Position numbers and translations under genes: made by a program
Shown here: piece by piece, positions 1 through 64,000 of the stretch
How the letters are laid out: each line of letters starts with the position of its first letter
Numbering within the stretch: the stretch's first letter is position 1
The notes under the pieces: model-generated
The model's input: only the letters and a program-made list of their open reading frames with translations
Database searches by the model: none
What the model was told of the DNA's origin: nothing
IMG/VR virus record: IMGVR_UViG_3300042292_001231
Coordinates: 1 to 64,000 of that record
Reading direction: 5' to 3' (one strand)
Length of the DNA stretch: 64,000 nt
Origin: a virus

Positions 1-369
1 AAATTGACTTACAGCAACGCCAAATAAATCAGAACCATTACCAATTGCTGAAGAAGTTACAATCGCGTCAGATAAAACTCCATTAGGACCAATAATAATT
101 GGCGTTCCTAATGGTAAAGAATATCCATTCACATTAGCACGTAAGCTTACTGAAGCTGGAGAACCACCTGAATTTTCAGAAGATAATTGAGTTTGGTCTG
201 CTGAAGTAGTAATTGTTCCATCGACAAAAGTCATAAGATTACAAGATGGAGCTACAGTTCCATTAAATTTTAAGTCTCCTGATGTTTGTCCGACTGCTGC
301 AGGTAAAATAACTGCAGAAGCTGAAAAACTAATCAAAAGACTAAGTGATAAAAGTAGTACTCTTTTCAT
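1..369 (-). CDS. exported protein, partial (runs off the left edge)
   Basis: The 123 visible codons open with a clear signal peptide (MKRVLLLSLSLLISFSASA), so the product is exported. The mature part is Ser/Thr/Gly-rich with a single Cys in APSCN and a short stretch (SGGSPASVSLRAN) reminiscent of fimbrial or spore-coat-U-like beta proteins; that likeness is weak. The ribosome site AAGGAAA precedes the ATG at 369. A minus-strand TATAAATA late-promoter core lies about 60 bp upstream. The C-terminus is outside the window. Confidence 0.75.
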   Translation of the reverse strand, partial: MKRVLLLSLSLLISFSASAVILPAAVGQTSGDLKFNGTVAPSCNLMTFVDGTITTSADQTQLSSENSGGSPASVSLRANVNGYSLPLGTPIIIGPNGVLSDAIVTSSAIGNGSDLFGVAVSQF

Positions 370-427
370 TTTTATTTCCTTTTAAATTGTTGATAATAAA
401 ACTCATCATAACAGTCTCAGCAAATAA

Positions 428-435
428 TATTTATA
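428..435 (-). promoter_or_regulatory. T4-type late promoter core
   Basis: Exact TATAAATA on the minus strand, about 60 bp before the start of the exported-protein gene. It is divergent from a matching core at 509-516. In T4 this octamer is read by gp55-bound RNA polymerase. Confidence 0.55.
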
Positions 436-508
436 CTAGTTTCATTAAAAAATAGAAATAAATGTTTTGAAACTTCCATTTTTGCAACTTTGAATAAATA
501 ATATAGTA

Positions 509-516
509 TATAAATA
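509..516 (+). promoter_or_regulatory. T4-type late promoter core
   Basis: Exact TATAAATA, 33 bp before the endolysin start at 549. Late expression suits a lysis gene. Confidence 0.6.
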
Positions 517-548
517 TTAGAAAGTTAAAATAAATTGGAGAAACAACT

Positions 549-971
549 ATGAAAAACTCTAGAAATATTGACGACTTGCATCCAATTGTTGCAAAAATGT
601 GTCGTGACTTTGTCGCAAAATGCGATGAAGAAGGGATTGATGTTCTTATTACTAGCACTTATCGTGACTTGGAATCTCAAGCTGCAATCTATGCACAAGG
701 TCGTACAACTCCAGGTAAGAAAGTAACTAATGCTAAGCCTGGTCAAAGCTGGCATAACTGGCGAGTAGCTTTTGATTTCGTGCCAGTTGTAAATGGTAAA
801 GCACAATGGGCAGACCTCAAAACATTTGAACGTTGCGGTGTCATTGCTGAGTCAGTTGGATTAGAATGGGCTGGAAGATGGACCCGATTTCGTGAAATGG
901 CTCATTGTCAATTCACTGGCGGTCTTAAGTTAGCAGATTTTCAAAAAGGTAAAACACTAAACGTAGCATAA
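549..971 (+). CDS. endolysin, M15-family L-alanyl-D-glutamate peptidase
   Basis: Predicted zinc peptidase that cuts peptidoglycan stem peptides at lysis. The 140-residue protein has the VanX/VanY/M15 pattern: STYRD near residue 36-40, SWHNW with H69, D76 in VAFDF, and H119 in MAHCQ. H69, D76 and H119 match the zinc ligands of the family. Length fits single-domain phage enzymes such as T5 endolysin, with no cell-wall-binding domain. The start follows TTGGAG, and a TATAAATA core lies just upstream. The stop overlaps the next ATG by 1 nt, so the two genes are translationally coupled. Confidence 0.88.
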   Translation: MKNSRNIDDLHPIVAKMCRDFVAKCDEEGIDVLITSTYRDLESQAAIYAQGRTTPGKKVTNAKPGQSWHNWRVAFDFVPVVNGKAQWADLKTFERCGVIAESVGLEWAGRWTRFREMAHCQFTGGLKLADFQKGKTLNVA

Positions 972-1462
972 TGAACATCACTAAGCAACTCATTGAAACA
1001 GTTCGTCAAAAGTATCAACTGGATTGGAATGGCATTCATGGAGTTGCTCATTGGTCAAGAGTAAAGTTGAATGGTCTAACACTTGCAACGCACTATCCTG
1101 GAGCTAATGTCAAGGTCATTGAACTGTTTGCATTCTTACATGATAGTTGTCGATTGAATGATGGCCACGATCATAGACATGGAGACCGAGCAGCTGATTT
1201 TGCTAAAGAACTGAATGATAAAGGTATCATTAGTCTTGATGATACTGAACTGAGCATCTTACGGTATGCATGCATGTTCCACACTCATGGAGCAACTCTG
1301 GCAGACATTACCACTCAGATATGTTGGGATGCTGATAGGTTGGACTTAGGACGAGTTGGAGTGTATCCTGACCCAAAGTATTTGTGTACAGAAGCAGCAA
1401 GATGTGATATAATGATATTACAATCTTACAGTAGGTCTTTAGGATTTAGGTCGAAAAAGTAA
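971..1462 (+). CDS. HD-domain phosphohydrolase
   Basis: 163-residue protein with HD superfamily hallmarks: HWSRV near residue 27, LHDSCR near 56, a His/Asp-rich stretch DGHDHRHGD near 64-72, and WDADRLDLGRVG near 120. This is the usual H...HD...D metal-binding layout. The substrate is unknown; family members hydrolyse nucleotide phosphates or cyclic nucleotides. It shares 1 nt with the endolysin gene and ends 4 bp before a tRNA. Confidence 0.75.
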   Translation: MNITKQLIETVRQKYQLDWNGIHGVAHWSRVKLNGLTLATHYPGANVKVIELFAFLHDSCRLNDGHDHRHGDRAADFAKELNDKGIISLDDTELSILRYACMFHTHGATLADITTQICWDADRLDLGRVGVYPDPKYLCTEAARCDIMILQSYSRSLGFRSKK

Positions 1463-1466
1463 CAAA

Positions 1467-1550
1467 GCCTCTGTGGTGGAATGGCAGACACGCTTGCCTT
1501 AGGAGCAAGTGCCGAATGGCGTACAGGTTCAAGTCCTGTTAGAGGTACCA
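1467..1550 (+). tRNA. tRNA-Leu(TAG)
   Basis: 84 nt with encoded ACCA. Acceptor GCCTCTG pairs with TAGAGGT. The anticodon loop CTTAGGA gives anticodon TAG. There is a class II variable arm, and the T-arm is ACAGG-TTCAAGT-CCTGT. Confidence 0.9.
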
Positions 1551-1555
1551 AATTT

Positions 1556-1632
1556 GCATCGGTGACGGAATTGGCATACGTACGGGTTTAAGATGCCCGG
1601 TTTTGAGGGTTCGACTCCCTCCCGATGCACCA
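1556..1632 (+). tRNA. tRNA-Leu(AAG), short variable loop
   Basis: 77 nt with CCA. Acceptor GCATCGG/CCGATGC, T-arm GAGGG-TTCGACT-CCCTC. The anticodon stem CGGGT/GCCCG holds loop TTAAGAT, giving AAG. Two oddities: A at position 34, and a 5-nt variable loop although bacterial tRNA-Leu normally has a long one. Charging identity is therefore uncertain. Confidence 0.75.
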
Positions 1633-1655
1633 AACATAAAGTATTCTGGAAAGCA

Positions 1656-1901
1656 ATGATACAATCTATAAATTGGAACCAAATGTCAGAACTAGGATTG
1701 ATACGTCGTATTAATCGAGATATTCTCCATCCTTTAGGGTTAGCAATATCTAGAAATCCTGATACTGGTACTAGCGAAGAAATATTGATTTCTGATGATG
1801 GAGAGTGGGAATATTCTCCAGACATTTTAGAAAAAGTTGATTTGACAGATGCTGAAATAAAACAAAAGCTAACAGAAATGTTAGCATCAAAAGGACAATA
1901 A
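1656..1901 (+). CDS. conserved phage protein of unknown function
   Basis: 81 residues starting at ATG 1656 with GGAAAG just upstream. The N-terminal half (GLIRRINRDILHPLGLA, then an acidic DDGEWEYSPD) resembles short conserved phage proteins I have seen without a known role. No signal peptide or membrane segment. An upstream in-frame extension would run into the tRNA and is rejected. Confidence 0.65.
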   Translation: MIQSINWNQMSELGLIRRINRDILHPLGLAISRNPDTGTSEEILISDDGEWEYSPDILEKVDLTDAEIKQKLTEMLASKGQ

Positions 1902-1978
1902 CATTATGACATACATACTACATTTGAGGAATGAAGGTTTCCACTAGGTAATTTTACTTAGTAACGGAGAGCTTCAAA

Positions 1979-2548
1979 ATGAAAATACAAAATGTTCCTG
2001 GCATCTATGTGTATTATGTAGATGATAACTTGGGCTTAGTCAGCAGACGAGTAGCTTATTACTACTTTGATACTTGGGAAAACTTTTTCAATTACTTTTC
2101 TCAATGGTCTGTACTATGTCAATTTGTCAATTGGGATAAGATTTGGTATAAAGTATCAGATGAAGATAAAGCATCAAGACATCTTTCTTATTCTTTTAGA
2201 AATCATCCGGTGTATTATGCAGCATATGACCAAGACGGAAACTGGTTGTCTCCATCTTATATTAGTGGCTTTTATGATGTGTGGAAAAAGCAACGTGATT
2301 ATCGTTGGAAAGTAAGATGTCACAATCGTCGTCATGGAAGAAAACGTGGTGCGTTTGGAAGCTATAGAAGAATACATACATTTGGTTCTAACCGCAATGA
2401 CTTCTACGATGTTGATGCACAAGAGCTTGACATTGTGATACAATATAGAAGAAAAGCAGTTCCACCAGATGCATGGGATAGAGAAGCATTTAGCAATGCA
2501 GAAAAAAGTTGGAAATATCAATCAAAACGAGAACATCAATGGAAATAA
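1979..2548 (+). CDS. hypothetical protein, aromatic- and Arg-rich
   Basis: 189 residues, unusually rich in Tyr/Trp in the first 130 and in Arg/Lys/His between about 105 and 135 (RRHGRKRGAF). Not recognised. The basic patch suggests nucleic-acid contact, as inference only. The start follows GGAGAG. It overlaps the next gene by 10 nt. Confidence 0.7.
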   Translation: MKIQNVPGIYVYYVDDNLGLVSRRVAYYYFDTWENFFNYFSQWSVLCQFVNWDKIWYKVSDEDKASRHLSYSFRNHPVYYAAYDQDGNWLSPSYISGFYDVWKKQRDYRWKVRCHNRRHGRKRGAFGSYRRIHTFGSNRNDFYDVDAQELDIVIQYRRKAVPPDAWDREAFSNAEKSWKYQSKREHQWK

Positions 2549-2847
2549 AAGATTATTTTGCCGAACAAATTACCAACAATAAACCGATTTCCGAAGCTCA
2601 AATCAGTGCAATGATTGAGCAACGGGAAAAAGATGGTTATTTTGAGAAAGAAGGTTCTATGTCAAAAGAATACTTTCAGTCAAAAATCGGAAAGTATTTA
2701 CTATTTTATATGGAACAGCTCAATGAGCCTTTTGAATTGATTACAAAATCGGTGTTTAGCGATGAATTTGAACAACACTTCGCTTCAAAAAAATATGTTA
2801 GAACTGCCAACATTTATCCAGTATTTTTGGCATGTAATAAGACATGA
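2539..2847 (+). CDS. hypothetical protein
   Basis: 102 residues from ATG 2539, mostly charged helix (ISEAQISAMIEQREKDGYFEK). The start lies inside the end of the upstream gene. It overlaps the following broken gene by 4 nt. No recognised domain. Confidence 0.6.
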   Translation: MEIKDYFAEQITNNKPISEAQISAMIEQREKDGYFEKEGSMSKEYFQSKIGKYLLFYMEQLNEPFELITKSVFSDEFEQHFASKKYVRTANIYPVFLACNKT

Positions 2848-3017
2848 CTGAACGTCAAATGTTTGAGAAGTCCTTTGAGAGACCTGCTGTTTACTTCAAG
2901 TAATCAGCAGAACATCAATGGCAAATAGATGCAAAGCTTGGTATTCTTGATTGGGAAGGCAATGACCTTACTGATGAAGACAGACTTCGGTTCAAAAACC
3001 ACTACAACAAGAAATAA
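2844..3017 (+). pseudogene. small phage protein gene interrupted by an in-frame TAA
   Basis: From ATG 2844 the frame reads 19 codons (MTERQMFEKSFERPAVYFK), then TAA at 2901-2903, then continues in the same frame for 37 codons (SAEHQWQIDAKLGILDWEG and onward, ending HYNKK) to TAA 3015-3017. The two halves look like one conserved protein: a FERP..YFK..E.QWQIDAKLGILDW pattern occurs in small phage proteins. A single substitution or sequencing error would explain it. Other genes here end in TAA, so code reassignment is unlikely. Confidence 0.6.
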
Positions 3018-3021
3018 GAAC

Positions 3022-3108
3022 ATGCAATCAATAGCATTGAAATATCTTTATAGAGTGTTTATTGTTTTTGTGGTATTGATAGTGGTAATTTTAGCATTTT
3101 TTCAATAA
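3022..3108 (+). CDS. 28-residue single-span membrane peptide
   Basis: ATG 3022 opens 28 codons made of a short basic start (MQSIALKYLYR) and one hydrophobic span (VFIVFVVLIVVILAFF). Only a weak AGAAA-type ribosome site precedes it. It lies between the broken gene and a promoter. It may be chance. Confidence 0.4.
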   Translation: MQSIALKYLYRVFIVFVVLIVVILAFFQ

Positions 3109-3112
3109 AGTG

Positions 3113-3141
3113 TTTACAACCACAAAAAATTGTGGTATAAT
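3113..3141 (+). promoter_or_regulatory. sigma70-type promoter with operator-like dyad
   Basis: TTTACA (3113-3118), 17-bp spacer, TATAAT (3136-3141). The spacer is occupied by a perfect inverted repeat, CCACAA-AAAA-TTGTGG (3120-3135), well placed for a repressor. Confidence 0.75.
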
Positions 3142-3164
3142 AGCTACATAATTTTTAGAAATTC

Positions 3165-3172
3165 TATAAATA
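3165..3172 (+). promoter_or_regulatory. T4-type late promoter core
   Basis: Exact TATAAATA 28 bp before ATG 3200 and just downstream of the early-type promoter, so this gene may be read from both. Confidence 0.5.
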
Positions 3173-3199
3173 GATTTATAACAAAACAAACTTAGTAAA

Positions 3200-3340
3200 A
3201 TGAAAACTTTTATCATCGATCCTTCCATTATTGATATGTTCTATGGCTCTTCTATTGAAGCCAGACCGGAAGTATATGCACCGGAATCGGCGTCGATTGA
3301 TAGTGAGGGAAGTTATCCTGAATGGGGACCTCTTTTGTAA
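3200..3340 (+). CDS. hypothetical 46-residue acidic protein
   Basis: MKTFIIDPSIIDMFYGSS begins a 46-residue acidic protein ending in EWGPLL. It is preceded by tandem early and late promoters and followed by a strong terminator, so it appears to be its own transcription unit. Not recognised. Confidence 0.6.
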   Translation: MKTFIIDPSIIDMFYGSSIEARPEVYAPESASIDSEGSYPEWGPLL

Positions 3341-3369
3341 AGTTTTAGTTTTACTTATAAAGATTTTAC

Positions 3370-3402
3370 AAAAGGGATTCCGTAAAAAGAATCCCTTTTT
3401 TG
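3370..3402 (+). terminator. intrinsic terminator
   Basis: Perfect 11-bp stem AAAAGGGATTC/GAATCCCTTTT around an 8-nt loop, followed by a T run. Confidence 0.85.
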
Positions 3403-3418
3403 TTATTAAGGCTCTTCT

Positions 3419-3507
3419 GGAAGATTAATCGGTCAAGGTACCGAACTTGTTTGCTAAACAATGGGAACCTAACAAGGTTTGGGGAGCATGCCCTCAGTCT
3501 TCCGCCA
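3419..3507 (+). tRNA. tRNA-Ser(GCT)
   Basis: 89 nt with GCCA end. Acceptor GGAAGAT/GTCTTCC. The loop TTGCTAA gives anticodon GCT. The long variable arm is typical of Ser. Confidence 0.85.
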
Positions 3508-3553
3508 AGTTTTTTAGTTAGTAAAAATGTGAAGCAGTTATCAAAAATAACCA

Positions 3554-3581
3554 TTTACATTTACGAAAATCTGATTATAAT
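3554..3581 (+). promoter_or_regulatory. sigma70-type promoter with upstream box
   Basis: TTTACA (3554-3559), 16 bp, TATAAT (3576-3581). Just upstream is GTGAAGCAGTTATC followed by AAAAATAAC. GTTAT-CAAAA-ATAAC forms an inverted repeat that recurs at other promoters here. Confidence 0.8.
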
Positions 3582-3619
3582 AGACACATAATCGGTAAAA
3601 CATAGTGAGGAATACTAAG

Positions 3620-3829
3620 ATGTTTGAAATACAACAAAAAGTTGTGACTGAAACAGTTACTGGTCTTATTGATGGTGTAGGTATTATTCAAATGTTGATA
3701 GAAAAGAAGTTAATTCATCCTAATGCTAAGGATATTTCAATCACTTTTGATGTTCCTAGAGGTGGTGATTATTCAGGGATGCGATTAGATATGAAAGATG
3801 AAGTGTTGGAAATCAAATATACGGTGTAA
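3620..3829 (+). CDS. hypothetical protein
   Basis: 69 residues from ATG 3620, about 9 nt after GTGAGG; an in-frame GTG at 3605 is less likely. The sequence (TGLIDGVGIIQMLIEKKLI, then DISITFDVPRGGD) looks like a small alpha/beta fold. Not recognised. It is driven by the promoter at 3554. Confidence 0.65.
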   Translation: MFEIQQKVVTETVTGLIDGVGIIQMLIEKKLIHPNAKDISITFDVPRGGDYSGMRLDMKDEVLEIKYTV

Positions 3830-3911
3830 GAAGTTGTCATCTACCAATGGTAGAAGGACGTGACCGTTACTCGCCCGGTCTATAATAGGCGACCAAAATA
3901 GAGTACATACT

Positions 3912-4012
3912 CAGGGTGTAGCTGAGGTTGGTTTAGCACGGCATTTGGACTATGTTTTCTAACGAGAATATAGCCCGATGCCGGGACGTAGGTTCGAATC
4001 CTACTATCCTGA
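3912..4012 (+). tRNA. tRNA-Pro(TGG) with a 28-nt insertion in the anticodon loop
   Basis: Acceptor CAGGGTG/TATCCTG and T-arm GTAGG-TTCGAAT-CCTAC are normal. The anticodon stem CGGCA (3939-3943)/TGCCG (3979-3983) is perfect, but the loop reads TTTGG, then 28 extra nt (3949-3976), then GA. Removing the 28 nt restores the canonical loop TTTGGGA with anticodon TGG, so the insert lies exactly between positions 36 and 37. The insert itself can fold (TTCT-AACG-AGAA flanked by CTAT/ATAG). No CCA is encoded. The acceptor stem continues for about 8 more bp into the flanks (3904-3911 with 4012-4019). Confidence 0.8.
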
Positions 4013-4025
4013 GTATGTATTTTAT

Positions 4026-4113
4026 GGGGAGACTGTCCTGACGGCGGAAGGGCACCTGGCTGTAACCCAGGCACACAGAAACACAGGGGGTTCGAATCCC
4101 TCTCTCCCCACCA
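4026..4113 (+). tRNA. tRNA-Tyr(GTA)
   Basis: 88 nt with ACCA. Acceptor GGGGAGA/TCTCCCC, loop CTGTAAC (anticodon GTA), class II variable arm, T-arm with TTCGAAT. Confidence 0.9.
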
Positions 4114-4119
4114 AATTAT

Positions 4120-4194
4120 ATCGCGGTCGTCTATCGGTTAGGACATCGGGTTTTCAACCCGACAAGCGGGGTTCAACTCCCCGTCGCGATGCCA
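4120..4194 (+). tRNA. tRNA-Glu(TTC)
   Basis: 75 nt with GCCA. Acceptor ATCGCGG/TCGCGAT (A1-T72 is atypical for Glu), stem TCGGG/CCCGA around TTTTCAA (anticodon TTC), T-loop TTCAACT. Confidence 0.88.
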
Positions 4195-4216
4195 ATTTTG
4201 TAAAAGAGAAAGATAA

Positions 4217-4669
4217 ATGAAACTAGTAGAATTATTTGATAATCTAACTGAAAGTTTTTTGGATATATTGTATGAAATGGCATTTTCGCGAAGAGATGCT
4301 GAAAGTAAAATTACTGGATTAGCACATCCTATTATTGAACATCTAATAAAAGTTCTAAAATGGAAAGATGATTTGAACTACAATAAACATCTGGGCGATA
4401 TTGATGGATGGATTAGACAAATAAGAATTATAAAGTTGAAAGGAAATAAAGTTCCAAAGTATAATGATTATCATCAATGGATGATATCTGATTTGATACC
4501 TGATAAGAATACTATTGAACTATGGATTGATAGCTTGAATAGATATCATCAACTAAAAGAACTTAGAACTAATGAAGAAGTTTATTTCACGATTATTGAA
4601 ATAATGACTAACTTGAGTAAAGACTTGAGTAAAAGTATAGCAAAAAATATTGATAGCTATCTTGACTAA
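4217..4669 (+). CDS. hypothetical protein with a capsid-targeting-like N-terminus
   Basis: 150 residues. The start MKLVELFDNLTE resembles the N-terminus of T4 Alt (MELITELFDE), the capsid-targeting sequence of packaged proteins, and some members of the 54-63 kb family. The rest is helical and charged without a recognised domain. It lies between a tRNA cluster and a structured RNA. Packaging is inference. Confidence 0.6.
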   Translation: MKLVELFDNLTESFLDILYEMAFSRRDAESKITGLAHPIIEHLIKVLKWKDDLNYNKHLGDIDGWIRQIRIIKLKGNKVPKYNDYHQWMISDLIPDKNTIELWIDSLNRYHQLKELRTNEEVYFTIIEIMTNLSKDLSKSIAKNIDSYLD

Positions 4670-4670
4670 G

Positions 4671-4867
4671 ACATTATAACTCTACCCTGGGATAAATGAA
4701 AACCGAAAGTTCTTGTTGATCGCCTGAACAAGTAGGATGCAAACCAAAGTTGCGAAACACTTTAGCTCGACGCGTAGAGCATTGTAAAGTAGGAATGGAT
4801 GTATAGCGTATAATTCACTGCTCGTGGAGAGTGGGGATACTCGAGAGAGTGGGTAAGGTTATAATGT
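4671..4867 (+). ncRNA. structured non-coding RNA closed by a 10-bp stem
   Basis: 197 nt without a plausible gene. ACATTATAAC (4671-4680) pairs perfectly with GTTATAATGT (4858-4867). Inside are hairpins such as CTTGTT/AACAAG and a CTTTA...TAAAG arm holding GCTC/GAGC. It is the longest of several stem-closed RNAs in the window. Function is unknown, and I see no group I intron core. Confidence 0.5.
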
Positions 4868-4872
4868 TTTTC

Positions 4873-4971
4873 GGAGTAGTAAGCCGCTAAAGAGGCGGTA
4901 GAGCCCGTGAAGCTCTGTGACTGTTCGCGACTGTCACCACCTGTGAGCGTTACCAGGATACTCCACCACCA
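4873..4971 (+). ncRNA. tRNA-like RNA, degenerate
   Basis: Begins GGAGTA and ends TACTCC-ACCA (6-bp acceptor), with T8-A9 and four internal hairpins: GCCGC/GCGGT, AGAGC-CCGTGAA-GCTCT (an anticodon-arm shape with GTG in place), GTGAC/GTCAC and CCTG/CAGG. There is no canonical T-loop and position 33 is C. It may be a decayed or unusual His-like tRNA, or the 3' part of the adjacent structured RNA. Confidence 0.4.
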
Positions 4972-5001
4972 ATTTTTGTGAAGCAGTTCACATAAAAAGT
5001 G

Positions 5002-5030
5002 TTTACATTACTGATTTCTTAGTATACAAT
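5002..5030 (+). promoter_or_regulatory. sigma70-type promoter
   Basis: TTTACA (5002-5007), 17 bp, TACAAT (5025-5030), preceded by a GTGAAGCAGTT box. The leader begins AGACCCATATTC, like other promoters here. Confidence 0.75.
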
Positions 5031-5065
5031 AGACCCATATTCTAAAGAACGTGGAGTGAACTAAG

Positions 5066-5320
5066 ATGAACGGAAATGAATTAGTAGTAAAAGCAATTCT
5101 ACAAAATTTGTATGAAAACTTGGAAGTCTTGTCTACGATGAAGTTTTCAGGTGTTCACTATGTTGAAGAACTCGATATGTATCGAGTGCATGCTACATGT
5201 GTTTTGCCAAAGTATTTGGCAGCATTGAAAGATTTTTCAGATTTGGTAAGTAAAGCTTGCAGTAATAATGATGACATCATTTATGATAAAAGTTCCAATT
5301 GGTTTACTTTTATCAAATGA
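5066..5320 (+). CDS. hypothetical protein
   Basis: 84 residues from ATG 5066 after GTGGAGTGAACTAAG, the same leader end seen before gene 10716. Helical N-terminus, beta-like centre (VEELDMYRVHATCVLP). Not recognised. Confidence 0.65.
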   Translation: MNGNELVVKAILQNLYENLEVLSTMKFSGVHYVEELDMYRVHATCVLPKYLAALKDFSDLVSKACSNNDDIIYDKSSNWFTFIK

Positions 5321-5341
5321 AGAATGGTTTGACATCAAAAA

Positions 5342-5380
5342 TAGCTCCTTAGTTTAAAGGTAGAACGTGAACCTGATCTG
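5342..5380 (+). repeat. 5' half of a disrupted tRNA (Ile-like)
   Basis: The stretch beginning AGCTCCTTAGTTTAAAGGTA reads as an acceptor 5' strand, D-arm and the 5' side of an anticodon arm with loop CTGATCT (GAT), then stops. A TATAAATA core and an endonuclease gene follow. An intact tRNA-Ile(GAT) lies at the other end of that gene, so this looks like the leftover half of an interrupted tRNA. Confidence 0.5.
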
Positions 5381-5388
5381 TATAAATA
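5381..5388 (+). promoter_or_regulatory. T4-type late promoter core plus leader hairpin
   Basis: Exact TATAAATA 32 bp before the endonuclease start. AATAAT near 5386 can pair with ATTATT near 5406, which would mask the ribosome site, a known way of restraining homing endonuclease genes in T4. Confidence 0.5.
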
Positions 5389-5412
5389 ATAATTTTCGAT
5401 TGTGAGATTATT

Positions 5413-6069
5413 ATGAAAACTACTTATTGTGTAAAATGTTGTAAAGATATAACTAATAATAATTTTAAAAAACATATTAAAAGTTGTAATGGCGTCAAAA
5501 TAAAAAAGATTAGAGGTATAGATTTTGATCCAAATAGTGGATATAAAAATGGAATTAGAAAAGCTTGGAATAAAGGTCTAACAAAAGAAACAGATTCAAG
5601 AGTATTTGAAAATAGTTTAGGCGTAAAAAAGTATTATGAAAACAATGAACCTAATGGCTATTGCAGTAAAAAATACCACAAAGATAATACAGAACAACAT
5701 AGAGTAAATTCTGCTAAAGGCGGTGGATATCGAGAAAATGCTGGGCGAAGCCAAAAAACGAAAGTTATTGATAGTTTTGGAAAGCTAACAACACTTCAGA
5801 GTAGTTATGAATTAAGATGTAGTGAAATTTTGAATAATCTGAACATTAAGTGGTTGAGACCTAAGGCTTTAAAATATGATAACAGAAATTACTTTGCCGA
5901 TTTTTATTTACCGGAATATGATATTTGGTTAGACCCAAAAAATAGTTATAAAGCAAAACAAGATGAAGAAAAAATAGCCAAAGTAATTGAACAAAATAAT
6001 GTAAAGTTGTTCATTTTATTGAAAGAACAATTAACAGAAGAATATATTAGGACCATAATTCAATGGTAG
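5413..6069 (+). CDS. putative homing endonuclease, zinc finger plus PD-(D/E)XK-like
   Basis: 218 residues. The N-terminus has a zinc-finger pattern (C7, C10, H20, C25). A linker AWNKGLTKETDSRV near residue 50-65 is a DNA-binding motif common in phage homing endonucleases. The C-terminal half (SSYELRCSEILNNL, then YFADFYLPEYDIWLDPK) fits a PD-(D/E)XK fold with D and D/K positions. Its last 21 nt are the 5' end of an intact tRNA-Ile gene. Catalytic assignment is by pattern only. Confidence 0.65.
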   Translation: MKTTYCVKCCKDITNNNFKKHIKSCNGVKIKKIRGIDFDPNSGYKNGIRKAWNKGLTKETDSRVFENSLGVKKYYENNEPNGYCSKKYHKDNTEQHRVNSAKGGGYRENAGRSQKTKVIDSFGKLTTLQSSYELRCSEILNNLNIKWLRPKALKYDNRNYFADFYLPEYDIWLDPKNSYKAKQDEEKIAKVIEQNNVKLFILLKEQLTEEYIRTIIQW

Positions 6070-6122
6070 AATGCCGGACCGATAATCCGTCAATGAAAGT
6101 TCGACTCTTTCTGGTCCTACCA
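6049..6122 (+). tRNA. tRNA-Ile(GAT)
   Basis: 74 nt with ACCA. Acceptor AGGACCA/TGGTCCT (7 bp), T-arm GAAAG-TTCGACT-CTTTC, anticodon stem CGGA/TCCG around CCGATAA (GAT). Position 33 is C instead of T. It overlaps the 3' end of the endonuclease gene by 21 nt. Confidence 0.8.
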
Positions 6123-6142
6123 AATTTTAGAAAGAGATTGAT

Positions 6143-6424
6143 ATGCAATTACCAGTCAATTACGATAAGATATCTTCAGCTCAACGTAGGTTAGTTCGAG
6201 AAGAATATGTTCGTCTTCAGGAAGGTAAGTGTTGTCATTGTGGACAACCATTAGATGGTAAAGCTTCTAAAGAAATGATTGGGAAGCGAATTGATAGAAC
6301 GTTATTTCCACCGAACTTTTTCAAATGGCCAGTTCATCTACACCATGCTCATGATACTGGTATGACTATTGGAGCAGTTCATGCAGTTTGTAATGCAGTC
6401 TTATGGCAATATCATGGTGAGTAA
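6143..6424 (+). CDS. HNH endonuclease-like protein
   Basis: 93 residues with CCHCGQPL near 30-37, HLHHAHDTG near 73-80 and a second metal Cys in VCNAVLWQYHGE. This is the endonuclease VII/HNH-type arrangement common in small phage HNH proteins: zinc-binding Cys pair, HH/D active region. Role unknown; homing or DNA processing are possible. The start follows AAAGAGATTG. Confidence 0.75.
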   Translation: MQLPVNYDKISSAQRRLVREEYVRLQEGKCCHCGQPLDGKASKEMIGKRIDRTLFPPNFFKWPVHLHHAHDTGMTIGAVHAVCNAVLWQYHGE

Positions 6425-6451
6425 AATTGTGAAGTCTGTACTAAATAAGTG

Positions 6452-6479
6452 TTTACATTTATAAAAAACTGTTTATAAT
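6452..6479 (+). promoter_or_regulatory. sigma70-type promoter
   Basis: TTTACA (6452-6457), 16 bp, TATAAT (6474-6479), preceded by GTGAAGTCTGT, a diverged copy of the upstream box. Confidence 0.75.
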
Positions 6480-6510
6480 AGAACCATAAATTGATGAACA
6501 GGTGATTACG

Positions 6511-6711
6511 ATGACTAGCATAATTGATAAGATTGTAAGTGAAACTGATTCAGAACAAAGTGATGCAATACAGGAAGTAGCTAATAAGGTATTGTTAGAA
6601 GTATTGAATATTTTGCAAAATGAACAGGGTTCGATGAATAAACGTGCTGATATTGCAAAACAATTAGCTGATGAAATCAAGTGGAAACTCACTACTAATT
6701 TTGATGAATAG
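6511..6711 (+). CDS. hypothetical acidic helical protein
   Basis: 66 residues from ATG 6511 after CAGGTGA (the in-frame GTG at 6502 is part of the ribosome site). Entirely helical and acidic. Not recognised. It is the first gene of the unit from promoter 6452. Confidence 0.6.
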   Translation: MTSIIDKIVSETDSEQSDAIQEVANKVLLEVLNILQNEQGSMNKRADIAKQLADEIKWKLTTNFDE

Positions 6712-6724
6712 AGGAGTAATAACG

Positions 6725-7069
6725 ATGAGCACTAACAGAATAGCAGAATTGGAAAGAGAATTAGCACAACATAAAGCAGAGCTTGAAAAGCTGATAAAAG
6801 AAGAAAAAGAAGCAGCTGAAAAAGCTCAAGCAGAAATTGATAATAACGACCCGCTCAAACAATTAGCAATTCGATTGCATGGCATATTATGCAAGCATAA
6901 TCATACTGATGGTTGTAGTTGGTATTATGAAGTAAAAAATGAAAGACACAATTGGATTGGTCATGAACATCAATCTTGGTTGAAAAAAGCTAGAGAAGTT
7001 TCAACCAAGTTAGAAGAAGTGGGCATTACAGAAGAACAAGCATTCGAAGTCATAAAGATTTTGAAATAG
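6725..7069 (+). CDS. hypothetical coiled-coil protein
   Basis: 114 residues after GAGGAG. Residues 5-45 form a heptad-rich coiled coil (IAELERELAQHKAELEKL). The C-terminal part contains HNHTDGCSWYYEV and a helical end, a layout seen in small phage proteins without known function. Confidence 0.65.
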   Translation: MSTNRIAELERELAQHKAELEKLIKEEKEAAEKAQAEIDNNDPLKQLAIRLHGILCKHNHTDGCSWYYEVKNERHNWIGHEHQSWLKKAREVSTKLEEVGITEEQAFEVIKILK

Positions 7070-7081
7070 CGAAAGAATTAT

Positions 7082-7172
7082 GGAGAGTGAACCGGACAGG
7101 CGCGCCGGACCAGTCTTGAAAACTGTGGGAACCAGAAATGGTTTGGGCTTCAAGTGCACCCGCTCTCCGCCA
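7082..7172 (+). tRNA. tRNA-Ser(TGA)
   Basis: 91 nt with GCCA. Acceptor GGAGAGT/GCTCTCC, stem CAGT/ACTG around CTTGAAA (TGA), long variable arm GGGAACCAGAAATGGTTTGG. Confidence 0.88.
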
Positions 7173-7189
7173 ATTTTAAGGAAACTCAA

Positions 7190-8014
7190 ATGAAGTTCAT
7201 GTTTCAGACAAACCTGATTTCAGAATACCAGTTGCAGTTGCTAGTTCCAGTTCTTGACAAGTTACCTTTTGAGAGTATTGGTATTATTCCATTCTCTCAT
7301 GAAATAAGTTCTGATAACGAACTTGTGGGAACTGCATACATTCCGTATGGTTCAACGTCGTTAACTTTGAAAGCAAAAGAACTTGGCTGGCAGGGTGTCC
7401 ATTTTAATGACAATTTCGATTATGAAGTAGCGTTAAAGAACAGAACCGATATGTTGAATGGAGAACTGGTCACGACGGTTGGAGAATATGTCGATTACTT
7501 ATCGACAGTGTTAGATCATGAACTCGAAGAACGTATCTTCATTCGACCAGTACTTGATTTGAAGCAGTTTGCTGGAGAAGTTACGACCAAAATGGAATGT
7601 TTGAAGTTCTTCTTAGATGCTTTAGCGGCTGATACAAGTAAAGCTGCTCAATTGACAAAAGATACGAAGATAGTGGTTAACACTCCACACGATATCATGG
7701 CTGAATGGCGATGGTTTATCATTGATGGAAAAGTTGTTTCTGGGTCATTATATCGTTGTGATGGCAGGTTAATAAAGCAAAGAGTTACTGATCAACGTAT
7801 CACTGAAGAAGCTCAAGAGCTTGCAGACATTTGGTTACCAGATAGTTGTTGTGTTATGGACACTGCACTTCTTGGACCAGATGGTGTTGTTAAGGTAGTT
7901 GAGTTCAATTGCATTAACTGTTCAGGTTTTTATGACCACGATGTTGAATTAATTATGACTGAATGGTTCAAGTTTGAAACTAATAGAGAACGAGGAGTAA
8001 AGGCTGATGTTTAG
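7190..8014 (+). CDS. ATP-grasp protein (R2K clade-like)
   Basis: 274 residues from ATG 7190 (AAGGAAA upstream; an earlier start would lie inside the tRNA). The C-terminal half has ATP-grasp features: RPVLDLKQFAG near 133, EWRWFIIDGKVVSGSLYR near 180, and acidic metal-site residues in VMDTALLGPDG and VVEFNCINCSGFY. This resembles the phage R2K/DUF4343 clade, proposed to form amide bonds in virus-host conflict. The substrate is unknown. It overlaps the next gene by 8 nt. Confidence 0.7.
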   Translation: MKFMFQTNLISEYQLQLLVPVLDKLPFESIGIIPFSHEISSDNELVGTAYIPYGSTSLTLKAKELGWQGVHFNDNFDYEVALKNRTDMLNGELVTTVGEYVDYLSTVLDHELEERIFIRPVLDLKQFAGEVTTKMECLKFFLDALAADTSKAAQLTKDTKIVVNTPHDIMAEWRWFIIDGKVVSGSLYRCDGRLIKQRVTDQRITEEAQELADIWLPDSCCVMDTALLGPDGVVKVVEFNCINCSGFYDHDVELIMTEWFKFETNRERGVKADV

Positions 8015-8276
8015 TTGGGTTAAGAAGAAAGTAGTTGAAAAGCCAAATGTGGGTAAGCTTTGTGAATGCCCAGGTAATATTTCTTTCAAAAGGTCAACAC
8101 ATCATGAAGGATTTCCATTACAAGGTGGGTTTCATACTTCATTTATCCTTGGAAAATGCGAAAATTGCGGTGGTTTTGCTGGCTTCCCTCTATCAAACTT
8201 AGAGCTTGCAGTCAAGGAAGCTTCTGAAGAAGGTAAAAAGATTTTGTTGGAATTAGGATTTACTTTGAATGACTGA
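8007..8276 (+). CDS. hypothetical zinc-ribbon-like protein
   Basis: 89 residues with CECPG near 19-23 and CENCGG near 51-56, a two-knuckle zinc-binding pattern. It overlaps both neighbours by 8 nt, suggesting coupled translation with the ATP-grasp gene. Confidence 0.6.
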   Translation: MFSWVKKKVVEKPNVGKLCECPGNISFKRSTHHEGFPLQGGFHTSFILGKCENCGGFAGFPLSNLELAVKEASEEGKKILLELGFTLND

Positions 8277-8529
8277 CAGATATAAAGCATTTGAAATTGA
8301 CAAGCCATATGTTGTTGAAACATATGATTGTCCTGGTATCAAATTGTTATGTAGTCATTTCTGGCGTAATACTAAATTTGATTTGATTGAACATGATGAA
8401 TATGTCAATGAGTTTAGATTTGCGACAAAAGAACAACAAGAAGTATTCTGTTTATTGGTTGAAAAGTATTTGAACAAAGAATACGAAACACTTCTTGAAA
8501 AACTTTGGAGCAAAAATGCGGGTAAATAA
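8269..8529 (+). CDS. hypothetical protein
   Basis: 86 residues starting MTDRYKAFEIDKPYVV, with a possible zinc pair C21/C28. Not recognised. It overlaps the upstream gene by 8 nt and the downstream gene by 14 nt. Confidence 0.6.
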   Translation: MTDRYKAFEIDKPYVVETYDCPGIKLLCSHFWRNTKFDLIEHDEYVNEFRFATKEQQEVFCLLVEKYLNKEYETLLEKLWSKNAGK

Positions 8530-9142
8530 ACTATTAGAAATGAATGCTATAGCGGCTTTTGGAAACTGGGAGCCCGGTATTTATTCTCTTGGTTTTTTAT
8601 CTGAAACAGGTTTATTCGAATTTTATGATAAGATAAGTGATATAAGAACTCCTATTGGAAATATGGAGCTTTATAAAATGAAATCTAATCATCATTATGT
8701 TTTGGGTAAGTTTGAAACTAAAGATATTTTGACAAAAAGAGGAAAAGAAAAAGAAACTAAACTTGATGTTATTTTCAAGATGACACTTACTCCAGTCAAA
8801 TCAGTTGGAGAATCTTTTCTAAATGTTGATGAAGTACAGGTTAGAGAAAATGTTAGATGTTATGGTATAGCACTTCAAATGTATCGTTACTTTTTGAAAG
8901 TTCTAAAACATCAATTAATGGGTGATGAAGTACAATACTTTGGAGCAAGAAAACTTTGGGCTAAGATAAGTGCAATGACGGATGTAACCGTTGACCTTAT
9001 TGATATTGCAAAAGATGTTTATATCGAAAAGAATATTGTAGTTCATCAAGGTAAAGAAGATTGGGATTATGATACAAGAGTTTGGGGGAAGGATTATTCT
9101 TCTGAAAAGAAAGATGTTAGATTGATATTGAAAGATTTATAG
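8516..9142 (+). CDS. hypothetical protein
   Basis: 208 residues from ATG 8516 (TTGGAG upstream; an in-frame TTG at 8495 is less likely). Mixed alpha/beta with a GNWEPGIYSLGFLSETG start and a Lys-rich middle. No recognised motif. The stop is directly followed by a stem-closed RNA. Confidence 0.65.
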   Translation: MRVNKLLEMNAIAAFGNWEPGIYSLGFLSETGLFEFYDKISDIRTPIGNMELYKMKSNHHYVLGKFETKDILTKRGKEKETKLDVIFKMTLTPVKSVGESFLNVDEVQVRENVRCYGIALQMYRYFLKVLKHQLMGDEVQYFGARKLWAKISAMTDVTVDLIDIAKDVYIEKNIVVHQGKEDWDYDTRVWGKDYSSEKKDVRLILKDL

Positions 9143-9144
9143 AC

Positions 9145-9270
9145 ATTATTTTGTTAGTTATAGTGAGGTTAGTAACTGAGACATCCTCTTTGTTCCGTTG
9201 GGCGTGCTGGTAAAACCGATAAACGCTTTCTCAGGCTAAGCACGTAAGGCGATGTAACTAACAAAATAAT
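9145..9270 (+). ncRNA. structured non-coding RNA closed by a perfect 16-bp stem
   Basis: ATTATTTTGTTAGTTA (9145-9160) is the exact reverse complement of 9255-9270. The 94-nt interior has a CGTGCT/AGCACG helix and smaller arms (GGT/ACC, CTGAG/CTCAG). No ORF. Nearly the same length as the RNA at 11540-11667, but with unrelated sequence. Function unknown. Confidence 0.65.
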
Positions 9271-9287
9271 CTTTATTGTACGAGAAT

Positions 9288-9458
9288 ATGAATTACGTAT
9301 ATAGTCAAGATAGCAATACTAAACGTTGGACTTGCAGACAGCAGTATCAAGGTATGGTGCAAGTAAGTGGTACTGGAAAAACTAAAGAAGAAGCACTTGA
9401 CAAATTGTTAGAAAATTTGAAGAATGTAAATAACATATTACGAACACCGTATTATTGA
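9288..9458 (+). CDS. hypothetical small protein
   Basis: 56 residues from ATG 9288 (in-frame TTG at 9276 possible). The pattern RWTCRQQYQGMVQVSGTGKT followed by a helix EEALDKLLENLKNV resembles a small HicB- or dsRBD-like beta-beta-alpha unit; weak. It lies just after the structured RNA. Confidence 0.5.
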   Translation: MNYVYSQDSNTKRWTCRQQYQGMVQVSGTGKTKEEALDKLLENLKNVNNILRTPYY

Positions 9459-9488
9459 TATTTTGCTCTCTTCTGAGAGAAAGTATGG

Positions 9489-9494
9489 TATAAT
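9489..9494 (+). promoter_or_regulatory. extended -10 promoter
   Basis: TATGGTATAAT (TGN-TATAAT) with only a weak -35. The palindrome CTCTTCTGAGAG lies immediately upstream. It could drive the tRNA-like and tRNA genes that follow. Confidence 0.45.
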
Positions 9495-9499
9495 AGATT

Positions 9500-9668
9500 T
9501 TGATAAACCGCTGAGAGTTCATTATCTCTTTCTGCTAAAAAGTAGTTGTGGGTTCGACTCCCGCCTTGAATGTGTGGTACAACTTTATTTGAACTTTCGA
9601 TTTTTGTTTATCAACTAATATGGGGGCACCTCCTGGCGGTGCAAATACAAATAGCCAGGTTCGATTTA
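9500..9668 (+). other. tRNA-like relics between genes
   Basis: Two partial tRNA shapes. Around 9530-9575, arm CTTT-CTGCTAA-AAAG (GCT) is followed by a good T-arm GTGGG-TTCGACT-CCCGC, but no D-arm or matching acceptor. Around 9625-9668, arm GCACC-TCCTGGC-GGTGC is followed by a weaker T-arm CCAGG-TTCGATT-TATGG. They look like decayed or minimal tRNAs; no protein gene is evident. Confidence 0.3.
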
Positions 9669-9669
9669 T

Positions 9670-9745
9670 GGGGGATGGGCATGGGCACCCGGAGGATCCT
9701 TGCAAGATCCTAGCCTGAGCGGTTCGAGTCCGCTATTCTCCACCA
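9670..9745 (+). tRNA. tRNA-Ala(TGC)
   Basis: 76 nt with ACCA. Acceptor GGGGGAT/ATTCTCC (two G-U pairs), stem GGATC/GATCC around CTTGCAA (TGC), T-arm AGCGG-TTCGAGT-CCGCT. Confidence 0.85.
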
Positions 9746-9751
9746 AATAAT

Positions 9752-9825
9752 GCGGGATTAGCCTAGCGGTCAGGCAATGGACTTCCACTCCATCTACAGG
9801 GTTTCGACTACCCTATCCCGCTCCA
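9752..9825 (+). tRNA. tRNA-Gly(TCC)
   Basis: 74 nt with TCCA. Acceptor GCGGGAT/ATCCCGC, stem TGGA/TCCA around CTTCCAC (TCC). Confidence 0.9.
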
Positions 9826-9845
9826 AAGTTATCAGAGGAAATGAG

Positions 9846-10055
9846 ATGCCAGTAGATTTTTCGAATGCTCAAAGTATAATGTTTTGGGGTGCTGCAGTTG
9901 ATGATACAACTAGTTCTATAGAACAACCAGCTAAAACACCAGAGCAAATTGCAGAAGCACAACACCAAGAGTTGATTGGTGTTGGATTATTTGTTGTGAT
10001 GGCTTTAGTTCTTTGCCTTGCTGTCTACTTTGGAGATAGACGTCATTCAAACTAA
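9846..10055 (+). CDS. small single-span membrane protein
   Basis: 69 residues from ATG 9846 after AGAGGAAATG. One transmembrane helix near 45-62 (LIGVGLFVVMALVLCLAVYF) and a short basic tail (GDRRHSN). The N-terminus probably faces outward by the positive-inside rule. Confidence 0.65.
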   Translation: MPVDFSNAQSIMFWGAAVDDTTSSIEQPAKTPEQIAEAQHQELIGVGLFVVMALVLCLAVYFGDRRHSN

Positions 10056-10090
10056 AAACTTATTACATAATAACTTTCACAAGAGGAAAT

Positions 10091-10270
10091 ATGTCAGAAC
10101 AAGCAAAAGAGCCGGCAACTATTACGATTTCTAAAAAGTTTTTTGAAGAACTTGTAGAAGATTCTGATTTTCTTGATTGCTTACGAGCTTGTGGTGTTGA
10201 TAATTGGAATGGCTATTCTGATGCTCGACAGATGTATAACGAAAATGAAGCTGAGGATAAAGAGGGATGA
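10091..10270 (+). CDS. hypothetical acidic protein
   Basis: 59 residues, highly acidic, after AAGAGGAAAT. TGA at 10268-10270 overlaps the next ATG by 4 nt. Residues 11-35 look like a helix-rich domain (TISKKFFEELVEDSDFLD). Not recognised. Confidence 0.6.
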   Translation: MSEQAKEPATITISKKFFEELVEDSDFLDCLRACGVDNWNGYSDARQMYNENEAEDKEG

Positions 10271-10629
10271 GTACTTATGTTTCGATTGTCAGAGAAATGA
10301 CAGCTGCTCCAGACATTCAACAATGGTGGAATGCTAACATTGCACAAGAAGAACAAGAAGATGCAGCAGGAGCCTTGCGAGCTTGGCTTAGAGTTTCTCC
10401 TAATCGTATTGAAAATGTAGCTTGTGGTGATTGGATAAATGGTAGTGGTGGTTGGGTTGCTCCAGTGTATCGAGTAAATGGCATGGAACTTTCAACTGAA
10501 CAGCAAATGCTCTTATACAACTTTTTGAATAGACCGATACGAATTGAAAAGCAGTTTGCTTATACTTCTATTCCACGTATAGAAGAATCGGATTGTTTGG
10601 ACAAATTGACATTTTATATTCGTAAATGA
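10267..10629 (+). CDS. hypothetical protein
   Basis: 120 residues, Trp-rich (QQWWNANI, LRAWLRVSP, GDWINGSGGWVAPVYRVNG). Not recognised. Coupled by 4-nt overlap to the upstream acidic gene. Confidence 0.65.
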   Translation: MSTYVSIVREMTAAPDIQQWWNANIAQEEQEDAAGALRAWLRVSPNRIENVACGDWINGSGGWVAPVYRVNGMELSTEQQMLLYNFLNRPIRIEKQFAYTSIPRIEESDCLDKLTFYIRK

Positions 10630-10652
10630 TAACTGCTTCACAAAAATAACCG

Positions 10653-10680
10653 TTTACATTTACTAGAACTGTTGTATAAT
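10653..10680 (+). promoter_or_regulatory. sigma70-type promoter, upstream box inverted
   Basis: TTTACA (10653-10658), 16 bp, TATAAT (10675-10680). GATAACTGCTTCAC just upstream is the recurring GTGAAGCAGTTATC box in reverse orientation. The leader CATATTCAAACAAACG follows. Confidence 0.85.
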
Positions 10681-10715
10681 AGACACATATTCAAACAAAC
10701 GTAGAGTGAACTAAG

Positions 10716-11450
10716 ATGAAAGACTTCGACTGGCGGGTAAGAGATGGTTTCAAACCAACACGTTCTTTTGAAGAAGGTGAAGACGTAGAGTTTGGTAATC
10801 ATACACATTCAGTAGTTAGAAAAGCCCTTGAAGGTGGAATGTATGTAGTCTATTCTTCGGGTATGAAAAACAACTATGGAACACAAGTTCCTTATACCCA
10901 AGAATCTCAAGTTGCATGGCACGAATTGTATAAGATTCGTGAAGATTTACCAAAAACAAGCTTGAAACAACCGATTCGTTTTCGAATGAATCAATCAAAT
11001 CGCAACATTGAAGGTCTGTTACGAATGGTTGTTGGTGATTATGCGGGTGTTGATTTTACTCCTGAATACCAACGTGAATACGTATGGACATTGGAAGACA
11101 AACAAAAGTTGATTGATTCAATCTTCAACAATGTCACCATCGGTCTGTTCGTATTTGCTAAAGTTCCATTTGAAGTAGATAACAAAGGTTATGAAGTTAT
11201 TGATGGCAAACAACGTTTGACGGCATTGATTGAGTTTTACGAAGACCGTTTTCAATACAAAGGCTATTACTTTTCGGAACTTTCAAGAAGTGACAAATAC
11301 CACTTTGAAGATTATGGTGTGTCGATGGGTACTTTGGAAGAACCATCTGAAAAGGAAAAGTATGCAGCTTTCTTGGCTGTGAATACTTTCGGTAAAGTCA
11401 TGGATGAAAAACATTTGCAAACCGTTCGTGAAAAATACGAACAACTTTAG
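10716..11450 (+). CDS. DUF262 (ParB/Srx-like nuclease fold) protein
   Basis: 244 residues. Core motifs of DUF262: FTPEYQREYVW near 115, IDSIFNNVTIGLFVF near 133, and IDGKQRLTALIEFY near 164, the family DGQQR active site. In GmrSD-type restriction and SspE such a domain binds NTP and cuts DNA together with DUF1524. Here the partner domain is absent and the N-terminus (about 85 residues) is unique. A role in host or phage DNA conflict is inference. Confidence 0.8.
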   Translation: MKDFDWRVRDGFKPTRSFEEGEDVEFGNHTHSVVRKALEGGMYVVYSSGMKNNYGTQVPYTQESQVAWHELYKIREDLPKTSLKQPIRFRMNQSNRNIEGLLRMVVGDYAGVDFTPEYQREYVWTLEDKQKLIDSIFNNVTIGLFVFAKVPFEVDNKGYEVIDGKQRLTALIEFYEDRFQYKGYYFSELSRSDKYHFEDYGVSMGTLEEPSEKEKYAAFLAVNTFGKVMDEKHLQTVREKYEQL

Positions 11451-11456
11451 AACAAT

Positions 11457-11533
11457 GGCCCCATAGCTCAGCTGGTTAGAGCGCTTGCCTGTCACGCAAG
11501 AGGCCACCGATTCAAGTTCGGTTGGGGTCGCCA
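11457..11533 (+). tRNA. tRNA-Asp(GTC)
   Basis: 77 nt with GCCA. Acceptor GGCCCCA/TGGGGTC, stem CTTGC/GCAAG around CTGTCAC (GTC). Confidence 0.92.
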
Positions 11534-11539
11534 TTTTAT

Positions 11540-11667
11540 ACACATACATAGCATAAAGGTCGGACCGACTGATTTTCGGTTATCTTTCATTTGGCGAATC
11601 TTCTGGCCCATTGCGTGGCCAGTTTCCGAAGTCTTCTTTTTGTTCAACTTTTATGCTATGTATGTGT
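11540..11667 (+). ncRNA. structured non-coding RNA closed by a perfect 18-bp stem
   Basis: ACACATACATAGCATAAA (11540-11557) is the exact reverse complement of 11650-11667. The interior holds hairpin CTGGCC-CATTGCGT-GGCCAG and further arms (ACCGA/CGGT, CTTC/GAAG). No ORF. It begins 6 bp after tRNA-Asp, as if co-transcribed with it. Confidence 0.65.
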
Positions 11668-11673
11668 CGTCTA

Positions 11674-11702
11674 TTTACATAGAGCTTGAAGTAGAGTATA
11701 AT
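11674..11702 (+). promoter_or_regulatory. sigma70-type promoter
   Basis: TTTACA (11674-11679), 17 bp, TATAAT (11697-11702), directly after the structured RNA and before the NADAR gene. Confidence 0.75.
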
Positions 11703-11742
11703 AGTCTTTTATTGTTGAGTTGATTATAGGAGAGGTAAGATT

Positions 11743-12330
11743 ATGAACTTAGATACTAAGCATTATGTTCCATCAAACGTCTGTCTGTTTTCCAAAGCCA
11801 AAGAAAAATGGGGTGAGTTCGGAAATATGACAGGTGGATTCGAATTCGTTCTTCCTTACAATAGTAAGAGAATCTTCAATTCTGAAGGTCTTTATCAAGC
11901 TATGAGATTTCCAGACTATCCTGAGGTTCAAAAAGAAATCTTAGATATCAAAAGTGGCATGGGTGCTAAGATGAGAGCTAATCATTATCGTGCTACTCAT
12001 ACTCGTTCTGATTTCGAAGATGTTCGGATTGATATCATGAGATGGTGTTTGCAATTGAAGTACGCATCAAACTTTGTAAGATTGTCAAAAGTTTTGAAAG
12101 AAACTCGTGGTCGTGACATTGTTGAGTATTCACATAAAGATAGATTTTGGGGAACTGTTCCTGATAACAAAGAAGCACCAACTGTTCAAATCGGTCAAAA
12201 TGTTCTTGGTCAATTATGGATGGAAATATATAAAAATATGACAGAAGAAAAAGTCATTGAAATCATATTGCCTCCTGACATTCCAAAGTGTGTTTTGCTA
12301 GGAGAACCTATTCCTCCTATTGCCTTCTAA
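11743..12330 (+). CDS. NADAR-family protein (YbiA-like)
   Basis: 195 residues. NADAR/DUF1768 hallmarks: FNSEGLYQAMRF near 46-57, IDIMRWCLQLKYA near 99, ETRGRDIVEYSHKDRFWG near 125-140, and NVLGQLWMEI near 153. NADAR enzymes are N-glycosidases acting on ADP-ribosyl or riboflavin-pathway substrates, and some reverse ADP-ribosylation. In a phage this may counter NAD- or ADP-ribose-based defence, as inference. The start follows GGAGAGG. Confidence 0.8.
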   Translation: MNLDTKHYVPSNVCLFSKAKEKWGEFGNMTGGFEFVLPYNSKRIFNSEGLYQAMRFPDYPEVQKEILDIKSGMGAKMRANHYRATHTRSDFEDVRIDIMRWCLQLKYASNFVRLSKVLKETRGRDIVEYSHKDRFWGTVPDNKEAPTVQIGQNVLGQLWMEIYKNMTEEKVIEIILPPDIPKCVLLGEPIPPIAF

Positions 12331-12342
12331 GCATTATCAAAA

Positions 12343-12510
12343 ATGATAGTTTGTATTTGTAATAAAGTATCCGAAGAAGATATTGAAACTTGCCTATATG
12401 AAGGTCAAACTTTAGAAGAAATCAAAGTGCGACTTCATATTGGCGAGTATTGTCAAAAATGTCTTGATGTACTACCTGAACTTTTCCCTGAGCTTGAACA
12501 AGAAGAATGA
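12343..12510 (+). CDS. BFD-like [2Fe-2S] ferredoxin
   Basis: 55 residues with C4-x-C6 (CICNKVSEEDI) and C37-x2-C40 (GEYCQKCL), the cluster ligands of bacterioferritin-associated ferredoxin. The length matches the domain alone (Bfd about 64). Bfd releases iron from bacterioferritin. Its stop overlaps the SLOG gene start by 4 nt. It joins FeoA and a di-haem peroxidase as iron or redox genes in this window. Confidence 0.75.
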   Translation: MIVCICNKVSEEDIETCLYEGQTLEEIKVRLHIGEYCQKCLDVLPELFPELEQEE

Positions 12511-12872
12511 AAGTTATTATTGCTGGTTCTCAAAATATTACCGATTATGAAGAACTATGTAGAGCAATTTTGTTCTCCAATTTTGATGATATCTCTGAAG
12601 TAGTATCTGGTAAAGCTAAAGGTGTTGATACTTTAGGTGAAAGGTTTGCTAAAGAGTTTGATATCCCACTCAAAGAATTTCCTGCTAAATGGCGACCATC
12701 TCCTGGTGTGTATGATAAAGCTGCAGGTATCAAACGTAATGTAGAAATGGCTAACCATGCAGATGCACTCATAGCTCTGTGGGATGGTAAAAGTCCTGGT
12801 ACAAAACATATGATATCAATCGCCGAAAAGAAAGGGCTCAAAGTATATGTCCATTTGGTAAAGGAAAAATAA
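12507..12872 (+). CDS. SLOG-family protein (DUF2493-like)
   Basis: 121 residues, Rossmann-like: KVIIAGSQNITDYEEL at the start, EVVSGKAKGVDTLGERFA near 31-48, and DALIALWDGKSPGTKHMI near 85-102. These are the glycine and GxKGxD/GT motifs of SLOG nucleotide-binding proteins common in phages. The ligand is unknown. Confidence 0.78.
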   Translation: MKVIIAGSQNITDYEELCRAILFSNFDDISEVVSGKAKGVDTLGERFAKEFDIPLKEFPAKWRPSPGVYDKAAGIKRNVEMANHADALIALWDGKSPGTKHMISIAEKKGLKVYVHLVKEK

Positions 12873-13093
12873 TGACACTGTCTCCTGAAGAAGTAAAGAA
12901 AGAGCATACTTGCATTCAAAAGAATATCAAAAAATGGGATAAGGCATTAGAAGAACTTCAACATACTTGCACTCATCCTAATCAAACTATTTCTCATAAA
13001 GCAAATACTGGCAATTATGACCCGACCCAAGATTGTTATTGGACCGTTCATAAATGCCCTGACTGTGGATTATACTGGACGCAAGAACAATGA
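12872..13093 (+). CDS. hypothetical zinc-binding protein
   Basis: 73 residues: helical N-terminus, then C33/H35 and a C-terminal CPDCG knuckle near 63-67. Overlaps the SLOG gene by 1 nt and the next gene by 4 nt. Function unknown. Confidence 0.6.
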   Translation: MTLSPEEVKKEHTCIQKNIKKWDKALEELQHTCTHPNQTISHKANTGNYDPTQDCYWTVHKCPDCGLYWTQEQ

Positions 13094-13728
13094 GCTTACC
13101 TTCATACGCAATATCATATGATGCCAATGGCAAAGAACTTCATCGAGAGTTTATCAATGCTGGTTGGTATATCAACAAAGACACTTGGCTTAATTGTATA
13201 AAGACCCAAGTTTATAAAGTTCCAGGTGCTTCACTCGTTGAAGTATATGGCATCAAATTTACTCCAAAATGGTTGCATCCTAAGTATGAGGATATGCTAG
13301 CCAAACTGTATGATGAACGAGATGCAGTGTATCGTCAAAAATCTAATCTCGATGGACATAGGGATATCATTAGATTTTCATCTAGTATATCAGCAGAAAT
13401 GGTTGCATTAGTTCGAGGAATGGGTATTAGCAAGCTAATTGCTTCAGATATTGTTGGGGTTCAACCAATGTCAGAACCAGCAAACTTAGTTTTCTCTTTA
13501 TGTTATCGTTATGGTCCTAAAAGCAAATGGTATTATCGCCTATATGAATACTTACGTAAGGTGCTAGTTCAAGGCGACGATGATGCGGTGTTCATTGTTC
13601 TGAATACAATGAAAGCTCGGCGTCGTAAGGAAGAACAGGAACAAGAAGCTCAACAATCAAAAATCAAATGGCATGAAATTCAAGAAAGGATTGATAATGC
13701 TTATAAAGAAAAAACGGGTTATGAGTAA
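13090..13728 (+). CDS. hypothetical protein
   Basis: 212 residues. A beta-rich N-terminus (SYDANGKELHREF) is followed by helical regions and a strongly charged end (ARRRKEEQEQEAQQSK). Not recognised. Last gene of the unit begun at promoter 11674. Confidence 0.65.
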   Translation: MSLPSYAISYDANGKELHREFINAGWYINKDTWLNCIKTQVYKVPGASLVEVYGIKFTPKWLHPKYEDMLAKLYDERDAVYRQKSNLDGHRDIIRFSSSISAEMVALVRGMGISKLIASDIVGVQPMSEPANLVFSLCYRYGPKSKWYYRLYEYLRKVLVQGDDDAVFIVLNTMKARRRKEEQEQEAQQSKIKWHEIQERIDNAYKEKTGYE

Positions 13729-13758
13729 ATTTGTGAAGTAGGTATCACTTTTTGATGT

Positions 13759-13801
13759 TGGGTCTATTTACATCTACTTTGGATGTTATATAATAGACCC
13801 A
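13759..13801 (+). promoter_or_regulatory. sigma70-type promoter inside a long dyad
   Basis: TTTACA (13767-13772), 16 bp, TATAAT (13789-13794). TGGGTCTAT (13759-13767) and ATAGACCCA (13793-13801) form a 9-bp inverted repeat framing the promoter, with an inner ACATC/GATGT pair. A near-identical copy is at 32887-32929. Confidence 0.8.
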
Positions 13802-13830
13802 TATTCAAACAAACGTATGGAGAACTTGAG

Positions 13831-14085
13831 ATGATTATCAGATACATTGCATATTCAAAAGTTCTTGATGCTTATGCTGCTTTACAAGATGGTGAAACAA
13901 GATACATTCATTATGTAGATAATATCTGTCCTAAACTTGATAGAAAACGTCTTTATCAAGTTTTACCTAAAGAAGCTAAAGACCTTATACCTCGTTCAAA
14001 AAGAAAAAATGAATATGAATGGGTTATGCAAGAATTTGAAAATGAAGATTATGTTTCAGAAACTCCAATAGTTTTTTCAAAATAA
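13831..14085 (+). CDS. hypothetical protein
   Basis: 84 residues from ATG 13831 after TGGAGAAC. The C-terminus (EYEWVMQEFENEDYVSETP plus IVFSK) matches the end of the protein at 14815 in pattern W..xE....D..VS.TP..FSK. Not recognised otherwise. Confidence 0.65.
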   Translation: MIIRYIAYSKVLDAYAALQDGETRYIHYVDNICPKLDRKRLYQVLPKEAKDLIPRSKRKNEYEWVMQEFENEDYVSETPIVFSK

Positions 14086-14104
14086 TTTCACAGAGGAACC
14101 TACG

Positions 14105-14350
14105 ATGACTGACAACACAAACGAAATCAAAACAATCACTTGGTCTTTTAAATGTGTAGAAGATACCGAAGTCAAAGACAAGCTCGAAGAACTAAATTTG
14201 GAAGTTCTTGGGATTAGCAATGATTGCCCATCCTGTATTCCAGATGTCACATTCAAAGGCACCGAAGAAAACATTCGCAAGTTCTTTGCATTCTTCTGGG
14301 ACATGAATGTTGATAGCGAAGAAATTGATGAAATCTTCGAAGACCAATAG
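14105..14350 (+). CDS. hypothetical acidic protein
   Basis: 81 residues, very acidic (NVDSEEIDEIFEDQ at the end), with a Cys pair CPSC near 40. Good AGAGGAACC ribosome site. Function unknown. Confidence 0.6.
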   Translation: MTDNTNEIKTITWSFKCVEDTEVKDKLEELNLEVLGISNDCPSCIPDVTFKGTEENIRKFFAFFWDMNVDSEEIDEIFEDQ

Positions 14351-14361
14351 GAGTTACTACG

Positions 14362-14637
14362 ATGAGAACTGATAAACCTTTCTGGAAAGAACCTTCACTC
14401 AAGCATGTTTGGAATCGTCTAAATGATGGTGCCAAAGTTATGTTGTATGGCGTTCTGTTTATCGTAGTATGCGGGTTATTTGCAATATTTGGAAATGAAG
14501 TTTTTGGTGTATCATTACTTCTTTGGGGTTTGGGATTTTGTTTTGGTTGGATTTTTCATGACTTGAACAAACCTGTTTGGAAAAAGAATGATGAAACTGG
14601 TGAATATCAACGTATTGAATTTCCGGAGGATGAATAA
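14362..14637 (+). CDS. two-span membrane protein
   Basis: 91 residues. Hydrophobic helices near 27-45 (VMLYGVLFIVVCGLFAIF) and 48-66 (FGVSLLLWGLGFCFGWIF), with basic and acidic cytoplasmic ends. TAA overlaps the next ATG by 1 nt. Possibly an inner-membrane protein of infection. Confidence 0.65.
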   Translation: MRTDKPFWKEPSLKHVWNRLNDGAKVMLYGVLFIVVCGLFAIFGNEVFGVSLLLWGLGFCFGWIFHDLNKPVWKKNDETGEYQRIEFPEDE

Positions 14638-14813
14638 TGAGCTTTCAACAAGAAATGCAACGAGACCAACACGCAGCAATACAAGCTGAACTAAGAGAAG
14701 TTTGGATGCGAGCTTGGCTGGCATCGATTGCGAAATCTGATACTACTTCTTATGGTGCTACTGAGATTGCAGATAAATGTCTAAATGCATACACTGAGAG
14801 ATTTGGAGCATAA
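14637..14813 (+). CDS. hypothetical helical protein
   Basis: 58 residues (MSFQQEMQRDQHAAIQAELR and onward), with the ribosome site GGAGGA inside the upstream gene. Helical throughout. Ends 1 nt before the next start. Not recognised. Confidence 0.55.
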   Translation: MSFQQEMQRDQHAAIQAELREVWMRAWLASIAKSDTTSYGATEIADKCLNAYTERFGA

Positions 14814-14814
14814 T

Positions 14815-15345
14815 ATGAACATAGGCGATATCGTTATTGCCCGTGATGGCAATACCATGAATAAGTTGTTTTCTGGTGCTGAATGTTTTACACATGCTAT
14901 TTGTGTATCAGTAGAACCATTCATCTTGATATCTGAAGATGCTAGTATGCGTTGGAGTACTAAGAAGATAGATGATTTTGTCGGATTGACAAAAGCTCAT
15001 CCTGAAGTGTTTGTGCATTGTATGGAACGTCTTGAATACGATATCAAGTCTGGTCAAATTGAAGACCCTCGTCCAAAAAAGGTAAGTTTTACTGCATATT
15101 CTAAAGCTAACAAAAGTTGGTGTGGACACCATAGACAAGATGGCGATAACCCAGATGCTACCGTGAATGAGAATAGAGGTCATGATTATAGACCTCGATA
15201 CAAAAATGAAAAAATAGCAAAATCAAAAATCCCCACTCATAAACGAGATGATGAGTGGGAATGGGAAATCCATGAATATCATGGAGATGAACTTGTTTCT
15301 GTTACGCCGGTCACATTTTCTAAGAAAAGACCGTTTACAAAGTAG
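14815..15345 (+). CDS. hypothetical protein
   Basis: 176 residues from ATG 14815. It starts MNIGDIVIARDGNTMNKLFS, which suggests a small beta-barrel. The end (DDEWEWEIHEYHGDELVSVT plus PVTFSK) shares its pattern with the protein at 13831. The last codons contain the -35 box of the next promoter. Confidence 0.65.
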   Translation: MNIGDIVIARDGNTMNKLFSGAECFTHAICVSVEPFILISEDASMRWSTKKIDDFVGLTKAHPEVFVHCMERLEYDIKSGQIEDPRPKKVSFTAYSKANKSWCGHHRQDGDNPDATVNENRGHDYRPRYKNEKIAKSKIPTHKRDDEWEWEIHEYHGDELVSVTPVTFSKKRPFTK

Positions 15346-15362
15346 GAAGTTCTTAGTATAAT
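15334..15362 (+). promoter_or_regulatory. sigma70-type promoter overlapping a gene end
   Basis: TTTACA (15334-15339) lies inside the upstream stop region, 17 bp, TATAAT (15357-15362). The leader has AGACCCATACATTCAAACAAAC. Confidence 0.8.
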
Positions 15363-15402
15363 AGACCCATACATTCAAACAAACACAACGAGGAGAACTC
15401 AG

Positions 15403-16392
15403 ATGGCACACGAAATCGACATGAGCAACAACCGTGCAAATATGGCTTTCACTGGAAGTCGTGATAAAGTTTGGCACGGTCTTGGAACTGAACTTCAGCA
15501 AGATGCATCAGTTGATGATTGGATTGTATCGGCCGGTTTGGACTGGGATGTAGTGCCTGCTGAAGTGCAATACACAATCCCAGGAACATCTGCCAATCTG
15601 TTCATACCTTCAATCAAAACGATGGCTGACCGCAAAGTCTTGTATCGTTCTGATACTAAAGACTCATTGGCTGTAGTTGGTAAAGATTTCAAAGTAGTTC
15701 AACCTCGTCAAGTAGTTGAGTTCTTTCGTGACCTGGTCGAAAAGAACAACATGAAGCTTTCAACTGCTGGTTCATTGTTTGGTGGCCGTAAGTTCTGGGC
15801 TCTTGCTGAACTTGGTAAAGACTTCGAAGTAGTCTCTGGCGATAAAGTGACAGGTCACTTGATGCTGACTACTGCTGTCGATGGCAGTATGAAAACTGTC
15901 GGTAAGTTCGTTTCAACTCGTGTAGTCTGCAACAATACGTTGAACATTGCAATGGCTGAAAAAGGCACAAGAAACGTTGTTCAAGTATCACATCGTTCCG
16001 AATGGGACCCTGATACTGTCAAAGTTGAACTTGGTTTGATGGATGGTGCATGGTTGCAATTTATCCAAGATGTTCGCAAATTGTCTGCTACTAAAGTGAC
16101 TGACAAGAAAGCATACAACTTCTTGAGTAAAGTCGTATTCGACAAACCTACTGAACCTTTGACTAAAGTTCAAGAACGTAAAATCGATAACTTGATGGAC
16201 TTGTACAAAGGTCAAGGTATGGGTGCTGATATGGCGACTGGTACTCTTTGGGGTGTGGTCAATGCAATCACTCAACAGTACACCCATGGCACTGGCAAAC
16301 GTGACACCTCGCATCAGTTCTGGGACTCAGAATTCAGTGTGTATGGCAAAATGAAAGACAGAGCTTTTCAACAAGCATTAGCAATGGTATAA
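15403..16392 (+). CDS. DUF932 (TIGR03299-type) phage/plasmid protein
   Basis: 329 residues matching DUF932: DKVWHGLGTELQQDASVDDW near 21, VGKDFKVVQPRQVVEFFRDL near 92, LTTAVDGSMKTVGKFVSTRVV near 155 and FWDSEFSVYGKMKDRAF near 308. The family is widespread in phages and plasmids; its biochemical role is unsettled. Strong AGGAGAAC ribosome site; first gene after promoter 15334. Confidence 0.85.
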   Translation: MAHEIDMSNNRANMAFTGSRDKVWHGLGTELQQDASVDDWIVSAGLDWDVVPAEVQYTIPGTSANLFIPSIKTMADRKVLYRSDTKDSLAVVGKDFKVVQPRQVVEFFRDLVEKNNMKLSTAGSLFGGRKFWALAELGKDFEVVSGDKVTGHLMLTTAVDGSMKTVGKFVSTRVVCNNTLNIAMAEKGTRNVVQVSHRSEWDPDTVKVELGLMDGAWLQFIQDVRKLSATKVTDKKAYNFLSKVVFDKPTEPLTKVQERKIDNLMDLYKGQGMGADMATGTLWGVVNAITQQYTHGTGKRDTSHQFWDSEFSVYGKMKDRAFQQALAMV

Positions 16393-16396
16393 GAAT

Positions 16397-16696
16397 ATGA
16401 GCACTCAAACAAAGAAAGTACGTTTAGCTACATACGACCCGAGAGATTTGTTTAGTGAATCTCTTTTGTATGCAATACAAGAATTACTTCAAATACATCA
16501 AGCTTATAATGATGTTGGTGTAAGTGACATTCAATGTGAAGCGATTGACAGCGATATTGTGATTTATGGTATTCGACCTGAAACTCCTGAAGAAGAAGCT
16601 AAACGGATTGAATGCTATGAAAAAACTAAACGTGAAGAGCTTGAATTGTTGGCACAACTCCAAGCTAAATACAAGGACCTAACGAATGGCAACTAA
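16397..16696 (+). CDS. hypothetical protein
   Basis: 99 residues. The C-terminal helix is rich in Glu/Lys (EEEAKRIECYEKTKREELEL). Overlaps the next gene by 11 nt. Not recognised. Confidence 0.6.
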   Translation: MSTQTKKVRLATYDPRDLFSESLLYAIQELLQIHQAYNDVGVSDIQCEAIDSDIVIYGIRPETPEEEAKRIECYEKTKREELELLAQLQAKYKDLTNGN

Positions 16697-17129
16697 AGTT
16701 ACAAAAACGATTACCTATGTACAAGCAATGGACCGAAATATCTGCCCGGCTTGTGGCTCCAAACATATCAAATCGGTCCTAACTCATCATACTAAAGGTT
16801 GGAGCACTCCGGCTTGTATTGAATGTGGTTATAGTGCTGGGGGTTTTGGAGCTAATAGCGATGGTGGGATTTGGGTAAGCTTCAACATTCCTCATAACGT
16901 TGACACATTCGAGATAACCCATTGGGAAAAGACGAAGCTTCAACATAACTTGGCAGAATTACTAATTGAAGCTGATATCAATCTCAAAGAAATCGAATGT
17001 GAATATGATGGTTTCTTTCGAGACAAGTTGTATGAACTTGTCAAACTAATCATTGATGAATGTGGCAATCAAATCGAACAACACGGCCATACGCTCAATG
17101 ACGTTAGACAACACTTCGGAGTAAGATAA
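16686..17129 (+). CDS. hypothetical zinc-ribbon protein
   Basis: 147 residues with a clear zinc ribbon (CPACGSKHIK near 19, CIECGY near 43), then a helical domain. The ribbon recalls Lar-type restriction-alleviation proteins, but no further match is visible. Overlaps the next gene by 1 nt. Confidence 0.65.
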   Translation: MATKVTKTITYVQAMDRNICPACGSKHIKSVLTHHTKGWSTPACIECGYSAGGFGANSDGGIWVSFNIPHNVDTFEITHWEKTKLQHNLAELLIEADINLKEIECEYDGFFRDKLYELVKLIIDECGNQIEQHGHTLNDVRQHFGVR

Positions 17130-17353
17130 TGTTAGCAGCTTTTGGTTGGGCAATTTTAGTCATCATCATGCTATTGGTATCAGCCGTTTGGATTGTTTAT
17201 GCATGGCATGATTTGGGTCAATATACCAGCTTTGGTGGTATTCCTAATACTATATGGGATAAGATTGGGGTCTGGTTCATATTCATATTAGTCTGCTTTG
17301 GCTGGAAGCTCATTTATGACATCTCTCCTTTCACTCTTACTCTAACTCAATAA
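17129..17353 (+). CDS. two-span membrane protein
   Basis: 74 residues: spans near 4-27 (FGWAILVIIMLLVSAVWIVY) and 47-66 (IGVWFIFILVCFGWKLIY). Overlaps both neighbours by 1 nt. Function unknown. Confidence 0.65.
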   Translation: MLAAFGWAILVIIMLLVSAVWIVYAWHDLGQYTSFGGIPNTIWDKIGVWFIFILVCFGWKLIYDISPFTLTLTQ

Positions 17354-17574
17354 TGAACAATTTCAAATACTTCAAATACTCAATGTCTCGTCAATGGGAA
17401 CAAATGATAATCGGCTTTGCGTGGATACTTCCAAAGCGACTTGTCTATTGGTGTGCTATTCGAGTGATGGCTCATGCAACAACTGGCAAACATAGCAATC
17501 AAGTCGTCCCAGAACTATTAGTTATGGATGCTCTAAAAAGATGGGATGAACAGTTTACATCGTCCGAAAAGTAG
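17353..17574 (+). CDS. hypothetical protein
   Basis: 73 residues. The middle (RLVYWCAIRVMAHATTGKHS) suggests an amphipathic helix common in small phage proteins; not recognised. The -35 of the next promoter is within its 3' end. Confidence 0.6.
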   Translation: MNNFKYFKYSMSRQWEQMIIGFAWILPKRLVYWCAIRVMAHATTGKHSNQVVPELLVMDALKRWDEQFTSSEK

Positions 17575-17582
17575 TATAGAAT
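17554..17582 (+). promoter_or_regulatory. sigma70-type promoter
   Basis: TTTACA (17554-17559), 17 bp, TAGAAT (17577-17582); weaker -10 than its relatives. Confidence 0.6.
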
Positions 17583-17609
17583 AGACAAAATTGAGTAGAG
17601 AGAGATGAT

Positions 17610-17888
17610 ATGAAAGTTTTTGCTGGTTTTGAATACTACGAAGATGACTTCATCGGATTTTTTGTTGACCCGTATGTCGATAAAAGTATGACTCGTGAAG
17701 CAGTTGATGTCATTATCTGTGGCGGGATTGAAGATGGTTGCGATGAACTTGCAAAAGCAGCAAACCGTTATGGTATGTGTTCTCATCAAATGACTTCAGC
17801 CATGGCTAAATACGGATGGCGTTTAGTCTCTACTGAAATTACAACAATAGATGGCTTTACATACTATCCATTTGAACAAGGAGCATAA
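17610..17888 (+). CDS. hypothetical protein
   Basis: 92 residues after GAGAGAG. Mixed alpha/beta, acidic start (FEYYEDDFIGFFVDPYVD). Not recognised. Ends just before the next start at 17890. Confidence 0.6.
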   Translation: MKVFAGFEYYEDDFIGFFVDPYVDKSMTREAVDVIICGGIEDGCDELAKAANRYGMCSHQMTSAMAKYGWRLVSTEITTIDGFTYYPFEQGA

Positions 17889-17889
17889 C

Positions 17890-18192
17890 ATGTCATTCAC
17901 ACAAAACGACCCTATGATAAAGGTCACATTCCTTGGTAAAGGTTATGGCATTCGTTTGTTCAAACCTGATGGTGTCACTATTCATGATGAGTCTTTCGTA
18001 AAGACCCGACTTGAAGTAGGTCCAGCTTGCCGCGAATTACTTCGTTGGTACGACAAGATGGGTTCTCCTTCCCGTTATGCAGATAAAGCTCGTCATCGTC
18101 GTGGCTTCAAAGATGCGATGAGAAGAACTGACATCTCAGATGAAATCCGTCAGAAGTCCATAGAGATATACACACGTGGGGATTTGAAATGA
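17890..18192 (+). CDS. hypothetical protein
   Basis: 100 residues from ATG 17890 with AAGGAGC upstream. The C-terminal half is basic (RYADKARHRRGFKDAMRRTD). Not recognised. Overlaps the next gene by 4 nt. Confidence 0.6.
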   Translation: MSFTQNDPMIKVTFLGKGYGIRLFKPDGVTIHDESFVKTRLEVGPACRELLRWYDKMGSPSRYADKARHRRGFKDAMRRTDISDEIRQKSIEIYTRGDLK

Positions 18193-18434
18193 TACGAAGC
18201 TTCAAATCAACTTCATTGAAGAACTTTGAGAAAATTTTGTCAATAGAAGTATTGAGCAATTACGTTATTGAAATCATTGGAATTGTCGGTAAGCGGAAAA
18301 ATTGTCAAGCTAAACGGGAACTTTTCTTTGGATATGAGCCTATTGATTACCACAAAGATGATGGGTCAGTCATTCATTACAATGAAGATATGACTGGATA
18401 TTTCAACAAAGGTCAGTTCTATAAGTTTGCATGA
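18189..18434 (+). CDS. hypothetical protein
   Basis: 81 residues, basic N-terminus, 4-nt overlaps with both neighbours. Not recognised. Confidence 0.55.
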   Translation: MIRSFKSTSLKNFEKILSIEVLSNYVIEIIGIVGKRKNCQAKRELFFGYEPIDYHKDDGSVIHYNEDMTGYFNKGQFYKFA

Positions 18435-18631
18435 GTGTTGAAGACACGGTACGAACTCCAGTCAAAGGCTTACGAGTTCGTCTAAGAAACAAGCTAAAGC
18501 ACGAGTGTCTCGTCTACGAAAAGTTTAGGGTTACCCATCATCGTCGATTCGGTTTGATTGTAGAGGGGCTCTCGTTCATTAGAGATGACTATCCTGTTGA
18601 ATTTGATGGCTATCCAGTGCTCTATAAATAA
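18431..18631 (+). CDS. hypothetical basic protein
   Basis: 66 residues, Arg/Lys/His-rich (GLRVRLRNKLKHECLVYEKF). Overlaps the upstream gene by 4 nt. Its last codons contain a TATAAATA late-promoter core for the next gene. Confidence 0.55.
   Translation: MSVEDTVRTPVKGLRVRLRNKLKHECLVYEKFRVTHHRRFGLIVEGLSFIRDDYPVEFDGYPVLYK
18623..18630 (+). promoter_or_regulatory. T4-type late promoter core
   Basis: Exact TATAAATA 33 bp before ATG 18663, the spacing seen at the endolysin and endonuclease genes. Confidence 0.5.
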
Positions 18632-18662
18632 TGATACTATAAAATCAAAAATGGAGTATAAT

Positions 18663-18851
18663 ATGAGCACATCAGTAGGTAGTACAGTAAGATTGAAATC
18701 AGGTGGTCCTTCAATGACAGTAAAAGAAGTCATGGGAACCTTAGTCAGAGTTCAATGGTTTGATGGTTCTACATTGAAAGAAGATGTAGTAAGCATTTCG
18801 ACATTAGCATTATCAGAAACGGTAAATGAACAGCAAATCTTGCTTGGATAG
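18663..18851 (+). CDS. DUF2158 (YodC-like) protein
   Basis: 62 residues. VGSTVRLKSGGPSMTV near 4-19 and VQWFDGSTLKEDVVS near 32-46 match the SH3-like DUF2158 family. The start at 18663 follows GGAGTATAAT; upstream in-frame codons overlap the previous gene and are rejected. Role unknown. Confidence 0.75.
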   Translation: MSTSVGSTVRLKSGGPSMTVKEVMGTLVRVQWFDGSTLKEDVVSISTLALSETVNEQQILLG

Positions 18852-18872
18852 AGAATAACGAGGAATAACATT

Positions 18873-19100
18873 ATGGGTGTAGCAAATAGTGGTTCAGTTG
18901 GACGAGGTAAAACGAATAATGAACAACAACTAATTGATATCATGTTTGAAGTTGCAATGACAGTGCAAAATAATCCATGGTTTCTTGGTAAGTCACAAGA
19001 AGAAGTGGCTGAATGGTTGCGAGGACAACTAAAAGAATGTGGGTTTGAAACAGAACCGCGTGGTTCAAGTTGGGCAGTTTTAATAAATCATCCTAAATAG
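18873..19100 (+). CDS. hypothetical protein
   Basis: 75 residues after ACGAGGAAT. A central helix (LIDIMFEVAMTVQNNPWFLG) and KSQEEVAEWLRGQLKECGF suggest a small helical domain, a pattern seen in short phage proteins without assigned role. Confidence 0.6.
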   Translation: MGVANSGSVGRGKTNNEQQLIDIMFEVAMTVQNNPWFLGKSQEEVAEWLRGQLKECGFETEPRGSSWAVLINHPK

Positions 19101-19112
19101 GGGAATCAAAAA

Positions 19113-19337
19113 GTGGCAGCAAAAAAACCAGCAGTACAAGAAAAAGTAGTAAAGAAAGCTAAACCTCAAGTCAAAGTGAAGATACCAAAACAGGTTAGTT
19201 CTTCAACTGACAAAGTCTGGAGAAAGCTGATGATTACTGCAATTCGTGAAGCAGCTCATCATGCGAAGTATAGCCAGATTGGTAAAGAAGTAAAAACTAG
19301 TGGTGCATCAAAAGATACTTCTACTGAAACAATATGA
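19113..19337 (+). CDS. hypothetical Lys/Ala-rich basic protein
   Basis: 74 residues from GTG 19113 after GGGGAATC. The first 30 residues are Lys-rich (AAKKPAVQEKVVKKAKPQVK), like histone-type tails or DNA-binding linkers. Overlaps the next gene by 4 nt. Confidence 0.55.
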   Translation: MAAKKPAVQEKVVKKAKPQVKVKIPKQVSSSTDKVWRKLMITAIREAAHHAKYSQIGKEVKTSGASKDTSTETI

Positions 19338-19855
19338 AGTTAAAAGAAGTCTATCATTTTGGAGATTTGACTTTAGATGAAAGTTTATCTCAACCTTTAG
19401 ATTATGAACTGATTGAAACAAAATCTTATAAAGATATTGTTGCTAAATGGTATGAAATAAAATCAAATCCAATACTTATTGTAGCTACTCAAGTAATTCC
19501 AATGGATAAAGAAAAAATTGCAGAAGTTAGCTTTTTTTCGGATGAAGCAGGTTTCAAAGCAATCAATAAGTTCAATGCAGATGGTGTTAGCGGAATTTTA
19601 GCAACAGTGATTGATATTTGTCAAAATGATAAAGAAATTGATACATGGTATTTTAGTGCTAAACAAATACATTCATCCTCAAATAAAGAATTATTGAAAC
19701 GAACATCTTTATATTTGCGAGTTGCAAAAAAAATGGCATCTAAGCTAAATTATCAATGGAAAACTTTTACTTGGTCTGGAGATACGGTTTATGTAGTTTC
19801 TAGTAAACCAATTACTAAAGAAAAAATCTTGGCATATGAAAAATACACTCAATAA
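19334..19855 (+). CDS. hypothetical protein
   Basis: 173 residues, mixed alpha/beta, no recognised domain. The start (MKLKEVYHFGDLTLDES) is only loosely like the capsid-targeting-like starts seen elsewhere. Lower GC than its neighbours. Confidence 0.6.
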   Translation: MKLKEVYHFGDLTLDESLSQPLDYELIETKSYKDIVAKWYEIKSNPILIVATQVIPMDKEKIAEVSFFSDEAGFKAINKFNADGVSGILATVIDICQNDKEIDTWYFSAKQIHSSSNKELLKRTSLYLRVAKKMASKLNYQWKTFTWSGDTVYVVSSKPITKEKILAYEKYTQ

Positions 19856-19877
19856 TGAAACTCTCTAAACATAACAT

Positions 19878-20222
19878 ATGCTAATTACTGTATTGAAGTC
19901 TAAAATCCATCGAGCTACAGTAATCGAAGCTAACTTGGATTACCATGGTTCATGCTCAATTGATAAAGACTTGATGTATTCAAGTGGTATTGAAGAGCAT
20001 GAACAAATCCATATATACAACATCAACAATGGTGAGCGATTCATTACATATGCTATTCCAAGTGAAGTTCCTGGTATGATAGCATTGAATGGTTCTGCTG
20101 CACGACTTGGAATGGTGAATGATTTGATTATCATTTGTGCGTATGGACAAGTCAAACGAACTGACGAGTTTCGACCAAAAGTAGTTTTTGTTGATGATAA
20201 AAACCTGAAGGTAGAATCATAA
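19878..20222 (+). CDS. panD: aspartate 1-decarboxylase
   Basis: 114 residues closely following PanD, which makes beta-alanine from aspartate for pantothenate and CoA. K9, the self-cleavage site G24-S25 (HGSCSID) that yields the pyruvoyl group, R54, T57 and Y58 (NNGERFITYAI) and the NGSAARLG loop are all present. Slightly shorter at the C-terminus than the 126-residue E. coli enzyme, but all visible catalytic residues are kept. No other pantothenate gene is in the window. An activating partner, if needed, would come from the host. Confidence 0.9.
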   Translation: MLITVLKSKIHRATVIEANLDYHGSCSIDKDLMYSSGIEEHEQIHIYNINNGERFITYAIPSEVPGMIALNGSAARLGMVNDLIIICAYGQVKRTDEFRPKVVFVDDKNLKVES

Positions 20223-20446
20223 TGATTTCTTTGGTAATAATTGTTATACTTGTATGGACATTAGCAAGTGTGGTAGATTTCGCTAAGAACATAGGTCGTA
20301 AACATTCTAACGGTAAGCCAACACCTTGGTACAAGTGGGTATTAGCATTTCCAATGTTGGCTATTGCTACAATCGGTGGAATACTTTTACATCCAAAAGC
20401 AACATTGAAGTACTACAGAAATAAATTTAGTAAAAAGTATAAATAA
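20222..20446 (+). CDS. two-span membrane protein
   Basis: 74 residues: spans near 2-19 (ISLVIIVILVWTLASVVDF) and 40-56 (VLAFPMLAIATIGGILL), basic loop and basic tail. Overlaps panD by 1 nt. Function unknown. Confidence 0.65.
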   Translation: MISLVIIVILVWTLASVVDFAKNIGRKHSNGKPTPWYKWVLAFPMLAIATIGGILLHPKATLKYYRNKFSKKYK

Positions 20447-20478
20447 ATATTTACACTGACAAATTTTTGGTGTATAAT
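20438..20478 (+). promoter_or_regulatory. overlapping late core and sigma70-type promoter
   Basis: TATAAATA (20438-20445), then TTTACA (20450-20455), 17 bp, TATAAT (20473-20478). It would drive tRNA-Asn and tRNA-Met. Confidence 0.7.
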
Positions 20479-20513
20479 AGTTCTAACAAAATTGATAAAG
20501 AAGAGGTTTTATC

Positions 20514-20585
20514 TCCGGGGAACGCACAAGGTGTGCGGCCGGTCTGTTAAACCGTGTGAGCGGGGTTCGATTCCCTGCCCCGGAG
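20514..20585 (+). tRNA. tRNA-Asn(GTT) with extended acceptor stem
   Basis: Acceptor TCCGGGG/CCCCGGA, stem CGGT/ACCG around CTGTTAA (GTT), T-loop TTCGATT. No CCA encoded. The acceptor helix continues into the flanks as AGGTTTTATC / GATAAAACCT, giving 17 bp of uninterrupted pairing (20504-20520 with 20578-20594). Confidence 0.85.
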
Positions 20586-20607
20586 ATAAAACCTTTTAAA
20601 TAAAAAT

Positions 20608-20679
20608 GCGGGTTATATCAGTGGTAGATTACAGGGCTCATAACCCTCGTGGACGCTGTGTTCGAATCCAGCACCCGCT
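20608..20679 (+). tRNA. tRNA-Met(CAT), or tRNA-Ile2
   Basis: Acceptor GCGGGT/ACCCGC, stem AGGG/CCCT around CTCATAA (CAT), T-loop TTCGAAT with a poor T-stem, no CCA. It lies antisense within the 3' end of the endonuclease gene 21404-20613. Its 3' half may have been supplied by the inserted cassette. Confidence 0.7.
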
Positions 20680-21404
20680 TCTTTAGATATTTGAGATATT
20701 TGAGAAATTAAAAAACTAAAAGCTTGTTTTGGAGTATAATAACGATCTTCAAAGACTAAAGATTTCCATCCCATTTTGTTGATGATATTTATTTTTAGTT
20801 TATCCCTATTTTGAACTTGTTTGAGTGAATGATTGTTAAAACCTAAATCTTTATAATGCCATGGGCCATTCCAGAGAATAGCAGTTTTGATATCATGAAT
20901 AATAATGTCAGCATCCCAACCCTCAAAAATTGGTTGATTATGTTCAACATTAGAAAAATAAGATTTACATAGCTCATATAGAGTAATTTCATCTCTTGAG
21001 CGTTTGATTTGAACTGAAGCTGATTTTTTGCCGGCTGACTGTAGTCTTGCCGTTAAACATTCTTGGGAGCATGTGGATTTCAATCCAATAAAAAGTTTTG
21101 AACAGTTAGTGCAAAAAGATATTGGTGTGTACTCTGGATATTTTTTAATTGGTGGATTAACCGAAAAGATTTCTTTTAAAGTATTTGCAGTTTTTTGTTT
21201 AGTTAATTCTGAAGGTGTTCTAGAATTTGCGCAAATTCTAGAACAAAAGATTCCATGATTAGAATGAATAGATTTACATTTAGGACAAGTCTTAGTAATA
21301 ATTGGTTTTAAATGACTTTCGTAATGTTTATTTAAACTTTGCGTAGTAGTTTCTTGATTACATATAATACAAGAACATTTGGTTGAATATTTAAAGTTTT
21401 TCAT
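20613..21404 (-). CDS. putative Vsr-like homing endonuclease with zinc fingers
   Basis: 263 residues. Several Cys pairs in the first 125 (CSCIICN, CPKC, CSRIC, CTNC, CSQEC) suggest DNA-binding zinc fingers. The catalytic part (GWDADIIIHDIKTAILWNGP, then WHYKDLG and KQVQNRDKLK) matches Vsr/EDxHD-type homing endonucleases. The last ~23 codons run antisense through tRNA-Met, and the stop lies in its acceptor. A minus-strand TATAAATA lies at 21490. Confidence 0.72.
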   Translation of the reverse strand: MKNFKYSTKCSCIICNQETTTQSLNKHYESHLKPIITKTCPKCKSIHSNHGIFCSRICANSRTPSELTKQKTANTLKEIFSVNPPIKKYPEYTPISFCTNCSKLFIGLKSTCSQECLTARLQSAGKKSASVQIKRSRDEITLYELCKSYFSNVEHNQPIFEGWDADIIIHDIKTAILWNGPWHYKDLGFNNHSLKQVQNRDKLKINIINKMGWKSLVFEDRYYTPKQAFSFLISQISQISKEAGAGFEHSVHEGYEPCNLPLI

Positions 21405-21489
21405 GTTTTTTCTCTAGCATAAATAAATGTATAGGGACAGCCTGAAACTCTAGCTCAGGTTGCTGATATCTCGTAAATACCAGCTAACC

Positions 21490-21497
21490 TATTTATA
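21490..21497 (-). promoter_or_regulatory. T4-type late promoter core
   Basis: Exact TATAAATA on the minus strand, about 86 bp upstream of the endonuclease start at 21404. Confidence 0.45.
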
Positions 21498-21506
21498 AAA
21501 GTTTAA

Positions 21507-21554
21507 TGCCTGTGTAGCTCGTCTAGGTAGGTTCGATTCCTACACTCGCTTCCA
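21507..21554 (+). repeat. 3' half of a disrupted tRNA
   Basis: T-arm GTAGG-TTCGATT-CCTAC, then ACTCGC, T and TCCA, with no 5' half next to it. ACTCGC can pair with GCGGGT, the acceptor 5' strand of tRNA-Met at 20608, with one G-U. It sits at the 5' side of the endonuclease gene, mirroring the 5' half remnant at 5342. Confidence 0.5.
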
Positions 21555-21562
21555 AATAAAGT

Positions 21563-21623
21563 GATAACCAGTTATCAGTTACGTGAAGATATTGTATACA
21601 ATAACATATATAAAAGGTATAAT
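21563..21623 (+). promoter_or_regulatory. promoter with two operator-like palindromes
   Basis: TATACA (21595-21600), 17 bp, TATAAT (21618-21623). TATTGTATACAATA (21590-21603) is a perfect 14-bp palindrome over the -35. GATAAC-CA-GTTATC (21563-21576) lies upstream. This fits autoregulation of the two genes that follow. Confidence 0.65.
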
Positions 21624-21648
21624 ATCTCAAAATTAAGGAGAAGCAGAC

Positions 21649-21882
21649 ATGACTGAACTGATGACTGAAGAACAAATAAAAACATATGAAGCTCTTGGCA
21701 TGATGGCCCATAAGCCAGGTGCTTCAGCTGAAGAATTCTTAGTAGAGACTGCAAATTGGCAAGCTGAGATTGAACAGATAATAAAAGAACCTTCTTTCAC
21801 TGTTCCAAAAGGATTGACCCGAGAACAAATGAGAGACTGGGTTAGAAAATGTGCAGAAGGCGAAATTGAGGCTGATGCATAA
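21649..21882 (+). CDS. putative antitoxin-like small acidic protein
   Basis: 77 residues, acidic, after AAGGAGAAG. Its position before a RelE-like gene with a 1-nt stop/start overlap, and the palindromic promoter, are what suggest an antitoxin. No DNA-binding motif is recognised in the sequence. Confidence 0.5.
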   Translation: MTELMTEEQIKTYEALGMMAHKPGASAEEFLVETANWQAEIEQIIKEPSFTVPKGLTREQMRDWVRKCAEGEIEADA

Positions 21883-22328
21883 TGGATGTGCAATATAGTA
21901 AAAAGTTCAATGCTTGGTTAGCTAGACAGAATGATGCTGATTTTGATAAAATTTATGATTTTGTTCAACATCTAGAAACTAAAGGTTTTGAGGGTTTGCA
22001 AGGTAGAAATAAAAATTCTAATGAAGCAAATACAAATAAACGAGATTTCTTAGCTAAAGCTGAATATGCTAATAAGTTTCATTTGTGGCATTATCATATT
22101 GGTATTCCTTCTTATATCAAACAGAATCGATATAAGAAATATGAGTTTGGAGATTATGTTTCTGAATTCATAATACATTATCAAATTGTAGATGCGGATA
22201 CTGTCAAGCTAATAAAACTTGATAATCATAAACCTTTTTCAATGCCAGATGAGGCTGAACTAAAAGAAAGGTTTGAGACTTTAGTAAAAAGTTTTTCTTT
22301 ATTACAAGAAAAAATAAAAAGTCTATAA
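21882..22328 (+). CDS. putative RelE-like toxin or host-interaction protein
   Basis: 148 residues: MDVQYSKKFNAWLARQNDAD, then LQGRNKNS near 46, FHLWHYHIGIPSY near 72-84 and VSEFIIHYQIVDADTVKLIK near 99. The order (short helical start, GRNK, LWHYHIGIP, beta strands ending near the C-terminus) resembles RelE-fold toxins found in some phages and plasmids. Toxicity is not demonstrated by sequence. Confidence 0.5.
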   Translation: MDVQYSKKFNAWLARQNDADFDKIYDFVQHLETKGFEGLQGRNKNSNEANTNKRDFLAKAEYANKFHLWHYHIGIPSYIKQNRYKKYEFGDYVSEFIIHYQIVDADTVKLIKLDNHKPFSMPDEAELKERFETLVKSFSLLQEKIKSL

Positions 22329-22331
22329 ATA
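22324..22331 (+). promoter_or_regulatory. T4-type late promoter core
   Basis: TATAAATA, continuing as a short AAAT repeat, 33 bp before the structured RNA at 22364. Confidence 0.45.
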
Positions 22332-22363
22332 AATAAATAACACGTAGTATAAATCATTTCAAC

Positions 22364-22453
22364 ACACTAAAGGTAATAAATCACATGAAGACATTTATGA
22401 GCAAGCGATTTAGATGCCACCATCATCAACGATGGTGCGTTAAACTTTAGTGT
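22364..22453 (+). ncRNA. small structured RNA closed by a 9-bp stem
   Basis: ACACTAAAG (22364-22372) pairs with CTTTAGTGT (22445-22453). Inside is hairpin CACCATC-ATCAAC-GATGGTG. No ORF. A second hairpin follows at 22478-22517 before tRNA-Lys. Confidence 0.5.
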
Positions 22454-22477
22454 CAATTTAGCTCTCATTCATTCGGA

Positions 22478-22519
22478 CTAAGTTGGCACGGTAAATCAAC
22501 TTAGAATGAAAAACGAATG
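22478..22519 (+). ncRNA. hairpin preceding tRNA-Lys
   Basis: CTAAGTTG-GCACGGTAAAT-CAACTTAG (8 bp) inside an outer CATTCG/CGAATG helix whose 3' strand touches the first base of tRNA-Lys. Possibly a processing signal for the tRNA 5' end. Confidence 0.4.
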
Positions 22520-22594
22520 AGACGCTAGCTCAATAGGTAGAGCATCGGATTTTTAATCCGAGGGTTTCGGGTTCAAGCCCCGAGCGTCTCACCA
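22519..22594 (+). tRNA. tRNA-Lys(TTT)
   Basis: 76 nt with ACCA. Acceptor GAGACGC/GCGTCTC, stem TCGGA/TCCGA around TTTTTAA (TTT), T-loop TTCAAGC. Confidence 0.92.
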
Positions 22595-22664
22595 TCAAAA
22601 TAATTTTACTTTTAAAAGTTTTTGTGTTAGAATATCTTTAGTCTAACAAACTTTGAGTAGTAAA

Positions 22665-23195
22665 ATGAAACCAGCAACCGCTTTAGAACAAATTGTAATT
22701 GGACAGATGATGTATTCTGGAATAATTCCATATAGTGGAATATTTCAAATAAATGAATATCATTTACAAAGTTACATTACTCACTATGGTAATATTGCTG
22801 GAAAAACAAATAAAGGAACACATAAAAATTCTAATACTAGATATGCACGACGATTAGCAGGATTAAATTTATTAAAACTTAATTTTCAACGAGATGCAAA
22901 ATTTCATGATATGAAATCTGGAATGATTTATCTCATTGAGAATATAGTATATCCCGATCATTATAAGATTGGTATGACTATTGACCTTCCCTCGAGGTTA
23001 AATTCTTATCAAACTTATGATCCGCTAAGAAGATTTAAAGTATTAAAATATGAGTTTGTATTAGATAGGATTACTGCAGAGAAAAAGATTTTACATCATC
23101 CAGAAATATTTAAAGAAACTGGAGAATGGATTAAAAGAGATAATGCAATAGAAATGTTTGAAAAAATTATTTTTAAAAAGAATTTGGACCTGTAG
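22665..23195 (+). CDS. GIY-YIG/T5orf172-type endonuclease-like protein
   Basis: 176 residues from ATG 22665 (TTG 22653 rejected). The C-terminal half (GMIYLIENIVYPDHYKIGMT, then RLNSYQTYDPLR and ILHHPEIF) matches the T5orf172/MUG113 branch of GIY-YIG nucleases. The N-terminal half is a basic helical DNA-binding-like region. The stop TAG lies inside the acceptor and D region of tRNA-Phe, so this is a third endonuclease gene ending in a tRNA. Confidence 0.7.
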   Translation: MKPATALEQIVIGQMMYSGIIPYSGIFQINEYHLQSYITHYGNIAGKTNKGTHKNSNTRYARRLAGLNLLKLNFQRDAKFHDMKSGMIYLIENIVYPDHYKIGMTIDLPSRLNSYQTYDPLRRFKVLKYEFVLDRITAEKKILHHPEIFKETGEWIKRDNAIEMFEKIIFKKNLDL

Positions 23196-23261
23196 CTCAG
23201 TAGGAAGAGCACGTGCCTGAAGAGCATGGTGTCGATGGTTCGATTCCATCCGGGTCCACCA
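23186..23261 (+). tRNA. tRNA-Phe(GAA)
   Basis: 76 nt with ACCA. Acceptor GGACCTG/CGGGTCC, stem CGTGC/GCATG around CTGAAGA (GAA). The first 10 nt overlap the 3' end of the endonuclease-like gene. Confidence 0.9.
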
Positions 23262-23268
23262 AAGATAT

Positions 23269-23344
23269 AGGTGGTTAGTACAACGGCTAGTATTCCGGCC
23301 TCCAAAGCCGTGGGATTTCAGTTCGAATCTGAAGCCGCCTGCCA
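23269..23344 (+). tRNA. tRNA-Trp(CCA)
   Basis: 76 nt with GCCA. Acceptor AGGTGGT/GCCGCCT, stem CGGC/GCCG around CTCCAAA (CCA), T-arm TTCAG-TTCGAAT-CTGAA. Confidence 0.9.
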
Positions 23345-23385
23345 GATAATATGTGAAAACTGTTAACCAGTTTTACATTTGATGA

Positions 23386-23414
23386 TTTACATTTTTGTCG
23401 CTTGTAGTTATAAT
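23386..23414 (+). promoter_or_regulatory. sigma70-type promoter
   Basis: TTTACA (23386-23391), 17 bp, TATAAT (23409-23414). The imperfect dyad AACTGTTAACCAGTT lies upstream. Confidence 0.7.
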
Positions 23415-23442
23415 AATTACATATTCGAAAATGTAGGAGTAA

Positions 23443-23691
23443 ATGAAAATGTTTTGTAAAAAATATTTGTGGAAAGTATTGGATGAAAACGGTGATTTGA
23501 CTCAAGTAGATACTCACATTTATGGACCTCAATATGATGAGTTCAAATTGAATGATGGTTTATTCAATTCAATTGAGCAGGCTGAAAAAGCTCTTGAAGA
23601 ATACTTAACAAAGTACTATGAGTACTTTGAGCATTATAGTTTTGAGCAATTTGTTTTATTGACAGTGTATAAAAGCCAAACTGAAGAATGA
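23443..23691 (+). CDS. hypothetical protein
   Basis: 82 residues after TAGGAGTAA. Beta-rich start (KYLWKVLDENGDLTQVDTHI), acidic helical end. Overlaps the next gene by 4 nt. Not recognised. Confidence 0.6.
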   Translation: MKMFCKKYLWKVLDENGDLTQVDTHIYGPQYDEFKLNDGLFNSIEQAEKALEEYLTKYYEYFEHYSFEQFVLLTVYKSQTEE

Positions 23692-23951
23692 AGAAAGGTA
23701 CTTTAGTTCAGATACAACCAGTAAAGCAAATAGCAATACTTGTTGAAGATGTGGAACATCATGCATCTAGTGTATTAGCATTGCATATGACACGAGAACA
23801 CCCACGGCCAATGCTGCTTAGACTAGACATAGAAAATGGTTTGCTTTATTTCAGCAATGATAGAGGTCGCTTTTTGCAAGATGGTTATGACTTTGAAGCT
23901 GAACTTATTCAATTGAAACGAATGGTGACATATGCTAAAGTACAGCGTTGA
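23688..23951 (+). CDS. hypothetical protein
   Basis: 87 residues, mixed alpha/beta (GTLVQIQPVKQIAILVEDVE). Overlaps the next gene. Not recognised. Confidence 0.6.
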   Translation: MKKGTLVQIQPVKQIAILVEDVEHHASSVLALHMTREHPRPMLLRLDIENGLLYFSNDRGRFLQDGYDFEAELIQLKRMVTYAKVQR

Positions 23952-24129
23952 AGATAGAGGTGTTGGTCAGATGAGCTTATCTCAGTTATGGAATACGCGA
24001 AAGCAATTGGAAAAAGACATCCAAGATGGAATTGATACTGAAGATACTTGGATAGATTTGGATGTTGTTAACTTTGCAATACGTACAGGAATGCAAGCAT
24101 TACAGGATATTGTCAATGCCAGTAATTAG
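23932..24129 (+). CDS. hypothetical helical protein
   Basis: 65 residues if started at ATG 23932 (GGTGA upstream), or 52 from ATG 23971. The second part (LSQLWNTRKQLEKDIQDGID) is helical and acidic. Function unknown. Confidence 0.5.
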   Translation: MLKYSVEDRGVGQMSLSQLWNTRKQLEKDIQDGIDTEDTWIDLDVVNFAIRTGMQALQDIVNASN

Positions 24130-24268
24130 TGGATTAGCTATTGTAGCAGGATTGTTAGTAGTTTGGGGTATTATCAGATTGAGCCGAGGTCATAAGACAG
24201 AAGGTTCATTAGAAATCTTGGGCGGTTTGATAGAGCTCGTTGGTGAAATCTTAGCTGCATTTTTGTGA
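24116..24268 (+). CDS. 50-residue membrane protein
   Basis: From ATG 24116. First span near 4-22 (ISGLAIVAGLLVVWGIIRL), a short basic loop, then an amphipathic or second span (GLIELVGEILAAFL). Overlaps the upstream gene by 14 nt. Confidence 0.55.
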   Translation: MPVISGLAIVAGLLVVWGIIRLSRGHKTEGSLEILGGLIELVGEILAAFL

Positions 24269-24289
24269 AGTAGTTATCACTTTTAGTTG

Positions 24290-24317
24290 TTTACAAATCT
24301 AGAAAACTGTTTATAAT
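24290..24317 (+). promoter_or_regulatory. sigma70-type promoter with upstream box
   Basis: TTTACA (24290-24295), 16 bp, TATAAT (24312-24317). GTGAAGTAGTTATCAC upstream, leader CATATTCAAACAAACG downstream. Confidence 0.85.
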
Positions 24318-24352
24318 AGACCCATATTCAAACAAACGTATGGAGAACTACG

Positions 24353-24580
24353 ATGAGTACAACATTTCAGTTTGATAATGGCCAACCCAATCTTAATGAG
24401 ATTAGAAAGTTTATTCAAGAGCTTGCAACAACTAATAAGAAGTATGAATTGTCTCGTGAGTTTACTTTGACAATTCATGGTTATCCTACAGGATTTACTT
24501 CATTGGATTGGGTAAAGAACAAGTTTCCTGAATTCCCACTGAAGTACCAAAAGTTAGTTGTTTATCATTGCTCACTATAA
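24353..24580 (+). CDS. hypothetical protein
   Basis: 75 residues after TGGAGAAC. Not recognised; helical middle (LNEIRKFIQELATTNKKYEL). First gene of this unit. Confidence 0.6.
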   Translation: MSTTFQFDNGQPNLNEIRKFIQELATTNKKYELSREFTLTIHGYPTGFTSLDWVKNKFPEFPLKYQKLVVYHCSL

Positions 24581-24599
24581 AAGAGAGGGGGAACCTAAG

Positions 24600-24959
24600 A
24601 TGATTACTGCAAGAGAAGCCGTTGAACTTACCAAAGTTAGCAATACTGTTGTCAAAGAATTTCTTGACAAATTAGATACGAAAGTTAGGGAACATGCTAC
24701 TAACGGTGGGCGAGTTTTGAACTTGACCAAAGAGTTTCCTTCTAAATTTGAACCTAATATTGATGCTCGTGGTATGGTGATATTAACGCCATTTCAAGAA
24801 AAGATTAGAAGTGAAGTGAAAGCTATTGGATTTGGATTTCACGATCAATGCAAAAATCATTATGGTCAGCGGCGGGGCGGTCTCGGTGTTATTGTAGATG
24901 AAAATGATAACTTTATTGAAACACCAGTTACTGAATACTGGTTTGAATTACAATGGTGA
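24600..24959 (+). CDS. hypothetical protein
   Basis: 119 residues from ATG 24600 after GAGGGGGAA. Helical N-terminal half (AREAVELTKVSNTVVKEFLD) and a beta-rich end (GLGVIVDENDNFIETPVTEY). Resembles small conserved proteins of large phages; role unknown. Confidence 0.6.
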   Translation: MITAREAVELTKVSNTVVKEFLDKLDTKVREHATNGGRVLNLTKEFPSKFEPNIDARGMVILTPFQEKIRSEVKAIGFGFHDQCKNHYGQRRGGLGVIVDENDNFIETPVTEYWFELQW

Positions 24960-24968
24960 GAAACTAAG

Positions 24969-25142
24969 ATGAAGAATAAAGCAGTTCAAGAAATGATGGC
25001 AATCCAACATAACGTAAATCCTAAAGATGTTCGTGTGGAATTTACACATGCAGTCGGTTCGGAATACAATTTTGAAGTAACGATTTGGACTGAAGATTTA
25101 TATCAAAAGTATGAAGTAACGGTTCAATCAAAACCATTATAG
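24969..25142 (+). CDS. hypothetical small protein
   Basis: 57 residues from ATG 24969 (GGTGAGAAAC upstream): helix (NKAVQEMMAIQHNVN), then two strands (VRVEFTHAVG, FEVTIWTE). Its stop overlaps the first bases of the tRNA-like gene at 25141. Confidence 0.55.
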   Translation: MKNKAVQEMMAIQHNVNPKDVRVEFTHAVGSEYNFEVTIWTEDLYQKYEVTVQSKPL

Positions 25143-25210
25143 CCTGTCTAGCGGATTCTAGACCCGTCGCTATGAACGATGTAGGAAGTGTTCGACTCAC
25201 TTACAGACTG
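25141..25210 (+). tRNA. tRNA-His-like (anticodon ATG), degenerate
   Basis: Acceptor AGCCTGT/ACAGACT (one C-A mismatch), good T-arm AAGTG-TTCGACT-CACTT, anticodon stem CGTCG/CGATG around CTATGAA, giving ATG (reads CAU, His). D-arm poor, no CCA. A at position 34 is unusual. It would be the only His candidate besides the relic at 4873. Confidence 0.55.
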
Positions 25211-25238
25211 AAAGTTTTAGAGATAGAGAGAATAGACG

Positions 25239-25595
25239 ATGAGTGGATTTCAACGAGGCACAGTTTCACATGAAGCAGAAAATACAGCTCGAGAAGCTGG
25301 CATAGTTCTGATACGGTTTAGAACTTACTATTACTTCTGTAATACTGCAATTGCATTGTGCTTAAAGACAGGTCGTGTTATCCGAAATGACAACATTGAA
25401 TGGGTTACAAAGCAATTAGCACAATACCAATTGCCTGTAGTGTTTACGATTTGGTTTGAGTCAATGTATGATGTTGAACGATATGAACTATTGAAAGTCG
25501 AAGAACAAACTCGCTGTAGCTCAGTTGGAATAGAGCAGAGGGCTTCTATCCCTACGGTCGTGGGTTCAAATCCTACCAGCGAGGCCACCTTATAA
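25239..25595 (+). CDS. hypothetical protein whose frame runs through tRNA-Arg
   Basis: 118 codons after AGAGAGAATAG. The first ~90 residues (SGFQRGTVSHEAENTAREAG and on) look like a normal alpha/beta protein. The last ~28 codons are encoded by the entire tRNA-Arg gene, with no earlier stop. Either the tail is real or the transcript is cut at the tRNA before translation ends. Confidence 0.6.
   Translation: MSGFQRGTVSHEAENTAREAGIVLIRFRTYYYFCNTAIALCLKTGRVIRNDNIEWVTKQLAQYQLPVVFTIWFESMYDVERYELLKVEEQTRCSSVGIEQRASIPTVVGSNPTSEATL
25511..25587 (+). tRNA. tRNA-Arg(TCT)
   Basis: 77 nt with GCCA. Acceptor CTCGCTG/CAGCGAG, stem AGGG/CCCT around CTTCTAT (TCT), T-arm GTGGG-TTCAAAT-CCTAC. Wholly inside the 3' end of CDS 25239-25595. 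Confidence 0.9.
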
Positions 25596-25607
25596 AGTAG
25601 GAGTAAT

Positions 25608-25721
25608 ATGAAAGCATCGCGAAATGAATGGGTAAGAGCTTTATTTGGAAACTTGTTTAGAGACTTAGCATTTGTCTTCGTTGGAATAATTGTTTTACTT
25701 GTAGTACTTTTAGTGATATAA
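25608..25721 (+). CDS. 37-residue membrane peptide
   Basis: MKASRNEWVRALFGNLFRDL then a single span (AFVFVGIIVLLVVLLVI) to the C-terminus. Strong AGTAGGAGT ribosome site 7 nt before the ATG supports translation. Confidence 0.6.
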   Translation: MKASRNEWVRALFGNLFRDLAFVFVGIIVLLVVLLVI

Positions 25722-25733
25722 TAACTAAATCAA

Positions 25734-25829
25734 GTCGAGAGAGTCCAGTGGTGCTGGTACGAATCAATAAGAGCATGATTGGGGATTCCATAAATGTCCG
25801 ACGCAGTTTAAATCTGCATCTCGACTCCA
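25734..25829 (+). tRNA. class II tRNA, possibly Leu(AAG), 9-nt anticodon loop
   Basis: 96 nt with TCCA. Acceptor GTCGAGA/TCTCGAC. The anticodon stem AATCA/TGATT encloses 9 nt (ATAAGAGCA); reading after the T gives AAG. Long variable arm GGGATTCCATAAATGTCC, T-loop TTTAAAT, D-arm non-standard. Identity uncertain. Confidence 0.6.
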
Positions 25830-25837
25830 AACATAAA

Positions 25838-25914
25838 GCCTGAATAGCTCAGTTGGGAGAGCGCCGTCCTTACAAGTCGGAGGTCACTTGGTTCGAACCC
25901 AGTTTCAGGTACCA
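25838..25914 (+). tRNA. tRNA-Val(TAC)
   Basis: 77 nt with ACCA. Acceptor GCCTGAA/TTCAGGT, loop CTTACAA (TAC), T-loop TTCGAAC. The anticodon stem has one T-T mismatch. Confidence 0.9.
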
Positions 25915-25935
25915 AACATTGATAGAGGATTGTGA

Positions 25936-26364
25936 ATGAACCAATATCCACCTGCTCCAAAAGAAACTAAAGAAATGCTGACAGAAGCATTTGCTCAATT
26001 TGCTAAAGAAGTGTTTCAATGTGATTTGAATACTTTGGTCAAGGCTTACATGTCTTACGGACCGGATGGATTCAAGATTGCTAAAGAATTGGACAGTTAT
26101 GGTTGGGACCTTACTATTGACGACGTCAATGAACTTGAAGAACTGCATTGGATTGCAGAATGTGCATTGACTAACGCAAGACAGAAGTGGGTAGAAGACA
26201 ACAAGATTGAACCTCCATTTGAAGTAGGAACTGAATTGATTCATGGTGTCATTACTGGAATTTGCGAACATAGCCCAGCACGTTATTTGGTAAAGCGACC
26301 AACTGATGGGGATACATCAAGATTGTTGGTCAAATTTGAAGATGCAAAACTAAAACATGAATAG
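25936..26364 (+). CDS. hypothetical protein
   Basis: 142 residues after GAGGATTGTG. Helical N-terminal two thirds, then a beta-rich end (GTELIHGVITGICEHSPARY, RLLVKFEDAKLKHE). Not recognised. Confidence 0.65.
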   Translation: MNQYPPAPKETKEMLTEAFAQFAKEVFQCDLNTLVKAYMSYGPDGFKIAKELDSYGWDLTIDDVNELEELHWIAECALTNARQKWVEDNKIEPPFEVGTELIHGVITGICEHSPARYLVKRPTDGDTSRLLVKFEDAKLKHE

Positions 26365-26383
26365 AGAACTCGGAGACAATAGA

Positions 26384-26611
26384 ATGGAAAGTGAACATAA
26401 AATGTGGATATGGCTGGCTGGAATTGGGGCTACTATCGGATTATGTATAGCACTATTAGTTCAAGCTGGCGAAGCAATCAAAGTCAATGCTGGTTTGCAA
26501 GAATGCAAATACGCAGTAGTTGGTTCGGCTGGAATTGTAACTGCATGGTTGAAAGAATGTCCTACGAGTCAAATTGGTCCGATTGTAGTAGATAGTGAAA
26601 ATGTGAAGTAG
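26384..26611 (+). CDS. small membrane protein, paralog of 36538
   Basis: 75 residues from ATG 26384 (CGGAGAC upstream; ATG 26357 also possible). One span near 7-25 (MWIWLAGIGATIGLCIALLV), then AGLQECKY and AWLKECPTSQ. AGLQ.C, then W.K.CPT, recurs in the protein at 36538. The paired Cys may form a disulphide outside the cytoplasm. Confidence 0.65.
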   Translation: MESEHKMWIWLAGIGATIGLCIALLVQAGEAIKVNAGLQECKYAVVGSAGIVTAWLKECPTSQIGPIVVDSENVK

Positions 26612-26627
26612 TTATCAAAAATAACCG

Positions 26628-26655
26628 TTTACATCTGCTAAAAATTGTTTATAAT
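26628..26655 (+). promoter_or_regulatory. sigma70-type promoter with upstream box
   Basis: TTTACA (26628-26633), 16 bp, TATAAT (26650-26655). GTGAAGTAGTTATC plus AAAAATAAC upstream. The transcript would begin just before the structured RNA at 26674. Confidence 0.85.
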
Positions 26656-26673
26656 AGACACATATTCAAAAAG

Positions 26674-26849
26674 AAGGAGTATTTGCGGGAGATACAGTTG
26701 GTGAACGATTCCAACTTATCGATAACATTGGTAGATTTGGTGGTTCTTATCAGCTAAGTTATTCGGGATGTAATGTGGCCGCTTTCTATAGAAGCATAAC
26801 CAAGCCACCATACTGGTGAAAACCCAGTATCTCCTTGCAAATACTCTTT
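26674..26849 (+). ncRNA. structured 5'-leader RNA closed by two stacked stems
   Basis: GAGTATTTGC (26677-26686) pairs perfectly with GCAAATACTC (26837-26846); three more outer pairs are possible. Stacked on it is GGAGATAC (26688-26695) with GTATCTCC (26827-26834). Inner helices include GTTGG/CCAAC and TGGTGG/CCACCA. It starts about 12 nt after the predicted transcription start and precedes gene 26876, so it may be a leader regulator or a separate stable RNA. Confidence 0.65.
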
Positions 26850-26875
26850 ATAGCAAAAAAGTGGAACATAGAAAG

Positions 26876-27091
26876 ATGAGTAAGATTTGTGCTGAACGAG
26901 TAAAAGAAGTGAGTAAGAAGTATGGTGTTAGTTTGCCAACTGCTCATCAATACTTGAAGAAAGAACAAAAGCGAAATGAACTTTTAGAACGTATCAAACT
27001 TTCAACAGATATTACTGACTTGAAAGAAGTCTTATCAGAACTAGTTCGAGAAACATATCCGTCTTTTACTATTCAACGTGGAAATAACTAA
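26876..27091 (+). CDS. hypothetical helix-turn-helix-like protein
   Basis: 71 residues from ATG 26876. AERVKEVSKKYGVSLPTAHQ then YLKKEQKR fits a helix-turn-helix; the rest is helical. Possibly a small DNA-binding regulator. First gene after the leader RNA. Confidence 0.55.
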   Translation: MSKICAERVKEVSKKYGVSLPTAHQYLKKEQKRNELLERIKLSTDITDLKEVLSELVRETYPSFTIQRGNN

Positions 27092-27092
27092 G

Positions 27093-27413
27093 ATGAGCGA
27101 TAATAAAGTTTGGGCAATCATTGATGATATCCGAGAACTCAATTGTGAATTGATTGCAAAGAATGCTCGTGATGGCATCAAAATGGTAATGGAAAATTTT
27201 GACCGAATTGAATGTCTTTGTCTTGACCATGATTTAGGTGAAGCAATGAATGGCTATGATGTATTGTGTCATTTGATGTATAGAGGTTTTGTTCCAGACC
27301 ATGTTCAATTAGTGACGTCAAATCCTGTTGGTCGAACTAATATGGCTCGAGTGTTGGAACATTATGGGTATGAAACGAAAGATGGTCGAAACTTTTACAA
27401 AGTAGAGAAATAA
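27093..27413 (+). CDS. cyclic-phosphate-processing receiver-like protein
   Basis: 106 residues from ATG 27093. Receiver-type core: IIDDIRE near 9, CLDHDLGEAMNGYDVL near 43-58, and VQLVTSNPVGRTNMARVLEH near 71-90. This matches the cREC receiver family predicted to process cyclic phosphates in RNA-repair contexts (established by genome context in the literature, as I recall). Its acidic pocket replaces a phospho-acceptor role. The link to RNA here is inference. Confidence 0.65.
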   Translation: MSDNKVWAIIDDIRELNCELIAKNARDGIKMVMENFDRIECLCLDHDLGEAMNGYDVLCHLMYRGFVPDHVQLVTSNPVGRTNMARVLEHYGYETKDGRNFYKVEK

Positions 27414-27414
27414 G

Positions 27415-27747
27415 ATGAACTATCAAGAAGTCTTCCAATTGAAAACGATGGCTGATACACTACGGGAAGTGGAGCAAATCGAGAATAAGTTTCCGGTGAC
27501 TCCCGAATTATTGGCATCTTTGGTTCAATATTTCAAAGAAAATTTTGAATTTATGACACAGATTTATGCATCAAAACAGATGAAACTAGATATGTTTCAA
27601 GAACTAATGTTGCAGCCTTATTCTGATGCTTGTTGTTGTATGGGTCCTCAAGGTAGTCATCCATACTGTAATTGCACAATGCGAGAACTTCGTTATATGT
27701 ATCGTTATGATATAGCATTAGTTCTTTTGGAAGAAGGATTGATATAA
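27415..27747 (+). CDS. hypothetical Cys-containing helical protein
   Basis: 110 residues. Helical, with a Cys/His-rich stretch (DACCCMGPQGSHPYCNCTMR) near 77-96 that could bind metal. Not recognised. Confidence 0.6.
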   Translation: MNYQEVFQLKTMADTLREVEQIENKFPVTPELLASLVQYFKENFEFMTQIYASKQMKLDMFQELMLQPYSDACCCMGPQGSHPYCNCTMRELRYMYRYDIALVLLEEGLI

Positions 27748-27748
27748 C

Positions 27749-27934
27749 ATGGGTGGAGTAAGACGTAAGAAAGAAGTAAGATATACAATTGAAGAACTTC
27801 AGTCAATGTTACAAACATTTGAAGATACTCATGAAAGAAAAGGTAATGAACCACTTTTGCAATATGATGATGCAGCTATAATGCAACGTGATGGAGCTGA
27901 AGAGTTTTTGGATTGGGTAAAAGAACAATCGTGA
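27749..27934 (+). CDS. hypothetical protein
   Basis: 61 residues; basic start (GGVRRKKEVRYTIEELQ), acidic helical rest. The stop TGA is inside the acceptor of tRNA-Met at 27930, a 5-nt overlap. Confidence 0.55.
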   Translation: MGGVRRKKEVRYTIEELQSMLQTFEDTHERKGNEPLLQYDDAAIMQRDGAEEFLDWVKEQS

Positions 27935-28005
27935 TGTAGCTCAGTCGGTAGAGCAAAGCATTCATAATGCTTGTGTCCTTGGTTCGAATCCAAGCTTCAC
28001 GACCA
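27930..28005 (+). tRNA. tRNA-Met(CAT)
   Basis: 76 nt with ACCA. Acceptor CGTGATG/CTTCACG (one T-T mismatch), stem AAGCA/TGCTT around TTCATAA (CAT), T-loop TTCGAAT. Confidence 0.88.
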
Positions 28006-28018
28006 ATTAGAATAAGAC

Positions 28019-28026
28019 TATAAATA
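28019..28026 (+). promoter_or_regulatory. T4-type late promoter core
   Basis: Exact TATAAATA just before tRNA-Thr(TGT). Confidence 0.4.
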
Positions 28027-28034
28027 AAAAATAT

Positions 28035-28109
28035 GCTCCTATAGTTTAACGGGAAAAACGGCGGCTTTGTAACCCGCGGTTCTCGGGTCAGTTCCGGGTG
28101 GGAGCTCCA
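28035..28109 (+). tRNA. tRNA-Thr(TGT)
   Basis: 75 nt with TCCA. Acceptor GCTCCTA/TGGGAGC, loop TTTGTAA (TGT). T-stem CTCGG/CCGGG around an unusual T-loop GTCAGTT that lacks the TTC motif. Confidence 0.8.
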
Positions 28110-28115
28110 ATTATT

Positions 28116-28191
28116 GCCTCGTTAGCTCAGTTGGTAGAGCAATTCACTAGTAATGAATAGGTCATCTGTTCGAATCAGATACGAGGCTCCA
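28116..28191 (+). tRNA. tRNA-Thr(AGT)
   Basis: 76 nt with TCCA. Acceptor GCCTCGT/ACGAGGC, stem ATTCA/TGAAT around CTAGTAA, anticodon AGT with A at 34. All arms are sound. Confidence 0.88.
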
Positions 28192-28207
28192 TACTATAAG
28201 GTACTAA

Positions 28208-28699
28208 ATGTTTTGGCCATTTTGTAAGAAGAAGGAAGAACAAGTTCGCGTTCTTTATCCATATAAGCTATCAGGTTCTGCATGGGTAATGAATGACAAA
28301 GACGGCAAGGAAATTGAAGGTTATGACATTTGGGTATTTGATGACAAAGAAACTGGGCTCAAATGGGAAGCCTTTATTTCCGGTACTGATGAAGCAATTG
28401 ATTTCTTAGTCAGAGACATTCCCTCTGCTAAGAATGGGTTCAAGATGTCATTTAGTGATAAGCCTTTCAAAGGTCACCAATTGATTGGTGATTGGGTTAA
28501 AGAGGGATTAGACTATAGCGGAAATATCCATGGCAACTGGTATCGTTGGCATGTTCCTGGACATTGGACTCCAGGTATTAGTGGTTGGTTATGTCCTGCT
28601 CTATTTTTGTACTTCAGTAAAGCTCCAGAAAAGTTATACTTGAAGGCAGAAGCAATAGATGCAGATGAAGCAATGTTAAGAACTATGGTAAAATGGTAA
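28208..28699 (+). CDS. hypothetical protein
   Basis: 163 residues. Short hydrophobic/basic start (MFWPFCKKKEEQ), then a beta-rich domain with Trp-rich loops (NWYRWHVPGHWTPGISGWLC). Resembles phage proteins I cannot name. Not a standard signal peptide. Confidence 0.65.
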   Translation: MFWPFCKKKEEQVRVLYPYKLSGSAWVMNDKDGKEIEGYDIWVFDDKETGLKWEAFISGTDEAIDFLVRDIPSAKNGFKMSFSDKPFKGHQLIGDWVKEGLDYSGNIHGNWYRWHVPGHWTPGISGWLCPALFLYFSKAPEKLYLKAEAIDADEAMLRTMVKW

Positions 28700-28705
28700 G
28701 AATTT

Positions 28706-28782
28706 GTCGAAGTAGCAAAATTGGTAAGTGCATCAGTCTGCAAAACTGAATACTACGAGTTCAAGTCTCGTCTTCGACTCCA
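28706..28782 (+). tRNA. tRNA-Cys(GCA)
   Basis: 77 nt with TCCA. Acceptor GTCGAAG/CTTCGAC, stem TCAGT/ACTGA around CTGCAAA (GCA), T-loop TTCAAGT. Confidence 0.92.
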
Positions 28783-28800
28783 CTTGAAAGGAGAGAGTAA

Positions 28801-28950
28801 ATGAAGAAAATAAATAACATAGTAGCGAAGTATTGTTGTCGCTTCAATCGTGCTAAAGTTGAAGAAGATAAATCCAAGCAATACAAACGTAAAGAAAAAC
28901 ACTGTAAAAAATTTATTGACTATTCTTATGCATTTTTAATACTTGCATAA
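28801..28950 (+). CDS. 49-residue basic protein ending in a hairpin
   Basis: Strong AAAGGAGAGAG site before ATG 28801. Basic, Cys/Lys-rich (YCCRFNRAKVEEDKSKQYKR), then a hydrophobic end (YSYAFLILA). The last 13 codons and the stop are encoded by the 22-bp inverted repeat at 28911-28965. Confidence 0.6.
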   Translation: MKKINNIVAKYCCRFNRAKVEEDKSKQYKRKEKHCKKFIDYSYAFLILA

Positions 28951-28965
28951 GAATAGTCAATAAAT
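28911..28965 (+). repeat. perfect 22-bp inverted repeat (hairpin)
   Basis: 28911-28932 (ATTTATTGACTATTCTTATG and CA) is exactly complementary to 28944-28965, with an 11-nt loop. No T run follows on the plus strand, but TTTTTACAG follows on the minus strand, so it would terminate minus-strand transcription. On plus RNA it may block 3' decay or be an RNase III site. Confidence 0.75.
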
Positions 28966-29000
28966 ACTAAATTATATCAACACAATAGGAAAGATACACA

Positions 29001-29267
29001 ATGAAAAAAATTGCATTACTTTTTACCATCTTCGCTCTAACTGGTTGCGCAACTAATGGTGACATTGAAAACTTACAAGGTCAAATCGATGCATTAGCTC
29101 CAAAAGTAGCTGCTGCTTCTAATTCAGCTTCTGAAGCTAAAGCTTTGGCTGCTCAAGCTTCTGCTCGTGCCGGTGCTGCTGAACAAGCTGCTAACCTTGC
29201 TGCTCAGTATGCAAAAGATACAAACGAAAAATTGGACAGATTGTTCAACAAAACTCAATACAAATAA
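29001..29267 (+). CDS. Lpp-like alanine-zipper lipoprotein
   Basis: 88 residues: signal peptide with lipobox LTGC (lipidated Cys near residue 16), then Ala-rich heptads (SEAKALAAQASARAGAAEQA) and a C-terminal ...QYK. This is the architecture of Braun lipoprotein Lpp and OprI, where the terminal Lys is joined to peptidoglycan by an L,D-transpeptidase. An L,D-transpeptidase-like gene is at 50240. Outer-membrane location expected. Confidence 0.78.
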   Translation: MKKIALLFTIFALTGCATNGDIENLQGQIDALAPKVAAASNSASEAKALAAQASARAGAAEQAANLAAQYAKDTNEKLDRLFNKTQYK

Positions 29268-29375
29268 AGCACACATACTATGAATCGACAGCAACAACAG
29301 ATTATCGAAGAACTTACTGACGTATAATACCTAATGTGTATAATGTGTCTCTAGGTTCTTCAAACAAGAACATTT

Positions 29376-29450
29376 AGGCACGTCGTACAACGGTTAGTAC
29401 ATCAGACTTTGACTCTGACAATGTTGGTTCGATTCCAGCCGTGCTTGCCA
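29376..29450 (+). tRNA. tRNA-Gln(TTG)
   Basis: 75 nt with GCCA. Acceptor AGGCACG/CGTGCTT, stem CAGA/TCTG around CTTTGAC (TTG), T-loop TTCGATT. Confidence 0.88.
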
Positions 29451-29482
29451 AATTCTGTAAAAAGAATGAATGATTCTCCATG

Positions 29483-29514
29483 AACATTAGGATGATTTTC
29501 ATGGAGCGTTATTT
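29483..29514 (+). terminator. hairpin, possible terminator or processing site
   Basis: CTCCATGA...TCATGGAG, 8 bp, in the 217-bp gap after tRNA-Gln; only a weak T tail. Nothing else is evident between 29515 and 29667 apart from AT-rich promoter-like sequence. Confidence 0.4.
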
Positions 29515-29667
29515 GTAAAACCTGTATGAAATAGTACTTGTAACAATAAGTGGAACTATTATACCTGATGATAAAGATACTCTTAGTGGAGTGTGATAGA
29601 ACATACTTACGTTATGCGTTTATTTCATATACTCCCTTTAGTATAACTCCTTATAAGGTATATTCAT

Positions 29668-31851
29668 ATGAAATCAAAAGCTATATTCCTGCTCGCGTCA
29701 GCAGTAGGACTCTTTAGTTTGCCGATTGTGTCTGAGGCAGTGTTGTTCATTCAACCAACTCCTCTAAATACTGCGGTCAAACCTCCAATGACCGTCACAA
29801 TTGATGGTGTTTCACAGCTCAACGGTATCACTTCAATTACCCGTAACAATGCTGCACTGGTTCAATTAGGTAAAGCATTATTCTGGGATACTGCGGTTGG
29901 TTCTGACGGTATGGCTTGTGCTTCTTGTCACTTTGCAGCAGGTGCTGATAGTCGTACAATCAATCAAATCAATCCAGGTTTCAATCATAACAACCATACT
30001 TATGATGCTCTTCCTGGTGGAACTGTTGGTCCTAATGCTCAACTGAAAGTTAGCGATTTTCCTCTTTGGGTATTTGGTGCTCCAAATGATCCTGCCAATC
30101 CAACTAAGTTATCTGCTACTGTAGTTGATGATGTTATCAGTTCTGCTGGTACTTTGAACGGAACTTTTGTTGGAAATGATCCACTTTTAGATGGCGATAC
30201 TTGTACATCAAGAATTCTTGATGAAGCATCTGTGAATGGTATCAACGTTCGTCGTGTAGAACCTCGTAATACTCCATCTTCAATCAATGCTACATTCTAT
30301 GTCAGAAACTTCTGGGATGGTCGTGCAAACAAAGTCTTCAATGGAGCAAATCCATTTGGACTACGTGACCAAAACTCTAAAGTATGGATGACTCCAGTTG
30401 GTGGTGTTCCAACACAAGTCAAACTCGTTATTGATAATGCATCACTTGCTTCTCAAGCAGTTGGTCCTGTATTATCTGACTTGGAAATGAGCTGTGCAGG
30501 TAGAACCTTTACGACTGTTGGTACTAAGCTTGTTGGTAGAAAGATTTTGAATACCCAAACAATTAGTGCTACTGATAGTGTTTTATCAACTTTCAGAACT
30601 AACAAACCATTATACAGAACTCTTATTCAAAGAGCTTTCCAACCAGTATTCTGGACAGGTGTCAATCCATCAAACATTCCACTTGATGAAGCCAACTTTC
30701 CATTGTTCTTCGGTTTAGCAGTTCAAGCTTATGAAGATACCTTACGTTCTGGTAATTCTCCATATGATAACTTACTACGTGTAAGACAACCTATTACTGT
30801 TGCTGGTAATCCCGTTCCAGTGGGAACTGCTCCTCAGCTAATTCGTCGTCCTAATGGAACATTCATTGGTATGAACAGAAGTCAATCACGTGGTTTCGAT
30901 TTGTTCATGGGAGCAGTTAGTCCATTGAATCCGCAAGTTGGTGTTGACCCTGTAACTCTTGCTCCTATTCCACAAAAGAATGGTGCTTGTATCTTCTGTC
31001 ATAATGGTCCTGAGTTCTCATCAGCTACATTTACTGCATTAGCTCCTGCTCCAATTGGTGTCAATATAACTGACCCGAATGCAGTTCCAAATGGCTTTAT
31101 GGTTGAACCAATGCCGTTCTTACCAGGTGCAGTTGTTGCAGAAGCGGTTGTTCCAGTGTTTGACCCAGCTTTACAATTTGGTTCTTATGACTTAGGGTTC
31201 TATGATATTGGTGTGACTCCAATTGCATTTGACCGTGGTCTTGGTGGTAATGATCCTTGGGGAAATCCTCTTGCATTTTCACAACAATGGCAAAATGCTT
31301 TTGGTTTAGCTTCATGCCCAACTGACTTAGTGACTCCTGCGAATGGTGGTGCTTGTGCTCCTCCAAATACAGTTGATGTATTCAATGTTGCTACTAACTT
31401 TGTTGATGTCAATGGTGTTCCACTTGTTATGACTCCAGCTTTATCACCTGCTAGAACTGATGGTTCATTCAAAACTCCATCATTACGTAATGTTAGTTTG
31501 ACTGCTCCATACTTCCATAATGGTTCTGCTAAGAATTTGAACGAAGTGATGATGTTATATAACAATGGTGGTTTGTTCAACAATCCAAACTTACATCCTG
31601 AAATCAAGGTGCTTGGATTTGATGCAACTGACTTTACTGACATCACGAACTTTATGTTGATGCTAACTGATAATCGTGTTGCTCGTGAAGCTGCTCCGTT
31701 TGACCATCCTTCGTTGACTATTCCTAATGGTCATACTATAACAGCTAAACCAAATACCAATGATGCAGTGGATAACTTCTTAGTTCTTCCTGCAACTGGA
31801 CGTAATGGACGTGCTGCTCCGGCTACCTTTGAAACCAAGTTAGCTCCATAA
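29668..31851 (+). CDS. di-haem cytochrome c peroxidase/MauG-family protein
   Basis: 727 residues with a signal peptide ([20 protein letters not shown]). Two c-type haem motifs: CASCH at 84-88 and CIFCH at 441-445. Family signatures: [20 protein letters not shown] near 67, [22 protein letters not shown] near 198, and [18 protein letters not shown] near 605. Such proteins reduce peroxide with electrons from small cytochromes in the periplasm, or modify proteins (MauG). It would need host cytochrome c maturation. About twice the length of the shortest CcpA-type enzymes, because of loops. Followed by a strong terminator, so it is a single-gene unit. I know of no phage example. Confidence 0.88.
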
Positions 31852-31873
31852 CAAGTAAGTCCTTGTGAAAATG

Positions 31874-31910
31874 AAAAGGGGGAAGAATGTAAAAGTTCTT
31901 CCCTTTTTTG
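31874..31910 (+). terminator. intrinsic terminator
   Basis: GGGAAGAA-TGTAAAAG-TTCTTCCC follow-on stem with A run before and T6 after; ends the peroxidase transcript. Confidence 0.85.
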
Positions 31911-31934
31911 TTATCTGGTTAACACTTTCAACCG

Positions 31935-31962
31935 TTTACATCTACTTTGGATGTTGTATAAT
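31935..31962 (+). promoter_or_regulatory. sigma70-type promoter
   Basis: TTTACA (31935-31940), 16 bp, TATAAT (31957-31962). Core and leader are identical over about 40 bp to the promoter at 32895, but the upstream TGGGTCTAT arm is missing. Confidence 0.85.
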
Positions 31963-31995
31963 AGACCCATATTCAAACAAACGTGGAGAACTACA

Positions 31996-32298
31996 ATGGC
32001 TGCCTCTAAATCATATGAATACGAAATTGAATACATTCAATTTTTGGTAAAAACTGAAGAAGTTCCATCTGACGCAGTTGAAACCACAACTTCTTGGATC
32101 GGCGGCAGTGTAAAAACTGACGACCCAAATAACATTCTCGAATATGTAAAAGGTCAGCTTGCTGAAATTGAAGAACCTGTCAAAAACTATGTTGCATTCA
32201 AAGTATGGCAAAACTTTGGCAAATGCGCATTGATTATCGAGCAAGATATTTCTGAACACCCAGTTCATGTTGGCACTCCAATTTATGTTGGAGCATAA
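31996..32298 (+). CDS. hypothetical protein
   Basis: 100 residues from ATG 31996 after TGGAGAAC. Beta/alpha pattern (SYEYEIEYIQFLVKTEEVPS). Not recognised. Ends 1 nt before the next ATG. Confidence 0.62.
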   Translation: MAASKSYEYEIEYIQFLVKTEEVPSDAVETTTSWIGGSVKTDDPNNILEYVKGQLAEIEEPVKNYVAFKVWQNFGKCALIIEQDISEHPVHVGTPIYVGA

Positions 32299-32299
32299 C

Positions 32300-32863
32300 A
32301 TGATCGGAAAAACAAAACTTGAGCTTTTTGCAGAAGCTCAAATCTTACTAAAAGATTTTCTGATTTTGAATCCGCAAATACCAACACCTACTATAAAAGT
32401 TGTTGATACGCTGCCTGCACACGGACAAGCAACAAAAAGAACTATCAAAATCAATATCAAAAAATGTGCTGTTGCTACAAAAACACCAGGCTTCAAATGG
32501 TCATATCCCGGCTATAAAGCTGACCTTACTCCTATTGGAGTTTTGTGTCATGAGCTTGGGCATATCATACATTTCAACATACAACGTGATTATGATAAGT
32601 ATGTACCAAAAGTTCGCAAAAAGGAATCAAAGGTATCTTCATATGAGCCTAACATTTGGGAAACAATTGCTGAATCTACAAAGCTATTCATTTCAAATCC
32701 CAACCTATTGAAAGTTGGGCGGCCGTACAGATTTGAAATGCTAACCGAATTTATTGGGGTACAACCAGTTCATGATACTGATTGGCATGAAGCATTTGTA
32801 AATGCTAATCCTAAGTTTATTGCCGCTGCAGAAAAATGGATTGCAAATAAAGGTAAAATTTGA
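32300..32863 (+). CDS. putative HELGH zinc metallopeptidase
   Basis: 187 residues from ATG 32300. GVLCHELGHIIHF near 80-92 contains HExGH, and an acidic helix (WETIAESTKLF near 118) could give the third ligand, as in gluzincins. No signal peptide, so cytoplasmic. Target unknown. Confidence 0.65.
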   Translation: MIGKTKLELFAEAQILLKDFLILNPQIPTPTIKVVDTLPAHGQATKRTIKINIKKCAVATKTPGFKWSYPGYKADLTPIGVLCHELGHIIHFNIQRDYDKYVPKVRKKESKVSSYEPNIWETIAESTKLFISNPNLLKVGRPYRFEMLTEFIGVQPVHDTDWHEAFVNANPKFIAAAEKWIANKGKI

Positions 32864-32929
32864 TAACTAGTTATCATTTTTGATGTTGGGTCTATTTACA
32901 TCTACTTTGGATGTTGTATAATAGACCCA
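32862..32929 (+). promoter_or_regulatory. sigma70-type promoter inside a long dyad, with GTTATC operator
   Basis: TTTACA (32895-32900), 16 bp, TATAAT (32917-32922), framed by TGGGTCTAT (32887) and ATAGACCCA (32921). GATAAC-TA-GTTATC (32862-32875) lies upstream. Over about 65 bp it is nearly the same as the promoter at 13759. Confidence 0.85.
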
Positions 32930-32959
32930 TATTCAAACAAACGTAGAGAGAGAATTACG

Positions 32960-33370
32960 ATGACTACCACCACTTCAATCCAAACATTAGTTTCAACCAT
33001 TTCAACTTCAAACGTTAAAACTGCAGCTTCACCTTTAGTCAAAGAACTAATTGAAGAACTGAAATATGCTGATGTTTTAGATGATGAAATGTTGGAATCT
33101 TTTGCTGCTAAAAGCTGGCCCAATAAACCATCAAAACTCCAATACATTTTGGACTTAGCTAATGAAGTTCTAAATCCAAGAAGAACTTCAGTTACAAAAG
33201 GTGAAGATACAAAAGTTTTTCGTGATACAAAAACTAATGATGAATTTATTTTGACTCTTGACAAACAGTTTTGTTTTGGTTTGAAACCAAGAGGTTCAAA
33301 AAAATTTACTATATTACTCCAACCTTTAGTGTTCACTGTTGGTAAAAGAACTTTTGTTGAAGTAGTATAA
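32960..33370 (+). CDS. hypothetical protein
   Basis: 136 residues after AGAGAGAATTACG. Ser/Thr-rich N-terminus, helical middle and beta-rich end. Not recognised. Confidence 0.62.
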   Translation: MTTTTSIQTLVSTISTSNVKTAASPLVKELIEELKYADVLDDEMLESFAAKSWPNKPSKLQYILDLANEVLNPRRTSVTKGEDTKVFRDTKTNDEFILTLDKQFCFGLKPRGSKKFTILLQPLVFTVGKRTFVEVV

Positions 33371-33391
33371 TTGTTGCTAAGGAGAATTACG

Positions 33392-33607
33392 ATGAAAGCA
33401 AAAATTAACAGATTAGAACTAAATGGTGAAGTTGAAATCCTGAAAGACCGGGCACAAGTCAATTGGAGATTTCTGCACGTTACTGATGAAGATGGAACTA
33501 TCATTGAAATCAACAAACATTTAGTTTGCAAATTGTATCAACATATGTTGGATACTAAAGACCCTTGGGTAGAATCTTATGGTATTGGTGATGGAGTTCC
33601 AAAATGA
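33392..33607 (+). CDS. hypothetical protein
   Basis: 71 residues from ATG 33392 after AAGGAGAATT. Small beta-rich domain with a basic start. Overlaps the next gene by 4 nt. Confidence 0.6.
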   Translation: MKAKINRLELNGEVEILKDRAQVNWRFLHVTDEDGTIIEINKHLVCKLYQHMLDTKDPWVESYGIGDGVPK

Positions 33608-33786
33608 TTACTGTCAAAGAAACAACCTTCAAAGGTGCTGATGCTAAATACAATCAAACATTCTTTCTTTCAGATGACAAGTTTCATTGTCACGGTTATA
33701 TTTCATCAAACGGTATTGAACCTGTGATGTTCAAGGTTCCAATGAGATTCAATTCAAAAGGAAGGACATTTCAAAATGTTGCATGA
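33604..33786 (+). CDS. hypothetical protein
   Basis: 60 residues; overlaps both neighbours (4 and 11 nt). Beta-rich. Not recognised. Confidence 0.55.
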   Translation: MITVKETTFKGADAKYNQTFFLSDDKFHCHGYISSNGIEPVMFKVPMRFNSKGRTFQNVA

Positions 33787-33961
33787 TTTTCAACCGTTCT
33801 TGGTAAGGTCTGAACAAAAGACTATGGTATTCTTTGATAGTTCAACTGAAAGAGCCGAAATGCATTTTAGAAACATGGCTCCTGACCAAGAAATTATCGA
33901 ATCCCGTTCTGCAACTAACGAAGAAATTGCAATTTACAGCTCAAAGAAAAAGGAAAGCTAA
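33776..33961 (+). CDS. hypothetical protein
   Basis: 61 residues; ribosome site AAGGA inside the upstream gene. Not recognised; charged C-terminal helix. Confidence 0.55.
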   Translation: MLHDFQPFLVRSEQKTMVFFDSSTERAEMHFRNMAPDQEIIESRSATNEEIAIYSSKKKES

Positions 33962-33963
33962 CG

Positions 33964-34167
33964 ATGAGCACTATCCGAATTCCAGACGAAAATATGAAGT
34001 TCAGAACTGTTCGCGTGATTGACCTTCGAGAAGATGCATTATTCCAAATGATTGTCAATGGACAGATTACATTAGCTCATTTTACTTCATGGGTTGAAAA
34101 TACTCGTGATGAATGGTTTGCTATTGGAGCCAATACGGAACGTAAGCTAAATGAGGTATCCAAATGA
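33964..34167 (+). CDS. hypothetical protein
   Basis: 67 residues after AAAGGAAAGC. RVIDLREDALFQMIVNGQIT then a helix; overlaps the next gene by 4 nt. Not recognised. Confidence 0.6.
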   Translation: MSTIRIPDENMKFRTVRVIDLREDALFQMIVNGQITLAHFTSWVENTRDEWFAIGANTERKLNEVSK

Positions 34168-34928
34168 CACAATTCTTTACACCTGATGAATATGTTCTTT
34201 ACATGCTCCAAAAGTTTCCGTCTTTGTTTCGTGATACTACATTGCATGGAGTAAAGCTTCGAGTATTTGACCAGTTATTCAATGTAAATGGTAATGGAGT
34301 TTCTACAAACGGAATCTTGAAAGAACATTTGACATATAAAGAGTTCGATAAAGAGTATGCATTATCTTTCATTTCAAATGAAGATATGTATTATGGCTAT
34401 ACTGAAGTAAGATGGATAACAAAAGAATACTCAATGCCGGCGGAAGGTGCTAAACCAATCTATGTTCTTGATAGCGATCGAATCAATCATCCAGAAATCA
34501 AGAAATGGGTCAAAAGCACAATATATCCATGGGTTCCATATCCAAACTTTCAAAAAAACTATTCAACAATCTTTCAAACAAACTTTGCTACTAAATGTAG
34601 AACTGAATGGTTAGAAGCTGCTGAATGGTTTTACAATCAATGTGGGTGGTGGTTTGCTCAATCTGAAAATGTCGGCTTGTATCATTATGCATTTCCAAAA
34701 GCAACTCAGTTAGAAACTGATAGAGCTTTACATGACATAAAGAACTGGTTGAAGAAGTACGAAACATATGAACAAATTGAACACGGTTATGGTGTTCCAT
34801 TTGATGGCGATTATGAAAAGTTTATGGTGCTACGTTGGCAAAAGAACTTGCGTGGTATTCATGAGTTCTTAGGTGAAGTCCAACAATTTTTATCGGAGCA
34901 AATCAATGCCAGAACCAGTGAAGTCTGA
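34164..34928 (+). CDS. hypothetical protein
   Basis: 254 residues, rich in aromatic residues, with a Trp-rich segment (WLEAAEWFYNQCGWWFAQSE) near 150-170 and a helical C-terminus. No recognised domain, signal or membrane helix. Overlaps the next gene by 23 nt. Confidence 0.65.
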   Translation: MTQFFTPDEYVLYMLQKFPSLFRDTTLHGVKLRVFDQLFNVNGNGVSTNGILKEHLTYKEFDKEYALSFISNEDMYYGYTEVRWITKEYSMPAEGAKPIYVLDSDRINHPEIKKWVKSTIYPWVPYPNFQKNYSTIFQTNFATKCRTEWLEAAEWFYNQCGWWFAQSENVGLYHYAFPKATQLETDRALHDIKNWLKKYETYEQIEHGYGVPFDGDYEKFMVLRWQKNLRGIHEFLGEVQQFLSEQINARTSEV

Positions 34929-35187
34929 AGATGCTAAATATCGTATAGTTCAGAAAGCTATTGGCTATAATAGCTTTGTTGATGAATATGATTATGTGTA
35001 TTATGCTCAAACCAAAGAACTTGGAAATGACAACATTTATCATTGGACAGATATCATATCATCTGAAAATGAAGACTGTTCTCGTGTAGGTCTTCCCACT
35101 TATGAACGAGCTCTTGAAGTTATTGAAGAACTTCGTATAAAAGAAAAAATTGAGCTTCACCCGGTTGAAATCACTTACTTTGCCTAA
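34906..35187 (+). CDS. hypothetical protein
   Basis: 93 residues from ATG 34906 (CGGAGC upstream). Alpha/beta, acidic. Ends immediately before feoA, probably co-transcribed. Confidence 0.6.
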   Translation: MPEPVKSEDAKYRIVQKAIGYNSFVDEYDYVYYAQTKELGNDNIYHWTDIISSENEDCSRVGLPTYERALEVIEELRIKEKIELHPVEITYFA

Positions 35188-35445
35188 ATGATGATAGCTT
35201 CTGATGTTGGTCAATCATTCAAGCTGATTGGTTTCAAACCAACAATTAGTAAGACATATCGGAAGAAGCTACTTTCATTTGGTTTTACTCCAGGTATAGA
35301 CTTTATGATTATTCGTGTTGCTCCAATGGGTGACCCGATAGAAGTAAAGCTGAGAGGTTTTAGTGTCACATTACGTAAAGATGAACTTGACGGACTTATA
35401 GCAGTAATAAATACAAACTGCGAAAATTGTCAAACATGTCATTAG
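35188..35445 (+). CDS. feoA: FeoA-domain protein
   Basis: 85 residues. LIGFKPTISKTYRKKLLSFG, then FTPGIDF, VRVAPMGDPIEVKLRGFS and VTLRKDEL follow FeoA almost throughout. FeoA is a small SH3-like cytoplasmic partner of the ferrous transporter FeoB. There is an extra tail with CENCQTCH that could bind metal or an Fe-S cluster. No feoB is in the window, so it would act on the host transporter. Confidence 0.85.
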   Translation: MMIASDVGQSFKLIGFKPTISKTYRKKLLSFGFTPGIDFMIIRVAPMGDPIEVKLRGFSVTLRKDELDGLIAVINTNCENCQTCH

Positions 35446-35460
35446 GAAAGGTGTTATAAT

Positions 35461-35691
35461 ATGACTTATTATCTTAGATTCGAAAACGAAGTTCTTTTAG
35501 GAATTGATGAATTTGCCGGAGCTACTAACATTGTAGTTTCTACAATCAATGACACTACAACTGGGCTTCAGGTTATGGCTTTTACAACTCGTGCTGACGC
35601 TGAAAACTTCAAGCAAAAGTATTACGTTAGTCTTCGCAATTTTACGGTATCAAACAACTTAGAATATGAACAACCTCCATCATCTAATTGA
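35461..35691 (+). CDS. hypothetical protein
   Basis: 76 residues after GAAAGGTG. Beta-alpha-beta pattern (YYLRFENEVLLGIDEFAGAT). Overlaps the next gene by 26 nt. Confidence 0.6.
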   Translation: MTYYLRFENEVLLGIDEFAGATNIVVSTINDTTTGLQVMAFTTRADAENFKQKYYVSLRNFTVSNNLEYEQPPSSN

Positions 35692-35992
35692 AAAAGAATT
35701 TGCTAAATGGGCTTTACCTGATGAACTATGGGAAGCTCAAGATGTCAAAGATTTTGCTTATACTGTCATCAAAGAAGCAATTCAAACGACGATTGGTATT
35801 TGCAGAATGCAATTGAGTCATGATTATGTTCTAGGTGGTTCTCCAACAGAAAGTGATGTAGCTAATGCTAAAATTCGTGAAGAAGTTCTAAAGTATTTTG
35901 ATATTGAAGAACGCGATATCGATGAAATCTTTGATACAAATGCTCAATTTAGAGCACATTTCAAATGTCCTCGTAAGGATGACCCTATATGA
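35666..35992 (+). CDS. hypothetical helical protein
   Basis: 108 residues, mostly helical and acidic. Overlaps by 4 nt with the next gene. Not recognised. Confidence 0.6.
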   Translation: MNNLHHLIEKEFAKWALPDELWEAQDVKDFAYTVIKEAIQTTIGICRMQLSHDYVLGGSPTESDVANAKIREEVLKYFDIEERDIDEIFDTNAQFRAHFKCPRKDDPI

Positions 35993-36324
35993 GTTTTGAT
36001 TACTTACAATATCGTGGCAAGTGCAAAGAATATGCAGAAGAGCTTTGTGCTGAAGACCCATCACTTCGATTAGTTCGTGGCTTTTATCATTGCCCAATGT
36101 GGGGTAAGCAAGATCATTGGTGGTGTGAGAAACCAGATGGAACCATCGTTGACCCTACTGTCAAACAGTTTCCTACTAATGGCATCGGTGCTGAGTATGA
36201 AGAGTTTGATGGAATGTGTGAATGCGCTGAATGCGGCAAACGAATTCCAGAAGCAGAAGCAAGGTTTGATAGTCGTTATGCTTTCTGTTCAACACAGTGT
36301 AATATGAGGTTTGTAGGATTATGA
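35989..36324 (+). CDS. conserved phage protein with a zinc-finger tail
   Basis: 111 residues. HCPMWGKQDHWWCEKPDGTI then VDPTVKQFP resembles a conserved phage family of unknown role. The C-terminus has CECAECGKRI and CSTQCN, a likely treble-clef zinc site. Overlaps the next gene by 4 nt. Confidence 0.65.
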   Translation: MSFDYLQYRGKCKEYAEELCAEDPSLRLVRGFYHCPMWGKQDHWWCEKPDGTIVDPTVKQFPTNGIGAEYEEFDGMCECAECGKRIPEAEARFDSRYAFCSTQCNMRFVGL

Positions 36325-36548
36325 GCGATAACGTAGAACAATCAACAGACGAACTAACACGATTAGTTCGTACATTCTTTACTGATTTCTTAGATGTAGT
36401 AGAAGAATCAGATAGTGGTACGATATTTCATCCGATTTATATTAGTTGTTGTCGTTGTATGAAGCTTGAACCCCTAAACAAACTGCTTGCTCAAATGCGA
36501 GAACAAGTTGGATTAGAACCTTATAAAGGACTTGGAAATGACCGATAA
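36321..36548 (+). CDS. hypothetical protein
   Basis: 75 residues. Helical, with CCRCMKL near 47-53. Overlaps the next gene by 11 nt. Not recognised. Confidence 0.58.
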   Translation: MSDNVEQSTDELTRLVRTFFTDFLDVVEESDSGTIFHPIYISCCRCMKLEPLNKLLAQMREQVGLEPYKGLGNDR

Positions 36549-36765
36549 AGCAATGATAGTATTGATAGTTTTTGGATTTGCAGCGTTTTACTTTGGAGGT
36601 TCCTTTCTAGAAACTTATGAAAGGATAAGCATGGCTAAAGCAGGTCTTCAACAATGTGTCGTGCAACTTCATCCAACGAGCAATACTCATATTGTCTGGA
36701 TGAAAGACTGCCCAACTAATAAACCGATACCGAATGATGGCGGAGATACTAATGAACTATTGTAG
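36538..36765 (+). CDS. small membrane protein, paralog of 26384
   Basis: 75 residues from ATG 36538. Span near 5-24 (AMIVLIVFGFAAFYFGGSFL), then AKAGLQQCVV and VWMKDCPTNK, the same AGLQ.C ... W.K.CPT layout as the protein at 26384. Overlaps the next gene by 14 nt. Confidence 0.65.
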   Translation: MTDKAMIVLIVFGFAAFYFGGSFLETYERISMAKAGLQQCVVQLHPTSNTHIVWMKDCPTNKPIPNDGGDTNELL

Positions 36766-37237
36766 CGATAGTCAAGCATTAGAAGTTTGGTTAGACCTTG
36801 AAGGAACTGTCATCAATAATTGGGATGATGGTTTGTTCATTCAGCATGTGTCTAAAATCAAAGACTACTTACAAGATGTCAAGCCAACTTTCTTGAACAT
36901 TTGGTCTTTTGCTATTTGGACCCAAAAAGAAAAGGAAGAGTTCGACTATTCGGGTATGAAGGAAAGAATTGAACAGTGTTTTGGATTACCCATCATTGAA
37001 TACCCATCAGTTGATGAAATGATGGTGCTTTGCAAGCCATATGAATTCTTGTTCAACTACACATGTCCATTAGAATTCATGCAAATCAATGGTAAGTACT
37101 TCTCATTTTTGAAGCATGCAATGTCACAGACTTCTAAAAAGATGGTGTTGATTGATGACTGTGTGCCCGGAAGTGTGATACAATATACTAACAAAAATGT
37201 TGAAGTGGAAACACTCAATATTGAAACCGATTTATAA
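36752..37237 (+). CDS. HAD-like phosphatase domain protein
   Basis: 161 residues from ATG 36752 (CGGAGA upstream). LEVWLDLEGTVINNWDDGL near 11-29 matches a HAD motif I (DxEGT). MVLIDDCVPGS near 133 matches motif IV. Resembles HAD-like proteins in other large phages. Substrate unknown. Confidence 0.6.
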   Translation: MNYCSDSQALEVWLDLEGTVINNWDDGLFIQHVSKIKDYLQDVKPTFLNIWSFAIWTQKEKEEFDYSGMKERIEQCFGLPIIEYPSVDEMMVLCKPYEFLFNYTCPLEFMQINGKYFSFLKHAMSQTSKKMVLIDDCVPGSVIQYTNKNVEVETLNIETDL

Positions 37238-37261
37238 ACAGTAGAAAAAGGTGTGAAAATT

Positions 37262-37387
37262 ATGATGTTCTTTGGTGCTCTTACTTTTGGCTTTTTAGCC
37301 GCAACTATTTTCAGTTCTAACATTTGGATACTACTTGCAATGGGTGGATATATGTTAGCAAAACGCGGAACCTTTCCAATCATCTAA
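37262..37387 (+). CDS. 41-residue membrane protein
   Basis: MMFFGALTFGFLAATIFSSN and a second hydrophobic stretch (IWILLAMGGYMLA) with a basic end. Ribosome site AAGGTGTG. Two short spans. Confidence 0.55.
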   Translation: MMFFGALTFGFLAATIFSSNIWILLAMGGYMLAKRGTFPII

Positions 37388-37391
37388 AAAC

Positions 37392-37412
37392 TTCTCTCTC
37401 TCTCTCTCTCTC
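37392..37412 (+). repeat. CT dinucleotide repeat
   Basis: About ten CT units directly before the lipoprotein start at 37421, where a ribosome site should be; none is visible on the plus strand. Confidence 0.8.
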
Positions 37413-37420
37413 AATACGGT

Positions 37421-38266
37421 ATGAAATCAAATATGAATACTCTAAATATCAAACTTATGGCAGTCGTTGCAGCATTGTCTATCATCATTGGTGCATGTAG
37501 TGACCAACACCAATATGATGCTAATACGATGGCAGCTCTTCAACCATGTATGTCAATGGGCTTTCAACCGGCTCAATGTATGGCTGCTTATCAACAAGCT
37601 GGACGACCACAATCATCTGATACTAATTGGTTAGGAACTGTAGCAGCTTTTGCTGCTGGGGCTGCTGCTAATCATTGGTGGAACAGACCATCGTATCAAA
37701 GCTATCAATATCATCCTGAGTATATGAACCAGCCTGATTACTATGACCGTTACTACAATACACCACAACGTAGAACTTGGGTGACACCTCAGGTGCGTGG
37801 TATTCCACAAACGACTAATCCATCAGTACCTCAATTGGTTCCAGAAAAGAACACAAATCAATTGATACCTGGTCAAAAAATTCAGCCATTGTTTGCTAAT
37901 CCGACTAACATTGCTCCTAATCAAGCGACACCTAAACCTGTGACTACTCCACCTGCAACAGCTACTGCTACTCAATCATTCAAACCGATACAAGTAGTAC
38001 CGCCAACTACTAGTACGCAAGCAGCAACTACGGCAACTCAGTTCAAACCAGTTCAAGTTACGCCTCCACCGGCTCCAGCTCCAGTAGCTAAAAAGCCTTC
38101 TTCAAGCTGGTCTTTGTTTGGTGGAAGTACTTCAACTAAGTCTACTACTCCACCATCAGTAGCTTCAAAACCGGCTTCAAAACCTTCAAGCACATTTGCT
38201 CCAATACGAGTAAGTCCTCCTAAATCTTCATCAAGTTCTTCTTCATCATCAAGCCGTCGAAAATGA
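37421..38266 (+). CDS. Pro/Thr/Ser-rich lipoprotein
   Basis: 281 residues (ATG 37433 is an alternative start). Signal peptide with lipobox IIGAC. The N-terminal part has a Cys pair and Tyr/Pro-rich repeats; the middle and end are low-complexity Pro/Thr/Ala then poly-Ser ending SRRK. Surface or envelope-anchored; function unknown. A CT repeat replaces the expected ribosome site. Confidence 0.7.
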   Translation: MKSNMNTLNIKLMAVVAALSIIIGACSDQHQYDANTMAALQPCMSMGFQPAQCMAAYQQAGRPQSSDTNWLGTVAAFAAGAAANHWWNRPSYQSYQYHPEYMNQPDYYDRYYNTPQRRTWVTPQVRGIPQTTNPSVPQLVPEKNTNQLIPGQKIQPLFANPTNIAPNQATPKPVTTPPATATATQSFKPIQVVPPTTSTQAATTATQFKPVQVTPPPAPAPVAKKPSSSWSLFGGSTSTKSTTPPSVASKPASKPSSTFAPIRVSPPKSSSSSSSSSSRRK

Positions 38267-38526
38267 GCTTCTCCGACCTAACATATATGACTCCTGGCAA
38301 ACTTCGTCAATTAGATGAGTTTGCTGGGAAATACACTTACTTCAAAACCTTCTTGGAGTTGGTAGATAAGTCTAACAATTACAAGCCTGTGTGGTATAAC
38401 GAACCGCTTGCTCCATCATTTCAAAAGCGGGACCTTGAAACTTTAGCAAAAGCATATGATGACCATATGATACGTAATAATGATGAGCGTCGAGTGTATA
38501 AAACTTTTGACCATCCATTGTTATGA
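38263..38526 (+). CDS. hypothetical protein
   Basis: 87 residues; overlaps the lipoprotein gene and the MazG gene by 4 nt each. Helical, charged. Not recognised. Confidence 0.6.
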   Translation: MSFSDLTYMTPGKLRQLDEFAGKYTYFKTFLELVDKSNNYKPVWYNEPLAPSFQKRDLETLAKAYDDHMIRNNDERRVYKTFDHPLL

Positions 38527-38834
38527 ATTCAAAACGTAGAAGTACAGGATTAGTTCTTCAGTGCCTTCAGGAAGAATGTGCTGAAGTTATCCAAGCAGCA
38601 TCAAAAATCAGTCGCTTTGGAGCTTATAGCAGAAATCCAGAAGACCCAAATTCTTTGTCAAATATCGAGCTTTTGCATCAAGAAATAGGCGATGTTTATG
38701 CAGTACTTGAAGTACTCAAAAATCAAACCGTTCTGACAATTGATGATGAGCTTATTGAAAAAATGAAGCAAAAGAAGTTAGAAAAGTTGGAAATCTATTT
38801 GCCTTATATTTGTGAAGTAGATAACAGTTTATAA
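38523..38834 (+). CDS. MazG-like nucleotide pyrophosphohydrolase
   Basis: 103 residues. LQEECAEVIQAASKISRFG near 14-32 holds the EExxE-type metal site. HQEIGDVYAVLEVL near 52-65 gives the ExxD motif. Phage MazG proteins hydrolyse dNTPs or (p)ppGpp-like nucleotides. Confidence 0.75.
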   Translation: MNSKRRSTGLVLQCLQEECAEVIQAASKISRFGAYSRNPEDPNSLSNIELLHQEIGDVYAVLEVLKNQTVLTIDDELIEKMKQKKLEKLEIYLPYICEVDNSL

Positions 38835-38846
38835 AGTCCCGGACTA

Positions 38847-38874
38847 TTTACATCTAATCAAAAAAGGTTATAAT
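38847..38874 (+). promoter_or_regulatory. sigma70-type promoter
   Basis: TTTACA (38847-38852), 16 bp, TATAAT (38869-38874), upstream of the secreted protease. Confidence 0.75.
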
Positions 38875-38941
38875 AGACTCAAGATACGGAAATAAAGAAG
38901 TTAAGGATGAACCAATCTTAGTTTATTCTGTGGAGAATATC

Positions 38942-40387
38942 ATGTTGAGAAAAACTACAATGGCTGTTGCAGTCGCAATTGCAACATTAGGTATTAGTGC
39001 AGTTAGTGCTAATGAAACTTCTACTCCTACTGGCACAGTTCAACACATTGTTGAAGGTAAAGTAGTCAAAACAATTCATACATATGGTATCGGTGAGATG
39101 CCATCAGTGTATAGTCCGGTTCGTCACGTCGGTGGAACAATTCCGGAAGTCTATAACCCGTTTGATGCTAAAGGTTTGGCAAAAGTTGAATTGGATAAAA
39201 GTCACTTTTTATCCCAAAAAGTCGGTGACAAAACTACATTAGGTCTGATTGGCGAAGATGTCGAATATACGACTGAAAGCGTAGTGACTGATGCAAATGG
39301 TGTTGTTACCTGGATGGGTAACACTGTTGATGGCGATGGTGCAATTATTTCAATGGGTCCAACTGGTGATGTATTCGGTTCGATTTATACTGATGAAGAC
39401 ACCTATGCCATCGAAACTCAAGGTGATGAATCAAATCCTGAAGCTTGGTTGATTAGCCAACAAAAGTCCGGGGTTAAAATGCCAACAGTAAAAGGTGATA
39501 CTGAAGTTGCGCATAACCACACATCATTGGATGCGGTGGTTTACATAGGCGTAAAACCTGATGGCACAAAAGTATATAGAGATACTGTTACAGGCGCACT
39601 TACCTATGTTGCCCCTCCTCCTACACCTGTTGCAAATGCGCCAATAGTAATTGATTTGCTGTATGCATATAGCACTTCATTCAAACCACGAATTGATACT
39701 TATGTTGCGTCAATGACACCTGCAATGACCAAAGCATTTAGTGATAGTGGCATGCCAAATGTAGCCTTTAGAACTGTAGGTAAAATTGAAGTACCGTATG
39801 CGGATACTGAACCAACAACTGGTGTTCCATCTAAAATGCAACAAGGTTTAGGTATTTGGAAACCTGTACGAGACATGAGAGCCAGAGTTGGTGCTGACTT
39901 GGTCGTCTTTATCCGTCCATTCAAACAATCACATGTAATCTGTGGCCAAGCATTGTTGAATGGTGCAAATCAAACCGCTTTTAATGCAAATGTTGCAAAT
40001 GCTGTTGTTGATTGGGGTTCTGATGGTGGTTATGGTTGCTATGGAGATACGATGATTCATGAAGTAGGTCATATCATGGGGGTTGTTCACAATAAAGAAA
40101 CCATGGAAGAATTTGGTTTAGGTTCTGTGAAAGGTGTCTATGAAGATTCTTATGGTTATGCTCATAACTATAAGTATGGCTATGGTGGTTCAAACTGTGG
40201 AATTGCAGATATTATGAGCTATTGCTTCAATCGTAAGGCTAAGTATTCAAATCCTGATGTAATTGGTGTAACGTTGAATAATGGTACAAAACTTTACTTA
40301 GGCGTAAGAGACGTAGCAGATGCAACAAGAACTCTGAAAATTACTGCTCCAAAAATTGCAAACTTCATGCCTAAAAAAGTTCAATAA
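38942..40387 (+). CDS. secreted metzincin-type zinc metalloprotease
   Basis: 481 residues from ATG 38942 after TGGAGAAT. Signal peptide (TTMAVAVAIATLGISAVSA). The catalytic domain in the C-terminal half has HEVGHIMGVVH near 379-389, the full HExxHxxGxxH zinc motif, and a Met-turn DIMSYC near 422. An N-terminal ~200-residue prodomain-like region precedes it. Probably periplasmic or exported; substrates unknown. It is its own unit: promoter 38847 to terminator 40402. Confidence 0.85.
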   Translation: MLRKTTMAVAVAIATLGISAVSANETSTPTGTVQHIVEGKVVKTIHTYGIGEMPSVYSPVRHVGGTIPEVYNPFDAKGLAKVELDKSHFLSQKVGDKTTLGLIGEDVEYTTESVVTDANGVVTWMGNTVDGDGAIISMGPTGDVFGSIYTDEDTYAIETQGDESNPEAWLISQQKSGVKMPTVKGDTEVAHNHTSLDAVVYIGVKPDGTKVYRDTVTGALTYVAPPPTPVANAPIVIDLLYAYSTSFKPRIDTYVASMTPAMTKAFSDSGMPNVAFRTVGKIEVPYADTEPTTGVPSKMQQGLGIWKPVRDMRARVGADLVVFIRPFKQSHVICGQALLNGANQTAFNANVANAVVDWGSDGGYGCYGDTMIHEVGHIMGVVHNKETMEEFGLGSVKGVYEDSYGYAHNYKYGYGGSNCGIADIMSYCFNRKAKYSNPDVIGVTLNNGTKLYLGVRDVADATRTLKITAPKIANFMPKKVQ

Positions 40388-40401
40388 ATCAATAACCTAA
40401 C

Positions 40402-40436
40402 GAAAGAAGGAGAGAGTAAAATCTCTCCTCCTTTTT
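40402..40436 (+). terminator. intrinsic terminator
   Basis: AGGAGAGA-GTAAAA-TCTCTCCT with a following T5 run, after the protease gene. Confidence 0.8.
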
Positions 40437-40482
40437 GTTTATGTAAATAGATCTGTTCTTCACTATCATAACATAAAACCAT

Positions 40483-40971
40483 ATGAAACTATTCATCCTA
40501 TTCAATTCAACTATTTCAATGTCAATAGTTGCAGCACATGCTGAAAAGATAATCAGCAAATTAGTCTATCAAAATACTCATACACCGAGTCAAGCTATTT
40601 CAGGTTGGATGAACTTTCATCGATTTGTTTCATTAGCTTCTGCAGGAAATAATAAGTTTGCAATGGCAAACATTTTCAAAGAACTTACTAATTTATCAAA
40701 CGGCTCTTATATTGTTGAAAGTAGTAATGATGAGAATACTGAAGAATATGTTGCCATTGGTATTCTACTACCTTCAATCGTATATGATATTGCACCGAAA
40801 TTATTTCAAGATAACGACCATAGCTTTATCCTAAAACATGGTGAAACTACTTCTTCAATAGAAAGAATGGTTGGTGGAAGAACTGCTGAAACTGCTTCAT
40901 TTCCAGTAAATGATGTAAAACTAGTTCAGCTTTTACAAAAGTACTTTACCTGCAAAAACAAATCTTTATGA
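40483..40971 (+). CDS. hypothetical protein
   Basis: 162 residues. Hydrophobic start (MKLFILFNSTISMSIVAAHA) might be a weak signal peptide. The rest is mixed, with no recognised motif. Convergent with the tail sheath gene. Confidence 0.6.
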   Translation: MKLFILFNSTISMSIVAAHAEKIISKLVYQNTHTPSQAISGWMNFHRFVSLASAGNNKFAMANIFKELTNLSNGSYIVESSNDENTEEYVAIGILLPSIVYDIAPKLFQDNDHSFILKHGETTSSIERMVGGRTAETASFPVNDVKLVQLLQKYFTCKNKSL

Positions 40972-40973
40972 AT

Positions 40974-41005
40974 AAAAAAGGGGGATTTAAATCCCCCTTT
41001 TTTTC
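40974..41005. terminator. bidirectional terminator
   Basis: AAAAAAGGGGGATTT/AAATCCCCCTTTTTT is an almost perfect palindrome between convergent genes, with T runs on both strands. Confidence 0.9.
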
Positions 41006-41009
41006 TAAT

Positions 41010-42974
41010 TTAGGCAGTTCCCATCTTAGCACCAGTAGACAATACTCGAATTGGAATGATAATAAATTCTACAGCTTTCATTGGTTTTATTCCAATGTCA
41101 ACCCAAAGTTCATTTCTATCAATTCTAGCTGGAGTATTATTGCTACTATCGCATAATGTTACGAAGTCATACAATCCACGTCTCATCATAATATCACCAA
41201 GGAACCCATCAATCATTGCTTTGATATCATCACGAGTTGGTTGATCATTTGGTTCAAACAAGAATGGCATACTCGCTTTACGTAATGAGCGACGAATGTA
41301 GCATAGTAATCTTTCAACATTGATACGGTCACGAGCAGAAGTAGCGTTGTATGAAGTTTTTTGACCCCAGATAACCAAGCCGCGAGTTGGGAAAAACACG
41401 ATTGGATTGATGTTCTTGAAGAAGTCATATAATGCATCACGTTGACCTTGGTTCAAATTGACTTGAACGTAAGTTGTTGGAAGTCCTAATGTTCCGGTAA
41501 CATAACCTACACTTTCAACTCCAGATACTGTACCACGACGAAGACCGGCTGGAGCAAACCAAAGTTCTGAAGCATTATCAGAAAATGCAAAGGTTCTTAA
41601 TGCAGTTCCTGATGGAGCCACAAGAACATTGTAACCGTCAAGATTAGAAGATAAGCACCATGGATAGTAATACGCAATCGTAGATTTTTTGATACGCTCA
41701 GAAGTATTAGCCCAGTTAGCAGCTTGTTCTGGAGTTTTAGTTACAGGAACATCAGCAATCACAAATGCTTCATTACTAATACTATCATTCAATGAATCAA
41801 GCTCATCAACAACTTCAGGATAACCAGGGCAAAGAATCAAGTTGTATTCAAAGATTTCCGATCTTACATCTTGGTTACTATTGATTTCAGCTTGAAGTGC
41901 AGTTCTAATTGCAAGACGACGAGTTGCATCATCAAAACCAAGAGGATTCATGTTTTGAACTTGATCAAATTCTATTGCAAATGCGTCACCTGCAGCAAAA
42001 GCAGTCGAACCTGCTAAAATAGTAAACGATATTTTACCTGCAACGTCAATGAATGGGGTAGAACCACCAACTGTGCCGAATTGACCAGTTGTTGTAATTG
42101 CGTTAGTCACCGGATGATATCCGATAACTTTGAAGTTTGTTGCATCAAGAAACTCAACAATAAAGTTTTCTTCAACAGCATTAGCTTCAGGAACTAAGTC
42201 AATCAACGTACCATTACCTGTCATTGGTCCAACAGTAAAGTCAGTATACGCAAGACCAGTCATTGCTGATGTACCTTTTTTAGCTGCGTAAACAGTATTG
42301 AATTCAAAGTAATCACCCGGCTTGAATACGGTAGCGCCATTAGTTATTGTCAACTGTATATTACTGTGAACAAATGCAGTACCATTGGCTTTAGCTACAC
42401 CAATCATTCCTGATTTTGAACCGGTGATTGTAAATGATTCGTTACCAATAGTATCGGTTCCTTGTAAGCCAATACATACTAAAGTAAATGATTCTGGTTC
42501 TTTCAATGCAGAAGGCACAGATATAGCTGAAAGAGTACCATTACCAACACCTACATAATTATATGAGCCTGCATCATATACAGGAATACCAGCCGAAATA
42601 AATTGACGAGGACTATCAGTCAAGTCAATGTTAGCACGAACTACATATGCAAGATTACCTATTCCTAAGAATTGGTTCAATGCAAACAATCCATACTCAT
42701 TTCGGCAATCGCCATGATACTGTGCAGGTTCTCCAGCTCCACTATTATCTTTCCAGAAATATGGAATACCATAAGTTTCTACTGATTGCCCAATAGATGT
42801 AATCGTACGAACTACACTATGTTCATTAGTACCTGCTGCAATATGAACACCATCAGGTTGAAGCTTATTTGCACGAGTTGCGATAAAAATTAGCGGAACT
42901 GTTGAAGCAGAAGCCGGTATATAAAAAGATTGATCAGTAATAGTAACTGAAACACCTGGACTAACCATTGACAT
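41010..42974 (-). CDS. tail sheath protein (T4 gp18-like)
   Basis: 654 residues, close to T4 gp18 (659). N-terminus MVSPGVSVTITDQSFYIPAS and the pattern NEYGLFALNQFLGIGNLAYV then VRANIDL are typical of T4-like sheath proteins. The C-terminal region (LVIWGQKTSYNATSARDRIN, VERLLCYIRRSLRKA) is the conserved core domain. The middle (about 150-330) carries variable beta domains. Builds the contractile sheath. CATAAATAA upstream is a near late-promoter core. Confidence 0.93.
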   Translation of the reverse strand: MSMVSPGVSVTITDQSFYIPASASTVPLIFIATRANKLQPDGVHIAAGTNEHSVVRTITSIGQSVETYGIPYFWKDNSGAGEPAQYHGDCRNEYGLFALNQFLGIGNLAYVVRANIDLTDSPRQFISAGIPVYDAGSYNYVGVGNGTLSAISVPSALKEPESFTLVCIGLQGTDTIGNESFTITGSKSGMIGVAKANGTAFVHSNIQLTITNGATVFKPGDYFEFNTVYAAKKGTSAMTGLAYTDFTVGPMTGNGTLIDLVPEANAVEENFIVEFLDATNFKVIGYHPVTNAITTTGQFGTVGGSTPFIDVAGKISFTILAGSTAFAAGDAFAIEFDQVQNMNPLGFDDATRRLAIRTALQAEINSNQDVRSEIFEYNLILCPGYPEVVDELDSLNDSISNEAFVIADVPVTKTPEQAANWANTSERIKKSTIAYYYPWCLSSNLDGYNVLVAPSGTALRTFAFSDNASELWFAPAGLRRGTVSGVESVGYVTGTLGLPTTYVQVNLNQGQRDALYDFFKNINPIVFFPTRGLVIWGQKTSYNATSARDRINVERLLCYIRRSLRKASMPFLFEPNDQPTRDDIKAMIDGFLGDIMMRRGLYDFVTLCDSSNNTPARIDRNELWVDIGIKPMKAVEFIIIPIRVLSTGAKMGTA

Positions 42975-43098
42975 AAGAATTCTCCTATTTCATATTTGAA
43001 ATTGTAATTTGTTTGATATATTATTTATGACTTATCCAACTTTTTTAGCAAAAAATATCTTTTTTATAAATCTGATAACCGGTAATCACTTTTAGCTA

Positions 43099-43126
43099 TT
43101 TACATTTTTGCTAACTGTTATACAAT
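43099..43126 (+). promoter_or_regulatory. sigma70-type promoter
   Basis: TTTACA (43099-43104), 16 bp, TACAAT (43121-43126). GATAACCGGTAATC upstream is a near copy of the GATAAC-N2-GTTATC palindrome. Confidence 0.75.
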
Positions 43127-43160
43127 AGAACCATATTCTAGAACAGGAGGACTTTATCAC

Positions 43161-43493
43161 ATGAACACTTCATCAGTCAACAAAGTTATTGCTTTAGCAC
43201 TTACTTCTTCAATTGCTTTCACCGGATGTATGTCTACTTCTGGAGGTTATGGAAGTAATGGCTATGGTCGAATGGAATATAGTAATGTTCAATACATTTA
43301 TGGTTCTGATGAACCAGCTATGACATACGAAGAATTGTCAAAGTACAATGGCATTCGAGTTGGAGCTGATGGTTATGTAAAATCATTGGTTCAATTACCG
43401 CAAACTGCACGCGAAGACTTACCACATTTTACATATACTCCACCAGAGTATTTTAGAGATAACTATGAACGGGAACGTGGGTGGAAGAAGTGA
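43161..43493 (+). CDS. small lipoprotein
   Basis: 110 residues. Signal peptide with lipobox FTGC. Mature part Gly/Tyr-rich (GGYGSNGYGRMEYSNVQYIY), then acidic and Pro-rich. AGGAGGA ribosome site. Function unknown. Confidence 0.72.
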   Translation: MNTSSVNKVIALALTSSIAFTGCMSTSGGYGSNGYGRMEYSNVQYIYGSDEPAMTYEELSKYNGIRVGADGYVKSLVQLPQTAREDLPHFTYTPPEYFRDNYERERGWKK

Positions 43494-43496
43494 ATA

Positions 43497-43529
43497 AATA
43501 GTAGTATATTTTAACTACTACTATTTTTC
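43497..43529 (+). terminator. terminator-like hairpin
   Basis: AATAGTAGTA/TACTACTATT, 10 bp, followed by TTT. The GAATAAATAG at its 5' side resembles a late-promoter core for the gene at 43533. Confidence 0.6.
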
Positions 43530-43532
43530 GTT

Positions 43533-44375
43533 ATGAAATTGCAAGACCTATTGACTGAAGTACCAGCTGCTTCTAGTAAATCAGCTTTTCAACCAAATCT
43601 TAAACCTTGGATGTATCAAACTAAGGAAGAAATAGAAAAGTGGTTAAAGGATGCTAAAATTGAAGCTCAGATTTCTAAAGAACTTGAAGTTCATCCAACT
43701 CGTAAAGACCTTATATTAGGAAATTTATTTGGTAATGGACCAAAAGAATCTTTAGTTGAATATAATGGAAAGTGGTTACTTCCTGTTCAATTCAATACTG
43801 CTCCAGGAAAATTAGAAGTCAGTCATTTGGAACTCGGTTCAATGATTGGATTACCACATGTTGTATTAGGTCCTATGGTTCTATTGAATGTAGAAATTGA
43901 AGATTTTGAAGGATGTCCTAAACATATTTCAGGAACAGATTCTTCAGGGTTTTATGATATTCAAATCGACTCAAAGAAACCTATCAAGTCTTTTGTTGGA
44001 TGTCCGCCAGTACAATCTATGGATGTTAGCGATATCATTGGATTAGATGGGCTTCCTAATACTTTGACATGGTTACGAATTGGAAAGTTTTCAGACATTA
44101 CCGCAATTTTGAAAAAATGTCCAAATCTTAAAACCCTTGGCATAGGTAATATTGAAATTGGTAAAGACAATATCCAACCATTAAGTGTATTCAAATCGAA
44201 AAAGATTACTAGATTTAATATCTATCCGATAGATTTATCTACAGAGATACCACCTGAATATAAACTAGCTAATACTATTATCAACAAACATTTGAAGTCA
44301 GAAGAAAGAAGTATGATTGCTTGTCAACGAGAATTGATTGAAAATGATTTAGATGAAAGCGGATGGGCTGAGTAG
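43533..44375 (+). CDS. outlying member of the CQRELIE paralog family
   Basis: 280 residues, the largest member. N-terminus MKLQDLLTEVPA fits the capsid-targeting-like pattern with a possible LTE cleavage site. Middle: repeated leucine-rich-like units (IEDFEGCPKHISG, SFVGCPPVQ, LDGLPNTLTWLRI). C-terminus IACQRELIENDLDESGWAE has lost the EYAEF end, consistent with no gene starting there. Lies alone between a lipoprotein and gp15. Confidence 0.75.
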   Translation: MKLQDLLTEVPAASSKSAFQPNLKPWMYQTKEEIEKWLKDAKIEAQISKELEVHPTRKDLILGNLFGNGPKESLVEYNGKWLLPVQFNTAPGKLEVSHLELGSMIGLPHVVLGPMVLLNVEIEDFEGCPKHISGTDSSGFYDIQIDSKKPIKSFVGCPPVQSMDVSDIIGLDGLPNTLTWLRIGKFSDITAILKKCPNLKTLGIGNIEIGKDNIQPLSVFKSKKITRFNIYPIDLSTEIPPEYKLANTIINKHLKSEERSMIACQRELIENDLDESGWAE

Positions 44376-44381
44376 GTTATA

Positions 44382-45134
44382 CTATTCTTCATAATGAATG
44401 TTAAGAACAGGTCCATAGACTTCTTGGAACGGTTGTAATTCGCCGTCAGCGTCAACTTCATCTAGTGCCATGCCATTCATATTCCCAATACGTATATTGA
44501 TTTCACGAATAATTTCATCTCTAATATCCATTGGCGCCGATAAGTAGATTTGAACTAAAAAGTTGAACGACCAAACTATAATTCTTTTTTCTGTTCCAAT
44601 CGGATAATTCTCTTCATTATTGATACCTGTCAATTCAACGCTAGTAATCTTAGTCCAATCAAAAGGAGCATCGCTAGTTTGAAGTTGTAGAACTGGGTCA
44701 AATAGCATTAGAATTTGTTCAATCATCTGATGCATTTGTTCAGTGTTACTAGCATAAACAGCAAGTTCCATATTTGCATTATACGGAATAGGCATGATAC
44801 GTTTGTTCAAGCGTAAGTCATCAGGAAATACGCCACCAGTTGGAAGGTAAACTTTTCTATCAACTACGCCAACTCCTTTGCGACGTTCAGGAGATAAGTC
44901 CAATCCAGACAATGTCGCTGACATCATAGGAATACTGAAAGGTTTGTTTTGAGTATTACCTGACATAATTGCAGCTACAACTCTATCTCTACTTCCAACT
45001 ACTATCGGAACGCGATATGTTGAAGGTTCGCCGGTCTCTCCAATGCCAGTGACAATAGTAAGTCCTGTAAAGATACCGCAAAATTGACGAATGTAGCTTC
45101 TTAGTTGTTTTGCATAAAAGTATTCTGTAATCAT
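44382..45134 (-). CDS. tail sheath stabiliser/completion protein (T4 gp15-like)
   Basis: 250 residues (T4 gp15 has 272). EYFYAKQLRSYIRQFCGIFT at the start, VPIVVGSRDRVVAAIM near 43, NANMELAVYASNTEQMHQMI then EQILMLFDP near 120-145, and WSFNFLVQIYLSAP near 187 follow the gp15 pattern. Caps the tail and joins it to the head. Overlaps the gp14-like gene by 1 nt. Confidence 0.8.
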   Translation of the reverse strand: MITEYFYAKQLRSYIRQFCGIFTGLTIVTGIGETGEPSTYRVPIVVGSRDRVVAAIMSGNTQNKPFSIPMMSATLSGLDLSPERRKGVGVVDRKVYLPTGGVFPDDLRLNKRIMPIPYNANMELAVYASNTEQMHQMIEQILMLFDPVLQLQTSDAPFDWTKITSVELTGINNEENYPIGTEKRIIVWSFNFLVQIYLSAPMDIRDEIIREINIRIGNMNGMALDEVDADGELQPFQEVYGPVLNIHYEE

Positions 45135-46918
45135 TATATGTCAGTATCCTGTAAAGTTCTTCTTCCAAGGCTAATAAGAGCATTACGAACCGAGGGTTTA
45201 TGACTTGAATATTCTCCTCGTCTATCAGTCTCAACATACAACCAACGATTTTTGATTGCGCTAAACTTATAGAGACGAGCAGGGATGTTTGTAGAACTTT
45301 CATAGTTGAGGCGATAGTATTCACCATCAGTTGCAACCGTGATGTCTGGAAGTTTGTAACCTTCACCATAAGGTTCTCCGTTTGGTGGAAGTCCGTTCTC
45401 AACATACATATTCGTTTGCTGAGGAGCTATCTTATCTTTCCATGGTTCAGGGATACGAGTGTCTAAATCAGTAATGTCTTCACCAACTTCAGGAACTGCT
45501 GCTTGGGACTCGACTTTAGTCGTTTCGCTTGCACGTAATGAAGTCGTTTCAATTTGAGTGATAGACTCGAAGAAAGAACCATCGCTTACGCGTTGAACAG
45601 CTTCTTCTGGCATTGGAAGAATGTCTCGTACTTCAATAGAAGGAATAAGCTGAATTGCTTGGAAGCGATAAAGCATTGGTTTCCATTGAGCAGAATAACC
45701 ATCAGCACTCCATCCAGTGTCAGTGACTTCAAGATACTTTTTAACAGGCATCAAGTTATGGTCATATGCAAGTTCAGGTGTCACTTCAATGACATCGCCT
45801 GTTACAACGGGTCTTCCTAACAGTTGGACCATACGAGCGAATGAACACGTAAAGACATATTGGTCAAGGATTGAAAAGCCAAACTTGCCAAGGTCGCCAA
45901 TGCTATCAAACGGTTGGTATTGACATTTGAGTGTGATGGAGTTCTGTGCATAGTCTCTATCACGATTTTCAAGGAACAAAGTGTCTTGAATGTTGTTGAT
46001 GTTTGTTGATTGATAGTCTATCAGTTCAAGCTTTATGACTTCCCAATAGTCAGTGATTCCTCCATTGAACATCAACGGAACTATTCGCCAAAAAGGTGAA
46101 GGCACACTAGGTCTTATTGCAATAGTTTCAACATTTGCACTATTTGGTAGATTGACAATGTCTACGCGAAGCCAATTGAGTTCAAGTTTTATCGTAAAGG
46201 TATCACCTACACTGAACGGAATGCTGCCTGGTTGAATGGTAAAGCGAACATCTTGATTAGCATAATGAACTCCAACAGTTGCATTAGGCTGAGGACCACG
46301 AATTGAGCTAAAGACTGAAAATGAAGTAGGCGTTAATGCAGTAACCAAGATGGTACATTCAGACGGATTGAAGCCAGGTTGGATATTGACCAAAAGTCCG
46401 TTGCCAGAACCAATGAATGTGTTAGACGCTTTTAGCTCGCCTGTCGCTCTATCAACACGGACTTGTAATGCTCGGTTTTGAGCAAGTGGTCCTTGTTGGA
46501 TTTTAAGAGTTGTGATGTGATGCGAAAGCTTAGCAGGTGGAGCACTTGATGCTTGACCCGTAATCGCTGATTTGACTGTTCCAAAGTTGTAGCCAAGATA
46601 CGCTGGAGTCGATACAACTAGTGACCCAACTTGAGCAGAATGCCACGAAGTTGAGCTAATGTCAAATGCATTAGACGCATCAGACCCTGCCCCAGCACCA
46701 CTTGAAAGTGGGTAACCCTGACCAGTTAGGTCTATCAATCGGCCTTGTTCGTGAACTCCAAGTAGCTTGAAAATGTTGATTGGGGCACCTGCTATCTCAA
46801 GGCTTTCGGCAATCAGGTTCTCAGTAAACTTTTCATCAAGCTTAGTACAATCATTCTGCATCGTCCAATCGCCGAAGCAAAAGTCTGCAGGTGGAACATA
46901 AGGAGTAATTTCGGCCAT
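45134..46918 (-). CDS. neck protein, T4 gp14-like, with large insertion
   Basis: 594 residues, more than twice T4 gp14. Position between gp13-like and gp15-like genes, the NLIAESLEIAGAPINIFKL segment near 34 (gp14 VAESIQMRGVECYYV) and the end region (MPVKKYLEVTDTGWSADGYS then QWKPMLYRF) support gp14. Residues 70-320 include an added beta domain. GATAAATAG upstream is a near late core. The assignment rests on synteny plus partial similarity. Confidence 0.7.
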   Translation of the reverse strand: MAEITPYVPPADFCFGDWTMQNDCTKLDEKFTENLIAESLEIAGAPINIFKLLGVHEQGRLIDLTGQGYPLSSGAGAGSDASNAFDISSTSWHSAQVGSLVVSTPAYLGYNFGTVKSAITGQASSAPPAKLSHHITTLKIQQGPLAQNRALQVRVDRATGELKASNTFIGSGNGLLVNIQPGFNPSECTILVTALTPTSFSVFSSIRGPQPNATVGVHYANQDVRFTIQPGSIPFSVGDTFTIKLELNWLRVDIVNLPNSANVETIAIRPSVPSPFWRIVPLMFNGGITDYWEVIKLELIDYQSTNINNIQDTLFLENRDRDYAQNSITLKCQYQPFDSIGDLGKFGFSILDQYVFTCSFARMVQLLGRPVVTGDVIEVTPELAYDHNLMPVKKYLEVTDTGWSADGYSAQWKPMLYRFQAIQLIPSIEVRDILPMPEEAVQRVSDGSFFESITQIETTSLRASETTKVESQAAVPEVGEDITDLDTRIPEPWKDKIAPQQTNMYVENGLPPNGEPYGEGYKLPDITVATDGEYYRLNYESSTNIPARLYKFSAIKNRWLYVETDRRGEYSSHKPSVRNALISLGRRTLQDTDI

Positions 46919-46972
46919 GTTATGTGGTTATTCTACAATGTTTTAGATGATAGAGCTATTTATCACAACTTC

Positions 46973-46980
46973 TATAAATA
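46973..46980 (+). promoter_or_regulatory. T4-type late promoter core
   Basis: Exact TATAAATA about 55 bp before the structured region at 47035 and divergent from the gp14-like gene. Confidence 0.45.
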
Positions 46981-47049
46981 AAATAGCATCGACTCGATAC
47001 ACATTACGGATTTTAGTGTAAAATGGATAGAGTAGGTGTAATCAAACTG

Positions 47050-47143
47050 AGGAGACGAGAGCGCGAGTTTAAAGTGCTCACGGAAGTCAAACTTTCTCGT
47101 AAGGCAACAATGCTAAACGGACTTTACAACATTGTTGCTTTAC
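47050..47143 (+). ncRNA. structured RNA with 14-bp hairpin
   Basis: GTAAGGCAACAATG (47099-47112) pairs with CATTGTTGCTTTAC (47130-47143), 14 bp with one G-U and a 17-nt loop. Upstream CGAGA...TCTCG and GAGC/GCTC helices. No ORF. The rest of the 525-bp gap 46919-47443 holds promoters only. Confidence 0.45.
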
Positions 47144-47157
47144 TACATCATCTACTA

Positions 47158-47185
47158 TTTACATCAGGCGAAAACTTGTTATAAT
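47158..47185 (+). promoter_or_regulatory. sigma70-type promoter, first of three
   Basis: TTTACA (47158-47163), 16 bp, TATAAT (47180-47185), leader AGACACATATTC. Confidence 0.75.
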
Positions 47186-47284
47186 AGACACATATTCTGT
47201 TGAAACATTTACAAAATTGCTTCAACGGAAATAATCAAGTTTTTTATTGTAAAACATTCTTACAAAGTTCCACAAAAATAAATG

Positions 47285-47313
47285 TTTACATCGACAAAAA
47301 ACTAGATTATAAT
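47285..47313 (+). promoter_or_regulatory. sigma70-type promoter, second of three
   Basis: TTTACA (47285-47290), 17 bp, TATAAT (47308-47313). Confidence 0.75.
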
Positions 47314-47362
47314 AAATCTAACAAATGTTGTAAAAACTGATTTTAAAGCGATTGAAAAAATT

Positions 47363-47392
47363 TATACAGTCTGCAAAAAATTAGTTTATAAT
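47363..47392 (+). promoter_or_regulatory. sigma70-type promoter, third of three
   Basis: TATACA (47363-47368), 18 bp, TATAAT (47387-47392); weaker -35. It ends about 50 bp before the PEP-CTERM gene. Confidence 0.6.
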
Positions 47393-47443
47393 ATATCTAC
47401 TAAATGTTTTTATAACCACATAAGTTCGAGGAGTAAAGATGAG

Positions 47444-47818
47444 ATGAGACGAGTGGTAAGAAATTCGTTGTTAGTAACTGCTGCTTTATCTGCATTAGTA
47501 TTAACTACTGATGTAATGGCATCAAAGCATGATAAAAATCGTCATGATAAAAATCATCATGATAACAATCGTCATGATGAACATAATGAACAAATTTTCA
47601 AACAACCATTTGCAGGTAATACTCAAATCCAAACAAACAATGGCAATAACAATGGTGGCAATTTGCAAACCGGTGGAAATGGTGGTGGTAATAACGGTGT
47701 AGGTAATGGAAATGGTGGCCCAATTGTTCCGTCAGTTCCGGTGCCAGGTGCAGTATGGTTATTTGGTTCTGCATTAGTTGGGTTTGTAACAATTTCAAGG
47801 AATCGCAAGTCTAAGTAA
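47444..47818 (+). CDS. His-rich PEP-CTERM-type sorted protein
   Basis: 124 residues from ATG 47444 after GAGGAGTAAAG. Signal peptide (SLLVTAALSALVLTTDVMA), then a His/Asp/Asn repeat (HDKNRHDKNHHDNNRHDEHN) likely to bind metal, an Asn/Gly-rich linker, and a tail VPSVPVPGAVWLFGSALVGF followed by basic RNRKSK. The tail is the VP.PGA.WLFGS.L.G variant of PEP-CTERM, which host exosortase cuts to send proteins to the surface. Three promoters precede it. Confidence 0.82.
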   Translation: MRRVVRNSLLVTAALSALVLTTDVMASKHDKNRHDKNHHDNNRHDEHNEQIFKQPFAGNTQIQTNNGNNNGGNLQTGGNGGGNNGVGNGNGGPIVPSVPVPGAVWLFGSALVGFVTISRNRKSK

Positions 47819-48152
47819 GGGATTCAAAAGGAAATGTAGGAAAAATAGTCGCAATGATTATTTTAGTGAGGCATATTTTTGATATGCACGATATGGATAC
47901 AGTTGGATATGTATGTGAATACCTATTCCCAACAATGCACGATGAGTTGAACTGAGGAGAAAATAGTTTCTATGCGATGAGAATACTAAACTATTTTAGT
48001 AATTCTGAGGAGAATAATATAACACTATTTATGTTGTCTTATCTCTTGAAATCGGTTGAGAAATGAAATCAAATTTCATGGATGTGGAGTAATTGAGAGA
48101 AGGATAATATGAATAGTTTTTCTACTTAAAATTATCAAAGGAAAACTTCAAT

Positions 48153-48812
48153 ATGAAAACTTCAATCAAAATGTTAACTGCTGTAATCGCTACTTTGGCT
48201 GCTGGCGCTGTGTTTGCAGAAGGTTATGGTCACTATGGTCACGGTGTGACTTCAACTGACACTTCTTCATTCTCAGGTGTTTCTGTTTCTTCCGGTAGTG
48301 AAATCGCTGTTGTAGGTAACGGTGCAGCTTATTCAAACCAAATCGTAGGTGCAGGCGCTCAAAACACTGCAACTGCAGTTGCTGAAGCTGGTCACGGTTC
48401 TGTTGGAACTTTGGCTGCTACTTCAGGTTCAACCGGTGTATTGGCTGCTAGCCAATCAGATGCAATTGGACATGCTTATGTAGATGCTGGAACTAGTGCT
48501 GTTGCTGTTCAAGGTGGTTCTGCTGAAGCTAATGCTGCTAATCGTTATCATCACCCTTCTTTGAGTGCTGAAAGCGAAGCTGCTGTAGGTTCTGTAAGCG
48601 GTGCTGGTACAAACGAAAATGGTTTTGGTATAGCTGGTCAAGAAACCTCTGCTGGCAACATTGCTTGGGGTACTCGTGACGGACGTGGTGACACTGTAAG
48701 TACTTCTGCTGCTACTTTAGGTGGTACTTCTAACGAAGCGTTTAGCTTAGGTCAAGCTGGTTCATTAGGTTTCGCTGTAGAAGAAGGTGAAGTATTCTCA
48801 ATCGTTCGTTAA
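48153..48812 (+). CDS. exported Gly/Ala/Ser-rich protein
   Basis: 219 residues after AAGGAAAAC. Signal peptide (KMLTAVIATLAAGAVFA), then a low-complexity beta-rich mature part (SGVSVSSGSEIAVVGNGAAY and on) resembling extracellular matrix or curli-like proteins in composition only. The 334-bp gap before it (47819-48152) holds no clear gene. Confidence 0.7.
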   Translation: MKTSIKMLTAVIATLAAGAVFAEGYGHYGHGVTSTDTSSFSGVSVSSGSEIAVVGNGAAYSNQIVGAGAQNTATAVAEAGHGSVGTLAATSGSTGVLAASQSDAIGHAYVDAGTSAVAVQGGSAEANAANRYHHPSLSAESEAAVGSVSGAGTNENGFGIAGQETSAGNIAWGTRDGRGDTVSTSAATLGGTSNEAFSLGQAGSLGFAVEEGEVFSIVR

Positions 48813-48857
48813 TACGAACTTTTGATTATACTAACTGCTTAGCGGTGTAAATTGAAT

Positions 48858-48892
48858 AGTGGGTGAGTATGTTTTTTATACTCACCCACTGT
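48858..48892 (+). terminator. terminator hairpin
   Basis: AGTGGGTGAGTAT-GTTTTTT-ATACTCACCCACT, 13 perfect bp, then GTTTATT. Confidence 0.8.
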
Positions 48893-48924
48893 TTATTCAA
48901 ATAATCTTTTTTAAAGGAAATGAC

Positions 48925-49554
48925 ATGAAAAAAATAATCGCAATTATCGCTTTGTTGTGTATTTCTGCAACTAGCTTTGCGGATGTGAACTCAGGTTCTG
49001 AAGCAAGATCGAATCAAACTCAAAGTGCCGGTGTTGCAGTTGGTGGTGAAGGTCGTGGTGCAGGTTTAGGTAATGATAACAGCGTAAACAATGTTGCTGC
49101 TTCTGATATGTCAAAAGCTGTTGGCTTTGCTGCTGCTCCTGCTTTGACAACTACTTTGACTGAAACCTGTATGGGTTCAACTTCAGTTGGTGGTGGTTTT
49201 TCTGGTGGTTCTTTCAGCTTTGGTACAACCTGGAGAGATTCAGCTTGCGTACGTCGTTTAGATGCTCGTGAGATTAAAACTTTCGGCGATGTTCAAGCTG
49301 CTAAAGAAATTATGTGTGACAGCGATTTAGTTCGTGAAGCATTTAAACGTGTTGGCCGTCCTTGTGCTGAAGACGGTGGTATCTATACTGTAGCGGCTCC
49401 TGCTCCTGCTCCAGCACCTGTTGCTGAAGTTGTAAAAGAAGTGCCTGCTCCTGCTACTGATGCAGTTGTTCGTGATGACCAAGATGAAGTTGCAAAACGT
49501 ACTCAAGAAATCTTGAATCAACTTGAACAAGCTCAAGCTTCACGCACTTACTAA
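48925..49554 (+). CDS. exported protein with Ala/Pro linker and coiled tail
   Basis: 209 residues from ATG 48925 after AAAGGAAATG. Signal peptide (KKIIAIIALLCISATSFA). Gly-rich start; middle domain with four Cys (ETCMGS, DSACVRRLDAREI, IMCDSDL, GRPCAEDGG); Pro/Ala linker (APAPAPAPVAEVV); helical end. Probably periplasmic, disulphide-bonded. Not recognised. Confidence 0.7.
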   Translation: MKKIIAIIALLCISATSFADVNSGSEARSNQTQSAGVAVGGEGRGAGLGNDNSVNNVAASDMSKAVGFAAAPALTTTLTETCMGSTSVGGGFSGGSFSFGTTWRDSACVRRLDAREIKTFGDVQAAKEIMCDSDLVREAFKRVGRPCAEDGGIYTVAAPAPAPAPVAEVVKEVPAPATDAVVRDDQDEVAKRTQEILNQLEQAQASRTY

Positions 49555-49596
49555 GAATAAGACTTACCGGTAAGTTTTAAATCTTAGACACAATAC

Positions 49597-49642
49597 AAAC
49601 TGCTGGTGTTGGATTTCGGTCTGATAACCGGCAGTTTTTGTT
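49597..49642 (+). terminator. intrinsic terminator
   Basis: AAACTGC-TGGT ... ACC-GGCAGTTT followed by TTGTTT, after the gene at 48925. Confidence 0.65.
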
Positions 49643-49658
49643 TATACCTACAGAGGTT

Positions 49659-50243
49659 ATGAATCAAATGTTTAAACATTCATCGTTGTTGTTAGTAATA
49701 GGTATTAGCATATTCTTAAGTACAGGTTGTATGACTATACAAGAATACGATGCTGAAAAATTAGAATATGATCAAATCAATAAAGTCAAAAACGCTCAGA
49801 AGAAAAAAGAAGACCCGTTTGTATCTGAAAAAACTGCAGACTATGTAAAGGTAAAAGAAGAAGATGATGTAGTTATTGAAGCTGTTCGTTCAGCACCAAT
49901 TGAACATCGTGGTGTTAAACTCGATGTATGGGTTATCAATGGAAATAATAAATCTTCTACTCCAAAATGTGTTACTATAGATTGGAGATTACAAGATTTT
50001 ACATTTGAAACTTCTCTTCCATATGAGTTCTTAATTGACAAAAATGCATTTATCAAAATCGGTAAAATGACTCAAACTATTTGGGCTTTTGACGATGTTG
50101 CAATTGCAATACCCCCATCGGGTTATATCAATGAAATGAGAGTTCGTGATGCAGATTATGAAAAAACTACTAATCGTTTAACCTGTGATACTCTTGAAGA
50201 AGATATCCAAACTCCAGAAGAAAAAGATACATTAGAACTATGA
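49659..50243 (+). CDS. lipoprotein
   Basis: 194 residues from ATG 49659 (ATG 49668 also possible; AGAGG lies just upstream). Signal peptide with lipobox STGC. Lys/Glu-rich linker, then a beta domain (VKLDVWVINGNNKSSTPKCV, TIDWRLQDFTFETSLPYEF). Overlaps the transpeptidase gene by 4 nt. Function unknown. Confidence 0.68.
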   Translation: MNQMFKHSSLLLVIGISIFLSTGCMTIQEYDAEKLEYDQINKVKNAQKKKEDPFVSEKTADYVKVKEEDDVVIEAVRSAPIEHRGVKLDVWVINGNNKSSTPKCVTIDWRLQDFTFETSLPYEFLIDKNAFIKIGKMTQTIWAFDDVAIAIPPSGYINEMRVRDADYEKTTNRLTCDTLEEDIQTPEEKDTLEL

Positions 50244-50734
50244 AATCAGTATTTGCCTTTTTGATAACGATTAGCTTTTCGCAGTTAGTAACAGCCTCTA
50301 CTGACAAAGATCCTGTTATTATCGCGGATAAAAAACAAGCAACGATATCAGTATTTTATCCTGAAACTGGTCAAAAAATTACTCAACCAGCTTTATTTGG
50401 TAAAGTGAAATCTGATAAGCTAGATATGAATGTATATGATTATCCGTCTAAAACGAACTATGTCACTCCATCAGGTTCGTTCAAAACATCTAAAACTTTT
50501 TCATGGCGATTAGGTGAAGATATGCTAGTTTTTATCAAAGGTCAGAATGCAGTTGCAGCTATTCATCCACTTTGGAAGGGGAATCCTGACCAAAAAAGAA
50601 TTGAAAGATTGAAAAGTCCGCAAATAGATGATAACCGTATTACCGGTGGATGTATCAATGTTGATTCTGATTTCTTCTATCAAAAATTGAATACTTTGCC
50701 TGAAGGAACACTGCTAATCGTATTACCTGAATAA
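50240..50734 (+). CDS. L,D-transpeptidase (YkuD)-like exported protein
   Basis: 164 residues. Signal peptide (SVFAFLITISFSQLVTAS). The C-terminal part has TPSGSFKTS near 79, AIHPLWKG near 110 and NRITGGCINVDSDFF near 135-149, matching the H and (S/T)xGC(I)N/R catalytic pattern of YkuD enzymes, with the nucleophile in GGC. Such enzymes crosslink peptidoglycan or attach Lpp. The motif is slightly degenerate. Confidence 0.68.
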   Translation: MKSVFAFLITISFSQLVTASTDKDPVIIADKKQATISVFYPETGQKITQPALFGKVKSDKLDMNVYDYPSKTNYVTPSGSFKTSKTFSWRLGEDMLVFIKGQNAVAAIHPLWKGNPDQKRIERLKSPQIDDNRITGGCINVDSDFFYQKLNTLPEGTLLIVLPE

Positions 50735-50771
50735 ACTTATAACCACATTTCTCACAAAGGAGAACTTAATT

Positions 50772-51068
50772 ATGAAATACTTACTAACCCTTTTACTTAT
50801 CAGTGCTAACGTTTGTTTTGCACAACCTGTAGTTGTTACCCCTAAAACGGCTGCAGCCGCAACTGTAGTAAATGAATCAACCATGACAAACAATCCTGAC
50901 CGTCGTCGTGTTGCCGGAAGTGCTATGATTCTAAAAACTGATGGTGTTATCGACGATGCAACTATTCCAAAAATTGAAACACCTGAATCTGATGTACCGT
51001 CTAATGTTATCAATCCTCCATTACCTGAATTAGAATTCCCAAAATTAGAGCTTTCAATTATCGACTAA
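50772..51068 (+). CDS. small exported protein
   Basis: 98 residues after AAAGGAGAAC. Signal peptide (KYLLTLLLISANVCFA), Pro-rich acidic mature chain (PPLPELEFPKLELSIID). Ends 1 nt before the next family gene. Not recognised. Confidence 0.65.
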   Translation: MKYLLTLLLISANVCFAQPVVVTPKTAAAATVVNESTMTNNPDRRRVAGSAMILKTDGVIDDATIPKIETPESDVPSNVINPPLPELEFPKLELSIID

Positions 51069-51069
51069 A

Positions 51070-51768
51070 ATGAGTTCGTTATCGATGGATAAGTTTAGAG
51101 AATTGTTTTTAGGTCAATTTGAGCCTGACTATTCTCAATCATACTTTGGAGACAGTGAACCGAATGTCAGTAAGATGACATTTTCCTCAGGGATGAGGAT
51201 TTCTGTCAAAACAATGTATGATAATTATGTGGGTACCGCTTTTAATAATTGGCAATATAATGTTCCATCAAGAGTTCAACAAAAACAACTTATAACATTT
51301 GAAAAAGTTCGTGGTAATATTGATTCCTGTATTCCAGATAGTCAGAAGAACGAGTTTTATCGATTACTTTCTTCCGTGGATGGCGATGTGATTGTTGAAG
51401 GAAATCTAACTTCTTTTGAAGGCATTCCAAAGAAAATCAATGGAAGATTAGATTTATCAAGATGTCAATCATTACATTCTTTATCTGGCATTGATAAGTA
51501 CTTTGGTAAAGATGGCTTTATTGCTGAACGATTACCTTTACCAAGTACTCTTGGATATGCAATTCTTGGAGTACTAAAAATACCAAAACTAATAGGAATT
51601 AGTTTCAATGATGAATTTGGTGTATCTGAAGTTGGCACTCCTAATGAACGAGTAAATGCTTTACGAACTCTGTCAGATATTGTCAATAGTCATATGAAAT
51701 CAAAAGATGTAATTACGTGTCAACGTGAACTTATTGAAAACGATTTTGACGAGTATGCTACTTTTTAG
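51070..51768 (+). CDS. outlying member of the CQRELIE paralog family
   Basis: 232 residues (ATG 51085 would give MDKFRELFLGQ, closer to the family start). Leucine-rich-like units (LTSFEGIPKKINGRLDLSRC, LHSLSGIDKYFG), the family core AILGVLKIPKLIGI, and C-terminus VITCQRELIENDFDEYATF. Convergent with the gp13-like gene. Confidence 0.75.
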   Translation: MSSLSMDKFRELFLGQFEPDYSQSYFGDSEPNVSKMTFSSGMRISVKTMYDNYVGTAFNNWQYNVPSRVQQKQLITFEKVRGNIDSCIPDSQKNEFYRLLSSVDGDVIVEGNLTSFEGIPKKINGRLDLSRCQSLHSLSGIDKYFGKDGFIAERLPLPSTLGYAILGVLKIPKLIGISFNDEFGVSEVGTPNERVNALRTLSDIVNSHMKSKDVITCQRELIENDFDEYATF

Positions 51769-53279
51769 CCTAATAAGAAAGCAACATTTCCGCCACCTAC
51801 GTTGTTGCCAACTTCAAAATCGTTCATCTGTCTCATAAGTTCTGTATACATGGTTTCTGACTTCTGGAGTAACATGTCACCATTTAATGTCAATCCACCA
51901 CCTGCTCCAGGTAACGTACCAAACTTAGAACGGTTCATCCCTAACATCTCCCAGCATTTCGCTAATGCCCAGTCGCGTATCCAATTCTTAGCCCATCTAT
52001 CTGTCAATAACTCTTGCTCAGAACGTTCCATAAAGCATTCTAATACTACTTTCTCATCTTTATAGATTTTGCGAAGTATATTAAATTCTCGCTTAGCTTC
52101 ATTCCATTCAAATGGCCAATCTGCTGCAAAGATTTTACCATACTCTTCTGCAAGTTGTTGAGCTAAGTGAATTGAAAGAATATCAATCTGACTTCCATAG
52201 AAAAACTGATTGTAAAAGATTTGCGAATAGATACCATTATCTCCACCCAATACATTCAAACCGATAGTGCTAACACGATGAGCTTTATAGATGTCAACTA
52301 TTCTATCAGTTCCAACTGTCGGGTCATTCATGTAATAAGCATTTTGTCCAGCTGTAACAGTAAAGAAAATATGTCTTCTTTCATATGCATTATCAGCACG
52401 TCTTCTAAACTCAGATAGTGAAATGTCGATAGCAGTCTCAAAATTTTCTTCCTTCAATTCGACACATACTGAAGGCCAACCAAGTTGTGCTTTCAATACA
52501 TTGACCAATCGAACTCGTTCGTCTAACGAACCTGTCGTGCCGATTGGAACCTTATCATATGAAGGGGTTCCCACTTGGTCAACGTTAGCTTGTATCCATT
52601 GAACCGCATTCCATACATATAAGATATGTGTGTTTAAGTTATAGAAGAACTCACCAGCAATTGGAGAGGTTGGAAAAGCATGACCTGTTTTGACTGTACC
52701 TGCACTTGCAGGTATCCATGCAGCACCGTTCCACATTGATACAGAATTTGACACAGGGTTATAGAAGACCTGTCCAACTGTTGGATTGAGTGGAGGTGTT
52801 GTTGATTGAGGAATTGAACCAGTATATCCATCAACATTATGTTCAGCTCGTGACCCATCTAGTGCATATGATTTTGAACCAAATGGATAGTACTGAATGA
52901 CATTAGTACATATATGAATAGATGCGTAATAGACTTCGTTAGGGTCAGCATTAGTAATAGTAACCGATTGAGTAGTAAGAGGGTCTTGAAATATCCAATA
53001 ATTTGCAGATACTACTTGAGCGCCACCTATTGTATCAGCTGCAACTAATAAGTCAGTTGAACTCGTGTAACGAACACCATCGACAGGTTGTTGAGCAACT
53101 TCTAATGGAGAGGTCGAAAGAAGAACGACTTGACCTTTATAAGCAATGGTTGATGTTGGAATTGTCCAAGACAATTGAACTGTCGTTGGAGTAGGGCGAG
53201 TTAAGGTAAGAGTGACTGCTCGCCCTTCAGCCCAAAGTTCAGCAGTTGAAAATTCGTTATTGTCATTGATTGTTGTCAT
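51765..53279 (-). CDS. neck protein, T4 gp13-like, with N-terminal extension
   Basis: 504 residues against 309 in T4. The C-terminal half matches gp13: VLKAQLGWPSVCVELKEENF near 256, and RWAKNWIRDWALAKCWEML, then GGGLTLNGDMLLQKSE near 430-475 (T4 RWVKDYATALAKELNG, GGVTIDGQRLIEEA), ending AFLLG. The first ~240 residues are added: a fibronectin-III-like domain, then two repeats of the form G..FYN.....S.WNG..WI. These may be surface decorations of the neck. Ends convergent with 51768. Confidence 0.82.
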   Translation of the reverse strand: MTTINDNNEFSTAELWAEGRAVTLTLTRPTPTTVQLSWTIPTSTIAYKGQVVLLSTSPLEVAQQPVDGVRYTSSTDLLVAADTIGGAQVVSANYWIFQDPLTTQSVTITNADPNEVYYASIHICTNVIQYYPFGSKSYALDGSRAEHNVDGYTGSIPQSTTPPLNPTVGQVFYNPVSNSVSMWNGAAWIPASAGTVKTGHAFPTSPIAGEFFYNLNTHILYVWNAVQWIQANVDQVGTPSYDKVPIGTTGSLDERVRLVNVLKAQLGWPSVCVELKEENFETAIDISLSEFRRRADNAYERRHIFFTVTAGQNAYYMNDPTVGTDRIVDIYKAHRVSTIGLNVLGGDNGIYSQIFYNQFFYGSQIDILSIHLAQQLAEEYGKIFAADWPFEWNEAKREFNILRKIYKDEKVVLECFMERSEQELLTDRWAKNWIRDWALAKCWEMLGMNRSKFGTLPGAGGGLTLNGDMLLQKSETMYTELMRQMNDFEVGNNVGGGNVAFLLG

Positions 53280-53381
53280 ATGAGTAATATGTCCACGATA
53301 AAGTTATTGGATGATACGTATAAACTATTTATCAATAAATAACTTATCACTATAATCTAACTTATATCGGTTTGTACTCTC

Positions 53382-54566
53382 ATGAAAATATTTGAACTCT
53401 TTTCTTCTACTAATAAAGTTATTATAGAAGAAGATAATTTCTTTGAACTTCTATTTGAAGATTTGAAGAATCTTTCTTTCATTGAACCTGATTTACTAAA
53501 GGTTCTAAAAACTTCACTTGAATATGAAAGAGGACGATATTATGGCGGAAGCGTTAATTATTCTCGTACTACTAAACATAAGTTCCCGTCGTTCTTAGGA
53601 CAATATGCAAAGATAGATGAAGTTCCAAACGCTAAAAGTGCAGCTGAACTGCATCGTCTAATTAAAGATGATGAAACTGTCAAGGGCGTAGTAATACTAT
53701 TTGATGATAGACAAGTGCTATCGCTTTTGAAACTTCCACCTCATCCTGGACATGACAACAAAGAACTTTACATTTGGGCATGTTCTTGGCAAAACTTTTT
53801 CAAAGATGACCATGATTTGATGAATCAATCTTCTGAAATTATGGCTGCCTTCAAGAAAGCGGAACTTGAAGACCTCAAAACATCTGAAGGTTCAGAAGGA
53901 AAACTATATAAAGCACTTATTGCATTAATGAAAGGTCAAAAAGAAATTTATGGTAAAACAGGTTCAATCAAAGTAAAAGTTATCAGAAGCGATGAAGAAC
54001 GAACTGCCCTAAATGCTCGACGCAAAAAAGCTCGTGAGATTGATGCTAAGTATGCTCATTTAATAACTCCGCCTAAAGAAGATTTATCTACTGAAAAAGG
54101 TATGAGAAATTGGATAAGCATGATGAAAGCTAAGTTGAACGCTCGTTTAGATACTTACAAAGAACATAAAGCTCCAGCAGCAGATACTCCAGAAGAATTT
54201 CTTGACTTAATAAAGAATGAAGGGTTCTTGGACAAAATCAAAATTAATGGTCTTCCGTACATATTGAAGTACAACCGTTTAGACTTTGATTACCTTCGTG
54301 CTAAACAAGTTGCTGAACATAATCGTAGTCACATTGAATACCAGTTAGACTCACAGAGTAATGAGTATCATAACTATTGGAAAGCATTAAGTGAATATCG
54401 CAAAAATATTAGAAACGAATACCCTAATGATGAAGAAGCTTTAGAAGTTGCAATGGAAAAGTTTAGGGTTCCTTCCGCAATTAAAGTTTATATGAAACTT
54501 GACAAATCTTCAATCGTGGTCGATTCAATCAACATTGAGAGCTTCAATAAATGGAATGCCAAATAA
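53382..54566 (+). CDS. hypothetical protein, capsid-targeting-like start
   Basis: 394 residues. N-terminus MKIFELFSSTNK recalls T4 Alt (MELITELFDE). Largely helical and charged; no recognised enzyme motif. It opens the rightward cluster and overlaps the next gene by 16 nt. It might be a large packaged protein upstream of the paralog array (inference). Confidence 0.65.
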   Translation: MKIFELFSSTNKVIIEEDNFFELLFEDLKNLSFIEPDLLKVLKTSLEYERGRYYGGSVNYSRTTKHKFPSFLGQYAKIDEVPNAKSAAELHRLIKDDETVKGVVILFDDRQVLSLLKLPPHPGHDNKELYIWACSWQNFFKDDHDLMNQSSEIMAAFKKAELEDLKTSEGSEGKLYKALIALMKGQKEIYGKTGSIKVKVIRSDEERTALNARRKKAREIDAKYAHLITPPKEDLSTEKGMRNWISMMKAKLNARLDTYKEHKAPAADTPEEFLDLIKNEGFLDKIKINGLPYILKYNRLDFDYLRAKQVAEHNRSHIEYQLDSQSNEYHNYWKALSEYRKNIRNEYPNDEEALEVAMEKFRVPSAIKVYMKLDKSSIVVDSINIESFNKWNAK

Positions 54567-54763
54567 CAATTTCTGGTTACGAACCCTTCCTGTTCATGCC
54601 TGGTATGACCATTGAAGCAGCTATTCGTTATAAGAATAAGTACATTCATGGCGAAATCTTGAAGCAGCTAATGGACAAGTTCAATGAAGTCAATGGCTTA
54701 CGAGTTCCTAAAGCAGGTGAAAGCTTTTTGATTCCTGTAATGGAGGAAGGGCCAGGTGTCTAA
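54551..54763 (+). CDS. small protein, LysM-like ending
   Basis: 70 residues. EILKQLMDKFNEVNGLRVPK then AGESFLIPV resembles the end of a LysM or tail-X type peptidoglycan-binding unit; weak. Overlaps both neighbours. Lies just before the array. Confidence 0.5.
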   Translation: MECQITISGYEPFLFMPGMTIEAAIRYKNKYIHGEILKQLMDKFNEVNGLRVPKAGESFLIPVMEEGPGV

Positions 54764-55394
54764 TACTTTCAAACAATACTTACTAAAAGAAGAACGCGAA
54801 TCGACTTTCTATACTAAGAAGTCTCAAATCAATGCTTGGATGAAAGCTCATGGCATTGGTCAGGGGAATTATGAAATTCATAAAGATATGAGTATCACAT
54901 GTCATTGGAGTTTATCAATTTCTGGAAGTGATTTGGTCTGGTACAAAGGGAAGCAGTGTGTATTGCCAATCAACTTTAGAGAATGTACTAAAGATGTTCA
55001 TGTATTAGCAAATGATATGATTGACTTGAAAGGGGTACCAAAATTTGTGGGTGGACAGTTCAATGTAAAGGGTAAGAACATTACTTCAGTTGAATACTTA
55101 CCTGAAGAAGCTGAAGATATCTATCTGCATAATACAGGTATTATCAATTTCAAAGGTATTGAAAAAGTGGTCAAAAAAGTCTATTCAATTTCAATACCTG
55201 AAGAAACTAAAGGGTTACTAAGCTTTGTTAAGATACAAAACCTAATGAAGGTTTCGCCATTATCAACTGCTTCTGACGAACTAAAGGAAGCATGCAAAAT
55301 TGTAACTAAATATTGTGAAGCAAATCGACATGATGCTATTGCTTGTCAACGTAAACTTATTGAAAGCGACTTGGACGAATATGCAGAGTTTTAA
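54756..55394 (+). CDS. CQRELIE family member 1 of the tandem array
   Basis: 212 residues from GTG 54756 after TGGAGGAAG. Start SNTFKQYLLKEE, leucine-rich-like unit (DLKGVPKFVGGQFNVKGKNI), core GLLSFVKIQNLMKV, end IACQRKLIESDLDEYAEF. Its final codons contain ATG 55381 of the next gene (14-nt overlap). Confidence 0.78.
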   Translation: MSNTFKQYLLKEERESTFYTKKSQINAWMKAHGIGQGNYEIHKDMSITCHWSLSISGSDLVWYKGKQCVLPINFRECTKDVHVLANDMIDLKGVPKFVGGQFNVKGKNITSVEYLPEEAEDIYLHNTGIINFKGIEKVVKKVYSISIPEETKGLLSFVKIQNLMKVSPLSTASDELKEACKIVTKYCEANRHDAIACQRKLIESDLDEYAEF

Positions 55395-56052
55395 AGAATA
55401 CTTACAAGAAGTAGAAACTGATTCAAATATTCAACTTGGGATGTTTGTTGAAACTAAAGTCAAAATTGAATATTCTCCATATTCTTTAGAATCTGAGCTT
55501 AAAAATTTGATAATAAAAGTAGCAAAAAAGAAAGGTTATGATATTTCAAGTTATCTCAGTACTACTTATGGAATTGATTTGAAGTTTAAGATAACAAAAC
55601 AAATCCAGTGTCAAGCAGAAACTATTCAAAAGTTACGTGATACTATTAGTTCAACTGTGAATGAGTTTTTTACGACTAAGATTTCACCTGAATTACAAGT
55701 AAAATTTTCTACAGCTGAGTTATCTTGTTTTGGATTTCCAAATTTTAAGCTAAGTATAAATGATGGTAACATTTCATATTGGTGTGAAGAAGGTCAATCG
55801 ATTTCTAACTTAGATAAAGTTATTCTAAAGTGTGATGAGTTCAGACTTTATAAAGCAAATATGATAAAAGGGGGAATACTTAGTTTGCTCAAACTAAAAA
55901 TGCCAGTCAATATTATTGGCGCAGGTCCTTTTGGAAGTAATAGCCCACGATGGTATTCAATTGTCAATCCTTATTTGCAAGGCAATAGAAATGCTATTGC
56001 TTGCCAACGAGAACTCATTGAAAAAGACTTAGACGAATATGCGGAGTTTTAA
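55381..56052 (+). CDS. CQRELIE family member 2
   Basis: 223 residues from ATG 55381. MQSFKEYLQE start, different middle (no leucine-rich units; contains SISNLDKVILKCDEF), core GILSLLKLKMPVNI, end IACQRELIEKDLDEYAEF. 14-nt overlap on both sides. Confidence 0.8.
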   Translation: MQSFKEYLQEVETDSNIQLGMFVETKVKIEYSPYSLESELKNLIIKVAKKKGYDISSYLSTTYGIDLKFKITKQIQCQAETIQKLRDTISSTVNEFFTTKISPELQVKFSTAELSCFGFPNFKLSINDGNISYWCEEGQSISNLDKVILKCDEFRLYKANMIKGGILSLLKLKMPVNIIGAGPFGSNSPRWYSIVNPYLQGNRNAIACQRELIEKDLDEYAEF

Positions 56053-56725
56053 AGAATACTTAGCAGAAGGCAATGATCATTGGGTAGAACCAATTCGCCC
56101 ATTGCTTCTTCAAATAAAAGTACGTGGAGATGATTACATTTCTCCAAAGTATAATAGAGAACAGCTTTTTCAGCGAAACAATATAATTATTCGTGAATTA
56201 TCTGAACTCTGTGAAAAAGCAAATCTTCCTAAAGTAAAAGAAGTCTATCATTTTGGAGTTGATAGAGTAACGTTTCATTTAGTTCTTGAACCCCATACTC
56301 ATTATACTAAACCGCAACTTGATACTATAGCAACAAAGTTTATCAAGTTAGCAGATAAGTATGAAATTTATAAGAATGACTTTGAACCAGTATCTTCTGA
56401 AATGCCAGTAGTTATCTTAGAAGATAACTTTGATAAAACGACTACAGTTGAAGTCAATCACGTTATCATTGAAGAAAGTGTCAAATCCTTACAAGATATA
56501 CATAAAGTCATATTATCTGCTAAACAGATTTCTATGGGTGACTCTTCTAATATAACACAAAATGTATTAGGATTACTAAAGATAAAGAATGCTATAACAT
56601 TATATGCTTCAGCTAAAGTTCAATGGTTTAACATTGTAAAGGAATATTTCGATACAGGAAAAGACTTTATAGCTTGCCAACGAAAACTAATTGAACTTGA
56701 CTTGGACGATTATGCAGAGCTTTAA
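56039..56725 (+). CDS. CQRELIE family member 3
   Basis: 228 residues. MRSFKEYLAEG start (LAE/G suits a gp21-type cut). Second middle type with SLQDIHKVILSAKQI, core NVLGLLKIKNAITL, end IACQRKLIELDLDDYAEL. Confidence 0.8.
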   Translation: MRSFKEYLAEGNDHWVEPIRPLLLQIKVRGDDYISPKYNREQLFQRNNIIIRELSELCEKANLPKVKEVYHFGVDRVTFHLVLEPHTHYTKPQLDTIATKFIKLADKYEIYKNDFEPVSSEMPVVILEDNFDKTTTVEVNHVIIEESVKSLQDIHKVILSAKQISMGDSSNITQNVLGLLKIKNAITLYASAKVQWFNIVKEYFDTGKDFIACQRKLIELDLDDYAEL

Positions 56726-57380
56726 GCAATACTTATCTGAAGCTTCTAATCCGGATGATAAACAAATCCGTGAAATGATTGGAAAGTATAAGAGTGGAGA
56801 ACTTGGCAGATGTAGGTTTCCGAATAAATTTCCACGACATGCAGTTAAGAATGGAAAAATCTATTTGAAGAAACCTTTAATTATTGAGCATTGCATGTTT
56901 GATGACAATGATGAATTACTATTTCCAATTGCAGAAGCTCTTCGATTAGTAATATGGAATGTTCCTAAGACGTTCAAGAACTTTCCTGAAATAGTTGGCG
57001 AAGGTGGTATTGAATTTTCTACAGGTAACCAAATACAATCTCTTGATGGATTTCCATCAGATATTAGTAATAGACTTGATACATCAAGAATTAGAAACTT
57101 TGATTTTACAAATTTCAATAAGTATGTCAAAAGACTTGATGGATGGTTAATAACTAGTGCTTTATATGAAGGGCCCTTATTATCATTACTAAAAATTAGA
57201 GACTTGAAGCATGTAGGATTTATTGACCACCATTCTGGTAAATCTCAAGATGAAGTAAAAATTAAAGTGAATTTAAGAAATGCTTGTAATATTATCAACA
57301 AATATTTACCACTTGGAAATTTTATTGAATGCCAACGAGAACTTATTGAAAACGACCTGGACGAATACGCAGAACTATGA
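56712..57380 (+). CDS. CQRELIE family member 4
   Basis: 222 residues from ATG 56712. MQSFKQYLSEAS start (LSE/A). Leucine-rich-like middle (IQSLDGFPSDISNRLDTSRI), core PLLSLLKIRDLKHV, end IECQRELIENDLDEYAEL. Overlaps the next start by 4 nt rather than 14. Confidence 0.8.
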   Translation: MQSFKQYLSEASNPDDKQIREMIGKYKSGELGRCRFPNKFPRHAVKNGKIYLKKPLIIEHCMFDDNDELLFPIAEALRLVIWNVPKTFKNFPEIVGEGGIEFSTGNQIQSLDGFPSDISNRLDTSRIRNFDFTNFNKYVKRLDGWLITSALYEGPLLSLLKIRDLKHVGFIDHHSGKSQDEVKIKVNLRNACNIINKYLPLGNFIECQRELIENDLDEYAEL

Positions 57381-58054
57381 AAATCTCTGAACTACTAACT
57401 GAAGAAACTGCCGAAGATAAAGCTGTACGACTCGAAATAAATGCGATTCGTAAAGGTAAGTATGCATCACATCCGATGCCAGTCAGCTTTGGGAAATTTA
57501 GCGTTGTTAATAGTATGGTATCAATTGATGGACGTTGGAACTTAAAGAATACTCTTATTCCTAAAGATGGACCTGATGCCGGTAAGCTAACTTTCAAAAT
57601 GATAAAGTGTGGTCAGATTGAATTGGGTGCCAATAGATTATCATCATTTGAAGGATTTCCACCAGATGTATCATTCACCGGCGATAAGATGTATGGAAGA
57701 ACTGCTATCGTGACTACCTGTGCGCATCCACTTCTAACAAAGTTAGATGGCATTTCAAAACGAATTGATGGAAACCTTGGATTAGGCTTGTGTCATAATC
57801 TTGATTGGTCTAATGCTCACAAACATTTTGAATACATAGATGGCACTTTAACAATTTCTAATCAATGGAAAGGTGGTGTCTTATGGGCATTAAAGATTCC
57901 AAAACTTCAAGCTTTGTTTTTTGGCCAATGTTCAAGCGAACACCGAGATGTTCAAGTAATTATTAGCAAATACTTAAGGTCAGAGTCAAAAGATATTGTA
58001 GCTTGTCAACGTGAACTTATCGAAAAGGATTTAGACGAATATGCAGAGTTTTAA
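57377..58054 (+). CDS. CQRELIE family member 5
   Basis: 225 residues. MKISELLTEE start (Alt-like form). Leucine-rich-like middle (LSSFEGFPPDVS, LTKLDGISKRIDGNLGLGLC), core GVLWALKIPKLQAL, end VACQRELIEKDLDEYAEF. Confidence 0.8.
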   Translation: MKISELLTEETAEDKAVRLEINAIRKGKYASHPMPVSFGKFSVVNSMVSIDGRWNLKNTLIPKDGPDAGKLTFKMIKCGQIELGANRLSSFEGFPPDVSFTGDKMYGRTAIVTTCAHPLLTKLDGISKRIDGNLGLGLCHNLDWSNAHKHFEYIDGTLTISNQWKGGVLWALKIPKLQALFFGQCSSEHRDVQVIISKYLRSESKDIVACQRELIEKDLDEYAEF

Positions 58055-58745
58055 AGAATTCTTATTGAAAGAAGAAATTATTAATCATGAACTTCCCACT
58101 AACGCGTACATTGATATTAGCACTGGTATCTTTACGTCTGAGGTTGAGCAATGGATTACTGACGGTGATGGTGACGATAATCCACATATTACTTTCGAAA
58201 AATGGATAACATCTCATCTTCAAGATTACTTTGGACATAATGAAGTTGAAGCTTTTTTCGGAGCTGATGAAATGCTTATTACATATGAACTAGATGAGAC
58301 TAACTTACATGCTAATCATGTTAGAGAAATACGTAAAAAATGCACTGAAATAGTTGATGAGCTTTTAGGAACCGATATATTTCACCGTGATGAAGACAAT
58401 ACATACATATCTTTTAGAGAACAACTTGGTCCAAATGTTTATACTGATTGGCCATATATCGAATTTTACTTAGATCATTCTCCTTCAATATCTCTAAAAG
58501 ATATTCATAAGAAAATGCCTCATTGCAAAAAAATTATTTTCTATAATGCGATTAATAAAATAAATTCTAATGTATTAGGATTATTAAAGTTAAAAGAATT
58601 GAAGCATATTACAATTTGGCCACGTTCTCAAAAGATACCTCCTTGGTATGAAATTGTAATGAAACATTTCGACGCCGATAAAAACTTCATCGCGTGTCAA
58701 CGTGAACTAATTGAAAAAGATTTAGACGAGTATGCGGAGTTATAA
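58041..58745 (+). CDS. CQRELIE family member 6
   Basis: 234 residues. MQSFKEFLLKEE start. Second middle type with SISLKDIHKKMPHCKK, core NVLGLLKLKELKHI, end IACQRELIEKDLDEYAEL. 14-nt overlap with both neighbours. Confidence 0.8.
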   Translation: MQSFKEFLLKEEIINHELPTNAYIDISTGIFTSEVEQWITDGDGDDNPHITFEKWITSHLQDYFGHNEVEAFFGADEMLITYELDETNLHANHVREIRKKCTEIVDELLGTDIFHRDEDNTYISFREQLGPNVYTDWPYIEFYLDHSPSISLKDIHKKMPHCKKIIFYNAINKINSNVLGLLKLKELKHITIWPRSQKIPPWYEIVMKHFDADKNFIACQRELIEKDLDEYAEL

Positions 58746-59394
58746 CATGTCAAATGGCGCACAAAGAATTACCTATTATGTTTATTGTAAGGTTCCCGGT
58801 AACCTACCAAATTCTTCATTACCCTCGACTTCAGAAACAATAGAAAATGCAATCGGCAATCTGTTACATAATCAATTTGAGAATAGAATAGTTTCTATAG
58901 AATACCGAGATAAAGAATTTGCTTTTAAAGTACCAATCACAAATGCAACTGAAGGTAGTACAGAAGGTATTAGTGCTTTTGACAAAAAACTGCTTGGTCT
59001 GCTAAATAACTATTACAAAGATATTATTACTAAACCCTTGAAGTTAAAAGAACAGTTTGTAAGTATCTTTAATATCATACCCCCATTTAAAATTGAGCAT
59101 CCTAAGGTGGCTCTTAACTTTACAGTAAATGGTGGTGCTGAAGTATCTTTACATGATATTCATAAAGCTATAAATCCTAAAGATTTGGCTTTATACGTAA
59201 GTGCCGCGGTTAAAGTCACTGGGCAAGTATTAGGATTGTTGAAAATGACAAATCTTCAAAATCTTGAATGGGCAATGAGTAATGAACCAGAATGGTTTAA
59301 GATTGTTCATAGACATTTTGAAAATAATAACGATATTATTGAATGCCAACGCGAACTTATTATAAAGGATTTAGACGAGTATGCAGAGCTTTAA
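58732..59394 (+). CDS. CQRELIE family member 7, start altered
   Basis: 220 residues from the conserved overlap ATG 58732 (MRSYNMSNGAQ) or from ATG 58747. The FKEYL part is lost, unlike its sisters, so packaging may be lost. Middle SLHDIHKAINPKDL, core QVLGLLKMTNLQNL, end IECQRELIIKDLDEYAEL. Confidence 0.75.
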   Translation: MRSYNMSNGAQRITYYVYCKVPGNLPNSSLPSTSETIENAIGNLLHNQFENRIVSIEYRDKEFAFKVPITNATEGSTEGISAFDKKLLGLLNNYYKDIITKPLKLKEQFVSIFNIIPPFKIEHPKVALNFTVNGGAEVSLHDIHKAINPKDLALYVSAAVKVTGQVLGLLKMTNLQNLEWAMSNEPEWFKIVHRHFENNNDIIECQRELIIKDLDEYAEL

Positions 59395-60049
59395 ACAATA
59401 CTTACTAAAAGAAAATGAATCTCCATTTGTTTTCCCATGGCTTGTCTTAGAACTAGAGAACAAAGAAACTTTTGGCGAAGCTATGGGAAATCATAGAAAT
59501 CGCGATGCTTTTGATAATGAAGTTGAAAAGTTTGTCAACGATCTTAAAAGTCATTTAGGTATGAAAGATATTGATTGGGGTTTCAATAGAGATGACAATC
59601 TACAAGTTGAAATTAAACTAAGCAATCGACATTATGTACAAGATGAGTTAGAAGAAATAGCGACTGAAGCAGCGAATTTTTCTAATCGTGAGCTAAGCGG
59701 TGGATTGACACTAGATGAAGTCAATCCAAGTGTATGGTTCTTTGGTCCGGTCAATCCTAATACTATCATACATTATCCAGTCATAGTATTTGATTTGAAA
59801 CGTAATAAAAGTATCTCACTTAGCAACTTTGACAAACATTTCCCTGATACTCAAGTGTTCAGGTTTGAACATATAGTAGGAGAAGTCACTAACGTGTTGA
59901 GTATGTTGAAGATAAAATCATTACATTCAGTATTAGGAAAAAATGAACACTGGATTGAAATACTAAATAAATATGCAAAATCCCATGACACTATTGCTGC
60001 CCAACGCGAACTAATTGAAAACGACCTGGACGAATATGCAGAATTTTAA
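59381..60049 (+). CDS. CQRELIE family member 8
   Basis: 222 residues. MQSFKQYLLKEN start, second middle type with SISLSNFDKHFPDTQV, core NVLSMLKIKSLHSV, end IAAQRELIENDLDEYAEF, with Ala in place of the conserved Cys. Confidence 0.8.
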   Translation: MQSFKQYLLKENESPFVFPWLVLELENKETFGEAMGNHRNRDAFDNEVEKFVNDLKSHLGMKDIDWGFNRDDNLQVEIKLSNRHYVQDELEEIATEAANFSNRELSGGLTLDEVNPSVWFFGPVNPNTIIHYPVIVFDLKRNKSISLSNFDKHFPDTQVFRFEHIVGEVTNVLSMLKIKSLHSVLGKNEHWIEILNKYAKSHDTIAAQRELIENDLDEYAEF

Positions 60050-60830
60050 GAACTTTATTGCTGAAGCTAAGCAAACGAACTTGGCACCTTGGCACCCAAC
60101 AACTCCAGAAGCAACTAAGGAAGTACTTCATGAGTTTTATCTTGAACATTATGGAAATAAATATTTGCCAACTACATTCGTATTCCTAAAGAATGGAAGT
60201 ATTTCTGTTCGAGGAGAGCAATTCTTCGCTATTCGTGAAATCGGACCTGTTGATAATGGTGAAGTTGGACTACTTGTAAAGTATAACAATATCAATTGCC
60301 CAGGTAGAGTTAGTATAAAAGATTTCAATACTAGGAAATTGACTACATTAGAATATGGACCTAATAAAGTCGGAATGAGTTTAAACATACAACTTTCACA
60401 AATTACTTCATTCAAAGGATTTGCATGTGAAGTTAAAGAGGCATTGATATTGACCGATTGTCTAAAGTTGAAAGAATGGGGTCAAGGATGTCAAATTACA
60501 TGTCATAGATTAGTGCTTGACTACGAATTTGACTATGAATTGTTTAGAACTATCGGACAACATTTCAAAATAGTAAATAACATAACATTGTCTAATGCCG
60601 CAGCAAAAACTTTAGTTGGAAAAGGATTACTTAGTATATTCAAAATTAAAAAGCCTACACGAAATATGTTTGGTATTCAACTTTACTTTTCTGATAAAAC
60701 TAAAGTAAACGAAGAATTAGTTGAAGCAACTAGAATAGTCAATACATACTTAGCGTCAAACAACCCTGATATTATTGGATGCCAACGTAAACTAATAGAA
60801 AACGACTTGGACGAATATGCAGAGTTTTAA
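60036..60830 (+). CDS. CQRELIE family member 9
   Basis: 264 residues from ATG 60036. MQNFKNFIAEAK is very close to the T4 IPIII targeting start (MKTYQEFIAEA). NLAPWHPTTPEA follows, as in members 11 and 13. Core GLLSIFKIKKPTRN, end IGCQRKLIENDLDEYAEF. Confidence 0.8.
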   Translation: MQNFKNFIAEAKQTNLAPWHPTTPEATKEVLHEFYLEHYGNKYLPTTFVFLKNGSISVRGEQFFAIREIGPVDNGEVGLLVKYNNINCPGRVSIKDFNTRKLTTLEYGPNKVGMSLNIQLSQITSFKGFACEVKEALILTDCLKLKEWGQGCQITCHRLVLDYEFDYELFRTIGQHFKIVNNITLSNAAAKTLVGKGLLSIFKIKKPTRNMFGIQLYFSDKTKVNEELVEATRIVNTYLASNNPDIIGCQRKLIENDLDEYAEF

Positions 60831-61461
60831 AGAATACTTATTAGAAAGTGCTGGACACTTACCAATTGTCAATGTACAAATTGACTTTGCTGGTCCTATT
60901 TCTGTCGGCAAACGTAAAACTCTAGTATTCCTAATTACAAAATTTATCAAGGAAGAATACAACCTTTCTAATACAATAGAGTTCACTTCTATTTTTGATT
61001 CAATAATTGTCAAAATACACGATGTTCCGCAACATCTTTTTGAAACTGTTGATTTCTTAGGTGATATACATGACATAGTTACTGACCACTTTGAACCTGT
61101 TGACGCTTACAGTCATATTGAATGTCATTGGCCACCTGCTTTCAAGATGGTCATTCAAAATCATTTGACTACTATCTATACTAACCAAGAGTCTGTTAAA
61201 GGTATCGAAAAACTAATAGAAGGTTCAAGTGCATTTCAATTGGACATTCGTTTTGAAGCACCGGCTAAATCAATTGGAATACTATCGCTTCTAAAAGTAA
61301 AAGGTTTTGATAGCATCATGATAAATGGTCCAGATGAATTACTTAGCGACCTTAAAATTGTTAATGACATTTTACATAAATACTATAATGGGAGTAAAGA
61401 TACTATTGGCTTTCAACGAGAACTAATTGAACGTGACTTAGACGAATATGCAGAATTTTAA
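60817..61461 (+). CDS. CQRELIE family member 10
   Basis: 214 residues. MQSFKEYLLESAG start, second middle type, core GILSLLKVKGFDSI, end IGFQRELIERDLDEYAEF, with Phe at the Cys position. Confidence 0.8.
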   Translation: MQSFKEYLLESAGHLPIVNVQIDFAGPISVGKRKTLVFLITKFIKEEYNLSNTIEFTSIFDSIIVKIHDVPQHLFETVDFLGDIHDIVTDHFEPVDAYSHIECHWPPAFKMVIQNHLTTIYTNQESVKGIEKLIEGSSAFQLDIRFEAPAKSIGILSLLKVKGFDSIMINGPDELLSDLKIVNDILHKYYNGSKDTIGFQRELIERDLDEYAEF

Positions 61462-62185
61462 ATCTTATCTTGCTGAAAAGTTAGCAACCAATTTTGCCCC
61501 TTGGCATATTACTGACCCTGAGAAAGTTCAGTACTATATGAAAAATTATGCTAATATGTCTGGATGGAAAGTGAATAAAGACGGAACTGTATCTGTCACT
61601 AAGTCGGACTATTCGCCTAATGGGGTATATGGCGACATTGGCGGATACGGTCATGGTGAAACTGCACTCATGGTAAAGTACAGAACTGCTAAGAAGTTTG
61701 AAATAAATGTTGCAGATGGTTCAAATTTCAAATCACTTTGGGGAATTCCTGATGCATGCGACCAATTGAATATAAGTGTTCCGTCATTAGAAACATTAGA
61801 ACATTGTACTCCAGTTATCAAAGATTCGTTATATCTCTATACTCCTAACTTGAAAAGTTTTGATTGTGGAAAAGTTTCGATTGCACAAGAACTAAAAATT
61901 GGAAGTATTGGGAAAGCACCGCTTAGAGATTTACACAAACATTTTGCAGTTCCACAAATTCGTTTCTATAACACCGCTCTACACCTAATCAAACAAAAAC
62001 CGCTGTTATCATTGTTGAAATGTAATGCTAAATTGACATGGGGTTCAATTATGACAATTAATGGAACGTCTCTAACTGAAGTAGTAGAAGTGTTAAAAAT
62101 ACTAAATAAGTATAATAGTTCTAGTATTATACAATGTCAGCGAGAACTTATCGAAAAAGACCTAGACGAATATGCGGAGTTTTAA
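61448..62185 (+). CDS. CQRELIE family member 11
   Basis: 245 residues. MQNFKSYLAEKLATNFAPW start, middle with LETLEHCTPVIKDSLYLYTP, core PLLSLLKCNAKLTW, end IQCQRELIEKDLDEYAEF. The next start shares only 1 nt. Confidence 0.8.
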   Translation: MQNFKSYLAEKLATNFAPWHITDPEKVQYYMKNYANMSGWKVNKDGTVSVTKSDYSPNGVYGDIGGYGHGETALMVKYRTAKKFEINVADGSNFKSLWGIPDACDQLNISVPSLETLEHCTPVIKDSLYLYTPNLKSFDCGKVSIAQELKIGSIGKAPLRDLHKHFAVPQIRFYNTALHLIKQKPLLSLLKCNAKLTWGSIMTINGTSLTEVVEVLKILNKYNSSSIIQCQRELIEKDLDEYAEF

Positions 62186-62844
62186 TGAAAATAAAAGAAC
62201 TATTTGAGAATGAATTACCGATGACGACACAAGGCAGAGTTAGTAGTGGAACATATGTTGTAGACCTTTCTCTTGAAAATCTTCCATCAGAAAATCTTAG
62301 ACAAAGGATAGTCAAAAACATCAAGTTTGTCTATCCTCAAGCTGAAGTTCATATTGATAAAGAAGCTATTTTGACTAAAATACCAAAGATTGTGGCATCT
62401 TATATTCATGAACTACCGGATATACATGATGACATTATTCAAACAGTTGAAGAAACAGTTAATGATTTTAATAATAAAGATGAAGATCCTATTGCTCATG
62501 GTCAATCAGAATTAGTTTTCGATGGTGTTCCATCATTCAAAGTTATTACTGAAAGAGTAACTATCAATTGTCAAGAAAATTCCATTGGTCTTACCGGGTT
62601 AGACAAGCTCATAGGACCAGAAGTTCAAGAACTATTCATTAACGATATTCAAAAGCTGAAAGGTCATATCTTGTCATTATGCAAAATACCTATGAGCGTT
62701 GATATGTATCTCTATTCAAGATCGTCTGGAGATTTACATCATAAGATTGACGAAATGCTGATAAAGCATCGTCCTACACAGGATGTCATTGGTTTTCAAC
62801 GTGAACTTATCGAAAAGGATTTAGACGAATATGCAGAGTTTTAA
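62185..62844 (+). CDS. CQRELIE family member 12
   Basis: 219 residues from ATG 62185 (the frame upstream belongs to the previous gene). MKIKELFENELP start (Alt-like). Second middle type with SIGLTGLDKLIGPEVQ, core HILSLCKIPMSVDM, end IGFQRELIEKDLDEYAEF. Confidence 0.78.
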   Translation: MKIKELFENELPMTTQGRVSSGTYVVDLSLENLPSENLRQRIVKNIKFVYPQAEVHIDKEAILTKIPKIVASYIHELPDIHDDIIQTVEETVNDFNNKDEDPIAHGQSELVFDGVPSFKVITERVTINCQENSIGLTGLDKLIGPEVQELFINDIQKLKGHILSLCKIPMSVDMYLYSRSSGDLHHKIDEMLIKHRPTQDVIGFQRELIEKDLDEYAEF

Positions 62845-63580
62845 AACATATCTAGCAGAAGCATCTGCCAAAAACCTTGCTCCATGGCAAGACCCGTCTA
62901 ATCCAGCATATGTTAATGTCAATGTAAGTGATTACTTTAGAGGAAGTGTAAAGAGGAATAAGAATGGTACTTATTCAACTTCTGCGCCTCATGGATATTT
63001 TATTTCGTGTCTAAAGTTAGATAATGGTAAGCAATACGTACTACCTGTCAAGTTTTCAATTATGAGTTACTTTGAAACTATTTCCGGTGTTGAAAATGGT
63101 CTTACTACTCTTCAAGGTTGTCCTGATACAATAAGACATGAAATGGTTATTGACTCAAAGAACTTAACCACCTTAGATTATCTTTATACTCAAGTACATT
63201 GGAAGCTCAGCATTCAATGTCCTAATCTCAAAACATTTGGAGATGCAAAAACAAAATGTCTTGACTTAGTTCTATATGACATTGGTGATGTTCCTCTCAA
63301 AGAGGTTCAATATCACGTTGAAGTAATTCATACTATCTATCTTGGATTTGATGCTGCCTATAAAAAACCTGTCTTATCAATATTCAAAATCAAAGGACAT
63401 TGGGTTTCAATAGAACAAAGAACCAGTTTTGACCAATGGAAGTCAGACCCAGATGGTTCTAAAGCTAAAGAATTTGATTTAGTATGCAAAATACTAAGCA
63501 AGTATGCTAAATCTCGAAACGCCATTGCGTGCCAACGCGAACTAATTGAAAATGACTTGGATGAATACGCAGAGTTCTAA
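62831..63580 (+). CDS. CQRELIE family member 13, last of the array
   Basis: 249 residues. MQSFKTYLAEASAKNLAPW start (LAE/A). Leucine-rich-like middle (LTTLQGCPDTIRHEMVIDSK), core PVLSIFKIKGHWVS, end IACQRELIENDLDEYAEF. The overlap ATG at its 3' end leads nowhere: the array stops and a minus-strand gene converges. Confidence 0.8.
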   Translation: MQSFKTYLAEASAKNLAPWQDPSNPAYVNVNVSDYFRGSVKRNKNGTYSTSAPHGYFISCLKLDNGKQYVLPVKFSIMSYFETISGVENGLTTLQGCPDTIRHEMVIDSKNLTTLDYLYTQVHWKLSIQCPNLKTFGDAKTKCLDLVLYDIGDVPLKEVQYHVEVIHTIYLGFDAAYKKPVLSIFKIKGHWVSIEQRTSFDQWKSDPDGSKAKEFDLVCKILSKYAKSRNAIACQRELIENDLDEYAEF

Positions 63581-63786
63581 GAGTTTAACAAGTTAGTCAA
63601 AAAGTCTATCTTAACAGCAAGTTCGAGTTTCTCTGCTTCCATTTTTCCTATTGCATTATTGATATTGTCGAGACCGTTTACTCTGGCGTAAAAGTTATAG
63701 TTTTCTTTAAAAAACCCTAATGATTTTGCGACGAATTCATAATCTTGACTTAGTTTTTCTAAATATTCTGCTGAAAAGTTATTCAT
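63577..63786 (-). CDS. hypothetical helical protein
   Basis: 69 residues, ribosome site GAGGGAT. Helical and charged (NNFSAEYLEKLSQDYEFVAK). Converges with the array, overlapping its last gene by 4 nt. Not recognised. Confidence 0.6.
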   Translation of the reverse strand: MNNFSAEYLEKLSQDYEFVAKSLGFFKENYNFYARVNGLDNINNAIGKMEAEKLELAVKIDFLTNLLNS

Positions 63787-63792
63787 GTGTTT

Positions 63793-64000
63793 TTATCCCT
63801 CTTTATTTTGATATCTTAAATGTAGTCCACAACTTGCTTTTCCACAAGTTGTTCTATAGCCTCTGTATAATACATAAGACCGTTTATTGCCACAGAACTG
63901 GCATAATGGCATATCATCAATATTATTCAATATGCAATAAATCCGTTCATGAAGTGTAGCTTCTTTTGGAAGAAAAAGTGTCTCACGTAGAATACTTTCG
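63793..64000 (-). CDS. zinc-finger protein, partial, possibly endonuclease
   Basis: The last 68 codons of a minus-strand gene that continues beyond the window. Contains CQFCGNKRSYVLYRGYRTTC then GKASCG, a four-Cys zinc site common in phage homing endonucleases. Ends just before the ATG of the gene at 63786. Confidence 0.6.
   Translation of the reverse strand, partial: ESILRETLFLPKEATLHERIYCILNNIDDMPLCQFCGNKRSYVLYRGYRTTCGKASCGLHLRYQNKEG

Follow-up and report, generated by a model that had tools for sequence, protein, structure and literature searches.

What do the proteins of a long run of paralogous phage genes do, when their two ends are conserved and their middles diverge? Such a run occupies positions 54756-63580 of the window, the 64,000-nucleotide stretch of viral DNA analysed here. 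The original prediction, made from the letters alone, described it as a tandem array of 13 genes, with 15 members in the window in total. All 15 proved to be uninterrupted ORFs of 212-280 aa, 13 of them in the array and two of them singletons (Table 1).

Table 1. Family members in the window and the gene directly upstream of the array. The basis of each body-type assignment is given in brackets.
Feature	Coordinates	Strand	N-terminus	Body type and remarks
Singleton member, 280 aa	43533..44375	+	MKLQDLLTE	Tail CQRELIENDLDESGWAE; clear phage B ortholog
Singleton member, 232 aa	51070..51768	+	leader unclear	Tail CQRELIENDFDEYATF
Non-family protein	53382..54566	+	leader-like, MKIFELFSS..IIE (loose pattern only)	Directly upstream of array
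Array gene 1	54756..55394	+	MSNTFKQYLLKE	LRR (by eye); GTG start codon
Array gene 2	55381..56052	+	MQSFKEYLQE	Second, ferredoxin-like (alignment)
Array gene 3	56039..56725	+	MRSFKEYLAE	Second (alignment)
Array gene 4	56712..57380	+	MQSFKQYLSE	LRR (by eye)
Array gene 5	57377..58054	+	MKISELLTE	LRR (by eye); 4-nt junction
Array gene 6	58041..58745	+	MQSFKEFLLKE	Second (alignment)
Array gene 7	58732..59394	+	leader lost (MRSYN)	Second (alignment); alternative start at 58747 possible
Array gene 8	59381..60049	+	MQSFKQYLLKE	AlphaFold2: ferredoxin-like order in the N-domain, followed by an LRR-like end and the cap
Array gene 9	60036..60830	+	MQNFKNFIAE	LRR (by eye)
Array gene 10	60817..61461	+	MQSFKEYLLE	Second (alignment)
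Array gene 11	61448..62185	+	MQNFKSYLAE	LRR (by eye)
Array gene 12	62185..62844	+	MKIKELFE	Second (alignment); 1-nt junction
Array gene 13 (last)	62831..63580	+	MQSFKTYLAE	LRR (by eye); no gene starts within its end

The count of 15 holds for the window, but the family continues past its edge, where a second array of 14 genes follows (contig positions 67251-77185). The 86-kb contig encodes 29 members and the phage population (phage A) 34-36, 27 of them in the two tandem arrays. Nineteen loci on 11 other IMG/VR contigs, 15 of which touch the arrays, are 99.99-100% identical to the window's contig over the full length; an assembly artefact is therefore not likely and chance is excluded, and the source samples may share a site. 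Across the stretches fetched from about 11 phage populations, we found 134 distinct members. The populations (A to K) are contigs grouped by metagenome and tail, E perhaps comprising several phages, and for B, C and E-K those stretches give lower bounds on the count (phage H has two members counted versus eight HMM matches on its contig). A survey of copy number, proposed in the original prediction, showed that it is not fixed among relatives: 40 members occur on a 360-kb contig versus eight HMM matches on a 342-kb contig, both contigs being perhaps incomplete.

The family had not been recognised at first reading, and no known family was matched beyond weak LRR-type matches. Pfam was searched with all 15 window members and a further 18, PHROGs with five window members and the same 18, and NCBIfam and PADLOC with the 15. 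Matches were only weak or scattered, and partial; the strongest of them were phrog_21719 (unknown function, E=8e-6, in 2 of the 18, LRR part) and LRR_4 (E=0.001). A PDB sequence search gave nothing below E=0.09, and Foldseek against the PDB gave no match at E=0.001 or better; its viral matches (A0A8D4GM51, GM21, GLZ7 and GP65) apparently come from one virus, judging by their neighbouring accessions. When eight members were compared with named phages by tblastn, mainly the LRR parts were matched, or nothing. The 69 pattern matches from a scan of bacterial and archaeal genomes included no relative, the genome contigs contained nothing related to the di-haem peroxidase gene at 29668, and nothing among the open-access literature matches listed describes the array family.

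Nested start/stop junctions had been noted at most genes, with both protein ends taken to be locked into one 14-nt overlap. By coordinates, this overlap is present at 10 of the 12 internal junctions of array 1, the remainder being of 4 nt (57377) and 1 nt (62185). In the gene at 58732, a second ATG at 58747 is perhaps the true start, in which case 14-nt overlaps would number 9/12. In array 2, however, 10 of the 13 junctions are of 1 or 4 nt and the tails are unchanged in kind, while the last gene of array 1 retains DEYAEF in DNA (TACGCA) that lacks an overlapping ATG. The ends are thus conserved where there is no overlap, which cannot be the cause of their conservation.

The tail signature was recovered in all 15 window members, sometimes altered (..DLDESGWAE at 43533, ..DFDEYATF at 51070); the (I/V)L(S/G)LLKIK core is present in variants. 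Tails are phage-specific, though middles are orthologous between phages (one 78-aa phage B fragment left out): phages A and B differ by R/K, I/[YF] and E/D, all fixed, with a single A member as the exception at E/D. Codon agreement, compared at identical tail residues, exceeds the codon-usage expectation (A, 0.628 vs 0.520; B, 0.679 vs 0.645; D, 0.665 vs 0.551; F, 0.434 vs 0.409). This excess permits some gene conversion, not recent homogenisation of everything, and conversion alone was rejected as the source of uniform tails. A second protease site was also considered, T4 Alt, and probably gp21, being processed C-terminally according to passages of PMC9026906. The tail motif L/I-x-E is found in A (33/36) and D (9/12), yet in B (0/9), F (8/40) and E (5/16) it is not conserved, and the site was therefore dropped as a general mechanism.

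In seven ortholog pairs with another phage, pN was 0.36-0.49 and pS 0.62-0.70. Since pN is below pS in 7/7 pairs, the genes are kept as proteins, and a dN/dS below 1 does not suggest an arms race for those pairs. These values bear on the idea that the arrays are a neutral or selfish amplification with little function, spread through near-identical junctions well suited to recombination; in phage B, one member is indeed broken into two ORFs with stops between them. That idea is very unlikely, given the selection on all seven pairs, the 15/15 intact window ORFs and tails that are kept as protein while their synonymous codons vary.

What, then, lies between the conserved ends? The middles had been divided into leucine-rich-like units and an IS(L)xDIHK type. 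The former stand; the latter is no type of its own because the motif, viewed in the alignments, forms the final repeat ahead of the cap in members of either type. These differ upstream of it, with leucine-rich repeats in one versus a domain of ferredoxin-like order in the other. When one LRR-type member (L001:12592) was modelled with AlphaFold2, residues from 191 to the C-terminus had pLDDT values of 84-98 by block. The model matched 50 PDB chains at Z of at least 8, nearly all LRR by title among the matches listed, and aligned with SDS22 (8u5g_B) over 121 residues (Z 10.1, rmsd 3.4). The LRR type is thus predicted to form an LRR solenoid, and SDS22-type matches bear out the earlier guess of LRR-like units. 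For the second type, one member was modelled (array gene 8, pLDDT 80.7), and the secondary structure of its N-domain fits the ferredoxin-like order beta-alpha-beta-beta-alpha-beta. Its best match was 5xam_A (Z 7.7, rmsd 2.5, 84 residues aligned), a Z below 8 that may reflect merely a common arrangement, and the de novo ferredoxin 6nuk_B followed at Z 7.2. We tentatively regard this predicted domain as ferredoxin-like. A phage SAM lyase also appeared in the N-domain comparison at Z 7.0-7.1, level with unrelated folds. Neither a target nor an enzyme activity was found. Within one phage, the middles are near-unrelated: paralogs score 55 on average, compared with 109-516 for the seven pairs of reciprocal best matches to phage B.

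The N-terminal leaders fall into two classes, MQSFKEYLAE and MKIKELFE/MKISELLNE. The first shares the register of the T4 IPII/IPIII propeptide MKTYQEFIAE, and the second matches the form of T4 gp24 (MAKINELLRE) and Alt (MELITELFDE). In the 16-member M[QRK][SN][FY] class (13 from phage A), whose definition includes the aromatic residue at position 4, position 7 is aromatic in 16/16, position 8 is I/L in 15/16, and 15/16 have an L/I-x-E whose final E is residue 10 or 11. According to passages of PMC9026906, residues 4 and 7 of T4 IPIII are critical for targeting, and residues 8 and 10 for processing. Judged from sequence only, an L/I-x-E that ends within residues 7-16 is present in 31 of the 36 members of phage A; the broader L/I/V/F/M-x-E is common near the N-terminus by chance (control ORFs 68/196 vs family 65/83).

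Counting non-overlapping ORFs of at least 100 aa at selected loci only, as in the preceding comparison, a strict leader grammar matched 71/117 family ORFs versus 16/289 others (odds ratio 26, p=3e-32); an earlier, looser pattern matched 54/83 versus 14/196, with at most 6 in 500 shuffles. Overall, 78 of the 134 members carry the strict leader (A 24/36, B 5/9, C 0/3, D 9/12, E 5/16, F 24/40, G 7/8, H 0/2, I 1/4, J 2/3, K 1/1), and some members are leaderless (58732; L068:7769). The family, not every member, therefore bears a candidate T4-like N-terminal targeting propeptide. Among 81 T4 proteins, the strict grammar, set on ipII and ipIII, matches six: ipII, ipIII, Alt, gp24, e.6 and gp2. Because it was written after the T4 and family leaders had been seen, only the gp24 and Alt matches are blind. 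Passages of PMC5694885 term the gp24, IP and Alt propeptides capsid-targeting sequences (CTS). The leader also extends to proteins unrelated to the family: an apparent kinase in phage D has it, and HD proteins in phages A and B match the looser pattern only. Phages A and F have capsid proteins that begin MELFENW/MKELFENW. The apparent positional counterpart in phage B of the protein directly upstream of array 1 (L149:15389-16726) begins MKISELFE. This leader, which the first reading had not recognised, points to the virion head.

The genomic neighbourhood points the same way. The phage encodes an S77 prohead protease (PF03420, E=5.9e-25 in G001; PHROG 207, head maturation protease, E=5.6e-54), and the interval from its gene to that of the gp22-like scaffold/major capsid protein contains three family members. 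The protease is also present in phage F; on the fragmentary D and E contigs searched it was not found, and in C it was below the cut-off. Family members adjoin packaging, head-closure or neck genes in phages A, B and C, and the phage B ortholog of array gene 11 is near the terminase large subunit gene.

Three further explanations can be weighed against these data. LRR and ferredoxin-like bodies are typical binders, and large phages carry many clusters of anti-defence or takeover type, so the array might be a non-virion, intracellular cluster of this kind, with the leader serving, for instance, in membrane or condensate targeting. Leaders that match T4 head propeptides, a matching protease in the phage and members among late packaging, neck and head genes in three phages make this improbable. 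Tail-fibre, whisker or capsid-surface adhesins would suit LRR domains, which bind surfaces, and genes near those for sheath and tube; but a leader that points to the prohead interior, and alignments and models in which we noticed no collagen-like, beta-helix or trimerisation region on viewing, leave this with hardly any likelihood. A less remote, though still unlikely, explanation is that the proteins are structural fillers, prohead scaffold or core blocks that set the size or shape of a large head and are no effectors; they would bear the leader all the same, their diversity being that of a mosaic core and not of different host targets. The three members between protease and scaffold-like gene, the acidic bodies, the purifying selection and a common cap and tail that could serve as a core-packing interface are all in keeping with it, as is the head-assembly role reported for IPIII in passages of PMC9026906. 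Against it stand bodies more divergent within one phage than packing seems to require, the widely varying copy number and the leader on the apparent kinase.

We therefore favour, with a probability of about 0.75, a reading in which the phage is a large T4-type myovirus and the array specifies internal head proteins targeted to its capsid. Each protein would begin with a tag of about 8-12 residues, the equivalent of the T4 CTS, which would dock it into the prohead core and would usually bear an L/I-x-E site for the S77 (gp21-type) protease. Behind the tag would follow a variable binding body, of leucine-rich repeats or probably a ferredoxin-like domain, and a C-terminal LRR cap common to the members, with a tail matched within each phage. 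Recombination between near-identical junctions, each consisting of a tail and the next leader, would let arrays expand and reshuffle, and the head would carry a set of different proteins, delivered into the host with the DNA. We infer packaging, cleavage and recombination at the junctions, and with less assurance injection and an anti-host function. The proteins probably form a modular injected arsenal. The modular and expandable parts of the original prediction are upheld by the shared leader and cap, the variable bodies, the copy number, one cassette that sits in the other array in a relative, and a permuted gene order; the role as an arsenal is putative. None of the results that would have refuted the prediction appeared.

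A more specific version, which we put forward tentatively as a possibility, gives each protein two addresses: the T4-type capsid tag at the N-terminus and the phage-specific tail at the C-terminus, with the virion delivering dozens of LRR or ferredoxin-like binders. The tail would have to fit a partner present in that same prohead, be it the scaffold, the capsid propeptide, the protease or another member's cap, so that the tails of one phage change together, while bodies would be swapped as cassettes between and within arrays. Many paralogs altering one short segment together is an unusual case, and a C-terminal packaging partner would be there to seek. If these proteins are indeed packaged, the 86-kb contig alone commits about 19 kb of its arrays to head cargo, with far more different internal proteins than in T4, in a family that reaches 40 copies on a 360-kb contig. 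The old question of why proteins are carried as cargo in T4-type heads, and of the pace at which this cargo diversifies, would become testable, and the leader would provide a sequence rule for candidate injected effectors in uncultured phages, including the apparent kinase and HD enzymes.

Known systems resemble the family in different respects. The predicted LRR-type fold is like that of capped LRR proteins such as SDS22, ANP32 and internalins, unlike which the phage repeats are short and irregular, with weak Pfam LRR_4 scores; a common LRR fold says nothing about the target. Head paralog family B of Salmonella phage SPN3US, with 20 members (gp83, 138-154, 161 and 237), is likewise a large run of head paralogs of unknown function whose copy number varies between phages, according to passages of PMC5694885. 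Against the array-family C-domain HMM, gp138-154 (17 of the 20 proteins) gave no meaningful match (best E of 0.99), and by eye they are without such a leader or tail. A further parallel is with T4 itself. No protein of the T4 record matched the A6 alignment HMM and no sequence homology was seen, and the T4 internal proteins are small and basic (pI 9.6 for ipII, 9.7 for ipIII, 7.9 for ipI), whereas the array bodies are LRR or ferredoxin-like, mostly acidic (median pI of mature bodies in phage A 5.9, above 7 in 13/36) and share a C-terminal cap; basic bodies are a trait of T4's internal proteins, not of the targeting system. T4 also has few such genes, in separate places, compared with the 34-36 paralogs here. 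As in T4 IPI, IPII, IPIII and Alt, together with gp24, a short N-terminal propeptide in the same register bears L/I-x-E in a phage that encodes an S77 protease, and diverse bodies follow a conserved tag, much as passages of PMC3012670 describe the T-even internal proteins as highly diverse defence proteins conserved only in their CTS.

Array 1 and the two singleton members of phage A, the source phage, are intact throughout (13 out of 13 genes in the array). At 10 of the 12 internal junctions of array 1, neighbouring genes overlap by 14 nt, which encode YAEF-stop or YAEL-stop plus the next protein's start (MQSFK, MQNFK or MRSFK), the start at 58732 (MRSYN) being the exception. The window belongs to an environmental phage contig of 85,877 bases, which carries 29 family members in all, including a second array beyond the window. 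The record G001 overlaps this contig and is joined to a further one, G002, by 18,855 identical bases; they contribute three members in the head module and two elsewhere, respectively, giving 34. Two additional members, on loci L013 and L014, were assigned to phage A by their tail and by some shared metagenomes, without a shown overlap; they bring the total to 34-36.

Members are built from a leader, then a middle that varies, then a C-terminal domain (~75 residues) whose terminal tail is nearly invariant. One member per type was modelled with AlphaFold2, fed with own-family alignments. The model of L001:12592, an array-2 member, is a leucine-rich repeat (LRR) solenoid whose C-terminal part is capped and confident, while its N-terminal half is poorly modelled; it matches SDS22 with Z 10.1. 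The other type, 59381-60046 (pLDDT 80.7), has an N-domain of beta-alpha-beta-beta-alpha-beta order and, beyond it, an LRR-like end plus the cap seen in the first model. As the best structural comparison of this type reached Z 7.7, the fold name ferredoxin-like is tentative. The leaders (residues 1-10) have block means of 42 and 62 in the two models, below the well-folded parts, as expected for a detachable tag. In the 59381-60046 model, residues 11-14 are the sole stretch below 50, and the putative protease site ends there.

The fetched stretches contain 134 distinct members across ~11 populations: F (40), A (36), E (16; possibly several phages), D (12), B (9), G (8), I (4), C (3), J (3), H (2) and K (1). 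In phage F, 26.5 kb of a 360-kb contig hold 34 members, interrupted by a 4.6-kb break and a 0.8-kb gap; a 342-kb contig of phage H yields eight HMM matches, of which some are fragments of a single gene. The family was not found in the bacterial and archaeal genome collection searched, nor, at the sensitivity of tblastn, was its C-domain found in named phages. The family HMM, A6, did not match T4, and in two named records it matched at LRR positions alone, with nothing past position 122 of 195.

Phage B (metagenome 3300046485), known from four contigs of 4.7-17 kb only, allowed middles and tails to be compared separately. By middle, seven of its members pair with phage A members as reciprocal best matches, four unambiguously (scores of 516, 335, 334 and 224 vs second-best values of 118, 184, 83 and 112) and three ambiguously (283 vs 252, 124 vs 108, 109 vs 91). 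The best match lies in phage A for the middles of 7 out of 8 members and for none of the 8 tails; each of the 44 tails compared is closest to another tail of its own phage. Among full-length tails, three positions separate A from B: R (32/32) vs K (8/8), I (32/32) vs Y or F (7 and 1), and E (31/32) vs D (8/8). The simplest readings are selection to fit a phage-specific partner or old gene conversion; the tails share synonymous codons at a rate somewhat above random, and the two readings are not fully separated. In phage B, the orthologue of array-1 gene 61448 is flanked by the orthologue of L001:12592 and by a member most similar to array-2 gene L001:8596 of phage A (an ambiguous assignment, 283 vs 252), immediately upstream of the large terminase gene. 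Cassettes, thus, appear to shift between arrays and reorder.

The first leader class of the array, MQSFKEYLAE, is identical in register to the N-termini of T4 ipII and ipIII (MKTYQEFIAE|A). The review PMC9026906 reports that packaging needs no more than ten residues of IPIII, that targeting depends on positions 4 and 7 and processing on 8 and 10, and that the prohead protease cleaves after L/I-x-E. Among 81 T4 proteins, a strict leader grammar matched ipII, ipIII, gp24 (MAKINELLRE), Alt (MELITELFDE), e.6 and gp2 and missed ipI. The gp24 and Alt starts resemble the second leader class (MKIKELFE, MKISELLNE, MKINELFTE). In phage contigs, the grammar, set on ipII/ipIII but written with the family leaders already known, matched 71 out of 117 family ORFs and 16 out of 289 others; several of the latter look truly tagged by eye, so the true background may be lower. 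The major capsid proteins begin MELFENW (phage A) and MKELFENW (phage F).

Family members also lie among head genes. In G001, the portal (PHROG 213, E 1e-94) precedes an S77 (gp21-type) protease (PHROG 207, E 6e-54); next come a single ORF whose start is leader-like, three members of the family and a pair of short ORFs whose starts also look leader-like by eye. Then follow a gp22-like protein assigned by position (its match, PHROG 10922, has no functional annotation) and, last, the major capsid protein (PHROG 138, E 9e-94). The T4 order is portal, gp67, gp68, gp21, gp22, gp23. On one phage B contig, members come after the terminase-small-subunit-like gene; on a second, they lie ahead of the large terminase gene. 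Three phage C members lie upstream of head-closure and terminase genes. The IAGI-type motif of head-module proteins is possibly another core-binding element. The second S77-type ORF of phage A recalls the diverged protease paralogue that PMC5694885 reports for SPN3US.

Leaders were also found outside the family. A phage D ORF starting MKVHELFEE overlaps a member's end by 4 nt and matches PHROG 15752 (phage protein kinase family, E 2e-15), whose description fits T7 gp0.7. HD-domain proteins (Pfam HD) in phages A and B have leader-like starts under a looser pattern only, and a phosphoribosyltransferase-like ORF in phage B (below the Pfam cut-off) has one by eye. A portable packaging tag would give such a pattern. 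The three L102 ORFs are further candidates for capsid-tagged cargo; the two that were scanned against PHROGs had no match. Elsewhere in the window, the peroxidase, which we consider unusual in a phage, had no relative in a close-match scan of the genome collection. The VPVPGAVWLFGSALVGFVTISRNRKSK end of the small secreted-looking protein looks similar to PEP-CTERM-type sorting tails and may hint at the host.

Coordinates of family arrays and other features
Feature	Location	Description
Array 1	window 54756-63580	13 family genes
Second array	contig 67251-77185	14 members, between terminase-small-subunit-like and large terminase genes
Split member	L149:12338-13100	phage B member in two ORFs, stops between
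Head-module motif	L066 4363-9379 (reverse strand)	second common motif, LFEIAGIK / MKIAGIT; FLKRIAGITS at C-terminus of gp22-like protein
Second S77-type protease ORF	G002:74880-75221 (L024:632-1054)	short, ~140 aa; PF03420, E 1.6e-8, above cut-off
Leader-bearing ORFs, phage D	L102:5893-9541	three, starting MITFKQFLTE, MITFKQFLLE, MMTFKQFLLE (strict grammar); downstream of head-closure-like and terminase-small-subunit-like ORFs (by eye)
tRNA genes	window 1467-29450	19
Di-haem cytochrome c peroxidase	window 29668-31851	CCP_MauG, E 2e-21
Reprolysin-like (M12B) metallopeptidase	window 38930-40387	E 2e-10; start signal-peptide-like by eye
Small glycine/asparagine-rich protein	window 47444-47818	secreted-looking

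Taken together, we consider it probable (roughly 0.75) that the family proteins are packaged in the head, and give about even odds to their being a functional arsenal that is injected. Subject to a virion test, the mechanism would be a known one, that of internal head cargo tagged with a T4-like capsid-targeting sequence and trimmed by the prohead protease. The phages described here would represent a new variant of it, in which the family, its fold, its scale and the shared phage-specific cap are new.
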